This document shows positions 1 through 64,000 of a stretch of 64,000 nt of DNA, piece by piece (positions within the stretch are counted from its first letter, which is position 1; each line of letters starts with the position of its first letter). Both the position numbers and the translations under genes were made by a program. The stretch spans positions 1 to 64,000 of the forward strand of contig NZ_JARUVM010000012.1 in the NCBI RefSeq assembly GCF_029763755.1, read 5' to 3'. The DNA comes from Luteimonas sp. 8-5 (GTDB lineage Bacteria; Pseudomonadota; Gammaproteobacteria; Xanthomonadales; Xanthomonadaceae). Below the pieces are notes generated by a model. That model did not search any database. It had not been told where the DNA came from and worked only from the letters and a program-made list of their open reading frames with translations.

Positions 1-26
1 CCGCCCGCTCACGTGCGGGGCGCCGC

Positions 27-128
27 GGAATGGCCTTGCCCAAGCCGGGACACGGCGTGAACCCGTCCAAGGGGCCTCGTCGTCGACATCCATGTCTCCG
101 ACGGTCCCGTCTTGGGCAAACCCATTCC
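27..128. repeat. Long imperfect inverted repeat (hairpin element)
   Basis: Two 25-nt arms at 27-51 and 104-128 are reverse complements apart from three mismatches; both carry the core TTGCCCAAG/CTTGGGCAA. The 52-nt centre contains GTCGTCGACATCCATGTC-type dyad pieces. No convincing ORF lies here. It looks like a repeated intergenic element of the REP/large-palindrome kind rather than a gene; family membership is inferred from structure only. Confidence 0.6.
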
Positions 129-212
129 ACGACGCTAAGCCAAGCGGGTGGGTCGATGCTTCGGAACGCTCCCGAAGCGGCGTTCACGACGCGGGTCGCT
201 CCGGGCGTCGCG

Positions 213-300
213 GGAAAGGTGGTGCGCTTTGGCGAAATCAAGGAGGAGGCCGGGCCGCAGGCCCGGCCGGGGGACATTCGCCAAAGCGGACCGCCTTTCC
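213..300. repeat. 88-bp nested hairpin element
   Basis: Outer arms 213-238 and 276-300 pair over about 25 bp with two or three mismatches (core GCTTTGGCGAA/TTCGCCAAAGC). Inside lies a perfect 9-bp hairpin, GGCCGGGCC at 248-256 and GGCCCGGCC at 260-268 with a GCA loop. A smaller 7-bp hairpin, 158-164 with 172-178, precedes it. Together with the 27-128 element it fills the gene-free stretch 1-340. No T-tract follows, so this is a repeat rather than a clear terminator. Confidence 0.6.
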
Positions 301-320
301 AGCGTAAGCGCGCGAGGAGG

Positions 321-342
321 TCGCGCGCGAGACGCGCTCCTA
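321..342 (-). repeat. REP-like element, GTAGGAGCGCG type
   Basis: On the minus strand this reads TAGGAGCGCG, a short spacer, then GCGCGA. It resembles the GTAGGAGCGGC repeats found elsewhere in this window. The TAG that begins it (340-342) is the stop codon of the DUF4124 gene, so the repeat abuts or supplies the gene end. Confidence 0.5.
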
Positions 343-957
343 CGGGGCGGGGGCGCAGCTGCTGGCGGCGTGGATGGCCTTGAGGCGCTCGTATTCGACG
401 CGCCGGCTCCCATCGGCATCGGCACCGGGGAAACGCCAGCGGAACTCCGCTTCGTCGATACGCCGCTGCCACGCCTCGCACAAGCGCTCCGGCGGCACCG
501 CGCTGCACACGTCGGCGACCATCTCGCAGGCGCTGGCCTCCGGGCGCGACACACCGTCGATGCCCACGACCTGCAGCGGTGCGCAATGCTTCTGCGGCTC
601 CGCTTTCTCGGTGAAGTAGTGCAGCTGGTCCCAGGTGCTGCACTGGAACAGTCCGGGCGGCGGTTGCGGCTCCGGCGCCTTGGCCCCGGGCCGCTGCACG
701 ATCCTGACCGGCGGCGCGTAGAGGCTGGGTGTCTCCGGTGCCGCCGGCGGCTCGAAGACCGGCAGCGGTGGCGGCGGTTCGATCACCTTGCGCTCTTCGC
801 GCGCGCCCTTGGGGCACGGCTCGTCGTTCTGCACGGTGACGTTGCCGGCCGCGTCGGTGCAACGGTAGACCACCACCTGTTGCGCCGAGGCGGGCGGAAT
901 CCATAGTGGAAAGATCGAGCAGGCCAGGCACACCGCCAGGCACGCGGCCCGGTTCAA
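340..957 (-). CDS. DUF4124-domain exported protein
   Basis: A 205-residue product. The chosen start is TTG (957-955) because it opens an N-terminal signal peptide (hydrophobic run ending PPASAQQ) and overlaps the stop of the upstream gene as TTGA, typical of translational coupling. Residues about 25-65 form a DUF4124 domain (YRCTDAAGNVTVQNDEPCPKG, here split only by context), a small Cys-containing periplasmic module common in Xanthomonadaceae. A proline-rich linker follows, then a C-terminal half with six Cys that I do not recognise. Function unknown; probably periplasmic. The stop codon lies inside a REP-like repeat. An in-frame open stretch continues upstream but reads as the wrong frame of the neighbouring genes. 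Confidence 0.7.
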   Translation of the reverse strand: MNRAACLAVCLACSIFPLWIPPASAQQVVVYRCTDAAGNVTVQNDEPCPKGAREERKVIEPPPPLPVFEPPAAPETPSLYAPPVRIVQRPGAKAPEPQPPPGLFQCSTWDQLHYFTEKAEPQKHCAPLQVVGIDGVSRPEASACEMVADVCSAVPPERLCEAWQRRIDEAEFRWRFPGADADGSRRVEYERLKAIHAASSCAPAP

Positions 958-1364
958 CGGTCGGTCCAGCTGCCCGAGTCGGTCCAGCTGCCTTTCACCC
1001 AGCTGCCATGGCCCCAGTCGGCCGGCTGCGCCGGGGCCGGCGCGGGCACCGGGTACACCGGGCGGCGGACGACCACGCCACCCCCTGAAGAAACGCCGTC
1101 GTAGGCCGAGGCAGGCGGGTAGTAGTACGGATGCGGTTGCGGTTGCGCGCTGGCCGGTGCCGGCGCGGGATCCTTCGGGCGCGTCATGTCGCGCACCTGC
1201 TGGGTCTCGCCGTCGGGGCAGGCCGAGTCGCGCACGGCCACGCTGCCGTCGGCGGCAACGCAGCGGTAGATCTTCACCTGGTCCGCGGCGGCGGTATTGC
1301 CGGCAGGCAGCAGCGTCGCGGCGGAGGCCAGGAAGCACACCAGGGTGACCGGGAGTAAGCGCAT
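954..1364 (-). CDS. DUF4124-domain exported protein, short paralogue
   Basis: A 136-residue product with a clear signal peptide (MRLLPVTLVCFLASAATLLP, cleavage near AAADQ) and a DUF4124 domain at about residues 28-60 (IYRCVAADGSVAVRDSACP). The remainder is low-complexity Pro/Tyr/Gly and ends in a repeated WxxxSWTDSGSWTDR motif. It overlaps the next DUF4124 gene by 4 nt and follows tsaC by 50 nt on the same strand. The two share only the N-terminal domain, so they look like an old tandem duplication with diverged tails. Function unknown; periplasmic location inferred. Confidence 0.75.
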   Translation of the reverse strand: MRLLPVTLVCFLASAATLLPAGNTAAADQVKIYRCVAADGSVAVRDSACPDGETQQVRDMTRPKDPAPAPASAQPQPHPYYYPPASAYDGVSSGGGVVVRRPVYPVPAPAPAQPADWGHGSWVKGSWTDSGSWTDR

Positions 1365-1414
1365 GGGCCGATCTTGCCCCCTGCGCCGGCGCCTGCCAAG
1401 TGCGGGCGTCGCAA

Positions 1415-1981
1415 TCAGCCGCGCAACAGGGTGCCGGTGCGGGCGTCGCGGATGTCGCTGGGACGGTCGCGGGCGCCGGTCTCGCCTGCCAGCAGGCCGT
1501 CGGTGGCGGCGAGCAGGGCGGGGTCCAGGGAATCCAGGCTACGGGCGGCAGGCTCGCCGGCGCGGTTGGCGCTGGTCGAGACCAGTGGGCCGCCGAAGGC
1601 CGTGCACAGGGCTGCGACCACCGGATGGGCGCTGACCCGCAGCGCCACCCCGTCGTGCTCGCCGCTGATCCAGCGCGGAACCCGGGGCGTGACCGGCATG
1701 ATCCAGGTGTTCGGGCCCGGCCAGCTGGCCAGGACCTCCGCCTTGCGCCCCGGGGGCAGCGGTTCCCAGTCGGCAATGCCGTCGAACTGCGCCGGCGTGG
1801 CGGCGACCAGGATCAGGCCCTTGTCGACTCCGCGCTGCTTGAGCGCGAGCAGGCGCAGCACGGCCGCTTCGTCGAAAGGATCGCAGGACAGGCCCCAGAC
1901 GCTTTCGGTCGGGCAGGCGACCAGGCCGCCGCGGCGCAGCACCGCAACGGCATCGGCGATGGGCAGGACGGGCGCGCTCAC
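1415..1981 (-). CDS. tsaC: Threonylcarbamoyl-AMP synthase, TsaC/YrdC family
   Basis: A 188-residue YrdC-fold protein that makes threonylcarbamoyl-AMP from threonine, bicarbonate and ATP, the first step of t6A formation on ANN-decoding tRNAs. Family landmarks are visible: the N-terminal GGLVACPTESVWGLSCD substrate loop, LKQRG near residue 48, and STSANRAGEP near residue 136. Length fits short TsaC rather than long Sua5, which has an extra C-terminal domain. The start is GTG, 10 nt after the topA stop, so it is probably cotranscribed with topA-smg-dprA. Confidence 0.92.
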   Translation of the reverse strand: MSAPVLPIADAVAVLRRGGLVACPTESVWGLSCDPFDEAAVLRLLALKQRGVDKGLILVAATPAQFDGIADWEPLPPGRKAEVLASWPGPNTWIMPVTPRVPRWISGEHDGVALRVSAHPVVAALCTAFGGPLVSTSANRAGEPAARSLDSLDPALLAATDGLLAGETGARDRPSDIRDARTGTLLRG

Positions 1982-1991
1982 GCTGTCGCCG

Positions 1992-4541
<2,550 letters not shown>

Positions 4542-4644
4542 GGCGGCAGAGGGTCCGGAGCTGGGCGGCGGCGTGCCGTGAAGGCGGCGACGCCCGCGGC
4601 CGTGGCCCCGGGCGTCGATTCCTTTTATTAGAGGTACCACACGC

Positions 4645-4659
4645 GGCGCCGGCGGCGCC
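4645..4659. terminator. GC hairpin between smg and topA
   Basis: Perfect 6-bp stem GGCGCC/GGCGCC with a 3-nt loop in the 143-bp gap after the smg stop. There is no T-tract, so it is at most a weak attenuator or pause site. An AT-rich patch, TTTTATTAGAGG at 4623-4634, follows toward topA and may hold a topA promoter on the minus strand. Confidence 0.3.
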
Positions 4660-4684
4660 AGCCGGTGACCCGGGCGAACCCCGG

Positions 4685-5173
4685 CTAGTGGACCGGCTCG
4701 GGTTCGTCCAGGTACATCTGGGTCTCCATCCAGGCGTAGGCCGCCTCGGAGCCCGGCTGGTTGAACAGGACCATCAGCACGACCCACTTCAGGTCCTCGA
4801 GGTCCAGCTCGTCCTGGTCCAGGGCCATCGCCCGGTCCAGCACCAGCTCGCGCTGGTCCGGGTCCAGGATCCCGTGCTGCTCCAGGAACATCAGGAAACC
4901 GCGGCATTCCACGTCCAGCTTGTCGAGCTCGGGCCCGAAGAAGATCCGGGTCGGGCCGCCGGCACGCGGGTCGCCGGGCGCGGGGCGCTGCTCGGCCAGG
5001 GCGCCGAGCCAGTCGAAGGCCTTGTGGATCTCGGCCGGGCTGAAGCCGGCCTGGGTCAGTTCGTCCAGCAGCGGGCCGTTGGCCAGTTGCTCGCGGTCGC
5101 CCGGCGGCGGGACGTCTTCGGTGAAGTAGTGCTCGAACAGGTACAGCAGGACGTCCAGGATGCTCTCTTTCAT
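4685..5173 (-). CDS. smg: Smg/DUF494 family protein
   Basis: A 162-residue acidic protein beginning [17 protein letters not shown], the signature start of the Smg (DUF494) family. The gene normally lies next to dprA in beta- and gammaproteobacteria, as here, where it overlaps dprA by 4 nt (ATGA). The biochemical role of Smg is not established. The helical C-terminal half ([18 protein letters not shown]) is the most conserved part. Probably cytoplasmic and expressed with dprA and topA. Confidence 0.9.
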
Positions 5174-6162
5174 TTCCCCTCGGCCTGCACCGTGGCAGGT
5201 GCTGTGGAGGTGCGGGTGTAGCGGCCGTGGCGTGAAACCACCCGGCCTTCAAGCTCCATGACCAGCAGCATGGAGGACAGTTGCGCGGCCGTCAATCCGG
5301 TCCGTGAGACGAGTCCATCCATACCTGTTGGGTCGTGGCCCAGGGCCGTCCACAATTTCTTGTAGTCGGGATCTGCCGGGCCAGGGGCCGCGGCGGCCTC
5401 GCACGGAGCCGCCGACGGCTCATGGATGGGGGCGCCCAGGCGTCCCCGCAAGTCGTCGGCCAGGCGTGCCGCGAGCGGACCGAGCGCGGCCACGACTTCG
5501 TCGGGCGATTCCACCAGGGCCGCGCCATCGCGCAGCAGGCGGTGGCAGCCGCGGGCCTTGGGGTTGTGGATCGAGCCGGGCAGGGCGAACACCTCGCGGC
5601 CGCTCTCGCCGGCCAGGCGGGCGGTGATCAGCGACCCGGAGCGCTGGGCGGCTTCGACCACCACGGTGCCGAGGGACAAGCCGGCGATGATCCGGTTGCG
5701 GCGCGGGAACTGTCCTCGGTGCGCGACCGTGCCGGGCGGAAGCTCGCTGACCAGCACGCCATGCGCGGCTATGCGCGCGTGCAGCGCCGCGTTCGAGCGC
5801 GGGTAGGGCACGTCCGGGCCGGTGCCGAGCACCGCGATGGTGGCGCCCCCGGCGGACAGCGCGCCGGCGTGGGCGGCGGTGTCGATACCCGAGGCCAGGC
5901 CGCTGGCCACCGCCAGCCCGGATGCGGCGAATGCGCGGGCGAAGGCGAATGCGTTGTCGGCGCCGCCCGCGCTCGGCGAACGGCTGCCGACCACCGCCAC
6001 GCAGGGATGCCAGAGCAGCGTCGGGTCGCCGGCGACGAACAGCACCCGCGGCGGATCGGCGATACGCCGCAACAGGGCCGGGTAGTCGGGGTGCCGCCAG
6101 TGCAGCAGGTGGTGGCGCGGCTGTTGCAGCCACGCCCGGGTGCGCGCATCGAGGTCGTCCAT
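5170..6162 (-). CDS. dprA: DNA-processing protein DprA (RecA loader)
   Basis: A 330-residue protein that binds incoming single-stranded DNA during transformation and loads RecA. The Rossmann-like core runs from about residue 70 to 230 with [29 protein letters not shown] and [20 protein letters not shown], all classic DprA motifs. A short N-terminal helical region precedes it, and a C-terminal winged-helix (DML1-like) domain is at about 265-315. It is first in a run with smg, topA and tsaC, and is separated from the LysM gene by 75 bp. Confidence 0.95.
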
Positions 6163-6237
6163 CCCGGGAGCGTGGCCCGGAAACGGCGACGGCGCCGTCA
6201 GGCGCCGCCGCTTGCGAACGTCAGGAAACGACGCGCC

Positions 6238-7422
6238 TCAGAACGGGGCGTCCGGATGCTTCAGCTCGAAGCCCACGCGGGTCGGCTTCACGCTGTCCAT
6301 CACCAGGCCGTAGCTCATCTTGTCGAAGGTGCGGAACACCATCACGTGGCCGGCGAACTCGTCGGGCAGGCGCACCTTGCTCCCCGCGAAAATGGTGCTC
6401 TCGGTGCGGTCCAGGCCGTACTCGACACGGTCGACGGCGTTGGTGCCGACGCGCCAGGTGGAAAACACGGTGCCGTTGTCGATGCCGTCGCGCGCGCCGA
6501 CCGAAAGCGCGACCACGTCGTGCGGGCCGCCGGTGGCGAGCATGTCGGCCACCGCAAGGACCTTCGCCCGGCCGTAGTCGAACGAGCGGGCGGGCGGATG
6601 CGGGTGGAAGTAGGGATCGTAGGACTGGACGTCCACCGGCACGATGCGGTCGCCGACGCGGACCTCGTGCGAGTCATGGTCCAGCATCAGGGTGCTGGCC
6701 TCGATGCCGCCGACTTCGCCGCGGGTGATGGTGCCCGCGCTGACGCGCTTGAGCTCGTGGCCCAGCAGCTCCTTGCCCTTGTCCATCACCATCACGGCGG
6801 CCCAGAAATCGGCCGAGTCGAGGGTGCGCCTGCCGCGGAAGTCCAGGCTGTCGCGGTCGAACAGGTCGCAGCAGCCATCGGTGCGGTCGACGAAGGCATA
6901 GCGCTGCACCGGTCGCACCACCATGTAGCGCTGGCCGGGCTGGGCGCCGGCGAGGCCGCGCACGTAGACGAGCTGGCCCTGGCCGCCGCGCAGGCGGTCC
7001 TCTTCCAGGCCGACCACGTAGGGCAACTGGTCGAAGGAATCGACGACGCGCAGGTCCTTCAGGAACGGCTCGATCTCGCCGAGCGGGATGCCCGTGATCG
7101 GCGGTTCGGTCCGCGGGCCCGGCTGGACCACGGCCTGCGGCTGCTGCACGCGATCCATGTAGGCCAGCGACAGCACGTCGCCCGGATAGATCAGGTGCGG
7201 GTTCTCGACCTGCGGGTTGGCCTGCCAGATTTCCGGCCACAGCCACGGTTTCTGCAGGAAGCGCCCGGCGATGTCCCACAGGGTGTCCCCACGCTGCACC
7301 ACGTAGGTGTCCGGATGGTCGGCGCGCAGGTCCACCGCGACCGCCCACGTGGTGATCGTGAGCAACGCGACGGCCATGGCCGTGCGCAGCCCTTGAGGCA
7401 AATGTTTAAGCTTTGCGGCCAT
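6238..7422 (-). CDS. LysM-domain exported protein
   Basis: A 394-residue protein whose N-terminus holds a hydrophobic export segment (residues about 14-30) followed at once by a LysM peptidoglycan-binding domain (YVVQRGDTLWDIAGRFL to HLIYPGDVLSL, about 39-88). The rest is a beta-rich region with no motif that I recognise. LysM genes at this place between dprA and def are standard in Xanthomonadaceae and related gammaproteobacteria. The chosen ATG has a good AAGGGGAG ribosome-binding site 8 nt upstream. Probably periplasmic and cell-wall associated. It is divergent from def. Confidence 0.85.
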   Translation of the reverse strand: MAAKLKHLPQGLRTAMAVALLTITTWAVAVDLRADHPDTYVVQRGDTLWDIAGRFLQKPWLWPEIWQANPQVENPHLIYPGDVLSLAYMDRVQQPQAVVQPGPRTEPPITGIPLGEIEPFLKDLRVVDSFDQLPYVVGLEEDRLRGGQGQLVYVRGLAGAQPGQRYMVVRPVQRYAFVDRTDGCCDLFDRDSLDFRGRRTLDSADFWAAVMVMDKGKELLGHELKRVSAGTITRGEVGGIEASTLMLDHDSHEVRVGDRIVPVDVQSYDPYFHPHPPARSFDYGRAKVLAVADMLATGGPHDVVALSVGARDGIDNGTVFSTWRVGTNAVDRVEYGLDRTESTIFAGSKVRLPDEFAGHVMVFRTFDKMSYGLVMDSVKPTRVGFELKHPDAPF

Positions 7423-7520
7423 GTACCCGCTCCCCTTGGGAAAACCCACCCTTAACCCGGGCCAATAGAGCGCAGGGATCGCAGCCGGACGCAAGCCGGT
7501 AGCGGTATCATTGCCCAATT

Positions 7521-7541
7521 CCGCAAGCCCGGTGCTTGCGG
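7521..7541. other. Perfect hairpin in the def leader
   Basis: CCGCAAGC (7521-7528) and GCTTGCGG (7534-7541) form a perfect 8-bp stem with loop CCGGT, 28 nt before the def start codon. A TATCAT hexamer at 7506-7511 is a candidate -10 for def, which would put the hairpin at the very 5' end of the transcript. It could affect mRNA stability or simply be a small repeat. Confidence 0.4.
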
Positions 7542-7569
7542 ATGTGACCCACGCCTCCCTTTTCAAGCC

Positions 7570-8085
7570 ATGGCCCTGCTCCCGATCCTCGAGTTCCCCG
7601 ACCCCCGGCTGCGTACCAAGGCAGTCCCGGTCGACCCGGCGTGGCTGGCCGGCGAGGAGGCCCAGCGCCTGTTCGACGACATGTTCGAGACCATGTACGA
7701 GGCTCCCGGCATCGGCCTGGCGGCAAGCCAGGTGGACGTCCACAAGCGCTTCATGGTCATCGACGTCTCCGAGGAGAAGGACCGGCGCATGGTCTTCGTG
7801 AACCCGGAGATCGTCGCCCGCAGCGGCGAGGAGGTCTGCCAGGAGGGCTGCCTGTCCGTCCCCGGGATCTTCGCCGACGTGACCCGTGCCGCGGAGATCA
7901 CGGTGCGCGCGCTCGATCGCCATGGCGAGCCGTTCGAACTGGCCGCCGACGGCCTGCTGGCGGTGTGCATCCAGCACGAGATCGACCACCTCGACGGCAA
8001 GCTGTTCGTCGACTACCTCTCGCCGCTCAAGCGCGAGATGGTGCGCAAAAAGCTCGCCAAGCAACGCCGCGCCGACGCCGCCTGA
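7570..8085 (+). CDS. def: Peptide deformylase
   Basis: A 171-residue metalloenzyme that removes the formyl group from nascent N-terminal fMet. All three family motifs are present: GIGLAASQ (residues 45-52), EGCLSVP (about 92-98) with the metal-binding Cys, and [12 protein letters not shown] (about 133-144) with the two metal-binding His and catalytic Glu. Length and start are usual for the family. It leads a def-fmt-rsmB operon with a 9-bp gap to fmt, pairing formylation and deformylation. Confidence 0.97.
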
Positions 8086-8094
8086 CGGCCCGCG

Positions 8095-9015
8095 ATGCGG
8101 ATCGTCTTCGCCGGAACCCCCGAGTTCGCCGTTCCAGCCCTGCGCGCCGCCGCCGCACGCGGCGAAGTCGTGGCCGTCCACACCCAACCCGATCGTCCCG
8201 CCGGCCGCGGCCGCGGGCTGCAGCCTTCGCCGGTGAAGCTCGAGGCGTTGCAGCGCGGGATTCCGGTGCTGCAGCCCGAGTCGCTGAAATCGCAGGTCTC
8301 GCGCGATGCATTGCGCGCGCTGCAGCCCGACCTGATGGTCGTGGTCGCCTACGGGCTGTTGCTACCGCAGAAGATCCTCGACATCCCGGTGCACGGCTGC
8401 TGGAACGTGCATGCGTCGCTGCTGCCGAGGTGGCGTGGCGCCGCGCCGATCCAGCGTGCCATCGAAGCCGGCGACGCCGAGACCGGCGTGTGCCTGATGC
8501 AGATGGAGAAGGGCCTGGACACCGGGCCCGTGCTGCTCAGCCAGCGCATTGCCATCGGTCCGGATGAAACTTCGGGCGAACTGCACGATCGCCTGGCCGC
8601 TCTCGGTGCACAGGTCCTGGCCGACGGCCTGGGGCTGTTGCGGGCGGGCATGCGTCCGGTCCCGCAGCCGCAGCCCGAGGTAGGAGTCACCTACGCGCAC
8701 AAGCTGGACAAGGCCGAGGCCCGGCTCGACTGGTCGCAGCCGGCCGAACTGCTGGCGCGCAAGGTGCGCGCGTTCCACCCCTGGCCCGTGGCCGAGGCGC
8801 AGTTGTCCGGCGAGCGTGTCCGCATCCATCGCGCCCGCGCTATCCCGCTGGCACGGGCGGCCGCCCCCGGCGAGGTAGTGTCCGCGGGACGCGACGGCAT
8901 CGACGTCGCATGCGGAGAAGGCGCGCTGCGCCTGCTGCAGGTGCAACGCGATGGCGGCCGGCCGGTGGCCGCGGCCGACTACCTCAACGCGCGTCCGCAG
9001 CTGGGCCGCGGATGA
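8095..9015 (+). CDS. fmt: Methionyl-tRNA formyltransferase
   Basis: A 306-residue enzyme that formylates Met-tRNAfMet using 10-formyl-tetrahydrofolate. The N-terminal Rossmann-like domain has [11 protein letters not shown], the tRNA-contacting loop [14 protein letters not shown], and the catalytic [18 protein letters not shown] block with conserved Asn, His and Asp further on. The C-terminal OB-like domain starts near residue 205. Its stop overlaps the rsmB start (ATGA at 9012-9015), indicating translational coupling. Confidence 0.97.
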
Positions 9016-10343
9016 ATGCAGGCGGTCGCCAGGACCGCGGCGCCGGCGCACGAGCCGTCGCAGCACGCGTACTCGACGCCGTCCTCCACGGCGGCCATTC
9101 GCTCAAGGCCGAACTCGCGGCCGCCTTGCCACAGCTGCCTGATCCGCGCGACCGCGCCCTGGTCGAAGCCATCGTCTTCGCCGCCTTGCGCCAGCGCGCG
9201 CGCCTGGAGGCTGCGCTCGCGCAATGGATGCCGCGACCGCCCGGCCGCCGCGACGGCATCCTGCGTGCGCTGCTGTACACCGGGTTCGTCCAGCTCGAAG
9301 TGCTGCAGCTGCCGCCGCACGCGGCACTGGCGGCGACGGTCGACGCGGCCCGCGTGCTTGGCCGTGCCCACCAGGCCGGACTGGTCAACGCCTTGCTGCG
9401 GCGCGCGCAGCGCGACGGCCTGCCGACCGTCGATGCCTCCGCGTCGTGGCCGAAGTGGCTGCTGGAGATGCTGCGTCGCGACCGGCCCGCGCACGTCGCC
9501 GCGATCGTGCAGGCCAGCGCCGAGCCGGGCCCGCTGTGGCTGCGGGCGAACCGGCGCCTGGCGACGCCGGAAGGCATGCGCGAGCGCCTGGCCGCAAGCC
9601 GCATCGTTGCCACGCAGGTGCCGGCGTGTGTGGACGGCCTGCGCATCGACGACCCGGTGCCGGTGTCGGCGCTGCCCGGATTCGCCGACGGCGAGCTTTC
9701 CGTGCAGGACGGCAGCGCGCAACTGGTGGCCGATGCGCTGCGGCCCGCGGCGGGCATGCGCATCCTGGATGCCTGCAGTGCGCCCGGCGGCAAGGCCGCG
9801 CACCTGCTCGAACGCGATCGCTCCCTGCGCCTGCTGGCGCTGGATGTCGACCGCAAGCGGCTGGAGCGCGTGCGGGCCACGTTCGCCCGCCTGGCCCTGG
9901 ATGGCGGCGACAACGTGCAGCTGCGCGTGGCCGATGCCGCCGATACTTCCGGCTGGTGGGACGGCACGCCCTTTGACGCGATCCTGCTGGATGCGCCCTG
10001 CAGCGCCACCGGCGTCGTGCGCCGCCAGCCCGACATCCTGTTGCACCGGCGCGCCAGCGACATCGACGAGCTTGCCGCCGGACAGGCGCGCCTGCTCGAC
10101 GCGCTCTGGCCCGCGCTGGCACCCGGCGGCACCCTGCTGTACGCCACCTGTTCGATCCTGCGCCGCGAGAACGACGCGCAGGTCGCGGCCTTCCTGGCGC
10201 GCACGCCCGATGCCCGCCTTCAGCCGCTGGATGCCCGCTTCGGCGAGGACACCGGCCACGGCAGCCAGCGCCTGCCCGGGCAGGACGGCATGGACGGATT
10301 CTTCTACGCCAGGATCGGGAAGCCCATACACTCCGGGGCATGA
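9012..10343 (+). CDS. rsmB: 16S rRNA (cytosine-967 C5) methyltransferase
   Basis: A 443-residue SAM-dependent methyltransferase acting on C967 of 16S rRNA. The N-terminal NusB-like RNA-binding domain covers about 1-135. The Rossmann catalytic domain shows SAM motif I ([14 protein letters not shown]), [17 protein letters not shown] with the release Cys, and [10 protein letters not shown] with the nucleophilic Cys. The start is the ATG overlapping the fmt stop; upstream in-frame codons read through fmt and are discounted. The stop overlaps the next gene by 4 nt, so the operon continues. Confidence 0.95.
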
Positions 10344-12016
10344 CCGCCCGGAGAACATGGATGTCTACACGGATGTTCTGGGTCCTGGCACTGCTGGTAC
10401 TGGGTGCCGGGCTGGGCTTGCGCGATCCATGGCCGGCCGACGAGCCGCGCTTCGCGCTCGTGGCCAAGCACATGGTCGAAAGCGGCGACTGGTTGTTCCC
10501 GCACCGCGGCAGCGAGCTGTATGCCGACAAGCCGCCGTTGTTCATGTGGCTGCAGGCGGCCGCCTACACCGTCGTCGGCAACTGGCGCGTCGCGTTCCTG
10601 CTGCCGTCGCTGCTCGCCGCGCTGGGCACGCTGTGGTGCGTGGTCGACCTGGGCCGCCGGCTGTGGACGCCACGCGTCGGGCTGTACGCCGGCTACGCGG
10701 TGCTGTTCGCGCTGCAGTTCACCTACCAGGCGCGCAAGGCGCAGATCGATCCGCTGGTGACGTTCTGGATCACCCTGGGCAACTACGGGTTCCTGCGCTT
10801 CTTCCTGTCGGCGCGCGACGGCGAGGCGCCGCAATGGCGGATGTGGATGCTCGGCTGGTTCGCCGCCGGCCTGGGCACGATCACCAAGGGCGTGGGCGTG
10901 ATCGCGCTGCTGATGGTGCTGCCCGGCATCGTCGCGGCGATGCGCGGATGGCACGCGGCACGCGCGCCGCTGCGCGGCTGGCGCACGTGGGCCGGTCCGC
11001 TGGCCTTCCTCGTGGCCGTTTCGTTGTGGCTGGTGCCGATGGTGCTCGCCGTCGCCGGCAGCACCGATCCGGCCTATCGCGCCTACCTCGACGACATCCT
11101 GTTCAAGCAGACGGCAAAGCGCTACGCGCAATCCTGGGACCACCCGCAGCCGCCCTGGTACTTCCTCGAGGTCACGCTGCTGATGTGGCTGCCGGCGATG
11201 CTCGCCTTGCCCTGGGCGCTGCCGGCATGGTGGCGACGCCTGCGCCGTCGCGATGCCCGTTACCTGCTGCCGCTGGGCTGGTGGGCGCTGGTGCTGGTGT
11301 TCTTCTCGATCCCCGACGGCAAGCGCGACGTGTACGTCATGCCCGCACTGCCGATGGCGTGCCTGGCGCTGGCGCCTCTGCTGCCCGGCATCGTGCGCAG
11401 GCGTGGCGCGCAACGGCTGGCCATGGCGTTCACTGCGCTGCTGACCGTGCTCATGCTGGGCGCGGGCACCGCGATGCTGGCCTCGGATCCGCGCTTCGAG
11501 ACCCGGCTGGTCCTCGAACGCGGGATGGACGCAGCCGAAGTCGCCGGTGGTGCATGGATGCTGGTGGCGATCGGCACCTGGGGGCTGGGCTGCCTGTTGT
11601 GGGCCGGCCGTCGCCGCGCCATCGCGGGCATGCTCGCCATGCTTGCCGGCCTCTGGGTCGTGTTCGGGCTCGTGGGCTACCGCCTGCTCACCGATTCCAG
11701 TTCCTCGGCGGCGTTGATGCGCGATGCAGGAGCGCGGATCGGGCCGGATGCGGAACTTGGCCTGGTCGCCTGGCGCGAGCAGAACCTGCTGATGGCCGAC
11801 CGCCCGGCCGCGACGTTCGGCTTCAAGGCCGAGCCGGCCGAGCAGATGCGGCGCGCGCTGGCATGGCAACGGCAGGCGCCGGCCTCGCGCTGGCTGCTGG
11901 TGCAGGACACCGGCTTGCTGCCCTGTGTCGACCAGTCCCTGTCGCAGCACCTGGGCGGCGCCAACCGGCGCGAATGGTGGCTGGTGCCGGCGCATGCCAC
12001 CATGGCCTGTCGTTGA
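10340..12016 (+). CDS. ArnT-like GT39/GT83 membrane glycosyltransferase
   Basis: A 558-residue polytopic membrane protein with about 11-12 hydrophobic segments. Near the N-terminus it has the GT83/ArnT signature [17 protein letters not shown] and [11 protein letters not shown]; the Asp-Glu in the first periplasmic loop is the catalytic feature of this fold. Relatives move a sugar from a polyprenyl-phosphate donor to lipid A or another envelope acceptor. A soluble periplasmic domain follows the last segment (from about residue 460). It is translationally coupled to rsmB and followed by envelope genes. Sugar and acceptor cannot be read from sequence. Confidence 0.8.
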
Positions 12017-12029
12017 CGGAAGGATGCCG

Positions 12030-13064
12030 ATGGCAGGGGAAGCGCGGCGCTACCTGATGTTCGTCGAGTTGCCGTACTCGTTCGAGATCCTGCGGCCATT
12101 GCAGGCGGCCGCGCGCGCGCGCGGCGCCGAAGTGGCCTGGTTCCTCAACGGCCCGGCGCCGTCGCACCTGCACCCCCGCGAACGCCTGTTGGGTTCGGTC
12201 GCCGAGGTCGCGGCGTTCGCGCCGCATGCGGTGTTCGTCCCGGGCAACGAAGTGCCGCCGTTCTTTCCCGGCCTGAAGGTGCAGGTCTTCCATGGCTTCG
12301 CCATCGAGAAGAAAGGCCACTTCAGGATCCGCGGCATGTTCGACCTGTTCTGCACCTTCGGGCGGCTGACCACCGGGCCGTTCGAGGCGCTGGCCAAACG
12401 CCACGGCTGCTTCCGCGTCGCCGAGACCGGCTGGCCGAAGGTGGATCCATTGTTCGACGCCCCGCGGGCGCGCGCCGCCGGCGCCGCCAGGCGCATCCTC
12501 TACGCTCCCACCTTCAGCCCGTCGCTGACTTCCGCGCCGGCGCTGGCCGACACGATCCGCGACATCGTGGCGCGGCGCGACTGGCACTGGACGGTGAAGT
12601 TCCACCCGAAGATGGCGGAGGAGTTCGCCGCGCCGATCCGCGCGATCCGGGGCGCCAACTTCAGCATCGCCACGGCCGACGAAATGCTGCCGCTGCTGCG
12701 CGACGCCGACGCGATGCTCACCGACACCTCGTCGGCGGCGGCGGAATTCATGCTCCTGGACAAGCCCGTGGTGGCGTTCCGCAACCGCGCGCCGGGCCCG
12801 CACCTGGTGACGGTCGACGAACCGGCGCAACTGGAGTCCGCGCTGGCGTCGGTGCTGGAGGGCGACGATCCGTCGCGCGAGGCGCGCCGGCGCTACGTGC
12901 AGGCCATGCATCCCTGGCGCGACGGGCGTTCGAGCGAGCGCGTACTCGACGCGGTGGAAGCGGAACTGGCCCGCGGCCGCGACGGACTGCGGCGCAAGCC
13001 GGCGAGCCTGTTGCGACGGCTCAAGTACTGGCGGACGTTGCCGAAGACACCATCGTCTGCTTGA
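12030..13064 (+). CDS. CDP-glycerol glycerophosphotransferase-like protein (TagB/TagF type)
   Basis: About 344 residues. Two ATGs lie 6 nt apart (12024 and 12030); the second is chosen because GGAAGG at 12018-12023 then has a 6-nt spacing. The C-terminal half carries the TagB/F nucleotide-binding features: ILYAPTFSPSL, KFHPK, TDTSSAAAEFMLLDKPVVAFRN. A central VFHGFAIEKKG resembles the catalytic loop of the same family. TagB/F proteins transfer glycerol-phosphate from CDP-glycerol. Its 3' end overlaps a convergent cytidylyltransferase gene by 44 bp, which could make the matching CDP-activated donor. Acceptor unknown; LPS or another glycan is inferred. Confidence 0.7.
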   Translation: MAGEARRYLMFVELPYSFEILRPLQAAARARGAEVAWFLNGPAPSHLHPRERLLGSVAEVAAFAPHAVFVPGNEVPPFFPGLKVQVFHGFAIEKKGHFRIRGMFDLFCTFGRLTTGPFEALAKRHGCFRVAETGWPKVDPLFDAPRARAAGAARRILYAPTFSPSLTSAPALADTIRDIVARRDWHWTVKFHPKMAEEFAAPIRAIRGANFSIATADEMLPLLRDADAMLTDTSSAAAEFMLLDKPVVAFRNRAPGPHLVTVDEPAQLESALASVLEGDDPSREARRRYVQAMHPWRDGRSSERVLDAVEAELARGRDGLRRKPASLLRRLKYWRTLPKTPSSA

Positions 13065-13431
13065 TCTCGGTGCTCGAGATCTCCGCGGTGCGCGGCAGGT
13101 AGACCACTTCGCACGCGTCGCGCAGGAAGTCGAATTTGCCGGTCCAGTCGTCGCCCATGACGAACACGGCGACGCCATGGGTCTTCACGTCCTCGATCTT
13201 CTGTTCCCAGCTGGCTTCGGGGATCACCAGGTCCACGTAGCGGATCGCCTCCAGCACCGCCTTGCGGTTGGCGTAATTGAGCAGCGCCGACTTGTGCTTC
13301 TTGCTGTTGAACTCGTCCGTCGACAGGCCCACCACCAGGCGGTCGCCGAGCTCGCGCGCGCGGCGCAACAGGTTGATGTGGCCGATATGGACGACATCGA
13401 AGGTGCCATAGGTGATCACGGTCCGGGTCAT
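13021..13431 (-). CDS. Glycerol-3-phosphate cytidylyltransferase-like (TagD family)
   Basis: A 136-residue nucleotidyltransferase. It begins VITYGTFDVVHIGHINLL, the GTFDxxHxGH core that binds CTP, and ends with RTAEISSTEIK, the counterpart of the RTxGISTT motif of TagD. Size and motifs fit glycerol-3-phosphate cytidylyltransferase, giving CDP-glycerol. Related small enzymes use ethanolamine-P or heptose-P, so the substrate is inferred mainly from the neighbouring TagB/F-like gene. The start overlaps the acyltransferase stop (ATGA), so the two are coupled on the minus strand. Confidence 0.8.
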   Translation of the reverse strand: MTRTVITYGTFDVVHIGHINLLRRARELGDRLVVGLSTDEFNSKKHKSALLNYANRKAVLEAIRYVDLVIPEASWEQKIEDVKTHGVAVFVMGDDWTGKFDFLRDACEVVYLPRTAEISSTEIKQTMVSSATSAST

Positions 13432-14363
13432 TTGGTCCGCCTTCGTTCCAGGTCGCAGTAGGGGTTGGCTTCGCCGCTGTCGCAAGGCCGCAGCTTGTAG
13501 CGCTTGTAGGTCCACTGGTACTGCGCGGGATCGCGCCGCGCGATCCGCTCCACGCCGGCATTGAGCGCGGCCGTGCCCACCTCCGTGTCGGTGTCGGCAA
13601 TGCCTTCCGGGGCGGGCTCGATGCGCAGCGCGAATGCGGGCGCGACACCGGTGCCGGGGATGCGTTCGCAATACGCGAACAGTACCGTCGCGCCGGTGCG
13701 CGAGGCCAGGCGCGGCAGCAGGCACATGGTCAAGGCCTGGATGCCGAAGAACGGCGCGAACTCGCCTTCCCCGGCCTTGGGCTGCTGGTCGGGCAGGATC
13801 CCGACCACGCCGCCGGCCTGCAGCGTGCGCAGCAACCGCCGCACCGCCGTGCCTTCGGCCGGCACCTGGGTCACGCGGCCCTCGTCGCCCGCGCGGACGC
13901 GCTGCAGGAAGGCTTCGCCGATCGCCGACTCCGGCGGGCGGTACAGGATGGAAAGTGGCGTGCGTGCGGCCAGCCACTGGTTGAGCAGTTCCCAGTTGCC
14001 GTAGTGCGGCGCGGCGACGATCACGCCGCGGCCGGCGGCGATCGCGTCGTCGAGCAGGGCGGTGCCGTGCGATTCGCGTATCAGGCCGAGGTTGCGCGCA
14101 TGCGGTCGCGTCCACAGGGCCAGCGTCTCCAGCGCCTGGCGCGCGGTGGTCCGCAGTACCGCGCGATGCAGGGCGTCGCGTCCAGCCTGGTCCAGCGCGG
14201 GAAATGCCAGTTCGATGTTGCGCCTGGCCACGCACGATTCGCGCACGTCGCGCCGGCTCCAGAGCCATGCCAGGCCATCGCCCAGCGCGTGCAGGCATCG
14301 CCAGGGCAGGTGGCCCGCGATCCAGGCCATCAGGTAGAGCAGGTTGCCGAGCATGCGTTTCAT
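13428..14363 (-). CDS. LpxL/HtrB-family lipid A acyltransferase
   Basis: A 311-residue inner-membrane acyltransferase adding a secondary acyl chain to Kdo2-lipid A. It has an N-terminal membrane anchor (about 5-30), the catalytic HxxxxE motif as PHYGNWELL near residue 120, and ILPDQQPKAGEGEFAPFFG, a conserved block of the LpxL/LpxM family. Length is typical. It is followed by the cytidylyltransferase with a 4-nt overlap. Which acyl chain and position it serves cannot be told from sequence. Confidence 0.88.
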   Translation of the reverse strand: MKRMLGNLLYLMAWIAGHLPWRCLHALGDGLAWLWSRRDVRESCVARRNIELAFPALDQAGRDALHRAVLRTTARQALETLALWTRPHARNLGLIRESHGTALLDDAIAAGRGVIVAAPHYGNWELLNQWLAARTPLSILYRPPESAIGEAFLQRVRAGDEGRVTQVPAEGTAVRRLLRTLQAGGVVGILPDQQPKAGEGEFAPFFGIQALTMCLLPRLASRTGATVLFAYCERIPGTGVAPAFALRIEPAPEGIADTDTEVGTAALNAGVERIARRDPAQYQWTYKRYKLRPCDSGEANPYCDLERRRTK

Positions 14364-14368
14364 GGCGG

Positions 14369-15865
14369 TTACCAGTGCAGCTTGCGCGCAGCCACGGCCG
14401 CGGCCAGCCGTTCGAACAGGTCCCGCGCTTCACCCTCGCGCAGGTAGCGCAACCGCAGTGGCGGCGCCATCGCCCCGGCACCGGCGGTGTCGAGCACGAG
14501 CGTGGCCATGCCGCAACGGCGATCCAGCGGCGACTGTGCCATGCGCAGCGCCTGCAGCTTGTCGATTTCGGCGAAGCGCCAGGTCCGCGACCACCAGCCG
14601 GCGCGGGCCGCCACCAGCCGCTCGTCGCAGGCATAGCCGGCATGGTGCGCATGGCGATGCGCGACCAGCAGCGTCCACGCCAGCCATGGCACCAGCAGCA
14701 ACAACGCCCACGCACCGCCGCGCCAGGCGACCGCGGCGCAGACCGCCAGGGCCAGCAGCGTCCCCGGCCACGCCAGGCGCAGCCAGGCCAGGCGGTGCAG
14801 CGGCTGCCATTGCGCCGGCGGCCATTGCGTCCCGGGGAGAAGATGTCGCACCAGTGCATCGCAGTCGCCGGGCGTGGCGATCGGCGCAAGCTCCCGCAGC
14901 GCGCGCTGGCCGGCATCCGCGCCGCCCGCGATGGCGGTGTCGATATGCAGGCTGCGCCGCTTCAGCAGGCGATGCAGCAGACCTTCCTCCAGCGTCCATG
15001 CCTGGATGCGCCGGCGCGGCACGCTGGTGCGCAGGCGGGTCAGCAGGCCGCGCTCGACCGTGAGCCGGCGGCCGTGTTCATCGAGGCGGAATCCGAAGTA
15101 GCCCAGCAGTGCCAGCCCAACCGACAGCGCACGCAGGAACAGCACGAAGGCGACCAGCAGGCTCGCGCCGACCAGCACGTAGTCGCCTGCGTCGAAACGG
15201 TGCGCGTCGGCGTAGCCGAACAGCGCCTTGCCCCAGCCTTCGAAGAGGTTGGCCAGCAGGCGCTGGTTGAACTGCGAGACCGCCGCGGCGGCGCCACCGA
15301 GGACCAGCAGGCCGCGATTGGAGACCAGGCCGAGTCGCACCACTTCCATCGGTGGCAACTGCAGCAGCGTCTGCGCCGGTGCTTCGCCGGCGTGGGTCGC
15401 GCCGGCGACGGCAGGCGCCGAACCGCGTCGCCGCACCAGCTGTTCCAGCGCCATGGCATCGGACAGCCGCAGCACCCGCATTTGCGCCTCCGGCTTGTCG
15501 CCCCCGGCGGACTCGAGCCGGACTTCGGCCACGTCGAACATCCGGTGCAGCAGGGTCTGGTGCAGGGCCACGTTGTGGATCCGCGCGAACGGCACCTGGC
15601 GCAGCTGCCGGTGCAGCAGGCCGCTGCGGATCACGATGCTGTCGTCCTCGATCCGGTAGTGGTAGGTGAAGTACCGCCACACCGACGCCAGCACCAGCAC
15701 ACCCACGCCGATCAGCAGCCATGGCGCCTCCGAATCGCGCTGGCCGAAGAACAGCAGCGCCACCAACGGCACGATGAACTGGCGCAGCTGCGCCAGCAGC
15801 ACGAACAACCAGGACAACGGATGCAGGCGGCGCTCGGCGCCCGGCTCAGGCGGCGCGGCCGTCAT
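14369..15865 (-). CDS. PH-domain (bPH2) membrane protein, YdbT-like
   Basis: A 498-residue membrane protein with pairs of transmembrane segments separated by bacterial PH-like (bPH2/DUF304) domains; WRYFTYHYRIEDDSIVIRSG near residue 70 and VPFARIHNVALHQTLLHR are typical bPH2 elements, and a second copy (RRLTVERGLLTRLRTSVPRRRIQ) appears near 270. The family is usually encoded as a two-gene unit with a short partner, as here: the upstream gene overlaps this one by 20 nt. Function is unknown; the related Bacillus YdbS/YdbT pair is linked to envelope stress and bacteriocin resistance. The ATG was chosen at the start of homology. Confidence 0.78.
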   Translation of the reverse strand: MTAAPPEPGAERRLHPLSWLFVLLAQLRQFIVPLVALLFFGQRDSEAPWLLIGVGVLVLASVWRYFTYHYRIEDDSIVIRSGLLHRQLRQVPFARIHNVALHQTLLHRMFDVAEVRLESAGGDKPEAQMRVLRLSDAMALEQLVRRRGSAPAVAGATHAGEAPAQTLLQLPPMEVVRLGLVSNRGLLVLGGAAAAVSQFNQRLLANLFEGWGKALFGYADAHRFDAGDYVLVGASLLVAFVLFLRALSVGLALLGYFGFRLDEHGRRLTVERGLLTRLRTSVPRRRIQAWTLEEGLLHRLLKRRSLHIDTAIAGGADAGQRALRELAPIATPGDCDALVRHLLPGTQWPPAQWQPLHRLAWLRLAWPGTLLALAVCAAVAWRGGAWALLLLVPWLAWTLLVAHRHAHHAGYACDERLVAARAGWWSRTWRFAEIDKLQALRMAQSPLDRRCGMATLVLDTAGAGAMAPPLRLRYLREGEARDLFERLAAAVAARKLHW

Positions 15866-16337
15866 GACCGTCGTCGTCATCGTCGTCGTCCACCTGGCGG
15901 GCGAGGATGTCGCGCAGGCGCTCGGCGTCTTCGGCATCCAGGCCACCCACGCCGACCGCACTGTGGCGCGTGCCCGCGGTATGGATCACCAGGGTGGACA
16001 GGCCGAAGCGCCGCTGCAGCGGCCCGCGCTGCAGGTCCAGGTGCTGGACCCGCGATTGCGGGACCCGGGTCTCGCTGCGCCACAGGTGGCCACGGCGCAG
16101 GGCGAAACCGGCTGCGTCCAGGCGCCAGGCGGTGTAGCGCCAGGCGCGCTCGCCGCGCCAGCAACCGAATGCGGCGCCGGCCACCGCGCCGGCGACGCCC
16201 AGCCACGCCGGTGCCGGGGCCTCCGCGACGGCGGCCACGACCAGGGCGGCGAAGCCGACCGGGATCGCCAGCAGCGCGCCACGCAACACGAACAGTCGCA
16301 GTGCGCGTCGCGGCAACGGTTGCCAGTCTCCGTTCAT
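15846..16337 (-). CDS. PH-domain (bPH2) membrane protein, short YdbS-like partner
   Basis: A 163-residue protein with two N-terminal transmembrane segments (about 12-55) and one bPH2 domain (YTAWRLDAAGFALRRG, RVPQSRVQHLDLQRGPLQRRFG). It ends in an unusual run of seven Asp followed by GHDGRAA. It overlaps the long partner gene by 20 nt, consistent with a two-component membrane assembly. It starts 36 bp from dtd on the opposite strand. Role unknown. Confidence 0.78.
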   Translation of the reverse strand: MNGDWQPLPRRALRLFVLRGALLAIPVGFAALVVAAVAEAPAPAWLGVAGAVAGAAFGCWRGERAWRYTAWRLDAAGFALRRGHLWRSETRVPQSRVQHLDLQRGPLQRRFGLSTLVIHTAGTRHSAVGVGGLDAEDAERLRDILARQVDDDDDDDGHDGRAA

Positions 16338-16361
16338 GTCATCGGCCCCATGCGGCCATCC

Positions 16362-16367
16362 TACAAT
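16362..16367 (+). promoter_or_regulatory. -10 box placed for a leaderless dtd transcript
   Basis: TACAAT ends exactly 6 nt before the dtd ATG, so transcription would begin at the A of the start codon. No good -35 hexamer is visible. The same spacing recurs at four other genes in this window. Confidence 0.6.
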
Positions 16368-16373
16368 GCAGCC

Positions 16374-16814
16374 ATGCTCGTCCTCATCCAGCGTGCCAGC
16401 TCGGCTTCCGTGACCGTCGACGGTGAAACCATCGGTGCCATCGGCCCCGGATTGCTGGCCCTGGTCGGGATCGAGCCGGGCGACGGGCAGGCCCAGGTGG
16501 AGAAGATGGCCCGGCGCCTGGTCGGCTACCGGATCTTCGGCGACGGGCAGGGGCGGATGAACCTGTCGCTGGCCGACACCGGCGGCGGGCTGCTGATGGT
16601 CAGCCAGTTCACGCTGGCCGCCGACACCAGTTCCGGGCTGCGCCCGGGCTTCAGCACGGCGATGGCGCCGGCCGAAGCTGAACGGATCTTCGACGCCCTC
16701 GTGGGTGAATGCAGGCGGATCCATCCCCCGGGGGTGGAAACCGGGCGCTTTGGTGCCCATATGGTCGTCAGCCTGGCCAACGACGGCCCGGTGACATTCC
16801 TGCTGAAGGCCTGA
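16374..16814 (+). CDS. dtd: D-aminoacyl-tRNA deacylase
   Basis: A 146-residue proofreading enzyme that hydrolyses D-aminoacyl-tRNAs. It begins MLVLIQRASSASVTVDGE and has both signature motifs: SQFTLAADTSSGLRPGF (residues about 78-94) and the Gly-cis-Pro motif NDGPVTFLL near the C-terminus. Length is standard. No Shine-Dalgarno sequence precedes the ATG, which agrees with the leaderless promoter. A small GC hairpin follows. Confidence 0.96.
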   Translation: MLVLIQRASSASVTVDGETIGAIGPGLLALVGIEPGDGQAQVEKMARRLVGYRIFGDGQGRMNLSLADTGGGLLMVSQFTLAADTSSGLRPGFSTAMAPAEAERIFDALVGECRRIHPPGVETGRFGAHMVVSLANDGPVTFLLKA

Positions 16815-16827
16815 TTCCGGGCCCAAA

Positions 16828-16844
16828 GGCCGGTGAATCCGGCC
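16828..16844. terminator. GC hairpin after dtd
   Basis: GGCCGG/CCGGCC stem with loop TGAAT, 13 nt after the dtd stop and just before the rpoD -10 box. There is no T-tract, so termination is uncertain. Confidence 0.35.
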
Positions 16845-16851
16845 CATGACG

Positions 16852-16857
16852 TATAAT
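16852..16857 (+). promoter_or_regulatory. Consensus -10 box of rpoD
   Basis: A perfect TATAAT lies 42 nt upstream of the rpoD ATG. The -35 region about 17 bp upstream falls in the GC hairpin and does not match TTGACA. It is the best -10 match noted in the window. Confidence 0.6.
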
Positions 16858-16899
16858 GCAGGGTTCTTTCCGTCCCAATATTCCGGTGGCACGCCCCCT

Positions 16900-18768
<1,869 letters not shown>

Positions 18769-18815
18769 CCGCGAACGCGAGTTCCACCCTGCGCTTCTCA
18801 CGCGCGCGTAACGGC

Positions 18816-18832
18816 GCAAGCTGAATGCTTGC
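18816..18832. terminator. Hairpin after rpoD
   Basis: GCAAGC/GCTTGC 6-bp stem with loop TGAAT, 47 nt after the rpoD stop. No T-tract. A weak terminator or pause element is the most that can be said. Confidence 0.3.
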
Positions 18833-18858
18833 CAGATCGCGCACACGAGGAGCGAGCC

Positions 18859-19302
18859 ATGGCCGTCACCGCCGACCGTACCCGGCCCCGGGCTGATCCC
18901 GGGGCTTCACACCCCTTCCACGCATTCGCCCTGTCAGGCGCCTTCGTCCTGTTCCTCGGCGCGCTGCTGGCCGACTACGCCTACTGGTCCAGCCACCAGA
19001 TCCAGTGGAGCAACTTCGCATCCTGGCTGCTCGTCGGCGGCATGGTGCTGGCGAGCATCGCGGTGCTGTGCGAGGTCTTCGCCCTGTTCGTCGGCGGCCG
19101 CAGCTGGTTTCGCGTCCTGGTGGTCGCCGCAACCTGGGTCGTCGGATTCTTCGACGCGTTGCACCATGGCCGCGACGCGTGGGCCATCATGCCGGCCGCG
19201 CTGTGGATGTCGTTGCTGGTGACGGTGCTGGCATTGGTCGCGACCTGGCTGGCTTTCGCAAGCCTGCCCCAAGCGTATGCGCGCGCGGGAGGTGTCCGAT
19301 GA
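18859..19302 (+). CDS. DUF2231-like four-TM membrane protein
   Basis: A 147-residue protein with four hydrophobic segments, beginning after HPFHAFALSGAFVLFLGALLA, which fits the DUF2231 family of small inner-membrane proteins often encoded beside PQQ-dependent or haem dehydrogenases. The start codon has a GAGGAG site 8 nt upstream. Its stop overlaps the start of the following sugar dehydrogenase (ATGA), so the pair is translationally coupled. A membrane anchor or electron-transfer role for the dehydrogenase is an inference. Confidence 0.72.
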   Translation: MAVTADRTRPRADPGASHPFHAFALSGAFVLFLGALLADYAYWSSHQIQWSNFASWLLVGGMVLASIAVLCEVFALFVGGRSWFRVLVVAATWVVGFFDALHHGRDAWAIMPAALWMSLLVTVLALVATWLAFASLPQAYARAGGVR

Positions 19303-20696
19303 ACCGCCTCGCCACGATCGCCGTCTCCGCGCTCGCGCTGGCCTTGGCCGCGTGCAGCAAGGAGGCACCCCAGCTCGACCAGTACGGGGCCAACCCGGAG
19401 ATCCCGGAGCCCAACCGCACCCTGATGCCGGACATGATCATCGCCAAGCCGGCAGCCTGGGGCGACAGAACACCTACGGTGCCGCAGGGTTACACGATCA
19501 CCGCCATCGCCACCGACCTGCTCATTCCGCGCCAGACCCTGGTGTTGCCCAACGGCGACATCCTCGTCGCCGAGGGACGCGGCGGCAACGCGCCCAAGCT
19601 CAAGCCCAAGGACGTGATCGCAGGCAGGATCAAGGCCAAGGGCAACACTTCGGTCAAGAGCGGCAACCGCCTGACCCTGTTGCGCGATGCAGATGGAGAC
19701 GGCACCTATGAACTGCAGACGGTGTTCGCCGAAGACCTCAACGCACCCTACGGGCTGGCCCTGGTCGGCAACACGCTGTACGTCGCCAACCAGGACGCGC
19801 TGGTGAAGTTCGACTACGCGGTCGGCCAGACCCGCGCCAGCGGCGCGCCTACGAAGGTGACCGACCTGCCGTCGGCGATCAACCACCACTGGACCAAGTC
19901 GCTGGCCGCCAGCGAGGACGGCCGCTACCTGTACGTAGGCATCGGTTCCAACAGCAACATCACCGAGCGCGGCATGACCGCCGAGGTCGATCGCGCCGTG
20001 ATCTGGCAGGTCGATGCCGCCACCGGCGCGCACAAGACCTACGCGACCGGCTTGCGCAATCCCACCGCGCTGGCGGTGCAGCCGGGAACCGGCGTGCTGT
20101 GGGCCGTGGTCAACGAGCGCGACGAGATCGGTCCGAACCTGGTGCCGGACTACCTGACGTCGGTGAAGGAAGGCGCGTTCTACGGCTGGCCCTACAGCTA
20201 CTGGGGCCAGAACGTCGATACCCGGGTGATGCCGCAGGATCCGGAGAAAGTCGCTTCGGCGATCGCACCGGACTACGCGCTGGGCTCGCACGTTGCCGCG
20301 CTCGGGCTCTCGTTCTCGTCGCCAGCGATGGGCGCGCAGTTCGCCGATGGCGTGTTCGTCGGCGAGCACGGCAGCTGGAACCGCAATCCGCCGTCCGGCT
20401 ACAAGGTCGTGTTCGTGCGCTTCGAGAATGGCAGGCCGGTCGGCGAGCCGATCGACTTCGTCAGCGGTTTCCGCGGCGAGGACGGCCTGACCCGCGGCCG
20501 CCCGGTCGGAGTGAGCGTGGATCCGCGCGGCGCACTGATCGTCGCCGACGACCTGTCCAACACGATCTGGCGGGTGACGCCCGCGACGCCGGTGGCGGTG
20601 CCGCCGTCGGCGGAAATGCCCGTGGATGCGGAAGCGCCTGCCGATTCAGGCGTCGAAACGGACGCGACCGATCCAGCGCTCGTGCCGGCGGACTAG
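19299..20696 (+). CDS. PQQ-type sugar (sorbosone/glucose) dehydrogenase, lipoprotein
   Basis: A 465-residue protein with a lipobox (LALAACSK, Cys near residue 19), so probably anchored in the envelope. It is a six-bladed beta-propeller of the glucose/sorbosone dehydrogenase type: LIPRQTLVLPNGDILVAEG, NAPYGLALVGNTLYVAN, YATGLRNPTALAVQPGTG, FVGEHGSWNR and SVDPRGALIVADD are blade repeats of this family. Such enzymes oxidise aldoses or hexuronates with PQQ; substrate not predictable. A low-complexity tail of about 35 residues ends the protein. The last 51 nt overlap the convergent GFA gene. Confidence 0.83.
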   Translation: MNRLATIAVSALALALAACSKEAPQLDQYGANPEIPEPNRTLMPDMIIAKPAAWGDRTPTVPQGYTITAIATDLLIPRQTLVLPNGDILVAEGRGGNAPKLKPKDVIAGRIKAKGNTSVKSGNRLTLLRDADGDGTYELQTVFAEDLNAPYGLALVGNTLYVANQDALVKFDYAVGQTRASGAPTKVTDLPSAINHHWTKSLAASEDGRYLYVGIGSNSNITERGMTAEVDRAVIWQVDAATGAHKTYATGLRNPTALAVQPGTGVLWAVVNERDEIGPNLVPDYLTSVKEGAFYGWPYSYWGQNVDTRVMPQDPEKVASAIAPDYALGSHVAALGLSFSSPAMGAQFADGVFVGEHGSWNRNPPSGYKVVFVRFENGRPVGEPIDFVSGFRGEDGLTRGRPVGVSVDPRGALIVADDLSNTIWRVTPATPVAVPPSAEMPVDAEAPADSGVETDATDPALVPAD

Positions 20697-21065
20697 TCGC
20701 TGGTCCTCGTCCTCCCCGTCGAACGACACCTGGACGCGTTCGACGGGGATGGTCGGGTCGTCGAAGGTGTTGACGTTGACGACCGCGTGGTCGCGCCCCT
20801 CGATGCGGCTGATGCACACGGGCACGATCCCGCAGCCGGCGCATGCAAAAAACTCCGCTGTCTTCGTCTCGAAGGCATAGCGCGAAACCCTTGCAGCATC
20901 GTCGAGCAAGATGGTCAACACCGCGTCCGGGTGGGCCGTCCACACGGCGCCGTGTCGCGTGCAGTAGCTGCAGGTGCAGGCGCGCCCGGGAATCGCCGGC
21001 GGCTCGCCGGGCCAGTCCAGGGTGTAACGGATGTTCCCGCAGTGGCAGCTTCCGCGCAGCTCCAT
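20646..21065 (-). CDS. GFA/CENP-V-fold zinc protein
   Basis: A 139-residue protein of the glutathione-dependent formaldehyde-activating (GFA/CENP-V) family. Zinc ligands are visible as SCHCGNIRY at the N-terminus, CTCSYC near residue 33 and FACAGCG near residue 80. Family members bind two structural or catalytic zinc ions; most have no proven reaction. Its 3' end overlaps the dehydrogenase gene by 51 bp on the other strand. It lies 8 bp downstream of the cupin gene on the same strand and is probably cotranscribed. Confidence 0.85.
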   Translation of the reverse strand: MELRGSCHCGNIRYTLDWPGEPPAIPGRACTCSYCTRHGAVWTAHPDAVLTILLDDAARVSRYAFETKTAEFFACAGCGIVPVCISRIEGRDHAVVNVNTFDDPTIPVERVQVSFDGEDEDQRLVRRHERWIGRVRFDA

Positions 21066-21073
21066 GGCCAGGC

Positions 21074-21529
21074 TCAGTATTTCGTCCCGTCGCGATGCCG
21101 GTAGCTGCGGTCGCCGGCATCGAGTTTCAGGTCGATGTCCGGATAGTCGACCGCGTCGGTGTCGGGACGGCGGCTGCCGACTTCCAGCAGCACGACGTCG
21201 CGCTGCGTGCGGTTCTGCAGGTGGTGGCCGTCCGCGTCGCCGGCCCGGAAGCCGCAGCTGTCGCCCGCGCGCAGCACCTCCTCGCCCTGCGAGGTGACCA
21301 GCACGACCTCGCCTTCGAGCACGTGCACGAACTCGTCCTCGGCCGAATGCCAATGGCGCTGGCTCGACCAGGCACCGGGCGGGAGGCGCAGCAGGTTGAC
21401 CCCGAACTGGGTCAGGCCGGCGGCATCGCCCAGGCGCACGCGCTGGCGCGTGGCACAGGCTGCATCGTAGGGCGGCGGATAGCCGCTGCCCGTGCCGACC
21501 GGAAGCTTCGCGATATCGATCTTCTTCAT
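21074..21529 (-). CDS. Cupin-domain protein
   Basis: A 151-residue single-domain cupin. The metal-binding motif 1 is RHWHSAEDEFVHVLEGE (about 58-74) and motif 2 lies near AGDADGHHLQNRT (about 97-109). The sequence resembles small cupins paired with sugar-phosphate or dioxygenase functions, but no specific reaction can be assigned. It is transcribed with the GFA gene and divergently from the tRNA. Confidence 0.85.
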   Translation of the reverse strand: MKKIDIAKLPVGTGSGYPPPYDAACATRQRVRLGDAAGLTQFGVNLLRLPPGAWSSQRHWHSAEDEFVHVLEGEVVLVTSQGEEVLRAGDSCGFRAGDADGHHLQNRTQRDVVLLEVGSRRPDTDAVDYPDIDLKLDAGDRSYRHRDGTKY

Positions 21530-21579
21530 GCCTGGATTGTAGGACGCGATGCCGGCGGCGACACGGCGTCCGTTTCCGC

Positions 21580-21585
21580 CATAAT
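21580..21585 (+). promoter_or_regulatory. -10 box of the tRNA gene
   Basis: CATAAT ends 11 nt before the first base of the tRNA, in the usual place for a tRNA promoter. No clear -35 match is visible. Confidence 0.4.
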
Positions 21586-21596
21586 TGCCCGGCCGC

Positions 21597-21669
21597 GGGC
21601 CTATAGCTCAATGGTTAGAGCAGAGGACTCATAATCCTTTGGTTCCAGGTTCGAGTCCTGGTGGGCCCA
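21597..21669 (+). tRNA. tRNA with CAU anticodon (Ile2 or Met)
   Basis: The 73-nt cloverleaf folds completely: 7-bp acceptor (GGGCCTA with TGGGCCC), D arm GCTC/GAGC, anticodon stem GAGGA/TCCTT with loop CTCATAA, T arm CCAGG/CCTGG with TTCGAGT, discriminator A. The anticodon is CAU. It is not an initiator, because the first acceptor pair G1-C72 is intact. The short D loop resembles tRNA-Ile2, whose C34 is modified to lysidine, but elongator Met is not excluded. CCA is not encoded; TTTTTC follows. The gene borders the island and is the likely attachment site. No gene is seen in 21670-21872. Confidence 0.92.
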
Positions 21670-21872
21670 TTTTTCACCCCGTTCAACGCCGTCCGACCCC
21701 GATCGACCGCATCAAGCAAATACCTGAAAAATAAGGTTTTTCGGAGCAAAGCGGCAGTTCGATCCAGTACGACGGAGTCGGTTTACATCCGCCTCAAAGT
21801 GGGGGCACATTTGGGGGCACATTCCCAATTTTGAGGGGCGTCATTTCGAGATGCCCCCAAATATCCCTCCAG

Positions 21873-22485
21873 ATGACGACGAAAGCATTGACGGACGTGG
21901 CCGCGCGCAACGCGCAGCCAAAGACGCAGCCCTACAAGCTGTCGGCCGGTGGCGGCCTCTACCTCGAGGTCATGCCGAACGGCGCCAAGTACTGGCGGAT
22001 GAAGTACCGCGTCGCCGGTCGCGAAAAACGGCTGGCGCTGGGCGTGTATCCGGAAATCTCGTTGAAGCGCGCGCTGGTCGAGCGCGATCGCGCCCCTGTC
22101 GCTGTACGAGCAACGTGACCCGTCCGGCGAGAAGCGGGTGGCGAAGCTAAAAGCCAGGACCGCCGCGGACGCCAGCTTCAAGAACGTCGCCGAAGAATGG
22201 CTGGACGTGCGCGCCAAGGGATGGACCAAGAAGCAGCTCGACAAGGAACGTGCCCGATTGAAGAACCACGCGTATCCCTGGATTGGCCGACTGCCCATTG
22301 CGGACATTGGCGTCATCGAGATCAGGCCGCTGTTGCTGCGGCTGGTCAAGCGCGATTGCATCGAACAGGCCTACCGCCTGCGCGAGCAACTGAGTCGGAT
22401 CTTCCGCTTCGCGGTGGCGACAGAGCGGCCGAACGGGATCCGGCACACGATCTGCGCGATACGCTGCCAGCAAATGCTGGTTTCG
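21873..22485 (+). pseudogene. Broken P4-type tyrosine integrase
   Basis: The remnant of a P4-like integrase. The N-terminal Arm/DUF4102 domain reads LSAGGGLYLEVMPNGAKYWR and LGVYPEISLKRAL in one frame up to about 22090. The frame then shifts, and the reading continues as LYEQRDPSGEKR through NVAEEWLDVRAK and the core-binding SAM-like domain to RIFRFAVATER. A second shift near 22420 (one G lost from a run) moves it to AERDPAHDLRDTLPAN, the family's usual linker. Homology stops at about 22485, so the catalytic domain with the Arg-His-Arg-Tyr residues is gone. It lies 204 bp after the tRNA, where such integrases normally sit. Dead for integration or excision. Confidence 0.85.
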
Positions 22486-22503
22486 TGCGCTGGAGCTGGT
22501 TGC

Positions 22504-23259
22504 TTACAGTTCGCCCAATAAACGGCGTAAGTTATTTCGGATTGTCACGGCAATCTCATTTGGTGGAACATTATGCAGTTGTCCGAGAGCCGCCACGGTG
22601 ATGATCACGTCCGATGGCCTAGAGGGACGTTCGCCGATTTTAGTGAATGGGCCATCGGTCTCAGTGAGGATTCTGTCCAGCGGAATAGTTGAAACCATCT
22701 CGCGGTGACGCTCATTGTCCAACATGGTGGAATTGATCGAGAAGTAGCAACCCATATCAATGGCGCGGCGTGATTCGCTTTTAGTGCCGGTGAACCAATG
22801 CAACACGATTCTTCCACGCCCGGCAGGAAGATGAGCTTCGATATGATCAAGTACGGCCTTTGCTGCCCGAACGCTATGCACCGTAATGACTTTGTTGCCG
22901 GCTTTCGCGCATTCACATAGAACGTGAGCGAAAACCTCCTTCTGTAGATCGAACGAACGGTAATAGCGCGGCCCAGCATCCAGGCCTACCTCGCCGATGT
23001 AACGCGTTTCTGGGAGATGCGCATCCCATATAGGTAATTCGTGGAACCTCTCCGCGACCAACTGGGGATGCAGCCCGAGTGCCGCACGTACATAACGTGT
23101 GGCCTTGGTCAGTTCGAGATTGCGTTGCCATGCCTTTGGAGTGGTCGTTACCGTTAGGGTGAAGACACCAGCCGCTTCCGCTTCGAGAATGGCCGCCTCG
23201 TGATCGGGATACAAATCGAGATGGCAGTGGAGATCCACAAGACCATTGAGCGCAATCAT
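22504..23259 (-). CDS. qatD: QatD, TatD-like metal-dependent nuclease
   Basis: A 251-residue TIM-barrel hydrolase of the TatD family and last gene of the qat operon. All metal ligands are present: H11/H13 (LHCHLD), E90 (GEVGLD), H128 (VHSVRAAKAV), H154 (LHWFTG) and D202 (ETDGPF), so it should be active. TatD proteins are 3'-5' DNases or phosphoesterases; in Qat its target is not settled. The ATG 13 nt after the qatC stop is chosen because it starts just before the barrel, in place of a TTG at 23292 overlapping qatC. Cytoplasmic; lower GC than the chromosome around it. Confidence 0.9.
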   Translation of the reverse strand: MIALNGLVDLHCHLDLYPDHEAAILEAEAAGVFTLTVTTTPKAWQRNLELTKATRYVRAALGLHPQLVAERFHELPIWDAHLPETRYIGEVGLDAGPRYYRSFDLQKEVFAHVLCECAKAGNKVITVHSVRAAKAVLDHIEAHLPAGRGRIVLHWFTGTKSESRRAIDMGCYFSINSTMLDNERHREMVSTIPLDRILTETDGPFTKIGERPSRPSDVIITVAALGQLHNVPPNEIAVTIRNNLRRLLGEL

Positions 23260-23272
23260 GGGTGTGCCACCG

Positions 23273-24637
23273 TCAGATTGGTCTTGTCTCAACGCCGTCG
23301 ATCAAGCGTGCGACTTCATCGAGGCCGCGCCGATAGACGCCGGCTAGCTGGTCCAGCTTCGGTATCTCATCGGTGAGCGGGCCCGGCTTGTGGATCAGGA
23401 GGTTCGCAAGGCTTGGCTGTGCCCGCATGCGTTCGATGGCGAACTGGAACGAACGAACTTGCTGGCCGATCGATTCACGCGTGTCCAAAGCGTGCGCGTG
23501 AAGGTCGGGAACAGTGTAAATCGTGGCGTCAACGCCGCTTCCCCAGGCAGCGTCGAGCGCAGCGCGGCGGATCAAGCACGGCAAGCAGTACCCACAATGT
23601 TCGATGCCACGTCCCTTCCACCTGCCACTGGAGGGGTGTGCACAAGACAGAGATTCGGCAGCGAGGTCGGAAAGAATGCCCTGATTGGCGCACTCGGCAA
23701 CCATCTCTCCTTTGGTTTTGTTCCAATAAGGATTCTCGATCGAAGCATTGATCCCCACCTCTCTGAGCAGATCGTTCCATCTGGCTATGTAGAAGGGATG
23801 CGTGGTTCTTGTGCTGTTGGATCCGAGCCTCAGCGGATCGAGAGGAACGTTGAGCGCGATGAGGCCGTTTTCCGGAACTCGTAGCGTAGATCTCGAACCC
23901 AAGCCCGTTCCAGCGAATACACCAAGTGCGAAGAATAAGAATGACCGGCCCCGTGTGGAATTCTCGGTAGATACGCCTTTCACAAGTTGCGTGCTGAAGG
24001 CCATCCAGACACGTAGTCGATCGAATGCGGACTTCTTGTAGTGCTTCTTCAGCTGATCAAACAGCTGATTCTGCGCATCGCTCGTCGCACCGTCCCCAGC
24101 ATGACTGACCAACAGGGGAGTCATTCCGGATTCAAGGAGATCGATGGCTCCGACGAGGCTATCCAAGCCGCCGGAGAACAAACTGACAGTATCGAAAGGC
24201 GGCGGAAGGAGCGTGACGGGTGAGGTGGTGATGCTGTTGAACTTTCGAGGTCTGGCTCGAAAGCCCACGGTCCAGCGATCACCAGTCAAGAAGTTCAACG
24301 CCTGGACCAGTGTTCCACTCGCCGCGTGCCAGCGAGCCGGGTCGCTGACAGGAATCACCAATCTGATCTCACGTGTCCAGGAATCCTGCGATTGTTCTGA
24401 GCGTGATATCCGCGTATCGGCCGCATGAACATGGGCAGCAAGAACCAAAAGGTCGATACCCATCTCAGAGGGGGTCACGTCGAGGCGCTTTAGGCTGGTC
24501 AATGCGCCGCCGATCCCGTGGTCCAGCATCCTGTCGCCGGCGACGAGGTCCAAACGCGTAACTTGTTCATCGTCGGCGCTTTGAACGGGGGAGCGGTCGC
24601 CGGGGCCGAAGCGGCCAACGATTACGTGCCTTTTCAT
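23273..24637 (-). CDS. qatC: QatC, QueC-like PP-loop enzyme
   Basis: A 454-residue protein whose centre matches QueC, the enzyme making 7-cyano-7-deazaguanine. The ATP pyrophosphatase PP-loop SGGLDS is at 155-160, a substrate-loop-like NPYWNKTKGEMV at 302-313, and a zinc site of C332, C348, C351 and C354 (HCGYCLPC). The first 140 residues and the last 90 are extra to QueC and typical of the Qat member. The start overlaps the qatB stop (ATGA). No other queuosine gene is nearby, which argues against a tRNA-modification role and for its place in Qat. Confidence 0.92.
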   Translation of the reverse strand: MKRHVIVGRFGPGDRSPVQSADDEQVTRLDLVAGDRMLDHGIGGALTSLKRLDVTPSEMGIDLLVLAAHVHAADTRISRSEQSQDSWTREIRLVIPVSDPARWHAASGTLVQALNFLTGDRWTVGFRARPRKFNSITTSPVTLLPPPFDTVSLFSGGLDSLVGAIDLLESGMTPLLVSHAGDGATSDAQNQLFDQLKKHYKKSAFDRLRVWMAFSTQLVKGVSTENSTRGRSFLFFALGVFAGTGLGSRSTLRVPENGLIALNVPLDPLRLGSNSTRTTHPFYIARWNDLLREVGINASIENPYWNKTKGEMVAECANQGILSDLAAESLSCAHPSSGRWKGRGIEHCGYCLPCLIRRAALDAAWGSGVDATIYTVPDLHAHALDTRESIGQQVRSFQFAIERMRAQPSLANLLIHKPGPLTDEIPKLDQLAGVYRRGLDEVARLIDGVETRPI

Positions 24638-25503
24638 TGATCCGCCTCCGCATCGCCTAGGGCTTGGAGAATTGCGAAGGAGCGTTCGTAAACTGTATCA
24701 ACGAATGACTGGATACGATCTTGGGTGAGATTGGGCGTCGCCGCACGCGCTTCAGACAAAGCGTCACTGACGCCGTTCCGAATGAAATCGTGCAGTTGCT
24801 TCTGGACCTGAAGCGCAGCTCGGGCATCGGCCGGGACGGTTATCGCCTTGGTGCCGATGTCGTTACACAATCTCGCCTCGATCGCATGAGTCGCATAAAG
24901 CTCGAACACGGTTTGCATCTGGTCGGGGGTCAAGGCATCAAGATCGGTGATCCCGACGGTAGTAAGTTCGATGATGGTCTCGATAAAAGCTTCACGTGCA
25001 ATTCCCTCGTCGACCGTCCCTGCACCCGGACAGATGTGTTCGGCCAAGCCGACGAATACCTGATCGATAGGGAGGCCAGCAAGGCTCTCCAGATTGAGGG
25101 TCTTCAGGGCTTCCCGAACACCGCGTGCCTGTGCGTCGGAGAGGAAACTGAGCAGCCTTGTGCCGGCGCCTCTGGATGCGCCCATGCGCTGGGCGGCCTG
25201 TCTTGCGCCCCCTGATGCGGTTGAGACATAACGTGATACGGCGCGTCCCAGATTGACCCGGTCACTACCGCCAGAGTTCGCAAACCGGGTGAAACTGGTT
25301 CGTGCGCCCGTGAATCGGCCGGGATCTGCCGGTGCGGGCAAAGGGGGGCGGCGAGGCGGGCCAGGTGGAGGTGCCGGGCCATCGCCGCCGGGAACGTCGC
25401 GGTCCGGGGAGGGTGAAGGACTGTCGCCACCACCCGCACCAAGCCAGGAAGGAATCAGGGGCGTGCCGCCGCCGGGGCCGCCATACGCTGTGGAAGTCCC
25501 CAT
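24634..25503 (-). CDS. qatB: QatB, small partner of the Qat system
   Basis: A 289-residue protein starting MGTSTAYGGPGGGTPLIPSW, a Gly-rich N-terminus characteristic of QatB proteins, followed by a Pro-rich, probably disordered stretch (about 30-65) and a helical domain. No catalytic motif is visible. The start ATG shares its A with the qatA stop (TAATG), so translation is coupled. QatB is needed with QatA, QatC and QatD for phage resistance in studied examples. The exposed Gly2 after Met removal is the feature to note with respect to QatC. A longer in-frame start upstream would intrude into qatA and is discounted. Confidence 0.9.
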   Translation of the reverse strand: MGTSTAYGGPGGGTPLIPSWLGAGGGDSPSPSPDRDVPGGDGPAPPPGPPRRPPLPAPADPGRFTGARTSFTRFANSGGSDRVNLGRAVSRYVSTASGGARQAAQRMGASRGAGTRLLSFLSDAQARGVREALKTLNLESLAGLPIDQVFVGLAEHICPGAGTVDEGIAREAFIETIIELTTVGITDLDALTPDQMQTVFELYATHAIEARLCNDIGTKAITVPADARAALQVQKQLHDFIRNGVSDALSEARAATPNLTQDRIQSFVDTVYERSFAILQALGDAEADQ

Positions 25504-27461
25504 TAGCGACTCTTCCCCGATGTCTTGCTGGTGCCTTCCGCGGCTGCTTTCAGCATCGGATTGTTCGTGACTTTGGCCCAGCCCGCCAACAATTGATCGA
25601 ACCGATCCTTGGCGTCGGTTTCTTTGAGAATCGACTGCCACCCTCCAACCACCCAAGGTCCACACCGGCTGCTGGGTAAGGCTTCAAGGAAATCCAGTAG
25701 TTTCCCCTGCAGGCTTGGCTGAGCTTTGATCAAGGCAATCAATCCATCGATTCCTGCAGGCTGGGTGTCGAAGGTATCGCCACTCATGATCTTGGCGCGC
25801 ACGGCCTCGAACAGCTTCTCGGCCTCGGGCTGTGCGAGCAACTTCAGTTCTGATTCCAGTGCCTGTACTGATAGCTTCGCACCCAGTAGCTTTTCTGCGA
25901 CCACGGCGAGATGGCCAAGTACGGACGCGGGTCCGAAGTAGTCTTTCTTGTCCTTGGTGGCAAACAGATAGGGGCGAAGATCAATCTCGGAGAGTGAGGG
26001 CTGCACGCTCGCCCACGACAAGATTGCCGGCGACGATTTCCATTCTGTTAGAACGACGCTTTCCGGTGCTGTGGCCGACGCCTTCGAGCCCTTCCCATCG
26101 TTAGTCGATTTGGATTTCGTGCTGGAGTTCGTTGCACCGGTGTCGACCGCTGCCAGAGATTTTTCCAGAAGCGCTAGATCTTCGCAGTGGCCTTTGGCAT
26201 GAGTTACGGCCACAGTAGCAATCTGATCGAACAAGCTTGGAATAAAGCGTTCGGCAAGCATCAGCTTGGCCAGTATCGGCAGCTTGATCTCGTCGCCAAA
26301 GCCCCGTGCATCCGCGGTGCGCTGACGCAACAGGAGTGCATTCAGGAAGCGCTTGATCTGTCGCGGATTCCCTTTCGCGCCGCTTGCCAGCGTGGGTCCT
26401 ATCTGATCGCTTAGCATCAACGCGTTATGCGCCTTCTTCGCATTGTCACCCAATGCCTTGTTCACGGTTGCATTGTCCAGCGGCTCGCTGGCCCACGGTC
26501 GTTTCAACCGCTCGCGGGCAACCTTGATGAGTTCGTTGTAGCCGTCGTCGCTTTCCCCGACTTCCGCGCCGGCCAACAGCAACGTGACGTAGATACGTGT
26601 TTCGGCTTCACCCAATGACGGAATTCGAAACGGAACCTGGATGAGCTTTTCAAGATAGTTTCTCGCGTAGTCACGCGGGCCAGTGGTTTCTGGCAAATCG
26701 GGGAAGTGTTTGCGCACGGCGTACTCGATCATGGCCTCGTCGGCCGCGACCACGAAGGCAGTTCGAGCGGTGAACACGAACAGGCGTATTGCTTCGAGCG
26801 TCTCGATGGCAGTGTCTGGCAGACAGCGATCGAGATCGTCAATCAGCACGACCAGTTGTTCGATGCCGGCTTCCTTCAGGAGCTTGTCGAACGCCTTGCG
26901 GAATTCCTCGACTTCCTCCGGTACGTTCTTGGTTTCCGCTGGCTTCAAAACCGACTTCACGCCATCGATGGCATCGGTGATGTTCTCACGTGTCGCGAGT
27001 TTCCCGGGATCGGCGAGTATTCCTTCGAGCGCTTGGACGATACTGCTGATCTGCTCAGGCGTGGGGACTCCAGTGAACGTCGTCAAGGCCAAGCCACCGG
27101 CCTTCTTTGCCACTTTCAGCCAGTCGATGCGCTTGAACACATCTTTGACGGCGGTGCCAGCCTTGGTTAGTGCTGGGCGTTTCTCGACTAGCCCTGTGAC
27201 GATGCCTTCGATGAGGGCGATCTTGGCGTCTTCGAAGCCTTGGAAGCGCCAACCGTTGAACTTGAGGCACAGCACCTTATCGTTGCCGTCGAAGCCGGCT
27301 TCGATCATTTCCAGAACGCTGGACTTGCCTGCTCCCCAGTCGCCATGAACGCCGATCGTGACGGGGCGATCGGGACGCTCTTGAAGCAAGCCGATGATGG
27401 TGGTGGCGATCGCCTCGTTATTCAGCAGATCGACCTTGGTTTCATTGTCGGCCAGGATCAT
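25503..27461 (-). CDS. qatA: QatA, KAP-family P-loop ATPase
   Basis: A 652-residue KAP/STAND-like ATPase and first gene of the qat operon. Walker A is GDWGAGKSS (40-48) and Walker B VVLIDDLDRC (about 204-213); DDLDRC is diagnostic of KAP NTPases. A hydrophobic stretch near 120-135 (AGGLALTTFTGV) may be the short membrane-associated insertion of the family. The start MILADNETKVDLL is preferred to an ATG 33 nt upstream because GGGGGAG lies just ahead of it and KAP proteins usually start there. A probable sensor or motor of anti-phage defence. The operon is divergent from abiE. Confidence 0.92.
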   Translation of the reverse strand: MILADNETKVDLLNNEAIATTIIGLLQERPDRPVTIGVHGDWGAGKSSVLEMIEAGFDGNDKVLCLKFNGWRFQGFEDAKIALIEGIVTGLVEKRPALTKAGTAVKDVFKRIDWLKVAKKAGGLALTTFTGVPTPEQISSIVQALEGILADPGKLATRENITDAIDGVKSVLKPAETKNVPEEVEEFRKAFDKLLKEAGIEQLVVLIDDLDRCLPDTAIETLEAIRLFVFTARTAFVVAADEAMIEYAVRKHFPDLPETTGPRDYARNYLEKLIQVPFRIPSLGEAETRIYVTLLLAGAEVGESDDGYNELIKVARERLKRPWASEPLDNATVNKALGDNAKKAHNALMLSDQIGPTLASGAKGNPRQIKRFLNALLLRQRTADARGFGDEIKLPILAKLMLAERFIPSLFDQIATVAVTHAKGHCEDLALLEKSLAAVDTGATNSSTKSKSTNDGKGSKASATAPESVVLTEWKSSPAILSWASVQPSLSEIDLRPYLFATKDKKDYFGPASVLGHLAVVAEKLLGAKLSVQALESELKLLAQPEAEKLFEAVRAKIMSGDTFDTQPAGIDGLIALIKAQPSLQGKLLDFLEALPSSRCGPWVVGGWQSILKETDAKDRFDQLLAGWAKVTNNPMLKAAAEGTSKTSGKSR

Positions 27462-27520
27462 TGGCTCCCCCCGCATCCCCGTAGCTGCCTTCATCTTACA
27501 TCGTTATATTAAGCGACGGA

Positions 27521-27543
27521 TTCGTTCCCTCTTGAGGAACGAA
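27521..27543. promoter_or_regulatory. Inverted-repeat operator between qatA and abiEi
   Basis: TTCGTTCC (27521-27528) and GGAACGAA (27536-27543) form a perfect 8-bp inverted repeat with a 7-nt spacer; the spacer CTCTTGA extends the dyad except for one base. It ends one base before the -35 hexamer of the abiE promoter. AbiEi antitoxins are known to repress their own operon by binding inverted repeats, so this is the probable AbiEi site. It could also affect the divergent qat promoter. Confidence 0.55.
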
Positions 27544-27544
27544 C

Positions 27545-27573
27545 TTGCCGTTTGTTATAAGATTAGTTATATT
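27545..27573 (+). promoter_or_regulatory. abiE promoter
   Basis: TTGCCG (27545-27550) and TATATT (27568-27573) are separated by exactly 17 bp, a good sigma-70 match in an AT-rich patch. The predicted start is near 27580, and AAAGGGG at 27594-27600 then serves the TTG start of abiEi. Confidence 0.6.
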
Positions 27574-27606
27574 TCATGCGCATGACGGTCCCTAAAGGGG
27601 CACGAA

Positions 27607-28446
27607 TTGACCACAAAACATGATTATGCCCCGGTCAAGACGCTTGGGCCGCGTGCGGCACAGCTGTTCACCGAACTCTATGAGCGAGGTCGGTCGACCT
27701 TCACCTTGTCCGATGTGAAGACCATCACCGGTCTATCGGCGGGTTCGGCGCGCAGCTTGGTTCACAAGGCCCAGCAGCGCGGCCTGGTCACCCGGCTCAA
27801 ACCCGGCCTATACAACCTTGTGCCTTTCGAACTGGGTCGTGCGACGGAACACATCGATATTCCCTACCTGATCGCACGCGAACTGGCGGGTACGGCCGCC
27901 TATTTCCTGTCTCATGCCACGGCGCTCGAATTGCACCGGATGACGACACAGCCCAACTTCACCATCTATACATCTTGCACTCGGCGCGTCCGACCTCAGA
28001 CCGTGGGTGGCTACGAATTTCGGTTCATCCAAATCAACGACGCGCAGAATTTCGGGGTGACCAAGCATTGGGTCGATAAGGAACGCTTTGTGATGATCAG
28101 CGACATGGAACGCACGATCATCGATGGTCTGCGGCACCCGTCCTACACCGGCGGCATTACCGAGATCGCCAAAGGCCTGTGGATGAAGCGCGATACCATC
28201 CAGGTTGACCGGCTGGTGGACTATGCGTTGAGAATCAACGTAGGCGCCGTATTTAGACGACTTGGATTTCTGCTGGAACAATACAAGCTTGCAGATGCCG
28301 ACCAGTTGGAGCCCTTGCGCGCCAAATTGACAGCCACCTATCAACGGCTGGACCCGATGATGCCCTCGGAAGGCACGTTCGTGTCACGTTGGCGGCTTCA
28401 GCTCAACATCACGCCAGAAGAGTTCGATGCCGTGAGGTTGGGCTGA
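27607..28446 (+). CDS. abiEi: AbiEi antitoxin/transcriptional regulator
   Basis: A 279-residue protein of the AbiEi family, antitoxin of type IV toxin-antitoxin systems. The N-terminal winged helix (about 15-65: FTLSDVKTITGLSAGSARSLVHKAQQRGLVTRLKPGLY) binds DNA; the C-terminal domain (about 80-275) neutralises the toxin. The start is TTG, chosen because an in-frame TGA lies at 27583 and AAAGGGG sits 6 nt before it. The stop TGA shares its A with the ATG of the toxin gene. It most likely autorepresses through the inverted repeat upstream. Confidence 0.9.
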   Translation: MTTKHDYAPVKTLGPRAAQLFTELYERGRSTFTLSDVKTITGLSAGSARSLVHKAQQRGLVTRLKPGLYNLVPFELGRATEHIDIPYLIARELAGTAAYFLSHATALELHRMTTQPNFTIYTSCTRRVRPQTVGGYEFRFIQINDAQNFGVTKHWVDKERFVMISDMERTIIDGLRHPSYTGGITEIAKGLWMKRDTIQVDRLVDYALRINVGAVFRRLGFLLEQYKLADADQLEPLRAKLTATYQRLDPMMPSEGTFVSRWRLQLNITPEEFDAVRLG

Positions 28447-29282
28447 TGATCCCTCAACGCAGCATCTCTAAAATTGCCAACACATTGACCACTGCTGGCG
28501 GACGGCGCATTCCAGAGTCGGTCATTGAGCGCGACTACGTCTTGGCTTGGTTCCTCACGGGATTGGCGGTTCATCCCTTGCGCGAAGTCATGGTCTTCAA
28601 AGGCGGAACCGCTCTGCGGCGCTGCTGGTTCGAAGATTACCGTTTCTCAGAAGATCTAGACTTCACGTTGAGTCAGCCGATCACCCTGCAGGAGATTCTT
28701 GCAGGTCTCGCCGAGATCTTTGCCTCGATCGAATCGGCGTCCGGGTTGCGTATCGCTTTCGATCGAGAGGATCGGCACGGTCACCAGAACAGTCACACCT
28801 TCTATCTGCGTTACCAGGGACCGCTGCCAGCCTCAAACGATGTCAAAGTCGACGTCACTATCAATGAAGTGCTGTGCTTCCCATTGCAAGAGCGGCCGGT
28901 GTTGCGTACCTATGATGCGTTCGATGATCTGCCCGAGACGGGGACGGTACGCGTCTACGCGATCGAGGAAATTGTTGTCGAAAAGCTCGTCGCACTAAGC
29001 GACCGTGCGCGTAATGAACCCCGCGATCTCTATGATCTCTGGTATCTGCTTGGATCGTCCGACTTGCGCTTGGACGAACTGCGTGCAGAACTGGACGCGA
29101 AGCTTGCCTTCAGGCAGCGGACGGCTGTTGGCCTGGGACAAGCGGTCGCTGGCAAAGAAGATCGCTTGCGACGACTTTGGTCCGGGCGGCTCACACATCA
29201 GATGAGCCAGCTGCCTGCGTTCGATAATGTCTTCCGTGAAGTGCAACGGGCGATTCGTGCTGCTGGCCTTCCAAGGCTGTAG
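28446..29282 (+). CDS. abiEii: AbiEii nucleotidyltransferase toxin
   Basis: A 278-residue member of the AbiEii/MenT-like DNA polymerase-beta superfamily. The nucleotidyltransferase core is FKGGTALRRCW (51-61) followed by FSEDLDF (67-73), giving the GGTAL and DxD elements. The conserved EEIVVEKLVALSDRARNE and RDLYDLWYLL blocks lie near 180-210. Such toxins transfer nucleotides, in some relatives to tRNA, and stop growth reversibly; in AbiE this gives phage resistance. All core residues are intact. Translationally coupled to the antitoxin. Confidence 0.92.
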   Translation: MIPQRSISKIANTLTTAGGRRIPESVIERDYVLAWFLTGLAVHPLREVMVFKGGTALRRCWFEDYRFSEDLDFTLSQPITLQEILAGLAEIFASIESASGLRIAFDREDRHGHQNSHTFYLRYQGPLPASNDVKVDVTINEVLCFPLQERPVLRTYDAFDDLPETGTVRVYAIEEIVVEKLVALSDRARNEPRDLYDLWYLLGSSDLRLDELRAELDAKLAFRQRTAVGLGQAVAGKEDRLRRLWSGRLTHQMSQLPAFDNVFREVQRAIRAAGLPRL

Positions 29283-29346
29283 CGTCAATGGCTGACCGCT
29301 ATGGCCGCGATCAGTTTGCTGCCGTGCGGGCCGAAGAGGGATGCAT

Positions 29347-29958
29347 ATGAAGTGGATCGCGTTGATCTTCGTACTCGTGGCGCTTGTCATAATCGCCGGC
29401 ACGGGATGGATCTACTTCAATGCACTCGGCAAGCCGTTCACTGCAATCACCATCGATGATTGGACTTCGTTTGGCACCTACTTCGGCGGGACCGCTGGCC
29501 CGCTACTGGCGTTTCTGACGGTCGCTGGGCTGGTGCTTACGCTGCTGATGCAGAATCACCAGCTCGAACAGGTCGCTCAAGGCGACCTCAAAGACAAGCA
29601 CGTGCGGATGTTGATCGAGATCGGACGCGACCTGGAAGCAATGGAGGCACAGCACCTAACATCCGATGTCACCTTGGGCGACGTGCTGAATGGTGCGAGT
29701 TCCCTGCCTAGTTCCGGCGAGCAGGTCTTTCGGACAACGCTGCAGAGCTATGTCAAGGTGCTGGGCTACTTCGCTCAAAGCGTTGAGCTGTATCGGGACA
29801 ATATCTCGCCGTACTTCGATTGCCGCGCTTTCGAGCAGCGCGGACTGCGGTTGCTGGCGCGTGTCGAGCCGTATGTGCAGTACCTTGGACAGATGGGAGG
29901 CCCGGGCCTTGTGATCATGCGTGCACACTTGGAGAACACGCTTGTAAAGCGTCCTTAG
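29347..29958 (+). CDS. Two-TM membrane protein resembling putative AbiC proteins
   Basis: About 203 residues. Two hydrophobic segments, residues about 3-25 and 45-67, are joined by WTSFGTYFGGTAGPLLAFLTVAG, which resembles the conserved membrane region of the putAbiC group of putative phage abortive-infection proteins. A helical cytoplasmic domain of about 130 residues follows. ATGs at 29341 and 29347 compete; the second has GAGGG at 6 nt. It lies 64 bp after abiEii on the same strand inside the lower-GC island, so a defence role is likely by context. No catalytic motif is visible. Confidence 0.6.
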   Translation: MKWIALIFVLVALVIIAGTGWIYFNALGKPFTAITIDDWTSFGTYFGGTAGPLLAFLTVAGLVLTLLMQNHQLEQVAQGDLKDKHVRMLIEIGRDLEAMEAQHLTSDVTLGDVLNGASSLPSSGEQVFRTTLQSYVKVLGYFAQSVELYRDNISPYFDCRAFEQRGLRLLARVEPYVQYLGQMGGPGLVIMRAHLENTLVKRP

Positions 29959-30065
29959 GGCTAAGATGGTTGCGTAAGAAGATGGCCGATGCCTGCCGAG
30001 CAAACCGATGCCCTTGCCGCTGATGCCGCTTCTGGCTTCGCATCAGTCCAGGCTCTCGAAAAGTG

Positions 30066-30098
30066 AGTCGGATCGCGTACCCCGACTTCTTCGTTTTT
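30066..30098 (+). terminator. Probable rho-independent terminator at the island's right side
   Basis: AGTCGG (30066-30071) pairs with CCGACT (30082-30087) across a 10-nt loop, followed by TCTTCGTTTTT. It ends transcription from the 29347 gene or from the island. It lies in the 234-bp gap before the next gene, which is otherwise empty. Confidence 0.45.
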
Positions 30099-30192
30099 CC
30101 CTAGAATTCCCGGTATATCAGTTAGGTGCGCCAGCTTTTCGGTAGGTGGTGGGCCAAGTCATCCAGTTCCAGGTACGCAGCCAGGAGGGGAA

Positions 30193-30735
30193 ATGAACCC
30201 GCGAATCGTCCCCATGACCATAGGTACGATCGCCGCATGCCTCTTCGCCCTCGCCGTCCATGCGGGCGATCCGGCCGGGCTCGACCTGATGAATGCCGCC
30301 AATCCAGGGGGCGGCATCTACACTTCCGGACGTATCTCCCAGGGCGACATCGCCAAACTCGAGGCCGCGGGCATCCGCCACGTCATCGACCTCGCGCAGG
30401 ACGGCGAGACCCCGGAGTTCGATGAGGCCGCCGCAATGCAGGCCGCCGGCATCGGCTACGACAACCTGCCCATCTCCGGACCGGATGCGTTGACCCGCGC
30501 CAACGTCGAAGCCTTCGACCGCCTGCTGGCCGGTGCGCAAGCGCCCGTGCTCGTGCATTGCGCCAGCGGCAACAGGGTCGGCGCGATGGCCGCGCTGCGC
30601 GCAGCGTGGATCGAAGGCGTGCCGGTCGAAGAGGCCATCGCCACGGGCCGTGCCTGGGGACTGCGCTCGCTCGAAGCCGCGGTTCGCGAACGGCTGGCCG
30701 CATCGCCAGGCGTCGCCCCTGTTTCCAGCAAGTAG
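30193..30735 (+). CDS. Exported DSP-like tyrosine phosphatase (TIGR01244/DUF442-type)
   Basis: A 180-residue protein with a signal peptide (cleavage near AVHAGD). The catalytic CX5R loop is VHCASGNRVGAM (Cys near residue 121, Arg near 126) and the N-terminal YTSGRISQGDIAKLEAAGIRHVIDLA is characteristic of the small DUF442/beta-lactamase-hydrolase-like phosphatases. A good GGAGGGG site precedes the ATG. The general acid Asp is not obvious, so activity is not assured. It is 5 bp from the following beta-propeller gene and probably in the same operon. Confidence 0.75.
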   Translation: MNPRIVPMTIGTIAACLFALAVHAGDPAGLDLMNAANPGGGIYTSGRISQGDIAKLEAAGIRHVIDLAQDGETPEFDEAAAMQAAGIGYDNLPISGPDALTRANVEAFDRLLAGAQAPVLVHCASGNRVGAMAALRAAWIEGVPVEEAIATGRAWGLRSLEAAVRERLAASPGVAPVSSK

Positions 30736-30740
30736 GCCGC

Positions 30741-31844
30741 ATGCACGCGCGCCCCTGGGCCATCCTCGCGGCCATCGCCATCGCGCTGGCCGTGATGGCG
30801 GCGGGCGCGTGGTGGAAGCAGTTGCGCCCCACGGGCGTCCATCCAGGCTTCACCCAGGGTTTCGTCGACCTGAATCGCCGCATGGACGACGACGCCACCG
30901 CGGTCGCCTACGATCCGACGCTCAAGATCCTTGCCGTCGGCCGCGACAGCGGGCGCCTGGAGCTGTGGGATGCATCGCAGCCCGACGCGCGGATCACGCG
31001 CCAGGCGCACACCTACCGCATCGAGCACATCGCCTTCGGCGCCGCCGACGGCATCGTCCTGACCAGTTCGGTCGGCTCCAACGTGATGGGCACGGATCCG
31101 GAAGGCGTTCCCAAGGTCTGGGACGCACGCACCGGCGACCTGTTGCTGGCAGTGCCGGGCGAATGGTCGGGCGGACCGTTGCTCGCCGCTCCGGTGTCGG
31201 GCCATTACCTGCTGTCCAGCTACGACGAGTTGCGCATCTACGATCATTCCAGGCGCGCGATCGTCGGTGAGCCGTTGCGCGTGGAAGGCGGCGTCACCGC
31301 GCTCGGCATGGATCCGGGCTCGAACCTGGTCGCCGTGGGCAGCAGCAACGGCGAGCTGCTGTTGTTGCGGTTGGTGGTGCAGGACGAATCCGCACGCCTG
31401 GATGTCGTCAGTCGAGCTCATACCCATGGCAAGGAGCCGCGCACGGACGTCCTGGCGGTAATGCTGCGCGACAACAGCGAGCGCCTGGTCAGCGTGCACT
31501 GGCTGCCGGAAGCGCAACGGCGCGACCTGTCGCCGAAGATCGCCGGCGAACAGGCCGAGGTCGTGCAATGGAATACGCGCGACTGGCGCCGCGAGCGCAG
31601 CTACCCGATCAGTCTGCAGGCCGTGCACTGGGCTTCGTACACGCCCGGCGTGCCGTGGCTGGTGCTGGCCGGCAACGAATCCACCCGCGGCAGGATCGAG
31701 CTGGTCGATCTTTCGGCGGGCGTTGCGTGGCGCTACCGGGCCAATACCTCGCATCCCGTGGCTGTGCTGATCCCCGAGGCACGGACGGGATTGATCCTGC
31801 AGAGCGGCGGCGCGACACAGATCCGTTATCTGGACCAGGAATAG
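30741..31844 (+). CDS. Membrane-anchored WD40-like beta-propeller protein
   Basis: A 367-residue protein with an N-terminal signal anchor (residues about 6-24) and repeating WD40/YVTN-like blades: VAYDPTLKILAVGRDSGRLELWDA, PKVWDARTGDLLLAV, LGMDPGSNLVAVGSSNGELLLL. Its predicted fold is a beta-propeller facing the periplasm. No enzymatic residues are recognised. It meets the convergent NRDE gene with only 4 bp between stops. Function unknown. Confidence 0.65.
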   Translation: MHARPWAILAAIAIALAVMAAGAWWKQLRPTGVHPGFTQGFVDLNRRMDDDATAVAYDPTLKILAVGRDSGRLELWDASQPDARITRQAHTYRIEHIAFGAADGIVLTSSVGSNVMGTDPEGVPKVWDARTGDLLLAVPGEWSGGPLLAAPVSGHYLLSSYDELRIYDHSRRAIVGEPLRVEGGVTALGMDPGSNLVAVGSSNGELLLLRLVVQDESARLDVVSRAHTHGKEPRTDVLAVMLRDNSERLVSVHWLPEAQRRDLSPKIAGEQAEVVQWNTRDWRRERSYPISLQAVHWASYTPGVPWLVLAGNESTRGRIELVDLSAGVAWRYRANTSHPVAVLIPEARTGLILQSGGATQIRYLDQE

Positions 31845-31848
31845 CGGA

Positions 31849-32637
31849 TCAGGAGCTACCCACCTCGATCCAGGCATCGCTGGTGCCCAGCACCGCGCCA
31901 TCGGCGCCGAACCTGCGCTCGACGAAACGGATGCCGTGCGCCTGCACCAGCACGATCGAGCTGCAGCGCGTGCCGTAGACCGGATCGCGCACGAATGGTG
32001 GGGAGAGGCGGCGCTCCAGTTCGGGGCCGACACCCGTGTCGGGCAGGTCCGCGTCGTGCGCCGGCGTGTCGTCGGCGAGCGCCATCAGCAGGGGCGAGAT
32101 GTCCGCATTGCGCGCATCGGCGGGCAGGCCGTTCTTCATCCAGCTCGCCAGGGCCCGGCTGGCGAAGTTGCTCTTGGGCCACGGCGCATCGAACGGGCCG
32201 TTGGAGACGGCGTGCAGGCCCGGCGCGACCGGATGCCGGGCAAAGCGTGGATGGTTGCCTGCATATTCCATCGCCTGGCCGTCCCACAACACCAGGTTGA
32301 ACGGCCCATGCTCGCCGGCGACGGGCGCCACCGCATCCAGGAATGCATCCACATCGCTGGCGCCGGACACGAAATCGCGCACCAGTGCGCCACGCGAGCG
32401 CGGATGGCTCGCACCCAGGGGCTGCACCCGCACATTGGTCACGGCAGCCAGCCGCCCGCGTCGCGACACCATCAGCCATCCGCCGCCCTGCACCAGGTCG
32501 CGGCCGCCATACAGGTCCGGCAGGTCGGGATCGACGCCCGCCGCCGCCGTCGGCCGCGCGTGCAGCTCGTCGCGGTTGGCGACCAGCACCAGCGGACAGG
32601 CGGGATGCTGCTGCAGGCCGAGGGCAACCAGGCACAT
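31849..32637 (-). CDS. NRDE (TANGO2-like) family protein
   Basis: A 262-residue protein beginning MCLVAL, with the diagnostic VANRDELHARPT at about residues 22-33 (the N-R-D-E that names the family), then GGRDLVQGGGWLMVSRRGRLAAVTNVR. Cys2 would be exposed as an N-terminal nucleophile if Met is removed, as in Ntn-hydrolase-like folds. TANGO2 relatives have been linked to haem handling; the bacterial role is not established. It lies 7 bp downstream of a small membrane protein gene. Confidence 0.85.
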   Translation of the reverse strand: MCLVALGLQQHPACPLVLVANRDELHARPTAAAGVDPDLPDLYGGRDLVQGGGWLMVSRRGRLAAVTNVRVQPLGASHPRSRGALVRDFVSGASDVDAFLDAVAPVAGEHGPFNLVLWDGQAMEYAGNHPRFARHPVAPGLHAVSNGPFDAPWPKSNFASRALASWMKNGLPADARNADISPLLMALADDTPAHDADLPDTGVGPELERRLSPPFVRDPVYGTRCSSIVLVQAHGIRFVERRFGADGAVLGTSDAWIEVGSS

Positions 32638-32644
32638 GCGCCTG

Positions 32645-32980
32645 CTATCCCGCCGCCAGCGCATAGGCTGCCAGGCAGAACGACAGTGCCGCGGCGGTCG
32701 CGGCCACTACCGCCACCGTCCTTGCGACCGCGAGCTCCTTGCGCAGCGACACCACGCTGGTCTGCAAGGCCTCGATGTACTTCTGCGTGTTCGCGGCGAA
32801 GGTTTCCAGCGCCTCGGCGTTCTTCGTGATTGCCTCGGCGTTGGTGCGGGCCGAATCCTGCAGCTCGGCGACGGAGGCCGGCAGGTTCAGTCCATCGGCC
32901 GGCTTCTTCGAGAAATACGGCGTGGCCAGCCGGATCACTTCCGGGATCAGCGGGATGGCGGTGGTGATCCAGGTCGCCAT
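32645..32980 (-). CDS. Small membrane protein with coiled coil
   Basis: A 111-residue protein. The central part (about 35-80, AELQDSARTNAEAITKNAE followed by similar helix) is predicted coiled coil; one transmembrane segment lies at the C-terminus (about 88-110). The ATG at MATWITTAIPL is supported by AGGAAAG upstream. It has no recognised domain; the layout of a coiled coil with a C-terminal anchor resembles small scaffold-like membrane proteins. Probably cotranscribed with the NRDE gene. Confidence 0.65.
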   Translation of the reverse strand: MATWITTAIPLIPEVIRLATPYFSKKPADGLNLPASVAELQDSARTNAEAITKNAEALETFAANTQKYIEALQTSVVSLRKELAVARTVAVVAATAAALSFCLAAYALAAG

Positions 32981-33127
32981 TTTGTCTTTCCTCATGAGCA
33001 TGCAGACAGTATGCCAAGCCCGTAAGCGCCCTTGTTCCAACGGCTTTACACATGTCATTCTGGCGTAGACTCGCAGAAAGGCCAGGCTGTGCCGGTCGCG
33101 CTCCGCGACGTACCCGGGAGCCTTTCG

Positions 33128-33829
33128 ATGTCGATTTCACTCAAACCCCTCGGCCTGGCCGTGACCCTGGCGCTGGTTGCCGGCTGCAACCAGGCTGCCC
33201 CTGCGGCCGAGGCCTACGCCACTGCCGATGAAGCCATGCAGGAGTCGCCGGCCGCGACCGACGCCGCCGCGTCCGACGCCACCGCCGAAGTCGCTGCACC
33301 GCAGCTGCAGGCCGCCATGCGCGACCTCTGGCATGGACATATCGTCCACGCCCGCGACTACGCGCTGGCCGTCAAGGCCGGCAACGAGAACGATGCCAAG
33401 GCGGCGGCGGATGCGGTGGTGGAGAACGCCAAGCAGATCGCGGGTGCGGTGGCCGGTTTCTACGGCGACGCCGCCGGCGACGGCATGCTCAACCTGCTCG
33501 CCGGCCACTGGGACGCGGTGAAGGCCCTGAACGACGCCCGCGCCGACGGCAACGAAGCCGCGGCCAGCAAGGCCATGACCGACCTGGGCAACAACGCGGG
33601 CGAGATCGCGAAGTTCCTTGCCGGCGCCAACCCGAACCTGCCCGAGGACGGCGTGCGCGCAATGCTGCTGGCGCACGGTGCGCACCATTCGCAGCAGATC
33701 AACCTGATCCTGGCCGGCGACACCGAAGGCGAAGCGGCCGAATGGACCGCAATGCAGTCGCACATGGACATGATCGCCGACGCGCTGGCCGGCGCCATCG
33801 CCAGGCAGTTCCCCGACAAGGCCAGTTGA
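33128..33829 (+). CDS. Lipoprotein of unknown function
   Basis: A 233-residue protein with a clear type II signal (LALVAGCNQ, Cys20). An Ala-rich linker is followed by an all-helical domain containing WHGHIVHARDYALAV and LLAHGAHHSQQINLI, with several His that could bind a metal or haem. The family is not recognised. A TTTACA at 33045 and TAGACT at 33066 are a poor promoter pair. The next gene starts 2 bp after the stop, so the lipoprotein and the regulator form an operon. Confidence 0.7.
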   Translation: MSISLKPLGLAVTLALVAGCNQAAPAAEAYATADEAMQESPAATDAAASDATAEVAAPQLQAAMRDLWHGHIVHARDYALAVKAGNENDAKAAADAVVENAKQIAGAVAGFYGDAAGDGMLNLLAGHWDAVKALNDARADGNEAAASKAMTDLGNNAGEIAKFLAGANPNLPEDGVRAMLLAHGAHHSQQINLILAGDTEGEAAEWTAMQSHMDMIADALAGAIARQFPDKAS

Positions 33830-33831
33830 GC

Positions 33832-34473
33832 ATGGCGCACGGACTCGCACAGTTCGGCGATACCCAGCAGCGGCTGCTCCGGCAGCTGCTGTTCGCCCGC
33901 GAGGGCGCGGGTGTCGAGGAGTTGTGCGAGCGGCTGCGCATCAGCCACAACGCGGTGCGCCAGCACCTGACCGTGCTCACCGTGCGCGGGCTGGTGGAGC
34001 GGCTCCAACCTCGCCCCACCGGCGGCAGGCCGCAGGCGCGCTACGGCCTTACCGCCGAGGGGCGCGAGTTGTTCCCGCGCAACTATGGCGCGATCGCCGC
34101 GGCCCTGGTTTCGCAGCTGCACGCGCGCATGGGCGAGGCGGAAGTGGGCGCGCTGTTGCAGGAACTGGGCGCCACGGTGGCCGCGACACAGGCGCCGCTG
34201 CAAGCCGAAAGTGGCGAGGCGCTCGCCCGCGCGCTGGCCCAGCGCCTGGACGCGATGGGCTATGAAGCGGTGCCCGCGCGCCACGGCGACGATTGGCAGG
34301 TGGAGGCCTTCAACTGCGTCTTCCATGGCCTGGCGCGCCAGCACCCGCAGGTCTGCAAGTTCGACCTGGCCTACATGGAGAAGGCCACGGGCCGCCGCGT
34401 GCACCACATGGAGTGCATCGTCCGCGGCGGCCACGTGTGCCGCTTCAAGCTCGGGCCCGAGCCGGCCAGGTAA
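33832..34473 (+). CDS. SufR-like winged-helix regulator with a possible Fe-S site
   Basis: A 213-residue regulator. The N-terminal wHTH (about 10-75: VEELCERLRISHNAVRQHLTVLTVRGLVERL) is of ArsR/SufR type, and the C-terminal region has four Cys arranged as C-x12-C, then C-x7-C (NCVFHGL to HVCRFKL), with CX12C also seen in SufR proteins. SufR binds a [4Fe-4S] cluster and represses suf genes; no suf gene is near, so the target is unknown. It may control the lipoprotein with which it is cotranscribed. Confidence 0.7.
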   Translation: MAHGLAQFGDTQQRLLRQLLFAREGAGVEELCERLRISHNAVRQHLTVLTVRGLVERLQPRPTGGRPQARYGLTAEGRELFPRNYGAIAAALVSQLHARMGEAEVGALLQELGATVAATQAPLQAESGEALARALAQRLDAMGYEAVPARHGDDWQVEAFNCVFHGLARQHPQVCKFDLAYMEKATGRRVHHMECIVRGGHVCRFKLGPEPAR

Positions 34474-34511
34474 CCGTCGCCGCGCTTTTCCGGCCACAAT
34501 GGCGGTGCCCA

Positions 34512-34517
34512 TACAAT
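34512..34517 (+). promoter_or_regulatory. -10 box placed for a leaderless transcript
   Basis: TACAAT ends exactly 6 nt before the ATG of the esterase gene, and the spacer GCCGCC is nearly identical to that at dtd. Transcription would start on the start codon. Confidence 0.55.
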
Positions 34518-34523
34518 GCCGCC

Positions 34524-35219
34524 ATGGACGCCACCGCCTTGCTCGAGACCGTCGAACACGAAACCGGCCCTTCGCCGGAATGGACCGTGCTGTGGCTGCA
34601 CGGCCTGGGTGCCGACGGCCACGACTTCGAGCCGATCGTGCCGGAGCTGGTGCGCCTGGGCTGGCCGGGGTTGCGCTTCGTGTTCCCGCACGCGCCGATG
34701 CGCGCGGTCACGATCAATAACGGCATGCGCATGCGTGCCTGGTACGACATCCGCAACTTCAGCGCCGACGAACTCGCCGGTGGCGACCGCGCCGACGGCG
34801 AGGGCGTGATCGAGTCGATCGCCCAGGTGGAGGCATTGATCGCGCGCGAAGCCCGACGCGGCATCGGACCGGAACGGCTGATCCTTGCCGGTTTCTCCCA
34901 GGGCGGCGCGATCACCCTGGCCGCCGGCTTGCGCCGCAGCGTTCCGCTGGCCGGACTGGTGGCGTTGTCGACCTACCTGCCGATGGCGCCGCAGGCACGC
35001 GACGACCTGCAGCCGGGCGCGAACCGGCAGCCATTGTTCATGGCCCACGGCGAACTGGACCCCGTGGTGCCGTTCGTTGCCGGCGAACGCAGCGCGGAAG
35101 TGCTGCGCGGGCTGGGGTTCGCGGTGGACTGGCACGCCTACGAAATGGGCCATGCGGTCTGCGCGGCGGAGATCCGGGACCTCGGCGACTGGCTCGACCA
35201 GCGGTTCGCCAGCGGCTGA
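34524..35219 (+). CDS. Carboxylesterase/lysophospholipase (alpha/beta hydrolase)
   Basis: A 231-residue serine hydrolase of the phospholipase/carboxylesterase (PF02230) family. The oxyanion-side motif is LWLHGLGADGHDF, the nucleophile elbow GFSQGG (Ser near residue 122), then Asp in MAHGELDPVVPF and His in YEMGHAVCAAE. These enzymes hydrolyse short acyl esters or lysophospholipids. It is 3 bp from the sensor kinase gene, so the two may be cotranscribed. Confidence 0.92.
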   Translation: MDATALLETVEHETGPSPEWTVLWLHGLGADGHDFEPIVPELVRLGWPGLRFVFPHAPMRAVTINNGMRMRAWYDIRNFSADELAGGDRADGEGVIESIAQVEALIAREARRGIGPERLILAGFSQGGAITLAAGLRRSVPLAGLVALSTYLPMAPQARDDLQPGANRQPLFMAHGELDPVVPFVAGERSAEVLRGLGFAVDWHAYEMGHAVCAAEIRDLGDWLDQRFASG

Positions 35220-35222
35220 CGC

Positions 35223-36287
35223 ATGCGCCACGACGCCCGCGCGCCCGACGAACCCTGGCTTCCGGATCTCTGCCGGCTGCCGCGGCTGGCGACGATGTTC
35301 GGCGTGGCCGAGCTGGCGGTGCTGGTGGTGGCGTTCGCGCCCGACGGCGGGGCGGAGTGGAGCACAGGGCGTTTCCTGTCGGCGAGCGGGTTCGCGCTGT
35401 GGCTGGCGATGACCATTTCGGTATTGCTGTGCGCGTCGCGCGCGCCGTTGTCGCGGTTGCCGGTCGTGCTCGGCTCGGTCGTGGCGATCGCCGCGGCATC
35501 GCTGGTCGCGCTGGCCGGGGCGGCCATGCTGTACCAGGTCGACGCCCTGCTCGGCTATGCGCTGGTGCCGGCGGACGTGGGCATTGCCCGCTTTGCTTTC
35601 GGCAGCGCCGCGCTCTCGGCCCTGATTACCGCGGTGGTACTGCGCTACCTGTATGCCATCGATGGCTGGCAGGCGCAGGTGCGCGCCAGCGCGCGCGCGC
35701 AGGCCGATGCTCTGCAGGCGCGGATCCGTCCGCACTTCCTGTTCAACAGCCTCAACGCCATCGTCGGCCTGGTGCGTCGCGACCCGGTCGTCGCCGAACA
35801 GGCACTGCTGGACCTGTCCGACTTGTTCCGGGCCGCGCTGGGCGCGGGTGAATCCGACTCCAGCCTCCGCGAGGAAGTGGAGTTGGCCGAGCGCTACCTC
35901 GCGATCGAAGGCCTGCGCCTGGGTGAACGGTTGCAGGTGGAGTGGCAGCGCGAAGAGCCTTTGCCATGGGACGCGCCGCTGCCGCGCCTGGTGCTGCAGC
36001 CGCTGGTCGAGAACGCGGTGCTGCACGGCGTTGCCAGGTTGCAGCAGGGCGGGACCGTGGAGATCTCCCTCGCGGTGCACGACGGCCTGCTGCGCATCTC
36101 CATCGGCAATCCCGCGCCGGCGCCGCGCAAGGGCGACGACGGCAGTGGCGCGCGGCACGCACAACGCAGCATCGGCGACCGCCTGGCCTATGCATTCGGC
36201 GCGCGCGCCGGCCTGACGGCGCGTCACGAGGAAGGCTACTATCGTTGCGAGATCCGGGTTCCGGTGATGCCGGACGCAACGACATGA
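35223..36287 (+). CDS. algZ: LytS/AlgZ-type sensor histidine kinase
   Basis: A 354-residue membrane sensor with four hydrophobic segments (about 25-145) and a His_kinase domain of the LytS/YehU class. The phosphoacceptor is His in RIRPHFLFNSLNAIVGL (near residue 170), and the ATP-binding N box is LVLQPLVENAVLHG (near 262). The stop overlaps the regulator start (ATGA). The order kinase-LytTR regulator-hemC is that of algZ-algR-hemC in Pseudomonas and Xanthomonadaceae, which supports the name. Confidence 0.88.
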   Translation: MRHDARAPDEPWLPDLCRLPRLATMFGVAELAVLVVAFAPDGGAEWSTGRFLSASGFALWLAMTISVLLCASRAPLSRLPVVLGSVVAIAAASLVALAGAAMLYQVDALLGYALVPADVGIARFAFGSAALSALITAVVLRYLYAIDGWQAQVRASARAQADALQARIRPHFLFNSLNAIVGLVRRDPVVAEQALLDLSDLFRAALGAGESDSSLREEVELAERYLAIEGLRLGERLQVEWQREEPLPWDAPLPRLVLQPLVENAVLHGVARLQQGGTVEISLAVHDGLLRISIGNPAPAPRKGDDGSGARHAQRSIGDRLAYAFGARAGLTARHEEGYYRCEIRVPVMPDATT

Positions 36288-37009
36288 AGGTCATCCTCGT
36301 CGACGACGAACCCATTGCCCGCGACCGCCTGCGGCAGCTGCTTGCGGACGTCGCCGATGTCGACATCGTCGCCGAGGCCGGCGATGGGCTCGATGCCTTG
36401 CGTGCCTGCGCGGCGCACGATCCGGACCTGGTGTTGCTCGACATCGCGATGCCGGGCGTCGACGGGCTGGAGGTTGCACGTCACCTGGCCGCGTTCGAGC
36501 CGCGCCCCGCGGTCGTGTTCTGTACCGCGTTCGATGCGCACGCGCTGTCCGCGTTCGAAGCCCAGGCGATCGACTACCTGGTCAAGCCGGTGCGTCCCGA
36601 ACGCCTGGCCGCTGCGCTGGAGCGGGTGCGCACCTTTGCCGCCGGCCGCCAGCACGCGGAAGCGGCCGGAGGTGCCGAGCGCACCCATCTGTGCGCGCGG
36701 CTAGGCGGCAGCCTGCGCCTGATCCCGGTCGAGGAAGTGCATTACCTGCAGGCCGAGGACAAATACGTGGTCGTGTACCACGCGCGCGGCCGCGACCTGA
36801 TCGAGGAATCCCTGAAATCGCTGGAGGACGAGTTCGGCGAGCGCTTCGTGCGCATCCACCGCAACTGCCTGGTCGCCCGCCATGAACTGATGGAGCTGCG
36901 CCGCGACGGCGACGGCCACGTCCACGCCGTGCTCCGCCACGGCGAGCATCCCCTCGAAGTCAGCCGCCGCTGCCTGCCCCAGCTCCGCACCCAGCTGCGC
37001 ATCGTGTAG
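36284..37009 (+). CDS. algR: LytTR-family response regulator, AlgR-like
   Basis: A 241-residue regulator. The receiver domain has the acidic pair DD (7-8), phospho-acceptor D53 (VLLDIAMPG), Thr in [10 protein letters not shown] and Lys in YLVKPVRP. The LytTR DNA-binding domain occupies about 135-241 ([31 protein letters not shown]). In relatives AlgR controls virulence, type IV pili and exopolysaccharide; targets here are not shown. Coupled to the kinase and followed by a REP element and hemC. Confidence 0.92.
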
Positions 37010-37014
37010 GGCCC

Positions 37015-37036
37015 GTGGGAGCGGCGGAAGCCGCGA
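37015..37036 (+). repeat. REP element upstream of hemC
   Basis: GTGGGAGCGGCGGAAGCCGCGA, a GCGGC/GCCGC hairpin of the common Xanthomonadaceae REP type, 5 nt after the algR stop and just before the hemC -10 box. Confidence 0.7.
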
Positions 37037-37041
37037 TAGCG

Positions 37042-37047
37042 GATAAT
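37042..37047 (+). promoter_or_regulatory. -10 box placed for a leaderless hemC transcript
   Basis: GATAAT ends exactly 6 nt before the hemC ATG. The -35 position falls within the REP element. Same geometry as at dtd and three other genes here. Confidence 0.5.
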
Positions 37048-37053
37048 TCCGCC

Positions 37054-37959
37054 ATGCCCAAGCTCCGCATCGCCACCCGCAAAAGCCCGCTCGCCCTCTG
37101 GCAGACCGAACACGTCGCCACCCGCCTGCGCGAGGTGCATCCGGGACTCGAGGTCGAGCTGGTGCCGATGAGCACCCGCGGCGACCAGGTCCTGGACCGC
37201 TCGCTGGCTGCGATCGGCGGCAAGGGCCTGTTCCTCAAGGAGCTCGAAGTGGCGATGCAGCGCGGCGAAGCCGACTGCGCCGTGCACTCGCTCAAGGACG
37301 TGCCAATGGAGCTGGAGCCGGGCTTCGCGCTGCCGGCGATCCTGGCCCGCGCCGACCATGCCGACGCGTTCGTCAGCAACCGCTACGGGGACATCGACGC
37401 CCTGCCGCAGGGCGCGCGTGTCGGCACCTCGTCGCTGCGCCGCCAAGCGCAGTTGCGCGCACGTCGACCGGACCTGGAACTGCTCGACCTGCGCGGCAAC
37501 GTCAACACCCGGCTGGCCAAGCTGGACGCCGGCGACTACGACGCCATCGTCCTGGCCTGCGCCGGATTGCGGCGACTGGGCTTCGATTCGCGCATCCGCG
37601 CGCGCCTGGACGCGCCGGAATGGCTGCCCGCGCCCGCGCAGGGCGCGATCGCGATCGAATGCCGCGACCGCGACGATGCGATCGCGGCACTGTGCAAGGC
37701 GCTGGACGACGCCCCGACCCGCACCTGCGTGGAAGCCGAGCGGGCGATGAACCGCGCGCTGCACGGCAGCTGCCATGTGCCGGTGGCCGGGTTCGCGCGC
37801 CTGGCGGGTTCCGGACTGCACCTGGAGGGCCTCGTCGGATCCGCCACCGACGGCAGCCACGTGCGCGCGACGGCCGATGGCCCCGCGGCCGATCCCGAAG
37901 CCCTGGGACGCGAAGTCGCCCGCCAGCTGCTCGAGTCCGGCGCGGGAGCGTTTCTCTAG
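37054..37959 (+). CDS. hemC: Hydroxymethylbilane synthase (porphobilinogen deaminase)
   Basis: A 301-residue haem-biosynthesis enzyme that joins four porphobilinogens. It begins [14 protein letters not shown]; other signatures are VHSLKDVP (Asp near 82 is catalytic), [11 protein letters not shown] and the cofactor Cys C240 in GSCHVPVAG, which carries the dipyrromethane. Length is standard. The ATG is supported by homology and by the -10 box 6 nt upstream. The stop overlaps that of the convergent anchor subunit gene by 4 nt. Confidence 0.97.
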
Positions 37960-38861
37960 TAGTAGAGCGTCACCATGTGCCGCGCCTGGGCGAAGAACAG
38001 CCAGCGCTCGAGGAACGCGCCGGCCAGCGCGGCCAGCGCCGCAAGCCATAGCCAGGCCGCCGGCGGCACATCGCCGATGCGGCCGATGGCGAACACCGCC
38101 AGGATCGGCAGCACCGCGAACAGCACCAGCGCCAGCCCGCGCAGCCGGGTCGCATGTTCGCGCGCCACCACGAAGGCCATCTCACGGGTGAGGTAGTTGG
38201 CTTCGGTGTGCGGGCGTTCGAACACGCCCACGTCGCGGCCGGGCAGGCCGACGGCGTCGCCGCGCGTGGCGGGCAGGGTGCCGCCGTCGATGCCGCGCCA
38301 GTAACGCAGCTTGAGCGCACCCATCAGCGCTGCGAGGAAGATCGCCCCCTGGGCCACCAGTGGAGTTGGCGCAGCGCTCGTCTGGCCTGCCACCATGGCC
38401 GCGAGCAGCAGGCCGCCACACAGCAGCGCGAAGCCGAAGTACACCGGCAACACCAGGCCGTGGCGCCAGGCCGGGATCGGCTTGAGCGAGGCGTAGATCA
38501 TTGCCGTGCATGCCACCGTTGCCAGCGCGCAAAGCAGCAACACGACGGCCATGGCATCCCCGCCGATGCCGGCGGCGAACAGCAATGCCGGCGCGTAGGT
38601 CACGACCGCGGCCACGCCCTCGCGCGACAGCCACGACGTGCGCCACTGCGAGAACGCGCGCCAGGCACGCAACGGCTTGCCCAGGTGCCAGAACGATGCC
38701 AGCAGGCCGGCGCTGGCCAGGACCAGCGCGAGCAGCGTCGCCGCCATCCGCAGTTCGCCCCACAGGCCGTCGCCCAGCGATGCGATCGCCAGCCATGCCA
38801 GCAGGCCGTAGCCGGCGCCGGACAGGGTGGTGAAGAAGATGACGGAGAGTGCGGGATGCAT
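37956..38861 (-). CDS. soeC: DmsC/SoeC-type membrane anchor subunit
   Basis: A 301-residue membrane protein with eight hydrophobic segments, matching the DmsC family of quinol/quinone-binding anchors of molybdoenzymes ([20 protein letters not shown] at the N-terminus, [26 protein letters not shown]). It would pass electrons between the quinone pool and the Fe-S subunit. It is the last gene of a three-gene operon on the minus strand, with a REP element between it and the Fe-S subunit gene. The Soe name rests on the whole operon; plain DmsC-like is the safer call. Confidence 0.75.
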
Positions 38862-38871
38862 GGCGAGTTCC

Positions 38872-38893
38872 GTAGGAGCGGCGGCAACCGCGA
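38872..38893 (+). repeat. REP element between soeB and soeC
   Basis: GTAGGAGCGGCGGCAACCGCGA, one mismatch from a perfect REP hairpin. It faces an inverted copy at 38951-38972, so together they form a BIME-like pair around the soeB stop. Confidence 0.7.
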
Positions 38894-38898
38894 TCGCG

Positions 38899-39663
38899 TC
38901 AGCGATTGAGGATCCGGTCGAGCCACTTCAGTGGCGAAGTGTTGCCAAGGTCGCGGCTTCCGCCGCTCCCACGGTCGGAGTCCTCGTTACCGGCGCGGCG
39001 GGGGCGGGGCGGCAGGTACTTGTTGGTCGGCTGGTAGCCCAGCTGCGGCATCAGGTCGATGCCGCCGCGCGCGGCGACCAGCTTCGACACGTCCGATTCC
39101 GGGTCGTTGAGGTCGCCGAAGTGGCGGGCGCGGCTGGGACAGGCCTGCACGCAGGCCGGCTGGCGCTCGGATTCGTCGAGGTTCTGGTTGTAGATGCGGT
39201 CCACGCACAGGGTGCACTTCTTCATCACCCCTTCGACTTCGCTGTACTCGCGCGCGCCGTACGGGCAGGCCCAGCTGCACAGCTTGCAGCCGATGCACTT
39301 GTCCTCGTCGACCAGCACGATGCCGTCCTCGGCGCGCTTGTAACTCGCACCCGTCGGACACACGGTCACGCACGCCGGCGTTTCGCAATGCAGACACGAC
39401 CGCGGGAAATGCAGGGTCATCGCAGGCTGCACTTCGGTCCCTGGTCCCCGGTCCCCGGTCCCCGCGACCTCATAGCTATGCACCCGATTGAACCAGACCC
39501 CCTCCGGCTCCTTCCCGTAGGGATCCGTATCCGTCAACGGCCCCGCGATACCGCCGCTGTTCCATTCCTTGCAGCTCACCGCGCAGGCGTGGCAACCGAC
39601 GCAGGTGTCCAGGTCGATCACCAGGCCGAGCTTGACCTTGGGCGGGGCCGGCAGCGCGGTCAT
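38899..39663 (-). CDS. soeB: Four-cluster Fe-S subunit of the molybdoenzyme (SoeB/DmsB type)
   Basis: A 254-residue ferredoxin-like electron-transfer subunit with four Cys groups: CVGCHACAVSC near 15-25, CLHCETPACVTVCP near 90-103, CIGCKLCSWACPYG near 122-135, and CTLC plus CVQACP near 146-170. This is the DmsB/PhsB/SoeB pattern of four [4Fe-4S] clusters. Two oddities: a four-unit 7-bp tandem repeat encodes GDRGPG-like residues about 67-76, and the C-terminal 30 residues are largely encoded by an inverted REP element. It overlaps soeA by 4 nt (ATGA). Confidence 0.85.
   Translation of the reverse strand: MTALPAPPKVKLGLVIDLDTCVGCHACAVSCKEWNSGGIAGPLTDTDPYGKEPEGVWFNRVHSYEVAGTGDRGPGTEVQPAMTLHFPRSCLHCETPACVTVCPTGASYKRAEDGIVLVDEDKCIGCKLCSWACPYGAREYSEVEGVMKKCTLCVDRIYNQNLDESERQPACVQACPSRARHFGDLNDPESDVSKLVAARGGIDLMPQLGYQPTNKYLPPRPRRAGNEDSDRGSGGSRDLGNTSPLKWLDRILNR
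38951..38972 (-). repeat. REP element inside the soeB coding sequence
   Basis: On the minus strand GTGGGAGCGGCGGAAGCCGCGA, identical to the hemC-upstream copy. It encodes the [11 protein letters not shown] part of the SoeB tail in frame. Confidence 0.75.
39436..39463 (-). repeat. 7-bp tandem repeat (four units) within soeB
   Basis: Three perfect GGTCCCC units plus one GGTCCCT (plus-strand reading). The unit length is not a multiple of three, so gain or loss of one unit would shift the soeB frame. It lies between conserved HSYEV and PAMTLHFPRSCLHC blocks and looks like an insertion. Confidence 0.7.
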
Positions 39664-42572
39664 CGGTCATGCTCCTGGTGGCGAAAGCGCGCGCCGTAGC
39701 GCAGCGGACGTTCGTCGGCCTCGGCGTAGGCCAGTTCCGGCAGCTGCGGCTCGCTTTCGCCCACCGATGCGTCCACGGCCTTGCGGATGGACACGCGCAG
39801 GTCGAACCACGCGGCCTGGCCGGTCACCGGGTCGGCATTGGCGTAATCGCCCTTTGGCGTGACGTCGGAAATCAGGTGGTTGAGCAGGAAGCCCTGCTTC
39901 GACTCCGGCGCGTCCTTGGCCAGGCGCCAGGCGCGCTTGCGCTTGCCGATCGCGTTCCAGGTCCACACCGTGTCGGGCTGCACGTTGGCGGCGAACTTCG
40001 CCTGCACGGTGATGGTGCCGTGGTGCGAGGTCACTTCGATCCAGTCCTCGTCGGCGATGCCGTGCCGGGCACCGGTGCCGGGGTCCAGGTACAGGAAGTT
40101 GCGGGTGGCGATCTGCCGCAGCCACGCGTTCTGCGAGCCCCAGGCGTGGTACATGAACATCGGCCGCTGGGTGACCGCATTGAGCGGGAACGCGTCGCGG
40201 CTGGTCTGGTCGTGCTCGAACGGCTCGTACCACAGCGGCAGCGGATCGAAATACTGCGCGACCCGCGCGCGGTCGCGTTCCGGCGGCTGCACGGCGCCGT
40301 GGCCCTGCGCCGCCAGGCGGAACTTCTGCAGCGGCTCGGCATACAACTGCAGCACGATCGGCGCGGTCGAGCCGACGAAGCCGAAGCGCTGCGCCCATTC
40401 CAGGTAGCCGCGGTTGGCCATCTTGTAATAGCGCGCGTGCTCCGGGATTTCCTCGCGCCAGAAGTTGCCGTTGGCGATGTAGGCGTCAAGCTGCGCGGGA
40501 TTCGGCGCGCCCTTGCCATGTTCGTTGCCTTCCGCGCCGCGCCAGCCGGCCAGCAGGCCGACGCCGGGCGCGCGCTCGTGGCGCACGATGTAGTCGGCGT
40601 AGTCGCGGTATTTCGGCGAACCATCGGCATGCACCATCCCGGGGAGGCCGAGGCGTGCGCCAAGATCGAGCAGCACCGACTGGAAGCCGCGCACGTCGCG
40701 GCCCGGTGACTGCTTCGCGGAATCGAGCACCGGATGGCGGATCGCGTCGGCGACGCCGTCGGCATCGGAGATCGGCCGGTCCAGCAGGCTGATCGCGTCG
40801 AAACGTTCCAGGTAGGTCGTGTCCGGCAACACCAGGTCGGCGTAGGCCACCATCTCCGATGCGTAAGCGTCGGAATAGATGATGCGCGGAATGCGGTACT
40901 CGCCGCCAGCGTCCTTGTCGGTCAGCCAGTGCAGCGTCTCGCGGGTGTTCATCGCCGAGTTCCAGCCCATGTTGGCCATGAACATGAACAAGGTATCGAT
41001 GCGAGGTCCGCTGCTGCCGGGCAGGCTGCCGGCATGCGCGTTGCGCAGCACCGTATGCATCATCCCGTGCGCGGCCAGCGGGTAGGACCAGGAGAAGGCG
41101 TGGTCGATGCGGCGCGGGTTGCCATCGGCATCCACCAGCAGGTCTTCCGGCCCGTGCACGTAACCCAGCGGGCCGGCGTCCAGCGTGCCGTCGGCCTTGC
41201 GCGTTTTGCCCGGGCGGTTGGGCAGGGGGATCGGCTTGGGGTAGGGCGGCTGGTAACGGAACGAACCGGGCGCGTCCACCGCGCCGAGCAGCATCTGCAG
41301 CACGTGCAATGCGCGGCAGGTATGGAAACCGTTGCTGTGCGCGCTGATGCCGCGCATCGCGTGCATGGCCACAGGCCGGCCGATCATCTCGGCGTGCTCG
41401 CGGCCCCAGGCGTCGGTCCAGGCGACGGGCAAGGACAGCTTGCTGTCGAAGGCGGCCTGCGCCAGCTCGCGTGCGATGCGGCGGATGGTGTCGGCGGGGA
41501 TGCCGCAGCGTTCGCTCACGGCGTCCGGCGAGTACTGCGGATCGAGATAGCGTTCGGCCAGGAGCTGGAACACCGGCACGGCGCGGCGGCCGTCGGGGAG
41601 GGTGTACTCGCCGACTACGGCGGGGGAGATGTCGATGGCGTCTGCCGGAGAAGGGCGGCCCTCATCCGCCCCGCTGCGCGGGGCACCTTCGCCCGCGGGC
41701 GGGAGAAGGGGGTCGCGGTTCCAGCACAGGACGTTGCCTTCGGCGTCGCGTGCGAACAGGCCGTCGTCGGCGCCGCCGGGGTTGCGCACCACCAGCCAGT
41801 GCGCATTGGCGTAGCGCACCAGGAAGTCGAGGTCGATGCGGTCGCTGCGCAGCAGTTCGTGGATCAGGGCGAAGGCGAACAGGCCGTCGGTACCGGGGCG
41901 GATGCCGATCCATTCGTCGGCGATCGCGCCGTAGCCGCTGCGCACCGGGTTCACCGCCACGATCTTGGCGCCCCGTGCCTTTAGCTTGCCCAGGCCGAGC
42001 TTGATCGGGTTGGAATCGTGGTCCTCGGCCACGCCCCAGAGCATCAGGTACTGCGTGTGGTCCCAGTCCGGTTCGCCGAACTCCCAGAACGAGCCGCCCA
42101 GGGTGTACAGGCCGCCCGCGGCCATGTTGACCGAGCAGAAACCGCCATGGGCGGCGTAGTTGATGGTGCCGAACTGCTGCGCCCACCAGCCGGTGAGCGC
42201 CTGCGACTGGTCGCGGCCGGTGAAGAAGGCCAGCTCGTCCGGGTTGCGCTCGCGGATTGGCGCCAGCCAGGAGCGGGCGATCTCCATGGCCTCGTCCCAT
42301 TCGATTTCCCGGAACTCGCCGCTGCCGCGCTCGCCCACCCGCAGCAGGGGCTTCTCCAGCCGCGCCGGGGAGTAGTGCTGCATGATCCCGGCCGAACCCT
42401 TGGCGCACAGCACGCCCCGGTTGACCGGGTGGGCCGGGTTGCCCTGGATGTACCTGATTTTCCCGTCCGACAGCCACACCTTGATGCCGCAGCGGCAGGC
42501 GCACATGTAGCAGGTGGTGGTCTGCACTTCGTCCCCCGGGGAGGGCGAGGTGTTGAGCAGGGGCTCGCGCAT
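39660..42572 (-). CDS. soeA: Molybdopterin oxidoreductase catalytic subunit (SoeA/DMSOR family)
   Basis: A 970-residue Mo-bisMGD enzyme. The N-terminal [4Fe-4S] motif is C21-x2-C24-x3-C28-x27-C56 (CYMCACRCG to GVLCAKG). Typical DMSO-reductase-family blocks follow: FFTGRDQSQALTGWW, MLWGVAEDHDSNP, GIRPGTDGLFAFALIHELL, and a C-terminal aspartate-decarboxylase-like domain (IADEDWIEVTSHHG). No twin-arginine signal is present, so the enzyme is expected in the cytoplasm, as in SoeABC sulfite dehydrogenases; sulfur-compound reductases remain possible. A REP-like element is inserted in frame near residues 288-308. It is divergent from a WYL regulator. Confidence 0.78.
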   Translation of the reverse strand: MREPLLNTSPSPGDEVQTTTCYMCACRCGIKVWLSDGKIRYIQGNPAHPVNRGVLCAKGSAGIMQHYSPARLEKPLLRVGERGSGEFREIEWDEAMEIARSWLAPIRERNPDELAFFTGRDQSQALTGWWAQQFGTINYAAHGGFCSVNMAAGGLYTLGGSFWEFGEPDWDHTQYLMLWGVAEDHDSNPIKLGLGKLKARGAKIVAVNPVRSGYGAIADEWIGIRPGTDGLFAFALIHELLRSDRIDLDFLVRYANAHWLVVRNPGGADDGLFARDAEGNVLCWNRDPLLPPAGEGAPRSGADEGRPSPADAIDISPAVVGEYTLPDGRRAVPVFQLLAERYLDPQYSPDAVSERCGIPADTIRRIARELAQAAFDSKLSLPVAWTDAWGREHAEMIGRPVAMHAMRGISAHSNGFHTCRALHVLQMLLGAVDAPGSFRYQPPYPKPIPLPNRPGKTRKADGTLDAGPLGYVHGPEDLLVDADGNPRRIDHAFSWSYPLAAHGMMHTVLRNAHAGSLPGSSGPRIDTLFMFMANMGWNSAMNTRETLHWLTDKDAGGEYRIPRIIYSDAYASEMVAYADLVLPDTTYLERFDAISLLDRPISDADGVADAIRHPVLDSAKQSPGRDVRGFQSVLLDLGARLGLPGMVHADGSPKYRDYADYIVRHERAPGVGLLAGWRGAEGNEHGKGAPNPAQLDAYIANGNFWREEIPEHARYYKMANRGYLEWAQRFGFVGSTAPIVLQLYAEPLQKFRLAAQGHGAVQPPERDRARVAQYFDPLPLWYEPFEHDQTSRDAFPLNAVTQRPMFMYHAWGSQNAWLRQIATRNFLYLDPGTGARHGIADEDWIEVTSHHGTITVQAKFAANVQPDTVWTWNAIGKRKRAWRLAKDAPESKQGFLLNHLISDVTPKGDYANADPVTGQAAWFDLRVSIRKAVDASVGESEPQLPELAYAEADERPLRYGARFRHQEHDR
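41648..41710. repeat. Palindromic repeat inserted in frame in soeA
   Basis: GAGAAGGGCGG and CCCTCATCCGCC, then the hairpin CCCCGCTGCGCGGGG, then CCCGCGGGCGGGAGAAGGG. This resembles the widespread CCCTCATCCGCCCC...GGGGCACCTTCTCCCG intergenic element. In soeA it adds about 21 residues of low-complexity sequence (PPAGEGAPRSGADEG) without breaking the frame. Confidence 0.7.
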
Positions 42573-42605
42573 CCGGCCATTGTGCACGGCGGCCCCGGGG
42601 CGCGC

Positions 42606-42611
42606 CATAAT
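42606..42611 (+). promoter_or_regulatory. -10 box placed for a leaderless WYL-regulator transcript
   Basis: CATAAT ends exactly 6 nt before the ATG at 42618. The divergent soeA start is only 45 bp away, so the promoters overlap. Confidence 0.5.
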
Positions 42612-42617
42612 CGGCCC

Positions 42618-43601
42618 ATGGACCGTTACGAACGCATCATCGCCCTGCATCGCATCCTCCGGGTCGCCCGTTATCCGGTGACCGTACCGCGGCTGCAGGA
42701 CGAACTGGGTTGCTCGCGCGCGACCGTCTATCGCGACCTGGCCTTCCTGCGCGATGCGCTGATGGCGCCGGTGATCGGCGACGGCGAAGCCGGTTTCCGC
42801 TACGACCCGGACGAGGCCAACCGTTTCGAACTGCCCGGCCTGTGGCTGAATTCCGAAGAATTGCACGCCCTGCTCGCGGCGCAGCAATTGCTCGCGCGCA
42901 GCGGCGGCGGGCTGTTGTCGAGCGCGCTGGCGCCGCTGCAGCAGCGCATCGAGAAGCTGCTGGACGAACATTCGCACGCCCGCGACGGCGCGCCCAAGCG
43001 CTGGCCGGTCGAACGGGTGCGGGTGATCCCGCACCGCACCAGGCGCATGGACGAGGCCGCGTTCCGCATCGTGTGTTCGGCGGTGCTGGAGCGCTGCCAG
43101 CTCGCGTTCGAGTACCGCGCCCGCTCCACCGGCGAGAAGACCCGGCGCACGGTGTCGCCGCAACGCATCACCCATTACCGCGACAACTGGTACCTGGACG
43201 CCTGGGACAACGAGCGCGAGGCGCTGCGCAGCTTCTCGGTCGACCGAATCAGCGGCGCGCGCATGCTCGACGAGGTGGCGCGCGACATCGACGAGGCCAC
43301 GCTCAACGAGCACCTGGCGGGCAGCTACGGGATCTTCTCCGGCGCGCCGAAGGGCTGGGCGACCATCGTGTTCAACGAACGCGCCGCACGCTGGGTCGCC
43401 GACGAACAGTGGCATTCGCAGCAGCAGGGCCGCCACCTGCCCGACGGGCGCTACGAACTCAAGGTGCCCTACAGCAACGCGCGCGAGTTGCTGATGGACG
43501 TGCTGCACTACGGCGCGGACGCCGAAGTCGTCGAGCCGGCGTCGCTGCGCGAGCAGGCACGCGCGCTGCTGCAGCTGGCCCTGTCCAACTACGAGCGCTG
43601 A
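42618..43601 (+). CDS. WYL-domain transcriptional regulator
   Basis: A 327-residue regulator. The N-terminal HTH_11/DeoR-like domain (MDRYERIIALHRIL to ATVYRDLAFLRD, about 1-50) binds DNA; the WYL domain is at about 145-225 (SPQRITHYRDNWYLDAWDNE), with a WCX-like C-terminal domain after it. WYL domains bind ligands, often nucleic-acid-derived. It stands divergently next to soeABC with a shared 45-bp control region, so it is the natural candidate regulator of that operon. It is followed 4 bp later by the patatin gene. Confidence 0.9.
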   Translation: MDRYERIIALHRILRVARYPVTVPRLQDELGCSRATVYRDLAFLRDALMAPVIGDGEAGFRYDPDEANRFELPGLWLNSEELHALLAAQQLLARSGGGLLSSALAPLQQRIEKLLDEHSHARDGAPKRWPVERVRVIPHRTRRMDEAAFRIVCSAVLERCQLAFEYRARSTGEKTRRTVSPQRITHYRDNWYLDAWDNEREALRSFSVDRISGARMLDEVARDIDEATLNEHLAGSYGIFSGAPKGWATIVFNERAARWVADEQWHSQQQGRHLPDGRYELKVPYSNARELLMDVLHYGADAEVVEPASLREQARALLQLALSNYER

Positions 43602-43605
43602 ACCC

Positions 43606-44493
43606 GTGGACGAAGGCCGCAAGCCGCGGATCGGCCTGGTACTCGGGTCGGGCGGCGCCCGCGGCCTGGCCCAGATCGGCGTGATCGAAGTGCTGGAGGA
43701 GCGCGGGCTGGAGATCGTCGCGATCGCCGGCACCTCCATCGGCGCCCTGGTCGGTGGCCTGCATGCGGCCGGCCAGCTCGGGGCCTATCGCGACTGGTTG
43801 CTGGGCATGGACCGCAACGCGATGCTGCGTCTGCTGGATCCGGGCTGGGGTCGGGCTTCGCTGTTCACCGGAAAACGACTCGTCGCGGCGCTGCGCGAGG
43901 TCTGCGGGTCGCCCCGGATCGAGGAACTGCCGATCGATTTCACCGCCGTGGCGGTCGACCTCGAGCACCATCGCGAGATGTGGCTGCGCCAGGGCGACCT
44001 GTGGGACGCCTTGCGTGCTTCGTTCGCGATTCCCGGCGTGTTCACGCCGCACGTGGTCAATGGTCGCGCGCTGGTCGATGGCGGCCTTCTCGCGCCCTTG
44101 CCCCTGACCGCGATGCGCATGGCCGATGCCGATATCGTGGTGGCGGTGGACCTCAACGGCCCGCCGCGCGAGCAGGATCAGCAGGCTTCCACCGATACCG
44201 ATGCCAGTGCCGACACCGGTTCGCGCTGGTGGCCGCTGCGCCGCGCGCGGCGCGACCAGGACGGCGGCGAGGGCGCAAGCGGCACGCGGCTGGGTTTCAT
44301 CGAATTGATGACCGCGTCCCTGGATACCATGCAGGCGCGGCTCGCGCGCGTGCAACTGGCACTGGATCCGCCCGGCGTGGAAGTGCGGATCCCGCGCGAT
44401 GCCAGCCAGTTCTACGAGTTCTGGCGCGCCGCCGAGCTGATCGCGCTCGGGCGCGAGGAAGCCGCCAGGGCCCTGGACGCGGCCGGATACTGA
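43606..44493 (+). CDS. Patatin-like phospholipase (RssA type)
   Basis: A 295-residue patatin-fold hydrolase. The oxyanion loop is LGSGGARGLAQIG (about 14-26), the nucleophile is Ser in GTSIGALVGG (near residue 45), and the catalytic Asp is in VDGGLLAPLP (near 163), giving the Ser-Asp dyad. A low-complexity insertion (DTDASADTGS) lies near 193-205. The start is GTG. The gene closely follows the WYL regulator. Its 3' end overlaps a small minus-strand gene by 82 nt. Confidence 0.9.
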   Translation: MDEGRKPRIGLVLGSGGARGLAQIGVIEVLEERGLEIVAIAGTSIGALVGGLHAAGQLGAYRDWLLGMDRNAMLRLLDPGWGRASLFTGKRLVAALREVCGSPRIEELPIDFTAVAVDLEHHREMWLRQGDLWDALRASFAIPGVFTPHVVNGRALVDGGLLAPLPLTAMRMADADIVVAVDLNGPPREQDQQASTDTDASADTGSRWWPLRRARRDQDGGEGASGTRLGFIELMTASLDTMQARLARVQLALDPPGVEVRIPRDASQFYEFWRAAELIALGREEAARALDAAGY

Positions 44494-44771
44494 CGGCGGC
44501 GACGCGCCTGCGGGCGGCGCCTGCGGCGCGGTGCGGCGGAAAGCCGGGTGCCGGCCGGCGCCACCCGCGGCAGGCGGAAACCCTGCAGGGCCCACAGGCT
44601 CGCCAGCGGCATGGCCAGCAGCCACAGCGGCATGGCACCGATCCAGGGGTTGTAGCCGCGGGCCGCGGGCAGCGCGAGCACCAGGCCGGCGCCGGCAATG
44701 GCCGTCCGGCGCAGGATCGCGGCCAGTCGCGGGTCGGGACGTTCGTTGCGGATGGCGGTAATGGGGGTCAT
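44412..44771 (-). CDS. Small hypothetical membrane protein, antisense-overlapping
   Basis: A 119-residue product. The ATG has a strong GGAGGAG site 10 nt upstream, which is the main support. Two hydrophobic stretches (about 20-38 and 43-63, ATAGAGLVLALPAA-like and PLWLLAMPLASLWAL) suggest an inner-membrane protein; an Arg-rich tail follows. The last 82 nt run antisense through the 3' end of the patatin gene, so the native stop may be spurious read-through of a shorter ancestor. No family recognised. Confidence 0.5.
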   Translation of the reverse strand: MTPITAIRNERPDPRLAAILRRTAIAGAGLVLALPAARGYNPWIGAMPLWLLAMPLASLWALQGFRLPRVAPAGTRLSAAPRRRRRPQARRRRQYPAASRALAASSRPSAISSAARQNS

Positions 44772-44894
44772 GGCGGGCGCTCCTCCTTTGGTTGACCCGA
44801 GGCTGCGCCGTCCCCATCTCATGGGATGCGAATCGCGGAACGGAAGCCGGTAAGCTGGCCCGCCAATTGCCACCGCCGCATTCACGGAGTTCGC

Positions 44895-47800
44895 ATGTCC
44901 TCCAGCAAGCCGTCGCAAGCCGGCCGCGCCCTGATCGCCTCTGCGATCCTCGCCCTGGCCATCCCCGCCGCCGTCGCCCAGCAGAAGGAATCCAGCAACG
45001 TGGTCGATCCCTACCTTTGGCTCGAGGACGTCACCGGCGACAAGGCCCTGGACTGGGCCCGCGCGCCGAACGCGCGCACCGATGCCGAACTCGCCGCCGG
45101 CCCGGAATTCGCCACGCTGAAGTCCGAGGTGCTGGCCATCCTCGATTCCGACGCCAAGATCCCGGACGTCTCGAAGATCGGCGACTACTACTACAACTTC
45201 TGGAAGGACGCCCGGCACGAGCGAGGCCTGTGGCGCCGGACCACGCTGGACGAATACCGCAAGGCCGAGCCGGCGTGGGAAACCGTGATCGACCTCGATG
45301 CCCTGAACAGGGCCGAGGGCGAGAACTGGGTCTGGCACGGCGCCGACTGCCTCAAGCCGGCCTATGAGCGCTGCCTGGTCGCGCTGTCGCGCGGTGGCGC
45401 CGACGCCGATGTCACCCGCGAGTTCGACCTGTCGAAGAAGCAGTGGGTCGAGGGCGGCTTCTACCGCCCGGAGGCGAAGGGCGGCCTGGGCTGGATCGAC
45501 CGCGACACCGTGTTCGTCTTCACCGACTTCGGCGAAGGTTCGATGACCTCGTCGGGCTACCCGCGCATCGTCAAGACCTGGAAGCGCGGCACGCCGTTCG
45601 AATCGGCGACCACGGTGTACGAAGGCAGGCCGGACGACATGTACATCGCCGGCTACCACGACGACACGCCCGGCTACGAGCGCAACTTCGTCAGCCGCAC
45701 GCTCGCGTTCTACAACGACGAGCTCTACCTGCTGGGCGACGACGGAAAGCTGGCCAGGGTCGATGCGCCCAACTCCGCCGGCAAGTCGGTGCACAAGGAC
45801 TGGCTGCTGCTGCAGCTGCGCGAGCCGATGGCGGCCGGCGGCAACGAGTATCCGGCCGGCTCGCTGTTGGCCGCGAACTTCGACGAATACATGGGAGGCA
45901 AGCGCGAGTTCGAGGTGCTGTTCCGGCCCACCGACACCACCTCGCTGGAAGGCTATACCTGGACGAAGTCGCACCTGGTGCTGAACGTGCTCGACGACGT
46001 CAAGAACCGCCTGAGCGTGCTGACGCCGGGCGCCGAAGGCTGGACGGCGTCGGAGTTCGCCGGCGCGCCCGACATCGGCACCCTCGGCGTGCGCGCGGTC
46101 GACAGCGACGAGAGCGACGCGGTGTGGCTGACCGCGACCAACTACCTGTCCCCGACGACGTTGTCGCTGGCGGAAATAGGCAAGGCGCCGGAACGGCTCA
46201 AGTCGATGCCGGTGTTCTTCGACGCCGAAGGGCTCGTTTCCGAACAGCATTTCGCCACCAGCAAGGACGGCACCCGCGTGCCGTATTTCATCGTTCATCG
46301 CAAGGACCTGGCGCTGGACGGCAAGGCGCCGACCCTGTTGTACGGCTACGGCGGTTTCGAGGTGTCGCTCACGCCTTCGTACAACGGCACCGCCGGCAAG
46401 GGCTGGATGGAGAAGGGCGGCGTGTTCGTGGTCGCCAACATCCGCGGCGGCGGCGAGTACGGCCCGCGCTGGCACCAGGCCGCGCTCAAGCAGAACCGGC
46501 ACAAGGCCTACGAGGACTTCGCCGCGGTGGCGCAGGACCTGGTCGCGCGCGGTATCACCTCGCCCCGGCACCTGGGCGCGATGGGCGGCAGCAACGGCGG
46601 CCTGCTCGCCGGCAACATGCTCACGCAGTATCCGGAGCTGTTCGGCGCCATCGTGATCCAGGTGCCGCTGCTGGACATGAAGCGCTACAGCCACCTGTTG
46701 GCAGGCGCCTCGTGGATGGCCGAATACGGCGATCCGGACACCGCCGACTGGGAATTCATCAAGGACTTTTCGGCCTACCACCTGTTCGATCCGGCCAAGG
46801 ACTACCCGCCGACCTTCATCTGGACCACCACCCGCGACGACCGCGTGCATCCCGGCCATGCGCGCAAGATGGCGGCGAAGATGCTCGACGCCGGCAAGGA
46901 CGTCCGCTACTACGAGAACACCGAAGGCGGTCACGGTGCCGGCGCCACCAACGCGCAGAGCGCGCACGTGTGGGCGCTGACCTACCGCTTCCTCTGGGAC
47001 AAGCTGGCCGCGAAGGACACCGCGATGACCGATACCCCCGCTTCCATCACGCCCCCTGATGTCGCGCGCAAGCCGCATACCGTCAAGGCGCCGTTCGGTG
47101 CCGAGCGCCAGGACGAGTACTACTGGCTGCGCGACGACACCCGCAAGCAGCCGGAAATGCTGGCCTACCTGAATGCCGAGAACGCCTATGCCGATGCGGT
47201 GATGGCGCCGCTCAAGCAGGTCGAGGACCGGCTGTACGACGAGATCGTCGCCCGCATCAAGCAGGACGACAGCTCGGTGCCGTACCGCGAGCGCGGCTGG
47301 TGGTACTACAGCCGCTACGAGACCGGGCAGGACTACCCGATCCACGCGCGCCGCCCGGACGTCATGGGCCGCTACGACGAGTCCGCGCGCGAGGAAGTGC
47401 TGCTCGACGTCAACGCGATGGCGCAGGGCAAGGACTACTTCAGCGTCGGCGACTACGCCGTCACCCAGGACAACGCGATCCTGGCCTGGGCCGAGGACGA
47501 TGTCGGCCGGCGCCAGTACACGGTGCGCTTCCGCAACCTGGCCACCGGCGAGGTCTACCCGGACGCCATCACCGGCGTGTCGCCCAACCTGGTCTGGGCC
47601 GACGACAACCGCACCCTGTTCTACGTCGAGAAGGATCCGGAGACCCTGCTGACGGTGCGCGTGCGCAAGCACGTGCTCGGGACGCCGGTGGCCGATGATC
47701 CGCTGGTCTACGAGGAGCACGACGACAGCTTCTACATGGGCATCGACCGCACCCGCGACGACCGATTCATCTGCATCGGCGTGGAAAGCACCGTTTCCAG

Positions 47801-49115
47801 CGAACTGCGCTGCGCGCCGGCGGCCAATCCGGAGACGTTCACGGTGCTGGCGGCGCGCGAGCGCGACCTCGAGTACCAGGCCGACCACCTGGGGGATCGC
47901 TGGGTGATCCGCACCAACGCCGGCGGCGCCAGCAACTTCAAGCTGGTCACCGCGCCCAGCGGCGCGACCTCGCGCCAGGAATGGACCGACCTGGTGCCGC
48001 ATCGCGACGACGTCTACATCGAGGGCTACGAGCTGTTCGACGACTTCATCGCCATCGGCGAGCGTTCCGGCGGGCTGGAACGCATCCGCCTGCTGCGCAA
48101 CGCCGACGGCGGCGACAGCGAGTTCGTGAAGGCCGACGAGACCGCGTACTCGATGGGTCTTTCCGTCAACTCGGAGCCGGACACCGACTGGCTGCGCTAC
48201 GACTACACCTCGCTGACCACGCCGCAGACCACGTACGAGCTCAACGTCAGGACCGGCGAGCGCCGCCAGCTCAAGCAGCAGCCGGTGATCGGCTACGACC
48301 CGTCGAAGTACGAGACCCAGCGCCTGTGGGCGACCGCGCGCGACGGCGTGAAGGTGCCGGTGACCGTGGTCCACCGCAAGGACTTCAAGCGCGACGGCAC
48401 GGCGGCGCTGCTGCAGTACGCCTACGGCAGCTACGGGTCGTCCACCGATCCCGGTTTCAACCTGACCGTGGTCAGCCTGCTCGACCGCGGCATGGTGTAT
48501 GCCCTGGCGCACATCCGCGGGGGACAGGAAATGGGCCGAGCCTGGTACGACGACGGCAAGCTGCTGAACAAGAAGAACACGTTCACCGACTTCATCGACG
48601 TCACCGACTTCCTGGTGAAGGAAGGCTATGCCGCGCCCGATCGCGTCGCGGCCTACGGCGGCAGCGCCGGCGGCCTGCTGATGGGCGCGGTGGCCAACAT
48701 GGCGCCGGAGAAGTACCGGGTGATCCTGTCGCAGGTGCCCTTCGTCGACGTGGTCACGACCATGCTCGACCCGAGCATCCCGCTGACCACCAACGAGTAC
48801 GATGAGTGGGGCAACCCGGAGCAGAAGCAGTACTACGACTACATGCTGTCGTATTCGCCGTACGACAACCTGGTGGCGCAGGACTACCCGGCGATGTTCA
48901 TCGGCACCGGCCTGTGGGATTCGCAGGTGCAGTACTGGGAGCCGGCCAAGTACGTGGCCAGGCTGCGCGACGTCGACACCGGCGGCGGCACCATCGTGTT
49001 CCGCACCAACATGGATGCTGGCCACGGCGGCAAGTCCGGCCGTTTCCGCCGCTACCGCGAGCGCGCCGAGATGTACGCCTTCATGCTCGACCAGCTCGGG
49101 GTCGCCGAACGCTAG
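44895..49115 (+). CDS. Tandem S9 peptidase frame: secreted prolyl oligopeptidase fused to oligopeptidase B
   Basis: One uninterrupted 1406-codon frame containing two full-length S9 peptidases. The first (about 1-710) has a signal peptide ending PAAVAQQ, an S9A beta-propeller, and the triad Ser566 (GGSNGG), Asp in TTRDDRVHPGHA and His in EGGHGAG, cutting after proline. Without a stop, it runs through AAKDTAMTDTPAS into a second protein that matches oligopeptidase B, with Ser1257 (GGSAGG), Asp in GLWDSQVQ and His in DAGHGGKSGR. Either a real fusion or a lost stop codon (mutation or sequencing error). The first domain's usual end agrees with about residue 705. Confidence 0.8.
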   Translation: MSSSKPSQAGRALIASAILALAIPAAVAQQKESSNVVDPYLWLEDVTGDKALDWARAPNARTDAELAAGPEFATLKSEVLAILDSDAKIPDVSKIGDYYYNFWKDARHERGLWRRTTLDEYRKAEPAWETVIDLDALNRAEGENWVWHGADCLKPAYERCLVALSRGGADADVTREFDLSKKQWVEGGFYRPEAKGGLGWIDRDTVFVFTDFGEGSMTSSGYPRIVKTWKRGTPFESATTVYEGRPDDMYIAGYHDDTPGYERNFVSRTLAFYNDELYLLGDDGKLARVDAPNSAGKSVHKDWLLLQLREPMAAGGNEYPAGSLLAANFDEYMGGKREFEVLFRPTDTTSLEGYTWTKSHLVLNVLDDVKNRLSVLTPGAEGWTASEFAGAPDIGTLGVRAVDSDESDAVWLTATNYLSPTTLSLAEIGKAPERLKSMPVFFDAEGLVSEQHFATSKDGTRVPYFIVHRKDLALDGKAPTLLYGYGGFEVSLTPSYNGTAGKGWMEKGGVFVVANIRGGGEYGPRWHQAALKQNRHKAYEDFAAVAQDLVARGITSPRHLGAMGGSNGGLLAGNMLTQYPELFGAIVIQVPLLDMKRYSHLLAGASWMAEYGDPDTADWEFIKDFSAYHLFDPAKDYPPTFIWTTTRDDRVHPGHARKMAAKMLDAGKDVRYYENTEGGHGAGATNAQSAHVWALTYRFLWDKLAAKDTAMTDTPASITPPDVARKPHTVKAPFGAERQDEYYWLRDDTRKQPEMLAYLNAENAYADAVMAPLKQVEDRLYDEIVARIKQDDSSVPYRERGWWYYSRYETGQDYPIHARRPDVMGRYDESAREEVLLDVNAMAQGKDYFSVGDYAVTQDNAILAWAEDDVGRRQYTVRFRNLATGEVYPDAITGVSPNLVWADDNRTLFYVEKDPETLLTVRVRKHVLGTPVADDPLVYEEHDDSFYMGIDRTRDDRFICIGVESTVSSELRCAPAANPETFTVLAARERDLEYQADHLGDRWVIRTNAGGASNFKLVTAPSGATSRQEWTDLVPHRDDVYIEGYELFDDFIAIGERSGGLERIRLLRNADGGDSEFVKADETAYSMGLSVNSEPDTDWLRYDYTSLTTPQTTYELNVRTGERRQLKQQPVIGYDPSKYETQRLWATARDGVKVPVTVVHRKDFKRDGTAALLQYAYGSYGSSTDPGFNLTVVSLLDRGMVYALAHIRGGQEMGRAWYDDGKLLNKKNTFTDFIDVTDFLVKEGYAAPDRVAAYGGSAGGLLMGAVANMAPEKYRVILSQVPFVDVVTTMLDPSIPLTTNEYDEWGNPEQKQYYDYMLSYSPYDNLVAQDYPAMFIGTGLWDSQVQYWEPAKYVARLRDVDTGGGTIVFRTNMDAGHGGKSGRFRRYRERAEMYAFMLDQLGVAER
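47025..49115 (+). CDS. ptrB: Oligopeptidase B (possible internal translation start)
   Basis: A 696-residue S9A oligopeptidase B if translated from the internal ATG (MTDTPASITPPDVARKPH), the normal length of the family, which cleaves short peptides after Lys or Arg. AAGGA at 47013-47017, 7 nt before this ATG, is a good ribosome-binding site and would permit separate synthesis of a cytoplasmic enzyme. Family features: the N-terminal HGxxRxDxYYWLRDD-like PFGAERQDEYYWLRDD, Ser547 in GGSAGG, and EMGRAWYDDGKLLNKKNTF. If only made as a fusion, it would be exported with the upstream domain. Confidence 0.75.
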   Translation: MTDTPASITPPDVARKPHTVKAPFGAERQDEYYWLRDDTRKQPEMLAYLNAENAYADAVMAPLKQVEDRLYDEIVARIKQDDSSVPYRERGWWYYSRYETGQDYPIHARRPDVMGRYDESAREEVLLDVNAMAQGKDYFSVGDYAVTQDNAILAWAEDDVGRRQYTVRFRNLATGEVYPDAITGVSPNLVWADDNRTLFYVEKDPETLLTVRVRKHVLGTPVADDPLVYEEHDDSFYMGIDRTRDDRFICIGVESTVSSELRCAPAANPETFTVLAARERDLEYQADHLGDRWVIRTNAGGASNFKLVTAPSGATSRQEWTDLVPHRDDVYIEGYELFDDFIAIGERSGGLERIRLLRNADGGDSEFVKADETAYSMGLSVNSEPDTDWLRYDYTSLTTPQTTYELNVRTGERRQLKQQPVIGYDPSKYETQRLWATARDGVKVPVTVVHRKDFKRDGTAALLQYAYGSYGSSTDPGFNLTVVSLLDRGMVYALAHIRGGQEMGRAWYDDGKLLNKKNTFTDFIDVTDFLVKEGYAAPDRVAAYGGSAGGLLMGAVANMAPEKYRVILSQVPFVDVVTTMLDPSIPLTTNEYDEWGNPEQKQYYDYMLSYSPYDNLVAQDYPAMFIGTGLWDSQVQYWEPAKYVARLRDVDTGGGTIVFRTNMDAGHGGKSGRFRRYRERAEMYAFMLDQLGVAER

Positions 49116-49124
49116 GGCCGGGTG

Positions 49125-49538
49125 ATGGCACGGCGGGCACCGGGACGCTGGCGCTGGGCCTGGTGGCTGCTGGCCTACGGGGCGCTGGGATTGGGGCTGG
49201 TCGGGATCGTGGTGCCCGGCCTGCCCACGGTGCCCTTCGTCCTGCTGTCGGCTTACGCCGCCGCGCGCGGCTCGCGGCGGCTGCACGCGTGGTTGCGCCG
49301 GCACGGCCAGTTCGGGCCGATGATCCGCGACTGGCAGGCGCAGGGTGCGGTCAGTCGCCGGGCCAAGCGCCTGGCCACGGCGATGATGGCGCTGTGCGCC
49401 GTGGTCATGTTCCTGACGGCGCCCAGGGCGTGGATGGCGGCCACCGGCACCACGATCATGGCGATCGTCGCGATCTGGTTGTGGCGCCGTCCGGAACCGC
49501 AAGCGCGGGCCGGCGGGCGCGCTACACTGCCGCCATGA
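49125..49538 (+). CDS. YbaN/DUF454 inner-membrane protein
   Basis: A 137-residue protein with about three hydrophobic segments. LGLVGIVVPGLPTVPFVLLSAYAAARGS is the diagnostic block of the YbaN (DUF454) family, whose function is unknown. GTG at 49122 is an alternative start one codon earlier. Its stop overlaps the lptM start (ATGA). Confidence 0.88.
   Translation: MARRAPGRWRWAWWLLAYGALGLGLVGIVVPGLPTVPFVLLSAYAAARGSRRLHAWLRRHGQFGPMIRDWQAQGAVSRRAKRLATAMMALCAVVMFLTAPRAWMAATGTTIMAIVAIWLWRRPEPQARAGGRATLPP
49523..49528 (+). promoter_or_regulatory. -10 box placed for a leaderless lptM transcript
   Basis: TACACT ends exactly 6 nt before the lptM ATG with spacer GCCGCC, although it lies inside the end of the preceding gene. 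It could make a separate lptM-dapF transcript. Confidence 0.45.
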
Positions 49539-49648
49539 AAAAGATCGTCGCCATTGCATTGATCGCATGCGCCGTGCTGCTGGCCGGCTGCGGCAACAAG
49601 GGTTCGCTGGTGCGCCCAGGCTCGGCGCTGGCCACGACGGCCGGCTGA
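49535..49648 (+). CDS. lptM: LptM/YifL-like small lipoprotein
   Basis: A 37-residue lipoprotein: MKKIVAIALIACAVLLAGCGNKGSL, with lipobox LAGC (Cys19) followed by GNKGSL, the hallmark of LptM (YifL). In E. coli LptM binds the LptD-LptE outer-membrane LPS translocon and helps its disulfide maturation. Its place immediately before dapF is conserved. It overlaps the YbaN-like gene by 4 nt; dapF follows after 3 nt. Confidence 0.85.
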   Translation: MKKIVAIALIACAVLLAGCGNKGSLVRPGSALATTAG

Positions 49649-49651
49649 GCG

Positions 49652-50509
49652 ATGGCCGCCAGGGGCATGCGCTTCACCAAGATGCACGGCGCGGGCAACG
49701 ACTTCGTCGTGCTCGACCTGCGCGATGGGTCGCCGCCACCGGACGCGCTGCTCGCGCGCCTGCTGGGCGACCGCCACAAGGGCGTAGGCTGCGACCAGAT
49801 CCTGACCATCGAGCCCGCGCGCAGCGCAGGCGCGGTGGCCAGCTACGGCATCTGGAATTCCGACGGCAGCGCCGCCCTGCAGTGCGGCAACGGCGCCCGC
49901 TGCGTGGCCGCATGGCTAGTGCGCGACGGCGCCGCGCGCGGCGCCCGCTTCGTCGTGGACAGTCCTTCCGGCACGCATGCCGTCGAAGCCGTGGGCGGGG
50001 GTGTCTATCGCATTGAAATGGGTGCACCGGTGCTCGAGCCGGCGCGAATTCCGCTGCAGGGGTTCGACGCACCCGCAGATGAATACAACGTCGACGTGGC
50101 AGGCCGGCCGGTGCGTTTCGGTGCGCTCGCCGTGGGCAATCCACACGCGGTGATCGAGGTCGACGACGTCGCCGCGGCCCCGGTCGCGGAACTCGGCCCG
50201 GCATTGCAGCGCAGCGATGCATTCCCCGCGTCGGTCAATGTGGGTTTTGCCCAGGTCGAATCGCGCGGGCGGATCAGGCTGCGCGTATACGAGCGTGGCG
50301 CCGGCGAGACCCTGGCCTGCGGCAGCGGCGCCTGTGCCGCGGCGGTGGTGATGATGCGGCGCGGACGCGTCGACCGCGAGGTCGAAGTGGCCCTGCCGGG
50401 CGGCACCCTGCGCATCGGCTGGCGCGACGACGGCGGGCCGATCACAATGGAAGGGCCAACGGCATTCGTTTTCGAAGGGGAGCTTGCACACATGGACCAG
50501 CGCTCATGA
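49652..50509 (+). CDS. dapF: Diaminopimelate epimerase
   Basis: A 285-residue enzyme that converts LL- to meso-diaminopimelate for lysine and peptidoglycan synthesis. The two catalytic Cys are in QCGNGARC (about residue 77) and LACGSGACA (about 225), the symmetrical thiol pair of the family; [13 protein letters not shown] opens the N-terminal lobe. A second Met, five residues in, is a possible start. The stop overlaps the DUF484 gene by 4 nt (ATGA). Confidence 0.96.
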
Positions 50510-51195
50510 CCGAAAAGCTCGGCGCGCACGAGGTCGCGGCGTTCCTGCGCCGGCACCCGAAGTTCCTGCAACAGTTCCCCGACCTGGCGGTGAGCATGGT
50601 GGTGCCGCGCGAGAACGGCCCGGCCGCGTCGCTGGCCAGCTACCAGCTGGAGGTGCTGCGGGACAAGAATCGCGAGTTGTCGCGCCGCCTGCAGGAACTG
50701 TTCGCCAACGCCCAGGAGAACGAGCGCCTGGCGGTGCGCACGCACCAGCTCACGCTGGCGATGTTGAAGCAGGCCGACGCCGCGGCCACGCTGCGGGCGA
50801 TGGCCGCCTCGCTGGCCGAGGACTTCCAGGGCGACCTGGTGCGGGTGGTGATGTTCGATGCGGTCGAGGGCCTGGACGATGTCGACTGGCTGCAGGTGAT
50901 CGCGCGCGGCGACGGTCGCATCATTCCCTTCCGGGATTGCCTGGCCGACGGCGAACCGCTGTGCGGCCGGCTGCAGCCGGAAAAGAACGAAGTGCTGTAC
51001 GGCGATCGCCGCGAGGAAGTGCAGTCCAGCGCGCTGATGCCGCTGGTGGCGCCGGGCGGCGCGCCGGCGCTGGGCCTGCTCGCCGTCGGCAGCCGCGATC
51101 CGAACCGGTTCTACCCGGGCATGGGCACCCTGTTCCTGCGCATGATGGGCGAAGCGCTCACCACGGCCCTGCTGCGCTTCGACGAGAACCCGTAG
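50506..51195 (+). CDS. DUF484 family protein
   Basis: A 229-residue GAF-like DUF484 protein, found between dapF and xerC throughout gammaproteobacteria. The N-terminal region ([18 protein letters not shown]) and the coiled segment near 50-75 are typical. Its role is not established; location suggests a link to XerC. Its stop codon TAG lies inside the REP element GTAGGAGCGGC that separates it from xerC. Confidence 0.9.
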
Positions 51196-51213
51196 GAGCG
51201 GCGGCAGCCGCGA
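51192..51213 (+). repeat. REP element between DUF484 gene and xerC
   Basis: GTAGGAGCGGCGGCAGCCGCGA, a perfect member of the GCGGC/GCCGC hairpin family. It occupies nearly the whole 22-bp gap and provides the stop codon of the DUF484 gene. Confidence 0.75.
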
Positions 51214-51217
51214 ACAG

Positions 51218-52102
51218 ATGCCAGCGCCGCATTCCACAGTCGACCAGTACCTCGAGCACCTCGAGGTCGAGCGGATGGTGTCGCCCAATACCCTGGACGG
51301 CTATCGCCGCGACCTGGCCGCGCTGGATGCGTGGTCGCAGGCGCAGTCGCGCGACCTGCCTGCACTCGGCCCGGAGGACATCCGCGCCTTCGTCGCATCG
51401 GAGCATCGCCGTGGCCTGTCGCCGAAGAGCCTGCAGCGCCGGTTGTCGGCGGTACGCAGCTTCTATCGCTGGCTGCTGAAGAACGGCCGCATCGCGGCCA
51501 GTCCCGCGGCCGCCATTCGCGCGCCCAAGGCGCCGCGCAAGCTGCCGCAGGTGCTGGACCCGGATGAGGCCAAGGTGCTCGTGGAAGTGCCCACCGATGC
51601 ACCACTCGGGTTGCGCGACCGCGCGCTGCTGGAGTTGTTCTACTCGTCGGGCCTGCGTCTTTCCGAGCTGTGCGCGCTGCGCTGGCGCGACCTCGACCTG
51701 GCCGACGGCCTGGTGACGGTGCTGGGCAAGGGCAGCAAGCAGCGCAGCGTGCCGGTCGGGTCGCATGCGCGCAATGCGCTCGATGCCTGGCGCCGCGAAA
51801 CCGGCGCGGGCAACGACGCACCCGTGTTCCCCGGGCGTCGCGGCCCGATCACCCCGCGCGCGGTGCAGTTGCGCCTGCGCCAGCTCGCCCAGCGCCAAGG
51901 CCTGTTCAAGCGCGTGCATCCGCACCTGCTGCGGCACTCGTTCGCCAGCCACGTGCTCGAGTCATCCGGCGACCTGCGCGGCGTGCAGGAGCTGCTCGGC
52001 CACGCCGACATCGCCACCACCCAGATCTACACCCACCTGGATTACCAGCACCTGGCCAAGGTCTACGACGCCGCCCACCCCCGCGCAAAACGCCGCAAGT
52101 AG
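51218..52102 (+). CDS. xerC: Tyrosine recombinase XerC
   Basis: A 294-residue recombinase acting with XerD at dif to resolve chromosome dimers. The SAM-like N-terminal domain is at about 1-90 (VDQYLEHLEVERMVSPNTLDGY begins it). The catalytic residues are all visible: Arg in SGLRLSELCALRW, Lys in VLGKGSKQR, His-x-x-Arg in HLLRHSFASH, His in GHADIATTQIYTH and the nucleophilic Tyr in the following LDYQHL/YTH segment. It lies in the conserved dapF-DUF484-xerC-hslVU order. Confidence 0.96.
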   Translation: MPAPHSTVDQYLEHLEVERMVSPNTLDGYRRDLAALDAWSQAQSRDLPALGPEDIRAFVASEHRRGLSPKSLQRRLSAVRSFYRWLLKNGRIAASPAAAIRAPKAPRKLPQVLDPDEAKVLVEVPTDAPLGLRDRALLELFYSSGLRLSELCALRWRDLDLADGLVTVLGKGSKQRSVPVGSHARNALDAWRRETGAGNDAPVFPGRRGPITPRAVQLRLRQLAQRQGLFKRVHPHLLRHSFASHVLESSGDLRGVQELLGHADIATTQIYTHLDYQHLAKVYDAAHPRAKRRK

Positions 52103-52180
52103 CCGTCACGCATGGCGGTAGGGGGGGTTGTGCCGATCCCATCCGGCCCCACCTCTGGGGGAACAGCCCGCGGAGGCCGC

Positions 52181-52732
52181 ATGGACCCCAGCCAGAATCC
52201 CAATACCTTCCACGCCACGACCATCGTGTCGGTGCGCCGCAACGGCAAGGTCGTCGTCGCCGGCGACGGCCAGGTCACGCTCGGCAACACGGTGATGAAG
52301 GGCAACGCGCGCAAGGTGCGCCGGCTCGGCCGCGACGGCCAGGTCCTGGCCGGCTTCGCCGGTGCCGCCGCCGACGCCTTCACGCTGTTCGAACTGTTCG
52401 AGGCCAAGCTGGAGAAGCACGGCCAGCTCACCCGTGCCGCGGTGGAGCTGGCCAAGGATTGGCGCACCGAGCGACGCTTCGGCAAGCTCGAGGCGCTGCT
52501 GGTGGTTGCCGATGCGGAGTCGTCGCTGGTGATCTCCGGTACCGGCGACGTGATCGAGCCGGAAGATGGTTTGGTCGCGATCGGCTCCGGCGGCTCGTTC
52601 GCGCTGGCCGCCGCGCGCGCGCTGGCCGCGCACACCGAGCTGGATGCCAGGACCATCGCCACCGAAGCGCTGAAAATCGCCGGCGACATCTGCATCTACA
52701 CCAACGGCAACATCGTCGTCGAGGAGCTCTGA
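52181..52732 (+). CDS. hslV: HslV, ATP-dependent protease peptidase subunit
   Basis: A 183-residue threonine peptidase of the proteasome beta type. The mature N-terminal Thr would be the first T of [11 protein letters not shown], preceded here by an 11-residue leader ([12 protein letters not shown]) like that in Xanthomonas HslV rather than by Met alone. Other markers are [15 protein letters not shown] and [19 protein letters not shown] 5 nt before the ATG sets the start. It forms a dodecamer with the HslU ATPase encoded 3 bp downstream. Confidence 0.96.
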
Positions 52733-52735
52733 GCG

Positions 52736-54133
52736 ATGCAGAAGATCGAGAACACCTCGGCCACCATGACCCCGCGCGAGATCGTACAGGAACTGGACAA
52801 GCACATCGTCGGCCAGCAGGACGCCAAGCGGGCGGTGGCCATCGCGCTGCGCAACCGTTGGCGCCGGATGCAGCTCGAGCCGGAGATGCGCAACGAGGTG
52901 ATGCCCAAGAACATCCTGATGATCGGCCCGACCGGCGTCGGCAAGACCGAGATCGCCCGCCGCCTGGCGACGCTGGCCAACGCGCCGTTCGTGAAGGTCG
53001 AGGCCACGCGCTTCACCGAGGTCGGTTACGTCGGCAAGGACGTCGAGCAGATCATCCGCGACCTGGCCGACACCGCGGTCAAGCTGTACCGCGAACAGGC
53101 CAAGCAGCGCGTGCGCACCCAGGCCGAGGAGCGCGCCGAGGATCGGATCCTCGATGCGCTGCTGCCGCGGCGCGAGGTGCCGGCCAGCGGATTCGGCTTC
53201 GGCGCCAACACCACTGTCGACATCGGTGCCGAACCTTCGGCCCAGCAACACCAAGGCGACAGCGACACCCGCGCCAAGCTGCGCAGGCAGCTGCGCAGCG
53301 GTGCGCTGGACGAGCGCGAGATCGAGATCGAGACCGCGGTCAATGTGGGAGTCGACATCATGGCGCCGCCGGGCATGGAGGAGATGGGCCAGCAGCTGCG
53401 GCAGATGTTCTCGCAGATCTCCGGCGGCAAGACCCACAAGCGCACCCTCAGCATCTCCGCGGCGCGGCCGCAGCTGGTCGAGGAAGAGGCCGCCAGGCTG
53501 GTCAACGAGGACGAGGTGCGCGAGGCGGCGATCGATGCCTGCGAGCAGCACGGCATCGTGTTCATCGACGAGATCGACAAGGTCGCCAAGCGCAGCGAGG
53601 GCATGGGCGCCGACGTCAGCCGCGAGGGCGTGCAGCGCGACCTGCTGCCGCTGGTCGAGGGGTCCACCGTCAGCACCAAGTACGGGCCGGTGAAGACCGA
53701 CCACATCCTGTTCATCGCCTCCGGCGCGTTCCACCTGGCCAAGCCGAGCGACCTGATCCCCGAGATGCAGGGCCGCTTCCCGATCCGGGTGGAGCTGGGC
53801 GCGCTGAGCAAGGACGACTTCGTCCGCATCCTCACCGAACCGCGCGCGGCGCTGACCACGCAGTACGTGGAACTGCTGCGCACCGAGGGCGTGGCCCTGA
53901 CGTTCGCGCCGGAGGCGATCGAACGCTTGGCCGACATCGCCGCCCAGGTCAACGAGCGCCAGGAAAACATCGGCGCGCGCCGCCTGCACACCGTGCTCGA
54001 GCGCCTGCTCGACACCCTCAGCTACGAGGCCCCCGACCGCGGCGGCGACAGCGTGGTCATCGACCGCGCGTATGTCGACCAGCACCTCGGCACCCTGGTC
54101 CAGGACCCCGACCTGTCCCGCTACATCCTCTGA
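52736..54133 (+). CDS. hslU: HslU, ATPase subunit of the HslVU protease
   Basis: A 465-residue AAA+ unfoldase. Walker A is [13 protein letters not shown] (about 60-72), Walker [13 protein letters not shown] (about 274-285), sensor and arginine-finger blocks follow, and the intermediate I-domain lies at about 110-230. The N-terminal [33 protein letters not shown] is the family signature. The C-terminus RYIL docks on HslV. Its TGA is immediately followed by the end of the RAYT element. Confidence 0.97.
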
Positions 54134-54967
54134 AGAACAGGGGTCAGACCACCATTTCCTCTTTTCCCTACAGCACAGTCCGGCATTGCCGGCTGTGTTG
54201 CCGGGGTGCGGATAGGGAATCTGTGTTCTCCCTCCCGAGGAATCCCCGGTGCCAAGGACGAGGCGACTGGATCTGGCCGGCGTAGCGCAGCATGTCGTAC
54301 AGCGTGGCAACAACAGACAGCCATGCTTTCCCAGGCGAGCAGACTACCTGAGATACCTGCAGCACCTGCGGGAAGCCGCAAGACAGCGCGGTTGCAGCAT
54401 TCATGCATATGTCCTGATGACCAACCACGTCCACCTCCTGGTAACGCCGCAGGAGCGAGGGGCGGTCGGGCTGATGATGCAGGATGTGGGGCGTCGTTTC
54501 GTCCGGGCAGTCAACGAGTCGACGGGCAGGACCGGAACACTTTGGGAGGGTCGCTACAAGTCCTGTCTCGTCGACTCCGAGCACTATTTGCTGACGTGCT
54601 ATCGCTATATCGAGTTGAATCCGGTCCGTGCGGGAATGGTCGCTGATCCGGCCGGCTACGAATGGTCCAGCTACTCGGGAAATACGGGAACGACAGGGGA
54701 TCCCGTCCTAGATCCCCATCCGGTATTCACCAGGCTCGGGAGGAATGATGAAGAGCGGTGGAAACGCTATCGCCAACTCGTGGCAGAGGGGGTGAGTGGC
54801 GAGCAGTTGGCACGGTTCCGTCTGGTAACCCAGCGTCAGCGAGCATTCGGCTCCGACGAGTTCGTCGCGGAAATCGAGAAGCGGACAGGCCAGCGAGCCG
54901 GATTGGGAACTCCAGGTCCCCGCAAGGCTGTCGTTGCAGTGGAAAAGGTGGTCTGACCCCTGTTCTT
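54132..54967 (+). mobile_element. RAYT element with 21-bp inverted ends
   Basis: A transposase gene bounded by perfect 21-bp inverted repeats at 54133-54153 and 54947-54967 (core CAGGGGTCAGACC / GGTCTGACCCCTG). The left end begins in the hslU stop codon; the right end contains the transposase stop codon. The left gap 54154-54248 holds a further hairpin-like stretch and the ribosome-binding site. The same ends occur back to back at 56227-56279. It is inserted between hslU and ubiE without breaking either. Confidence 0.8.
54249..54956 (+). CDS. REP-associated tyrosine transposase (RAYT, Y1/TnpA_REP family)
   Basis: A 235-residue HUH single-strand transposase. The HUH pair is NHVHLLVTP (about 60-68). 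QHVVQRGNNRQPCF and LWEGRYKSCLVDSEHYLLTCYRYIELNPVRA are the strongest family blocks; the catalytic Tyr is expected in the latter region near residue 115. The GTG start has GAGGAA a few nt ahead. Such enzymes process REP/palindromic ends rather than making conventional insertions. The stop TGA lies in the right inverted repeat. Apparently intact. Confidence 0.9.
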   Translation: MPRTRRLDLAGVAQHVVQRGNNRQPCFPRRADYLRYLQHLREAARQRGCSIHAYVLMTNHVHLLVTPQERGAVGLMMQDVGRRFVRAVNESTGRTGTLWEGRYKSCLVDSEHYLLTCYRYIELNPVRAGMVADPAGYEWSSYSGNTGTTGDPVLDPHPVFTRLGRNDEERWKRYRQLVAEGVSGEQLARFRLVTQRQRAFGSDEFVAEIEKRTGQRAGLGTPGPRKAVVAVEKVV

Positions 54968-54978
54968 GACGCCTGTGC

Positions 54979-55740
54979 TTACACTTTGTAGCCGGTATGG
55001 ATCGCGACGATGCCGCCGTTGAGGTTGCGGAAGGAAACGCGCTCGAAGCCAGCCGTTTCCATCATCGACTTGAGCTCGCCCTGCGGCGGATGCTTGCGGA
55101 TCGATTCGGCCAGGTACTGGTAGCTGCCGGCGTCGTGCGCGAACAGCCGGCCCAGGCGCGGCAGCACCTGGAAGGAATGGAAATCGTAGATCGGCTTGAA
55201 CCAATCGGCCTGCACCTGCGAGAACTCCAGCACGCGCGCCTGGCCGCCGATCTTCAACACGCGGTGCATCTCGCGCAGGGCGGCGTCCTTGTCGGTGACG
55301 TTGCGCAGGCCGAAGGCGATGGTCACCAGGTCGAAGCTGCGGTCCGGAAATGGCAGCGCCTCGGCGTTGCATTGCACGTACTCGAAGCCGCGCACGTTGC
55401 CGCGGTCGACCATGCGGTCGCGGCCGACGCGCAGCATGTCGCCGTTGATATCGCCCAGCACGATTTCGCCGGTCTCGCCGACGCGGTCGCGCAGCAGCGC
55501 CGCGATGTCGCCGGTGCCCCCGGCCAGGTCCAGCACCCGGTCGCCCTTGCCGACCTGCGCGGTGGCGACGAAGAAGCGCTTCCAGACCCGGTGGATACCC
55601 AGCGACATCAGGTCGTTCATCAGGTCGTACTTGCCGGCCACCGACGAGAACACCTCGCCGACGAGCTTCTGCTTCTGCGCCGTCGGCACCTCGCGGAAGC
55701 CGAAGTGGGTCGTGTCCTGTTCGCGGGGGGAGTCGCTCAT
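54979..55740 (-). CDS. ubiE: UbiE/COQ5 methyltransferase
   Basis: A 253-residue SAM-dependent C-methyltransferase of ubiquinone (and menaquinone) synthesis. Signatures: [25 protein letters not shown], motif [33 protein letters not shown], and [13 protein letters not shown] at the C-terminus. The ATG giving MSDSPREQ is preferred to one ten codons upstream. It is divergent from the deaminase gene with 28 bp between starts and convergent with the RAYT element. Confidence 0.96.
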
Positions 55741-55768
55741 GCGGCGATTATCGCCTATCGTTGGCCCC

Positions 55769-56224
55769 ATGATCGAAACGCCCGACTACCGTGCCCTGCT
55801 CGCCACCGCCGTCGCCGAAGCCCGCCAGGGCCTGGCCGAGGGCGGCATTCCCATCGGCGCCGCGCTCTACCACCAGGACGGCCGCCTGCTCGGCTGCGGC
55901 CACAACCGCCGCGTGCAGGAAGGCGACCCCTCCGTGCACGGCGAGACCGACGCCTTCCGCAAGGCCGGCCGCCAGCGCCGCTACAAGGACACCATCATGG
56001 TGACCACGCTGGCGCCCTGCTGGTACTGCAGCGGCCTGGTGCGGCAGTTCAACATCGGCACCGTGGTGGTCGGCGAATCGGTGAATTTCCCCGGTGGCGT
56101 GGAATGGCTGCGCGAGGCCGGCGTACAGGTCATCGACCTCCAGGATCAAGAATGCATCGAGATGCTCGGCACCTGGATCGCCGACAATCCGGAAGTCTGG
56201 AACGAGGACATCGGGGAAGACTGA
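55769..56224 (+). CDS. Fungal-type cytosine deaminase (CDA fold)
   Basis: A 151-residue zinc deaminase. The zinc motif is HGETDAF (about 54-60) plus [10 protein letters not shown] (about 84-93). The closest familiar relative is yeast cytosine deaminase: [34 protein letters not shown] and the C-terminal WNEDIGE parallel the fungal enzyme more than bacterial TadA. It should convert cytosine to uracil for salvage; a substrate test would be needed to separate this from guanine deaminases. Its stop abuts the palindromic element. Confidence 0.8.
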
Positions 56225-56226
56225 AG

Positions 56227-56279
56227 AACAGGGGTCAGACCACCATTTCCCGCCGGGAAATGGTGGTCTGACCCCTGTT
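56227..56279. repeat. Perfect 26-bp-arm palindrome made from RAYT ends
   Basis: Arms 56227-56252 and 56254-56279 are perfectly complementary around a single C; each arm starts with the AACAGGGGTCAGACC core that bounds the RAYT element at 54132-54967. It fills the gap between convergent stops and should fold into a very stable hairpin with a short T-run, so it may also act as a bidirectional terminator. Probably a non-autonomous derivative mobilised by the nearby transposase. Confidence 0.8.
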
Positions 56280-56281
56280 TT

Positions 56282-58165
56282 TCAGGGCTCCCACGCGTAA
56301 CTGAGCTTCACGAACGCGGCGCGGTCGCTGGCGAACAGGTCGGGGTTGTCGTCGTCGAGGAAGGCACCCAAGGTGCCGCCGGCGTAGACCGAAGTGCGCG
56401 GATCGAGCTGGAACGAATAAACCAGCTGGGTGGCGAGGTCGCGCGAGGTCGCCTCCACCGGGTCCAGGTACAGCGCGGGATCGCGGTCGATGCGGCTGGC
56501 CTGGACCGAAAAGCGCAGGTGTTGGCGGGTATCGATCTGCCAGGCATAGCGCGTATCCATCACCGTGGCCGCGAACGCGGTGCCGCCGTCGCGCTCCAGG
56601 CTCTGCCGGACCAGGTCGAACTCCACGCTGTGGGCGAGGCCCACCGACATTTCCGCCCACACGTCGACGTAGCGCCCCTGGCCCGTGCGCGACGCGAACA
56701 GGTCGATCTGCGGGCCGACCCGCAGGTTGCCGCCCAGTTGCACGTTCGCCGCCGGGAACCAGGCGCCGAACACGTTGACGTGGGACTCGTCGAAGAAGAT
56801 CCCGTCCCAGTAGCGGTCGCGGGCCAGGACCTGCACGCCGAACGTGCTGCGCATGGGACCGTCGAACTGCAGCTGCGCCTCGGCCTCGCGTTCGAGCAGT
56901 TGCCCGTCGTGGCGGTGGGTGATGTCGAAGTCCGCCGATAGCCGCGTGCCGGCAATGCTGGCGTCCTCGTCGCCATACCAGGTGTGGCTGCCCCCCAGCA
57001 GCGTCTTTTCGTATCCCACCTGGCCGATGTAACCCAGGTCGGCGCGGAAGCCGGGATCGACCACCGTATGCCAGGTGTTGAACGACCACTCGTCCGAGTC
57101 GTAGACGTAGTCGAACTGCCATGCATCGCCTTCCGGCTCGGGGTCGACGAGCCCGAGTGCGTCCGGATACCTGGATTGGCTGCGCAGCACCTGTGCCGTC
57201 GCGCTGTGGTGGCCGTGCGCCCAGCGCCCGTCCACGCCGACGACGCCGTTGTGGTAGTCCTGGCCATGGCGGACGGTGGCCACGACGCCGACGCTGGCGT
57301 CGTCGCCGAGTTCGTGGCGATAGCGTCCGGCCGCGACGTCGGCGGTCTGGTCGAGGATCGCGATGGTCGAGCCCAGCGCGTCGGGCAGCAGGAACTCCGT
57401 GGTCGTGTCATGTGCAACGAGGGCGCCATACGTGCCGTCGCCCGTGTTGCCGGTGATGCGCACGCCGAAATCCGGCGCCGCGATCCGGCGCGTGTGCAGC
57501 ACCTGGAACGGCGTGGCGAACACGTCGCTGCCATCCATGAAGAACGGGCGCCGCTCGGGGACGTACAGGACGAAGTTGCTGGACAGGTCCAGGCGTGCCC
57601 GGTCCGGCGCGAGTTGCGAGAACTCGGGATTGATGGTGGCCGCGACGGCAAGCGCAGGCGAGGGCACCCATGCCACGTCCACGCCCGCTTCGAAACGCGC
57701 GCCGTCGCCATGCCAGGCTTCCGCACGTGCATTGCGCGACTGCACCCCGGTTGCCGCCAGCGTCGCGACGACTTCCAGTGCGGGGCGGTCCATTGCCGCC
57801 AACGGGATCGCGACTTCCAGTTCATGTCCCGCAGCCGTGCGCCGCGCCGCCGACATTACGCGTACCAGATCGGTGCCCACGCCGAACCGTGCCGCCACCG
57901 CCGCAAGCAACGCCTCGACTTGCCAGGTGCCGGCATCGGGGGAACGTACGGCGACGTACAGCAGGTCGCCGCCGAGACCTGCGCGCATCGTGGTCCTGGC
58001 CGGCGACTGCAGCGGCGTCGCCGCCTGCCAGGCAGCTTCTTCGATGACGCCGTCGACCACGATCGGGGCCGGCAGCCGCGGAAGCCCGGCAAACGCGTCC
58101 GTTCCGGCCCCATGGGCAGCCGGCGCGAGCAGCAGCAGGATGGACAACAGGCGGGCTTGCGTCAC
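56282..58165 (-). CDS. DUF5916 outer-membrane protein with CBM9-like N-terminus
   Basis: A 627-residue exported protein. After a signal peptide (to about AAHGAG), a CBM9-like domain (IVVDGVIEEAAWQAA) is followed by DUF5916: NPEFSQLAPDRARLDLSSNFVLYVPERRPFFMDG is in pieces visible near 190-225, then TRRI and repeated beta-strands ending YAWEP, consistent with a C-terminal outer-membrane barrel. Members of DUF5916 are widespread in Bacteroidota and Xanthomonadaceae; the substrate is not known. Convergent with the deaminase gene. Confidence 0.8.
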   Translation of the reverse strand: MTQARLLSILLLLAPAAHGAGTDAFAGLPRLPAPIVVDGVIEEAAWQAATPLQSPARTTMRAGLGGDLLYVAVRSPDAGTWQVEALLAAVAARFGVGTDLVRVMSAARRTAAGHELEVAIPLAAMDRPALEVVATLAATGVQSRNARAEAWHGDGARFEAGVDVAWVPSPALAVAATINPEFSQLAPDRARLDLSSNFVLYVPERRPFFMDGSDVFATPFQVLHTRRIAAPDFGVRITGNTGDGTYGALVAHDTTTEFLLPDALGSTIAILDQTADVAAGRYRHELGDDASVGVVATVRHGQDYHNGVVGVDGRWAHGHHSATAQVLRSQSRYPDALGLVDPEPEGDAWQFDYVYDSDEWSFNTWHTVVDPGFRADLGYIGQVGYEKTLLGGSHTWYGDEDASIAGTRLSADFDITHRHDGQLLEREAEAQLQFDGPMRSTFGVQVLARDRYWDGIFFDESHVNVFGAWFPAANVQLGGNLRVGPQIDLFASRTGQGRYVDVWAEMSVGLAHSVEFDLVRQSLERDGGTAFAATVMDTRYAWQIDTRQHLRFSVQASRIDRDPALYLDPVEATSRDLATQLVYSFQLDPRTSVYAGGTLGAFLDDDNPDLFASDRAAFVKLSYAWEP

Positions 58166-58281
58166 GGGGGCGCGGGGGAAGCGGGGGAGCGAAACCGTTC
58201 CAGTTTAATGGCCCGACTGCGCTTTCGGGGGCGGCGGACGGCGGTAGTACACTGCCCGTCCGTTCACGAAGGCCCGAACCG

Positions 58282-60234
58282 ATGCGCCAAGCCCTGTTGT
58301 TGCTGTCCACCGTCGCCGCCCTCGCTGCCGCCGGCTGCGCCCGCGAGTCCGCACCGGCCGACAACGCCACCGCCACCACCGCTGCCGCCACCGAGGCCGC
58401 CGTGACCGTCGATCCCGCCCACGACGAGTTCTCCTATGCCGAGCCCGGCAAGGTCCGCATCACCGACCTGTCGCTGGACCTGGCCATCGACTTCGGCGCG
58501 AAGCAGATCGCCGGCACCGCCACGTACACGCTGGACTGGATCGATCCGCAGGCGGACGCGCTGGTGCTCGACACCCGCGACCTGGCCATCGAGAAGGTGG
58601 AAGCCGCCGGCAAGGACGGCACCTACGGCGCGCTGCAGTACGAACTGGCCGACGCCGACGCTCTGCTCGGCAGCAAGCTCACCATCCAGGTGCCCGAGCG
58701 CAACACCACTGTCCGCATCGCCTACCGCACCTCGCCCGATGCCTCCGGCCTGCAGTGGCTGGCGCCGTCGATGACGGAAGGCAAGCACCAGCCCTTCATG
58801 TTCAGCCAGTCGCAGCAGATCCACGCGCGTTCGTGGGTGCCGCTGCAGGACACGACCCAGGTGCGTTTCACCTACAGCGCCCACGTCACCGCGCCGAAGA
58901 ACGCGATGGTGCTGATGAGCGCCGACAACGAGCCGAAGGCGGAAAGGGACGGCGATTACAGCTTCAGCATGCCGCAGGCGATCCCGTCGTACCTGCTGGC
59001 CATCGCCGCCGGAGACCTCGTGTTCGAGCCGATCTCCGAACGCAGCGGCGTCTGGGCCGAGCCGGTGATGGTGAAGAAGGCGGCCGAGGAGTTCGCCGAC
59101 ACCGAAAAGATGATCCAGACCGCGGAGCAGCTCTACGGCCCGTACCGCTGGGGCCGCTACGACATCCTGGTGCTGCCGCCGTCGTTCCCCTACGGCGGCA
59201 TGGAGAACCCGCGCCTGACCTTCGCAACGCCCACCGTCATCGTCGGCGACAAGTCGCTGGTCTCCCTGGTGGCGCATGAGCTGGCGCACAGCTGGTCCGG
59301 CAACCTGGTCACCTTCTCCACCTCGCGCGACGCGTGGCTCAACGAAGGCCTGACCAGCTACGTCGAGAACCGCCTGGTCGAGGCGCTGTACGGCAAGGAC
59401 CAGGCGGCGATGGAAAGCGCCATCGCCCGCGAGGAGCTCAAGCAGGAGTTCACCGACGCGAACAAGGCGCTGCAGCCGCTGTCGGTGAAGCCCGGCGACC
59501 TCGACGATCCGGACCACAACCTCACGGGCACCGTCTACACCAAGGGTGCGTGGTTCATGGAAGCGCTGGAGCAGCGGTTCGGTCGCGAGGCGTTCGATGC
59601 CTTCCTGCGTGGCTACTTCGACCACTTCGCGTTCCAGAGCATCGACACCACCCAGTTCCGCGACTACGCGATCGCCAACCTGCTGGAGAAGCATCCCGGC
59701 ACGATGAGCCAGGAAGAGTTCGACGCCTGGCTGTACGAGCCGGGCGTCCCGGCGAGCGCGCCGCAGGTGCGTTCGCAGCGCTTCGCCGTGGTCGACGCCG
59801 CGCGCATTGCCTGGACGGGCAGCGCCGAGTTGCCCTCGCGCCAGGTCACCGGCAACTGGAGCACGCAGGAGTGGGTGCGCTTCCTCGAAGGCATGCCCGA
59901 CACGCTGACCACCGAGCAGATGGCGGCCCTGGACGCGGCCTACCACTTCACCGGCACGCCCAATGGCGAGATCGCGCAGCGCTGGTATCCGCTCGCCGCG
60001 CGCAGCGGCTACCACGCCGCCGACGGCGAAATGGCCGCATTCATGCAGCGCGTCGGCCGGCGCAAGCTGATCATGCCGATCTACAACGCGCTGGTGCAGA
60101 CGCCCGAAGGCCTGGTGTTCGCCAAGGGCGTGTTCGAGCGCGCCGAACCCGGCTACCACCCGATCACGACCGGCTCGGTCAAGGCGGCCATCGCCCGCGG
60201 GGAGGAAGCCCAGGCGAAGGCGAAGGCGCAGTGA
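58282..60234 (+). CDS. M1 family aminopeptidase, lipoprotein
   Basis: A 650-residue zinc metallopeptidase resembling leukotriene A4 hydrolase/aminopeptidases. A lipobox (LAAAGCAR, Cys19) anchors it in the envelope. The exopeptidase motif GGMENP (about residue 312) precedes the zinc site HELAHSWSGN (about 333), with the third ligand Glu in WLNEGLTSY 18 residues on. The C-terminal ARM-like helical domain is typical. TACACT at 58248 is a plausible -10 box about 30 nt before the ATG. The stop overlaps the next gene (GTGA). Confidence 0.92.
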   Translation: MRQALLLLSTVAALAAAGCARESAPADNATATTAAATEAAVTVDPAHDEFSYAEPGKVRITDLSLDLAIDFGAKQIAGTATYTLDWIDPQADALVLDTRDLAIEKVEAAGKDGTYGALQYELADADALLGSKLTIQVPERNTTVRIAYRTSPDASGLQWLAPSMTEGKHQPFMFSQSQQIHARSWVPLQDTTQVRFTYSAHVTAPKNAMVLMSADNEPKAERDGDYSFSMPQAIPSYLLAIAAGDLVFEPISERSGVWAEPVMVKKAAEEFADTEKMIQTAEQLYGPYRWGRYDILVLPPSFPYGGMENPRLTFATPTVIVGDKSLVSLVAHELAHSWSGNLVTFSTSRDAWLNEGLTSYVENRLVEALYGKDQAAMESAIAREELKQEFTDANKALQPLSVKPGDLDDPDHNLTGTVYTKGAWFMEALEQRFGREAFDAFLRGYFDHFAFQSIDTTQFRDYAIANLLEKHPGTMSQEEFDAWLYEPGVPASAPQVRSQRFAVVDAARIAWTGSAELPSRQVTGNWSTQEWVRFLEGMPDTLTTEQMAALDAAYHFTGTPNGEIAQRWYPLAARSGYHAADGEMAAFMQRVGRRKLIMPIYNALVQTPEGLVFAKGVFERAEPGYHPITTGSVKAAIARGEEAQAKAKAQ

Positions 60235-60953
60235 CCGTGCGCCGCCGCGCCATTGCCATCGCATTGCTGGCCGCGCTGGTCGCGGCCGGCGGTTGCAATC
60301 GCGAACAGCGCAGGGCCGAGGAGGCCGCCGCGCGCGCGGCGGCCGTCGAGGCGGAAGCGGAAAAGGGCGAGGCGGCGTTCGAAGCGGCCCTCGCCGACGA
60401 AAACTGGGCGCTGGCCAAAGCGCAGGGCGACGTCTTGCTGGTCACGTATCCGACCAGCGAGGCCGCGGCCCGGGTCGAGCCCAAGCATGCCGAAGTGGTG
60501 GCCAGGGCCGAAGCCCAGCGCGAGCAGCAGCGCCTGGCCGCGCTGTGGCTGTACCAGTCGCAGGCGGTCGGCAAGGGCGAGCAGCGCCCAGCGCTGATCC
60601 AGTCGAAGGAGCTGGTGGACGTAGGCGCCGGTGCGCCGGCCCGGGTGAAGCTGATTTTCCGGGACCATCCCGAATGGGGCCGCAGCAGTTACCTCGTGCT
60701 GCAGGGCGGGGACTTCGATTGCTACGGCAGCTGCAAGGTCGAGGTGGTGGCGGACGGGCAGGCGAAGCCCATGGCGGCCTATCGTCCGAAGACCGACGAG
60801 GCCATCGCCATGTTCATCCGGGACGATCCCGCGCTCTGGCGCATGGCCGGGGACGCGGAAGTCCTGTCGGTCGAATTCCCGGTCAAGGCCGGCGGCACCC
60901 GCACCGCGACCTTCGAGGTCGCCGGTCTCGACCCCACCCGGATGCCCTGGTAG
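60231..60953 (+). CDS. Lipoprotein with coiled coil, M1-peptidase operon
   Basis: A 240-residue product starting at GTG within the GTGA overlap with the peptidase gene. Type II signal LVAAGGCN (Cys near 19), then an Ala/Glu-rich coiled coil (about 22-100), then a beta-rich domain with a pair of Cys (DFDCYGSCKVEV) that could form a disulfide. It has no recognised family. Translational coupling suggests a partner of the M1 peptidase. Confidence 0.7.
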   Translation: MTVRRRAIAIALLAALVAAGGCNREQRRAEEAAARAAAVEAEAEKGEAAFEAALADENWALAKAQGDVLLVTYPTSEAAARVEPKHAEVVARAEAQREQQRLAALWLYQSQAVGKGEQRPALIQSKELVDVGAGAPARVKLIFRDHPEWGRSSYLVLQGGDFDCYGSCKVEVVADGQAKPMAAYRPKTDEAIAMFIRDDPALWRMAGDAEVLSVEFPVKAGGTRTATFEVAGLDPTRMPW

Positions 60954-60956
60954 CGA

Positions 60957-61889
60957 TCAGAGCGAGTAGCCGAACTGCTGCTTGAACTGTTCGTTGAATT
61001 CGTCGTAGTCGAAGCGCTGGTTCTGCGTACCCGGGTGCTCGACCTTGAGCGCGCCCATCAGGTTGCCGATGCGGCCGATGGTGAGCCAGTCGTAGCCCTT
61101 CTCGATGCCGAAGATCAGGCCGGCGCGGAAGGCGTCGCCGCAGCCGGTGGGATCGGTGACGCGGCGTTCGTGCGCAGGGGGCACGTCGTAGATCTTGCCT
61201 CCGGCGTGGATCACCGCACCGTGCGGGCCGCGTGTGGCGATGTAGGCCTTGACCTTGCCGGCGATGGTCTTTTCGTCCCAGCCGGTGCGTTCCTGCAGCA
61301 GGTTGGACTCGTAGTCGTTGACGGTGACGTAGTCGGCCTGCTCGATGAAGTCGCGCAGCTCGGCGCCGTTGAACAGCGGCATCGCCTGGCCCGGATCGAA
61401 GATGAAGGGGATGCCGCCCTCGGCGAACTCGCGCGCGTTCTGGATCATGCCCTCGCGGCCGTCCGGGCTGACGATGCCGATGGTGACGCCGGGCACGTCG
61501 CGCACATGGTTCTCGTACGAACGCATCATCGCTCCCGGGTGGAAGGCGGTGATCTGGTTGTTGTCGTGGTCGGTGGTGATGAAGGCCTGGGGCGTGAACA
61601 GCTCCGGGATCTCCTTGACCCGCGACAGGTCGATCTCCAGCTCCTCGAAATACTCGCGGTAGGGGCCGAAGTCCTGGCCCACCGTGGCCATCGGGATCGG
61701 CTCGCCGCCGAGCAGCTTGAGGTTGTAGGCGATGTTGCCGGCGCAGCCGCCGAACTCGCGCCGCATCCGCGGCACCAGGAAGGACACGTTGAGGATGTGC
61801 ACCTTGTCCGGGAGGATGTGGTTCTTGAACTGGTCGGGGAACACCATGATGGTGTCGTAGGCCAGGGAACCACAGATCAGCGCAGGCAT
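60957..61889 (-). CDS. PfkB-family kinase (adenosine kinase-like)
   Basis: A 310-residue carbohydrate/nucleoside kinase. The first PfkB signature is FGGCAGNIAYNLKLLGG (about 47-63) and the second DPTGCGDAFRAGLIFG (about 245-260), with catalytic Asp in GCGD. The N-terminus and lid match the adenosine kinase-like PfkB proteins of Xanthomonadaceae. Adenosine, and possibly ribokinase-like sugars, are candidates. Single gene, convergent with the 60231 lipoprotein gene. Confidence 0.88.
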   Translation of the reverse strand: MPALICGSLAYDTIMVFPDQFKNHILPDKVHILNVSFLVPRMRREFGGCAGNIAYNLKLLGGEPIPMATVGQDFGPYREYFEELEIDLSRVKEIPELFTPQAFITTDHDNNQITAFHPGAMMRSYENHVRDVPGVTIGIVSPDGREGMIQNAREFAEGGIPFIFDPGQAMPLFNGAELRDFIEQADYVTVNDYESNLLQERTGWDEKTIAGKVKAYIATRGPHGAVIHAGGKIYDVPPAHERRVTDPTGCGDAFRAGLIFGIEKGYDWLTIGRIGNLMGALKVEHPGTQNQRFDYDEFNEQFKQQFGYSL

Positions 61890-62021
61890 GGGCGGGCCTC
61901 GTGCCGGCGGCGCCGGCGGAGCAGGATGGGAGCGGATGGGACGCGGGTCTCGGTCCGGATGGGCCGACGGCGCGCTAGGGTACCGGCTGGCGCCTGCGGA
62001 GGCCAGTTTTTGCTAGGCTAG

Positions 62022-63107
<1,086 letters not shown>

Positions 63108-63108
63108 C

Positions 63109-63954
63109 GTGCCTTCCTACGCCAGCACCCCCGGCCAACGCCCAGGCGACGTCGCCGGCACCCTGCGGCTGCTGGCCTACCTGGCGCTCGCCATCGCTCT
63201 GATCGTGTCCGACCACCGCGGTGGCTGGCTCGCGCAGCTGCGCGCGCAGGCGACGGTGGCCATGCAGCCACTGTGGTGGCTGGCGGGACTGCCCTCGCGG
63301 ATCGGCGAGGCGATCAACGACAGCGCCTCGACCCGCACGCGCTTGGCCGACGAGAACCGGGTGCTGCGCAATGCGCTGCTGGTCAGCGGTGCGCGCGTGG
63401 CGCGACTGCAGGCCGCCGCCGCGGAGAACACGCGCCTGCGTGGGTTGCTGGATGCTGCCGAGCGTGGCGGCCTCGACGTGCAGCTCGCGCCGATCCTCGA
63501 CATCGATCTTGACCCGACCCGGCAGCGCCTCGTGCTCGATGCGGGCAGCCGCGACGGCGTCGTCCAGGGCCAGAGCGTGATCGACGCCGGCGGCGTGGTC
63601 GGCCAGATCATCGCGGTGCGGCCCTCGACCGCCACGGTGCTCCTGCTCACCGATCCCGACCACGCGGTGCCGGTGATCGTCGCCCGCAGCGGCGTGCGCC
63701 TGGTCGTCTACGGCAAGGGCCGCAGTGACCGCCTGCAACTGGCCAACATTCCGCTGTCCAGCGACGTGCAGGTCGGCGACGCGGTGATCACTTCCGGACT
63801 GGGCGGGCGTTTCCCGGCCGGCTTCCCGGTCGGCACGATCACCGCGCTGCATCCCGACGACAGCCACGCCTTCCTGGTCGGTGACGTCGAACCGGCGGCG
63901 CAGCTCGATCGCGGCCGCGACGTGCTGCTGCTCAAGGGCAGGGTGGCGCCATGA
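63109..63954 (+). CDS. mreC: Rod-shape-determining protein MreC
   Basis: A 281-residue bitopic inner-membrane protein of the elongasome. One transmembrane segment (about 23-40), a coiled coil (about 70-105, LADENRVLRNALLVSGARVARL), then the beta-barrel periplasmic domain (SRDGVVQGQSVIDAGGVVGQI, GDAVITSGLGGRFPAGFPVG). The start is GTG, one base after the mreB stop. Its stop overlaps mreD (ATGA). Confidence 0.95.
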   Translation: MPSYASTPGQRPGDVAGTLRLLAYLALAIALIVSDHRGGWLAQLRAQATVAMQPLWWLAGLPSRIGEAINDSASTRTRLADENRVLRNALLVSGARVARLQAAAAENTRLRGLLDAAERGGLDVQLAPILDIDLDPTRQRLVLDAGSRDGVVQGQSVIDAGGVVGQIIAVRPSTATVLLLTDPDHAVPVIVARSGVRLVVYGKGRSDRLQLANIPLSSDVQVGDAVITSGLGGRFPAGFPVGTITALHPDDSHAFLVGDVEPAAQLDRGRDVLLLKGRVAP

Positions 63955-64000
63955 GCCGCCCGCACAACGCCTGGCTGCTGCCGGTGAGCGTGGTCGCGGC
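63951..64000 (+). CDS. mreD: Start of mreD (partial)
   Basis: The last 50 bases code MSRPHNAWLLPVSVVA from an ATG overlapping the mreC stop. The hydrophobic start and the position after mreC fit MreD, the polytopic partner of MreC. The gene runs out of the window. Confidence 0.85.
   Translation, partial: MSRPHNAWLLPVSVVA

Follow-up and report, generated by a model that had tools for sequence, protein, structure and literature searches.

The DNA analysed here, a window of 64,000 nt from Luteimonas sp. 8-5, contains a complete copy of Qat, a bacterial virus-defence operon that is already known. As a locus it is ordinary and extends the list of Qat carriers by one. Of greater weight is the comparison across hosts: Qat also occurs in hosts in which QueC, QueD and QueE are not detectable, which argues against 7-carboxy-7-deazaguanine (CDG) made by the host as the substrate of QatC. 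Taken as a whole, our explanation is highly probable: a complete qatABCD operon shares a decayed, integrase-borne island at a tRNA gene with an AbiE pair, and works by modifying QatB.

Table 1 Features of the qat island and its insertion point in the window.
Feature	Position	Strand	Evidence
tRNA gene, anticodon CAT, likely island insertion point	21597..21669	+	ARAGORN; empty site in G733
Broken tyrosine integrase, arm-binding and central domains in two ORFs	21831..22521	+	Pfam
qatD, TatD-like metal nuclease, 251 aa	22504..23259	minus	NCBIfam NF041926, 350.3 bits (cut-off 230)
qatC, QueC-like PP-loop ATPase, 454 aa	23273..24637	minus	NCBIfam NF041925, 552 bits (cut-off 280)
qatB, 289 aa	24634..25503	minus	NCBIfam NF041924, 244.3 bits (cut-off 100), residues 98-276
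qatA, KAP-family P-loop NTPase, 652 aa	25503..27461	minus	NCBIfam NF041923, 928.2 bits (cut-off 600)
abiEi, antitoxin/regulator, divergent from qatA	27607..28446	+	PADLOC AbiEi, 3.2e-87
abiEii, nucleotidyltransferase toxin	28446..29282	+	PADLOC AbiEii, 7.5e-87; Pfam AbiEii, 139.3 bits

An earlier, sequence-only reading of this DNA had proposed qatABCD in this order on one strand at 22504-27461. The four frames lie there on the minus strand, and NCBIfam and PADLOC both assigned the proteins as QatA-D. The defence-system HMM search that it recommended placed all four above the curated NCBIfam cut-offs. The E-values for QatA, QatB, QatC and QatD were 2.7e-279, 7.2e-73, 7e-166 and 3.9e-105, respectively, indicating that the four-gene match did not arise by chance. 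The PADLOC models covered almost the entire length of each protein (residues 1-651 in QatA), and QatA also matched Pfam KAP_NTPase with 160.9 bits. QatB starts with MGTS and has a Gly/Pro-rich N-terminal tail followed by the conserved domain, while QatC has a PP-loop core with N- and C-terminal extensions. Among solved chains, QatB resembled PDB 9vll_A (3.2e-49) and 9zee_A (1.3e-45) over almost its entire length, QatC resembled 9vlk_A (1.4e-131) and 9zee_B (2.7e-118) over its full length, and QatD resembled 3gg7 (1.9e-61); a sequence search at E 0.01 found no solved relative of QatA. The PDB listing names no organism, and 9zee is presumably the P. aeruginosa protein and 9vlk the E. coli protein, because the residue numbers fit. 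The coupled starts described earlier hold for two of the junctions, with TAATG common to qatA and qatB and ATGA common to qatB and qatC; qatC and qatD are uncoupled, with a gap of 13 nt. An in-frame ATG lies upstream of qatA at 27494, and both the PADLOC and NCBIfam models start at residue 1 of the protein read from 27461.

The active-site residues listed in the sequence-only reading were all recovered. QatA has Walker A (GDWGAGKS) and Walker B (VLIDDLDR) motifs, QatD has the metal motifs DLHCH, GEVGLD, TVHS, LHW and TETD, and QatC has SGGLDS at 155-160 and four cysteines (C332, C348, C351, C354) that align with zinc cysteines. By alignment to the solved chains, S155/D159/S160/R231/F235/T276/T278 of QatC correspond to S156/D160/S161/R233/F237/T278/T280 in the numbering of PMC13279940, and the cysteines correspond to C334/C354/C357/C360. 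D62 aligns with the conserved D63 (E. coli numbering) of PMC13329287. All of these QatC residues, the zinc cysteines and D63 included, were identical in 98/98 aligned QatC sequences, a set made up of the window and 101 loci after removal of L039 (early frame break) and L115-L117 (longer relatives). The QatB tail keeps its Pro and Trp (P18, W20); the counts of Gly2 and Ser4 in the QatB alignment follow by construction, because length and an MG[TS]S start were the criteria for choosing its rows.

Residues at the QatB-QatC interface, and one loop residue of QatC, were less constant. The loop residue L271 of QatC (L273 in P. aeruginosa) was Leu in 88/98 sequences. In the charged patch of QatC, R407 of the P. 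aeruginosa protein is kept as R403, R410 is replaced by A406 and R414 by L410, and the acidic D181/E182 of QatB are T181/T182 here. A triple mutant of the P. aeruginosa patch loses defence (PMC13279940). Leu stands at the QatC 410 place in 81/98 sequences and the interface differs in most of the set, suggesting a common trait and not a defect of the copy in the window.

That QatC is a misnamed queuosine enzyme is almost certainly wrong. It gave a weak match to Pfam QueC (PF06508, 21.2 bits), which is under the 22-bit cut-off, and no match to the curated QueC model TIGR00364 was listed at E 0.001; the QatC equivalog, by comparison, matched with the 552 bits of Table 1. A separate QueC is encoded in the same genome (G000:C46:8235-8858, 195.5 bits, above cut-off), together with QueD (127.9 bits, above cut-off) and a QueE-like gene near this QueC (42.8 and 73.3 bits against two models built for other QueE types). 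The Tyr/Asp pair found in QueC and in Cap9 of type IV CBASS is T276/T278 in QatC here. Placement of QatC in the queuosine pathway, which the sequence-only reading would have counted against Qat, thus fails on the separate QueC and the Thr/Thr pair. Published work agrees, as E. coli QatC fails to restore queuosine in a queC deletion (PMC13329287). A type IV CBASS identity for the locus was also rejected, since the CD-NTase and Cap10 families had no PADLOC match in the ten proteins scanned from the island and its edge.

The operon lies on an island that is recognizable from its composition, its neighbours and its absence from relatives. The G+C content was 0.575 in qat and 0.569 in abiE, compared with 0.65-0.715 in the surroundings (left flank 0.706, 16846-18768 0.65, 30193-31844 0.685, right flank 0.69). 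The two integrase ORFs matched Pfam Arm-DNA-bind_3 (67.9 bits) and Phage_int_M (74.3 bits), and no Pfam catalytic-domain match was found in them. The AbiEi/AbiEii pair, 145 nt to the right of qatA and divergent from it, matches the AbiE type IV toxin-antitoxin system and is a separate system adjoining Qat, not a Qat component. We placed the abiEii start at ATG 28446 and not at TTG 28389 of the ORF list because the Rhodoferax homologue (L024) begins MIPQRN.

In blastn comparisons (matches >60 nt at E 1e-8), none of five same-genus tRNA regions (L130-L134) contained DNA similar to 21.7-30.3 kb of the window. We therefore place the island at ~21.7 to 30.1 kb, with an approximate right border. The cleanest empty site was that of G733 (L131), with 68 nt separating the tRNA from the gene found at 31870-32640 in the window. 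G278 (L130) has a cupin gene between these two, and the region of G734 (L134) is rearranged. The DNA 3' of the tRNA in G736 and G225 (L132, L133) is unlike the window and may represent other inserts. Whole-genome searches of G225 and G278 gave no QatC match. When the window was searched for the tRNA 3' end, allowing up to 3 mismatches, the single other match (19109-19126, 3 mismatches) lay to the left of the tRNA; the right border was therefore set from G+C content and the relatives. The qat operon was probably gained horizontally, and the decayed integrase could indicate that selection no longer acts on the island.

It could be argued from the broken integrase and the missing second attachment site that the operon is a relic whose protection has been lost. 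We consider this very unlikely, since the four frames are open, the catalytic residues are intact, and stops would be expected to build up in a dead 5-kb operon. Judged by its sequence, the copy in the window would be expected to protect its host against phages.

Among the matches listed, the nearest QatC proteins by tree came from MAGs assigned to beta- and other proteobacteria (78% identity in the case of L021), and those of Stenotrophomonas, which belongs to the same family as the window, were more distant (70-71% identity). Within the order of the window, QatC exceeded the cut-off in 5/299 genomes including the window's own, after 46 of the 51 matching genomes were left out as below cut-off. 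At least 594 stretches in named genomes matched the pattern and at least 476 of them encoded relatives, of which the best 80 were used. Together with four viral contigs these gave 84 loci, all found through QatC. Their genes follow the order A-B-C-D; QatA was seen in 79 loci, QatB in 83, and QatC and QatD in all 84, and 4/5 loci without QatA end at that point. AbiE lies ~3.5 kb upstream of qatA in two relatives (L023 and L024). In L024, SIR2 and HerA genes are located between AbiE and qatA; SIR2 and HerA form a known defence pair.

Previous work showed that QatB and QatC suffice against lambda-vir, and that sensitivity to other phages, Bas25 and Bas39 among them, returns once QatA and QatD are lost (PMC13279940). 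In P. aeruginosa, QatB and QatC form a complex, and Gly2, SGGxDS and the two Thr are all required (PMC13279940). Most likely, QatB and QatC would form the core complex here too. Removal of the initiator Met of QatB would expose an N-terminal glycine, to which QatC would join a small carboxyl (or similar) substrate that it has activated at the expense of ATP. The modified QatB would then restrict phage growth, and the NTPase QatA and the nuclease QatD may broaden the range of phages. The gene content and order of the locus, its catalytic residues and its island setting are direct observations. We infer that the copy in the window is active, that QatB is modified by this reaction, and that the substrate is other than host-made CDG. 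The accessible text of the 2026 structure paper declares the QatC reaction unresolved, reports that in vitro reconstitution of QatC activity failed, and does not show modified QatB (PMC13279940).

The main competing explanation is that QatC joins host-made CDG to QatB, like Cap9 and its partner in type IV CBASS. This model was adopted in PMC13329287, which draws a carboxydeazaguanylation scheme for Qat. The fold and PP-loop are held in common, the N-terminal glycine is required (PMC13279940), and the genome of the window has QueC and QueD above cut-off as well as the QueE-like gene. However, the CDG-binding Tyr/Asp places are Thr/Thr in 98/98 QatC proteins. The same replacement was noted in the 2026 structure paper, where placing Tyr/Asp at these positions abolished defence (PMC13279940). 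The host distribution also bears on the model: a requirement for host-made CDG would predict QueD and QueE in Qat hosts, and QueC in almost all of them. Our literature search found no published count of Qat against QueC, QueD or QueE hosts, with two works on E. coli QatBC outside its coverage.

Our first sample of QatC carriers combined 5 G genomes with 46 of the best 80 loci, isolates favoured; these 51 handles represent 50 distinct genomes because G199 and G305 are identical. QueC was above cut-off in 42/51. The nine QueC-less carriers were Mesorhizobium ephedrae, Pannonibacter carbonis, Rhizobium sp. 18065, Azospirillum sp. B4, Aquamicrobium defluvii, one uncultured Jannaschia and three MAGs; the uncultured genome (G329) and the MAGs (G342, G343, G344) were given little weight, as they may lack sequence or contain contamination. 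QueD (PF01242) was absent from 7/9 QueC-less carriers, with a 71-bit match in P. carbonis and Rhizobium sp. 18065. QueE, searched with two models, was absent from 8/9, and the ninth (G343) had two weak matches (23.4 and 19.8 bits) in one 249-aa frame. Twelve QueC-bearing controls showed QueD in 10/12 and QueE in 10/12, so that PF01242 and the two QueE models combined each miss 2/12.

The second sample consisted of 389 genomes from the class of G312, for which ≥95% completeness was requested and no completeness values were returned. After sub-threshold QatC matches in G490, G599 and G683 were left out, QatC was above cut-off in 10/389 genomes, QueC in 158/389, and both in 4. QueC was thus not enriched in QatC carriers (4/10, compared with 154/379 of the others; Fisher p = 1.0); G312 was the sample centre and its lack of QueC was known beforehand, and the fraction was 4/9 without it. 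The six QueC-less carriers (G312, G391, G530, G597, G662, G701) had neither QueD (0/6) nor Cx14CxxC QueE (0/6). The other QueE model gave at most 22.1 bits over a partial profile, resembling the second matches seen in QueC-bearing genomes, for example G613. The four QueC-bearing carriers had QueD in 2/4 and QueE in 3/4, indicating that the models missed QueD in 2/4 and QueE in 1/4.

Among the operons of QueC-less hosts, QatA, QatB (MGTS), QatC (SGGxDS and the Thr motif) and QatD were whole in L055, L056, L058, L068, L082, L090 and L092. QatB, QatC and QatD were also whole in L109 (G391), L110 (G597), L112 (G530) and L114 (G701), loci too short to cover QatA; L112 has neither the P-x-W pattern nor the TETD-type motif. 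L065 (G316), L079 (G342) and L111 (G662) were cut or broken. On the QatC tree, the QueC-less label required 14 changes for 14 rows compared with 12.7 in shuffles, showing that QueC-less hosts were not clustered. The QatC of M. ephedrae, whose host lacks QueC, differed by ~0.015 changes per column from that of Sphingomonas trueperi, whose host has it. It seems that Qat passes freely among hosts, whether or not they synthesize 7-deazaguanines.

Within a CDG model, the QueC-less hosts could be accommodated if CDG were salvaged or brought by the phage, or if Qat were idle there or QueD and QueE were missed by the models, which do miss them in some QueC-bearing genomes. Taking into account the six carriers with no QueD match and no convincing QueE, we regard joining of host-made CDG to QatB as rather unlikely. 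A different substrate is favoured, short of proof, by the invariant Thr/Thr pair and by the finding of Qat where QueC, QueD and QueE are not detectable in the host. More specifically, QatC may ligate a common metabolite, and not a 7-deazaguanine, to a protein N-terminus, with Qat working without 7-deazaguanine synthesis; we hold this reading to be evenly balanced. If it is true, the modification of QatB would represent a novel type of conjugation between protein and metabolite in immunity.

Compared with type IV CBASS, Qat likewise combines a QueC-like PP-loop enzyme with a partner that requires an N-terminal glycine, as published, but QatC has Thr/Thr where Cap9 has Tyr/Asp. The closest known counterparts are the solved QatB-QatC complexes (9zee/9zef and 9vlk/9vll; PMC13279940). 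Although the basic patch of P. aeruginosa QatC and the acidic patch of its QatB are partly replaced in the window, the gene set and order, the MGTS start and P-x-W tail motif of QatB, and the SGGxDS motif, Thr-x-Thr motif, zinc cysteines and extensions of QatC are the same.

The low-G+C island shared by the AbiEi/AbiEii pair and qat may include another gene, encoding a 205-aa protein whose PHROG matches were weak only, all to entries of unknown function. Pfam matched no catalytic domain in either ORF of the integrase remnant, and a search for the tRNA 3' end across the window, allowing up to three mismatches, found no second att copy.

Coordinates of the features discussed
Feature	Sequence	Position	Remarks
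Integrase remnant	window	21831-22521	split over two ORFs
QatD	window	22504-23259	
AbiEi/AbiEii pair	window	27607-29282	open frames; divergent from qatA
205-aa protein	window	29341-29958	hydrophobic N-terminal stretches; G+C 0.571
SIR2 and HerA genes	L024 (Rhodoferax MAG)	1847-5127	between AbiE and qat
QueE match	G315:C144 (Sinorhizobium fredii USDA 205)	261828-262540	two pieces in different frames

Among the relatives, the Rhodoferax MAG locus L024 carried SIR2 (593.8 bits) and HerA (525.7 bits) genes detected by PADLOC, with a KTSC domain at the C-terminal end of the HerA protein; its AbiE-to-qat spacing recurred in L023. Divergent qatA-D sets were present in three IMG/VR viral contigs (L101, L102, and L103), and two Listeria phage records contained a distant QatC-like stretch with 26% identity across 63% of the query. 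The QatC-like proteins of L115, L116, and L117 (~615–620 aa), which scored under the curated NCBIfam QatC threshold (280 bits) and retained SGGxDS, form a separate branch of the family.

An 'Actinomycetes' MAG (L047) and a Comamonas MAG (L038) encoded identical QatC proteins, suggesting a misbinned contig. The split QueE match in S. fredii USDA 205 is a frameshift or sequencing error.

Compared with solved structures, QatD scored 211 bits against PDB 3gg7, an uncharacterized metalloprotein, and 201 bits against 9xsn, 'Hydrolase TatD'. Because these scores far exceed those of the remaining TatD entries in PDB (<70 bits), 3gg7 and 9xsn may be solved QatD proteins.
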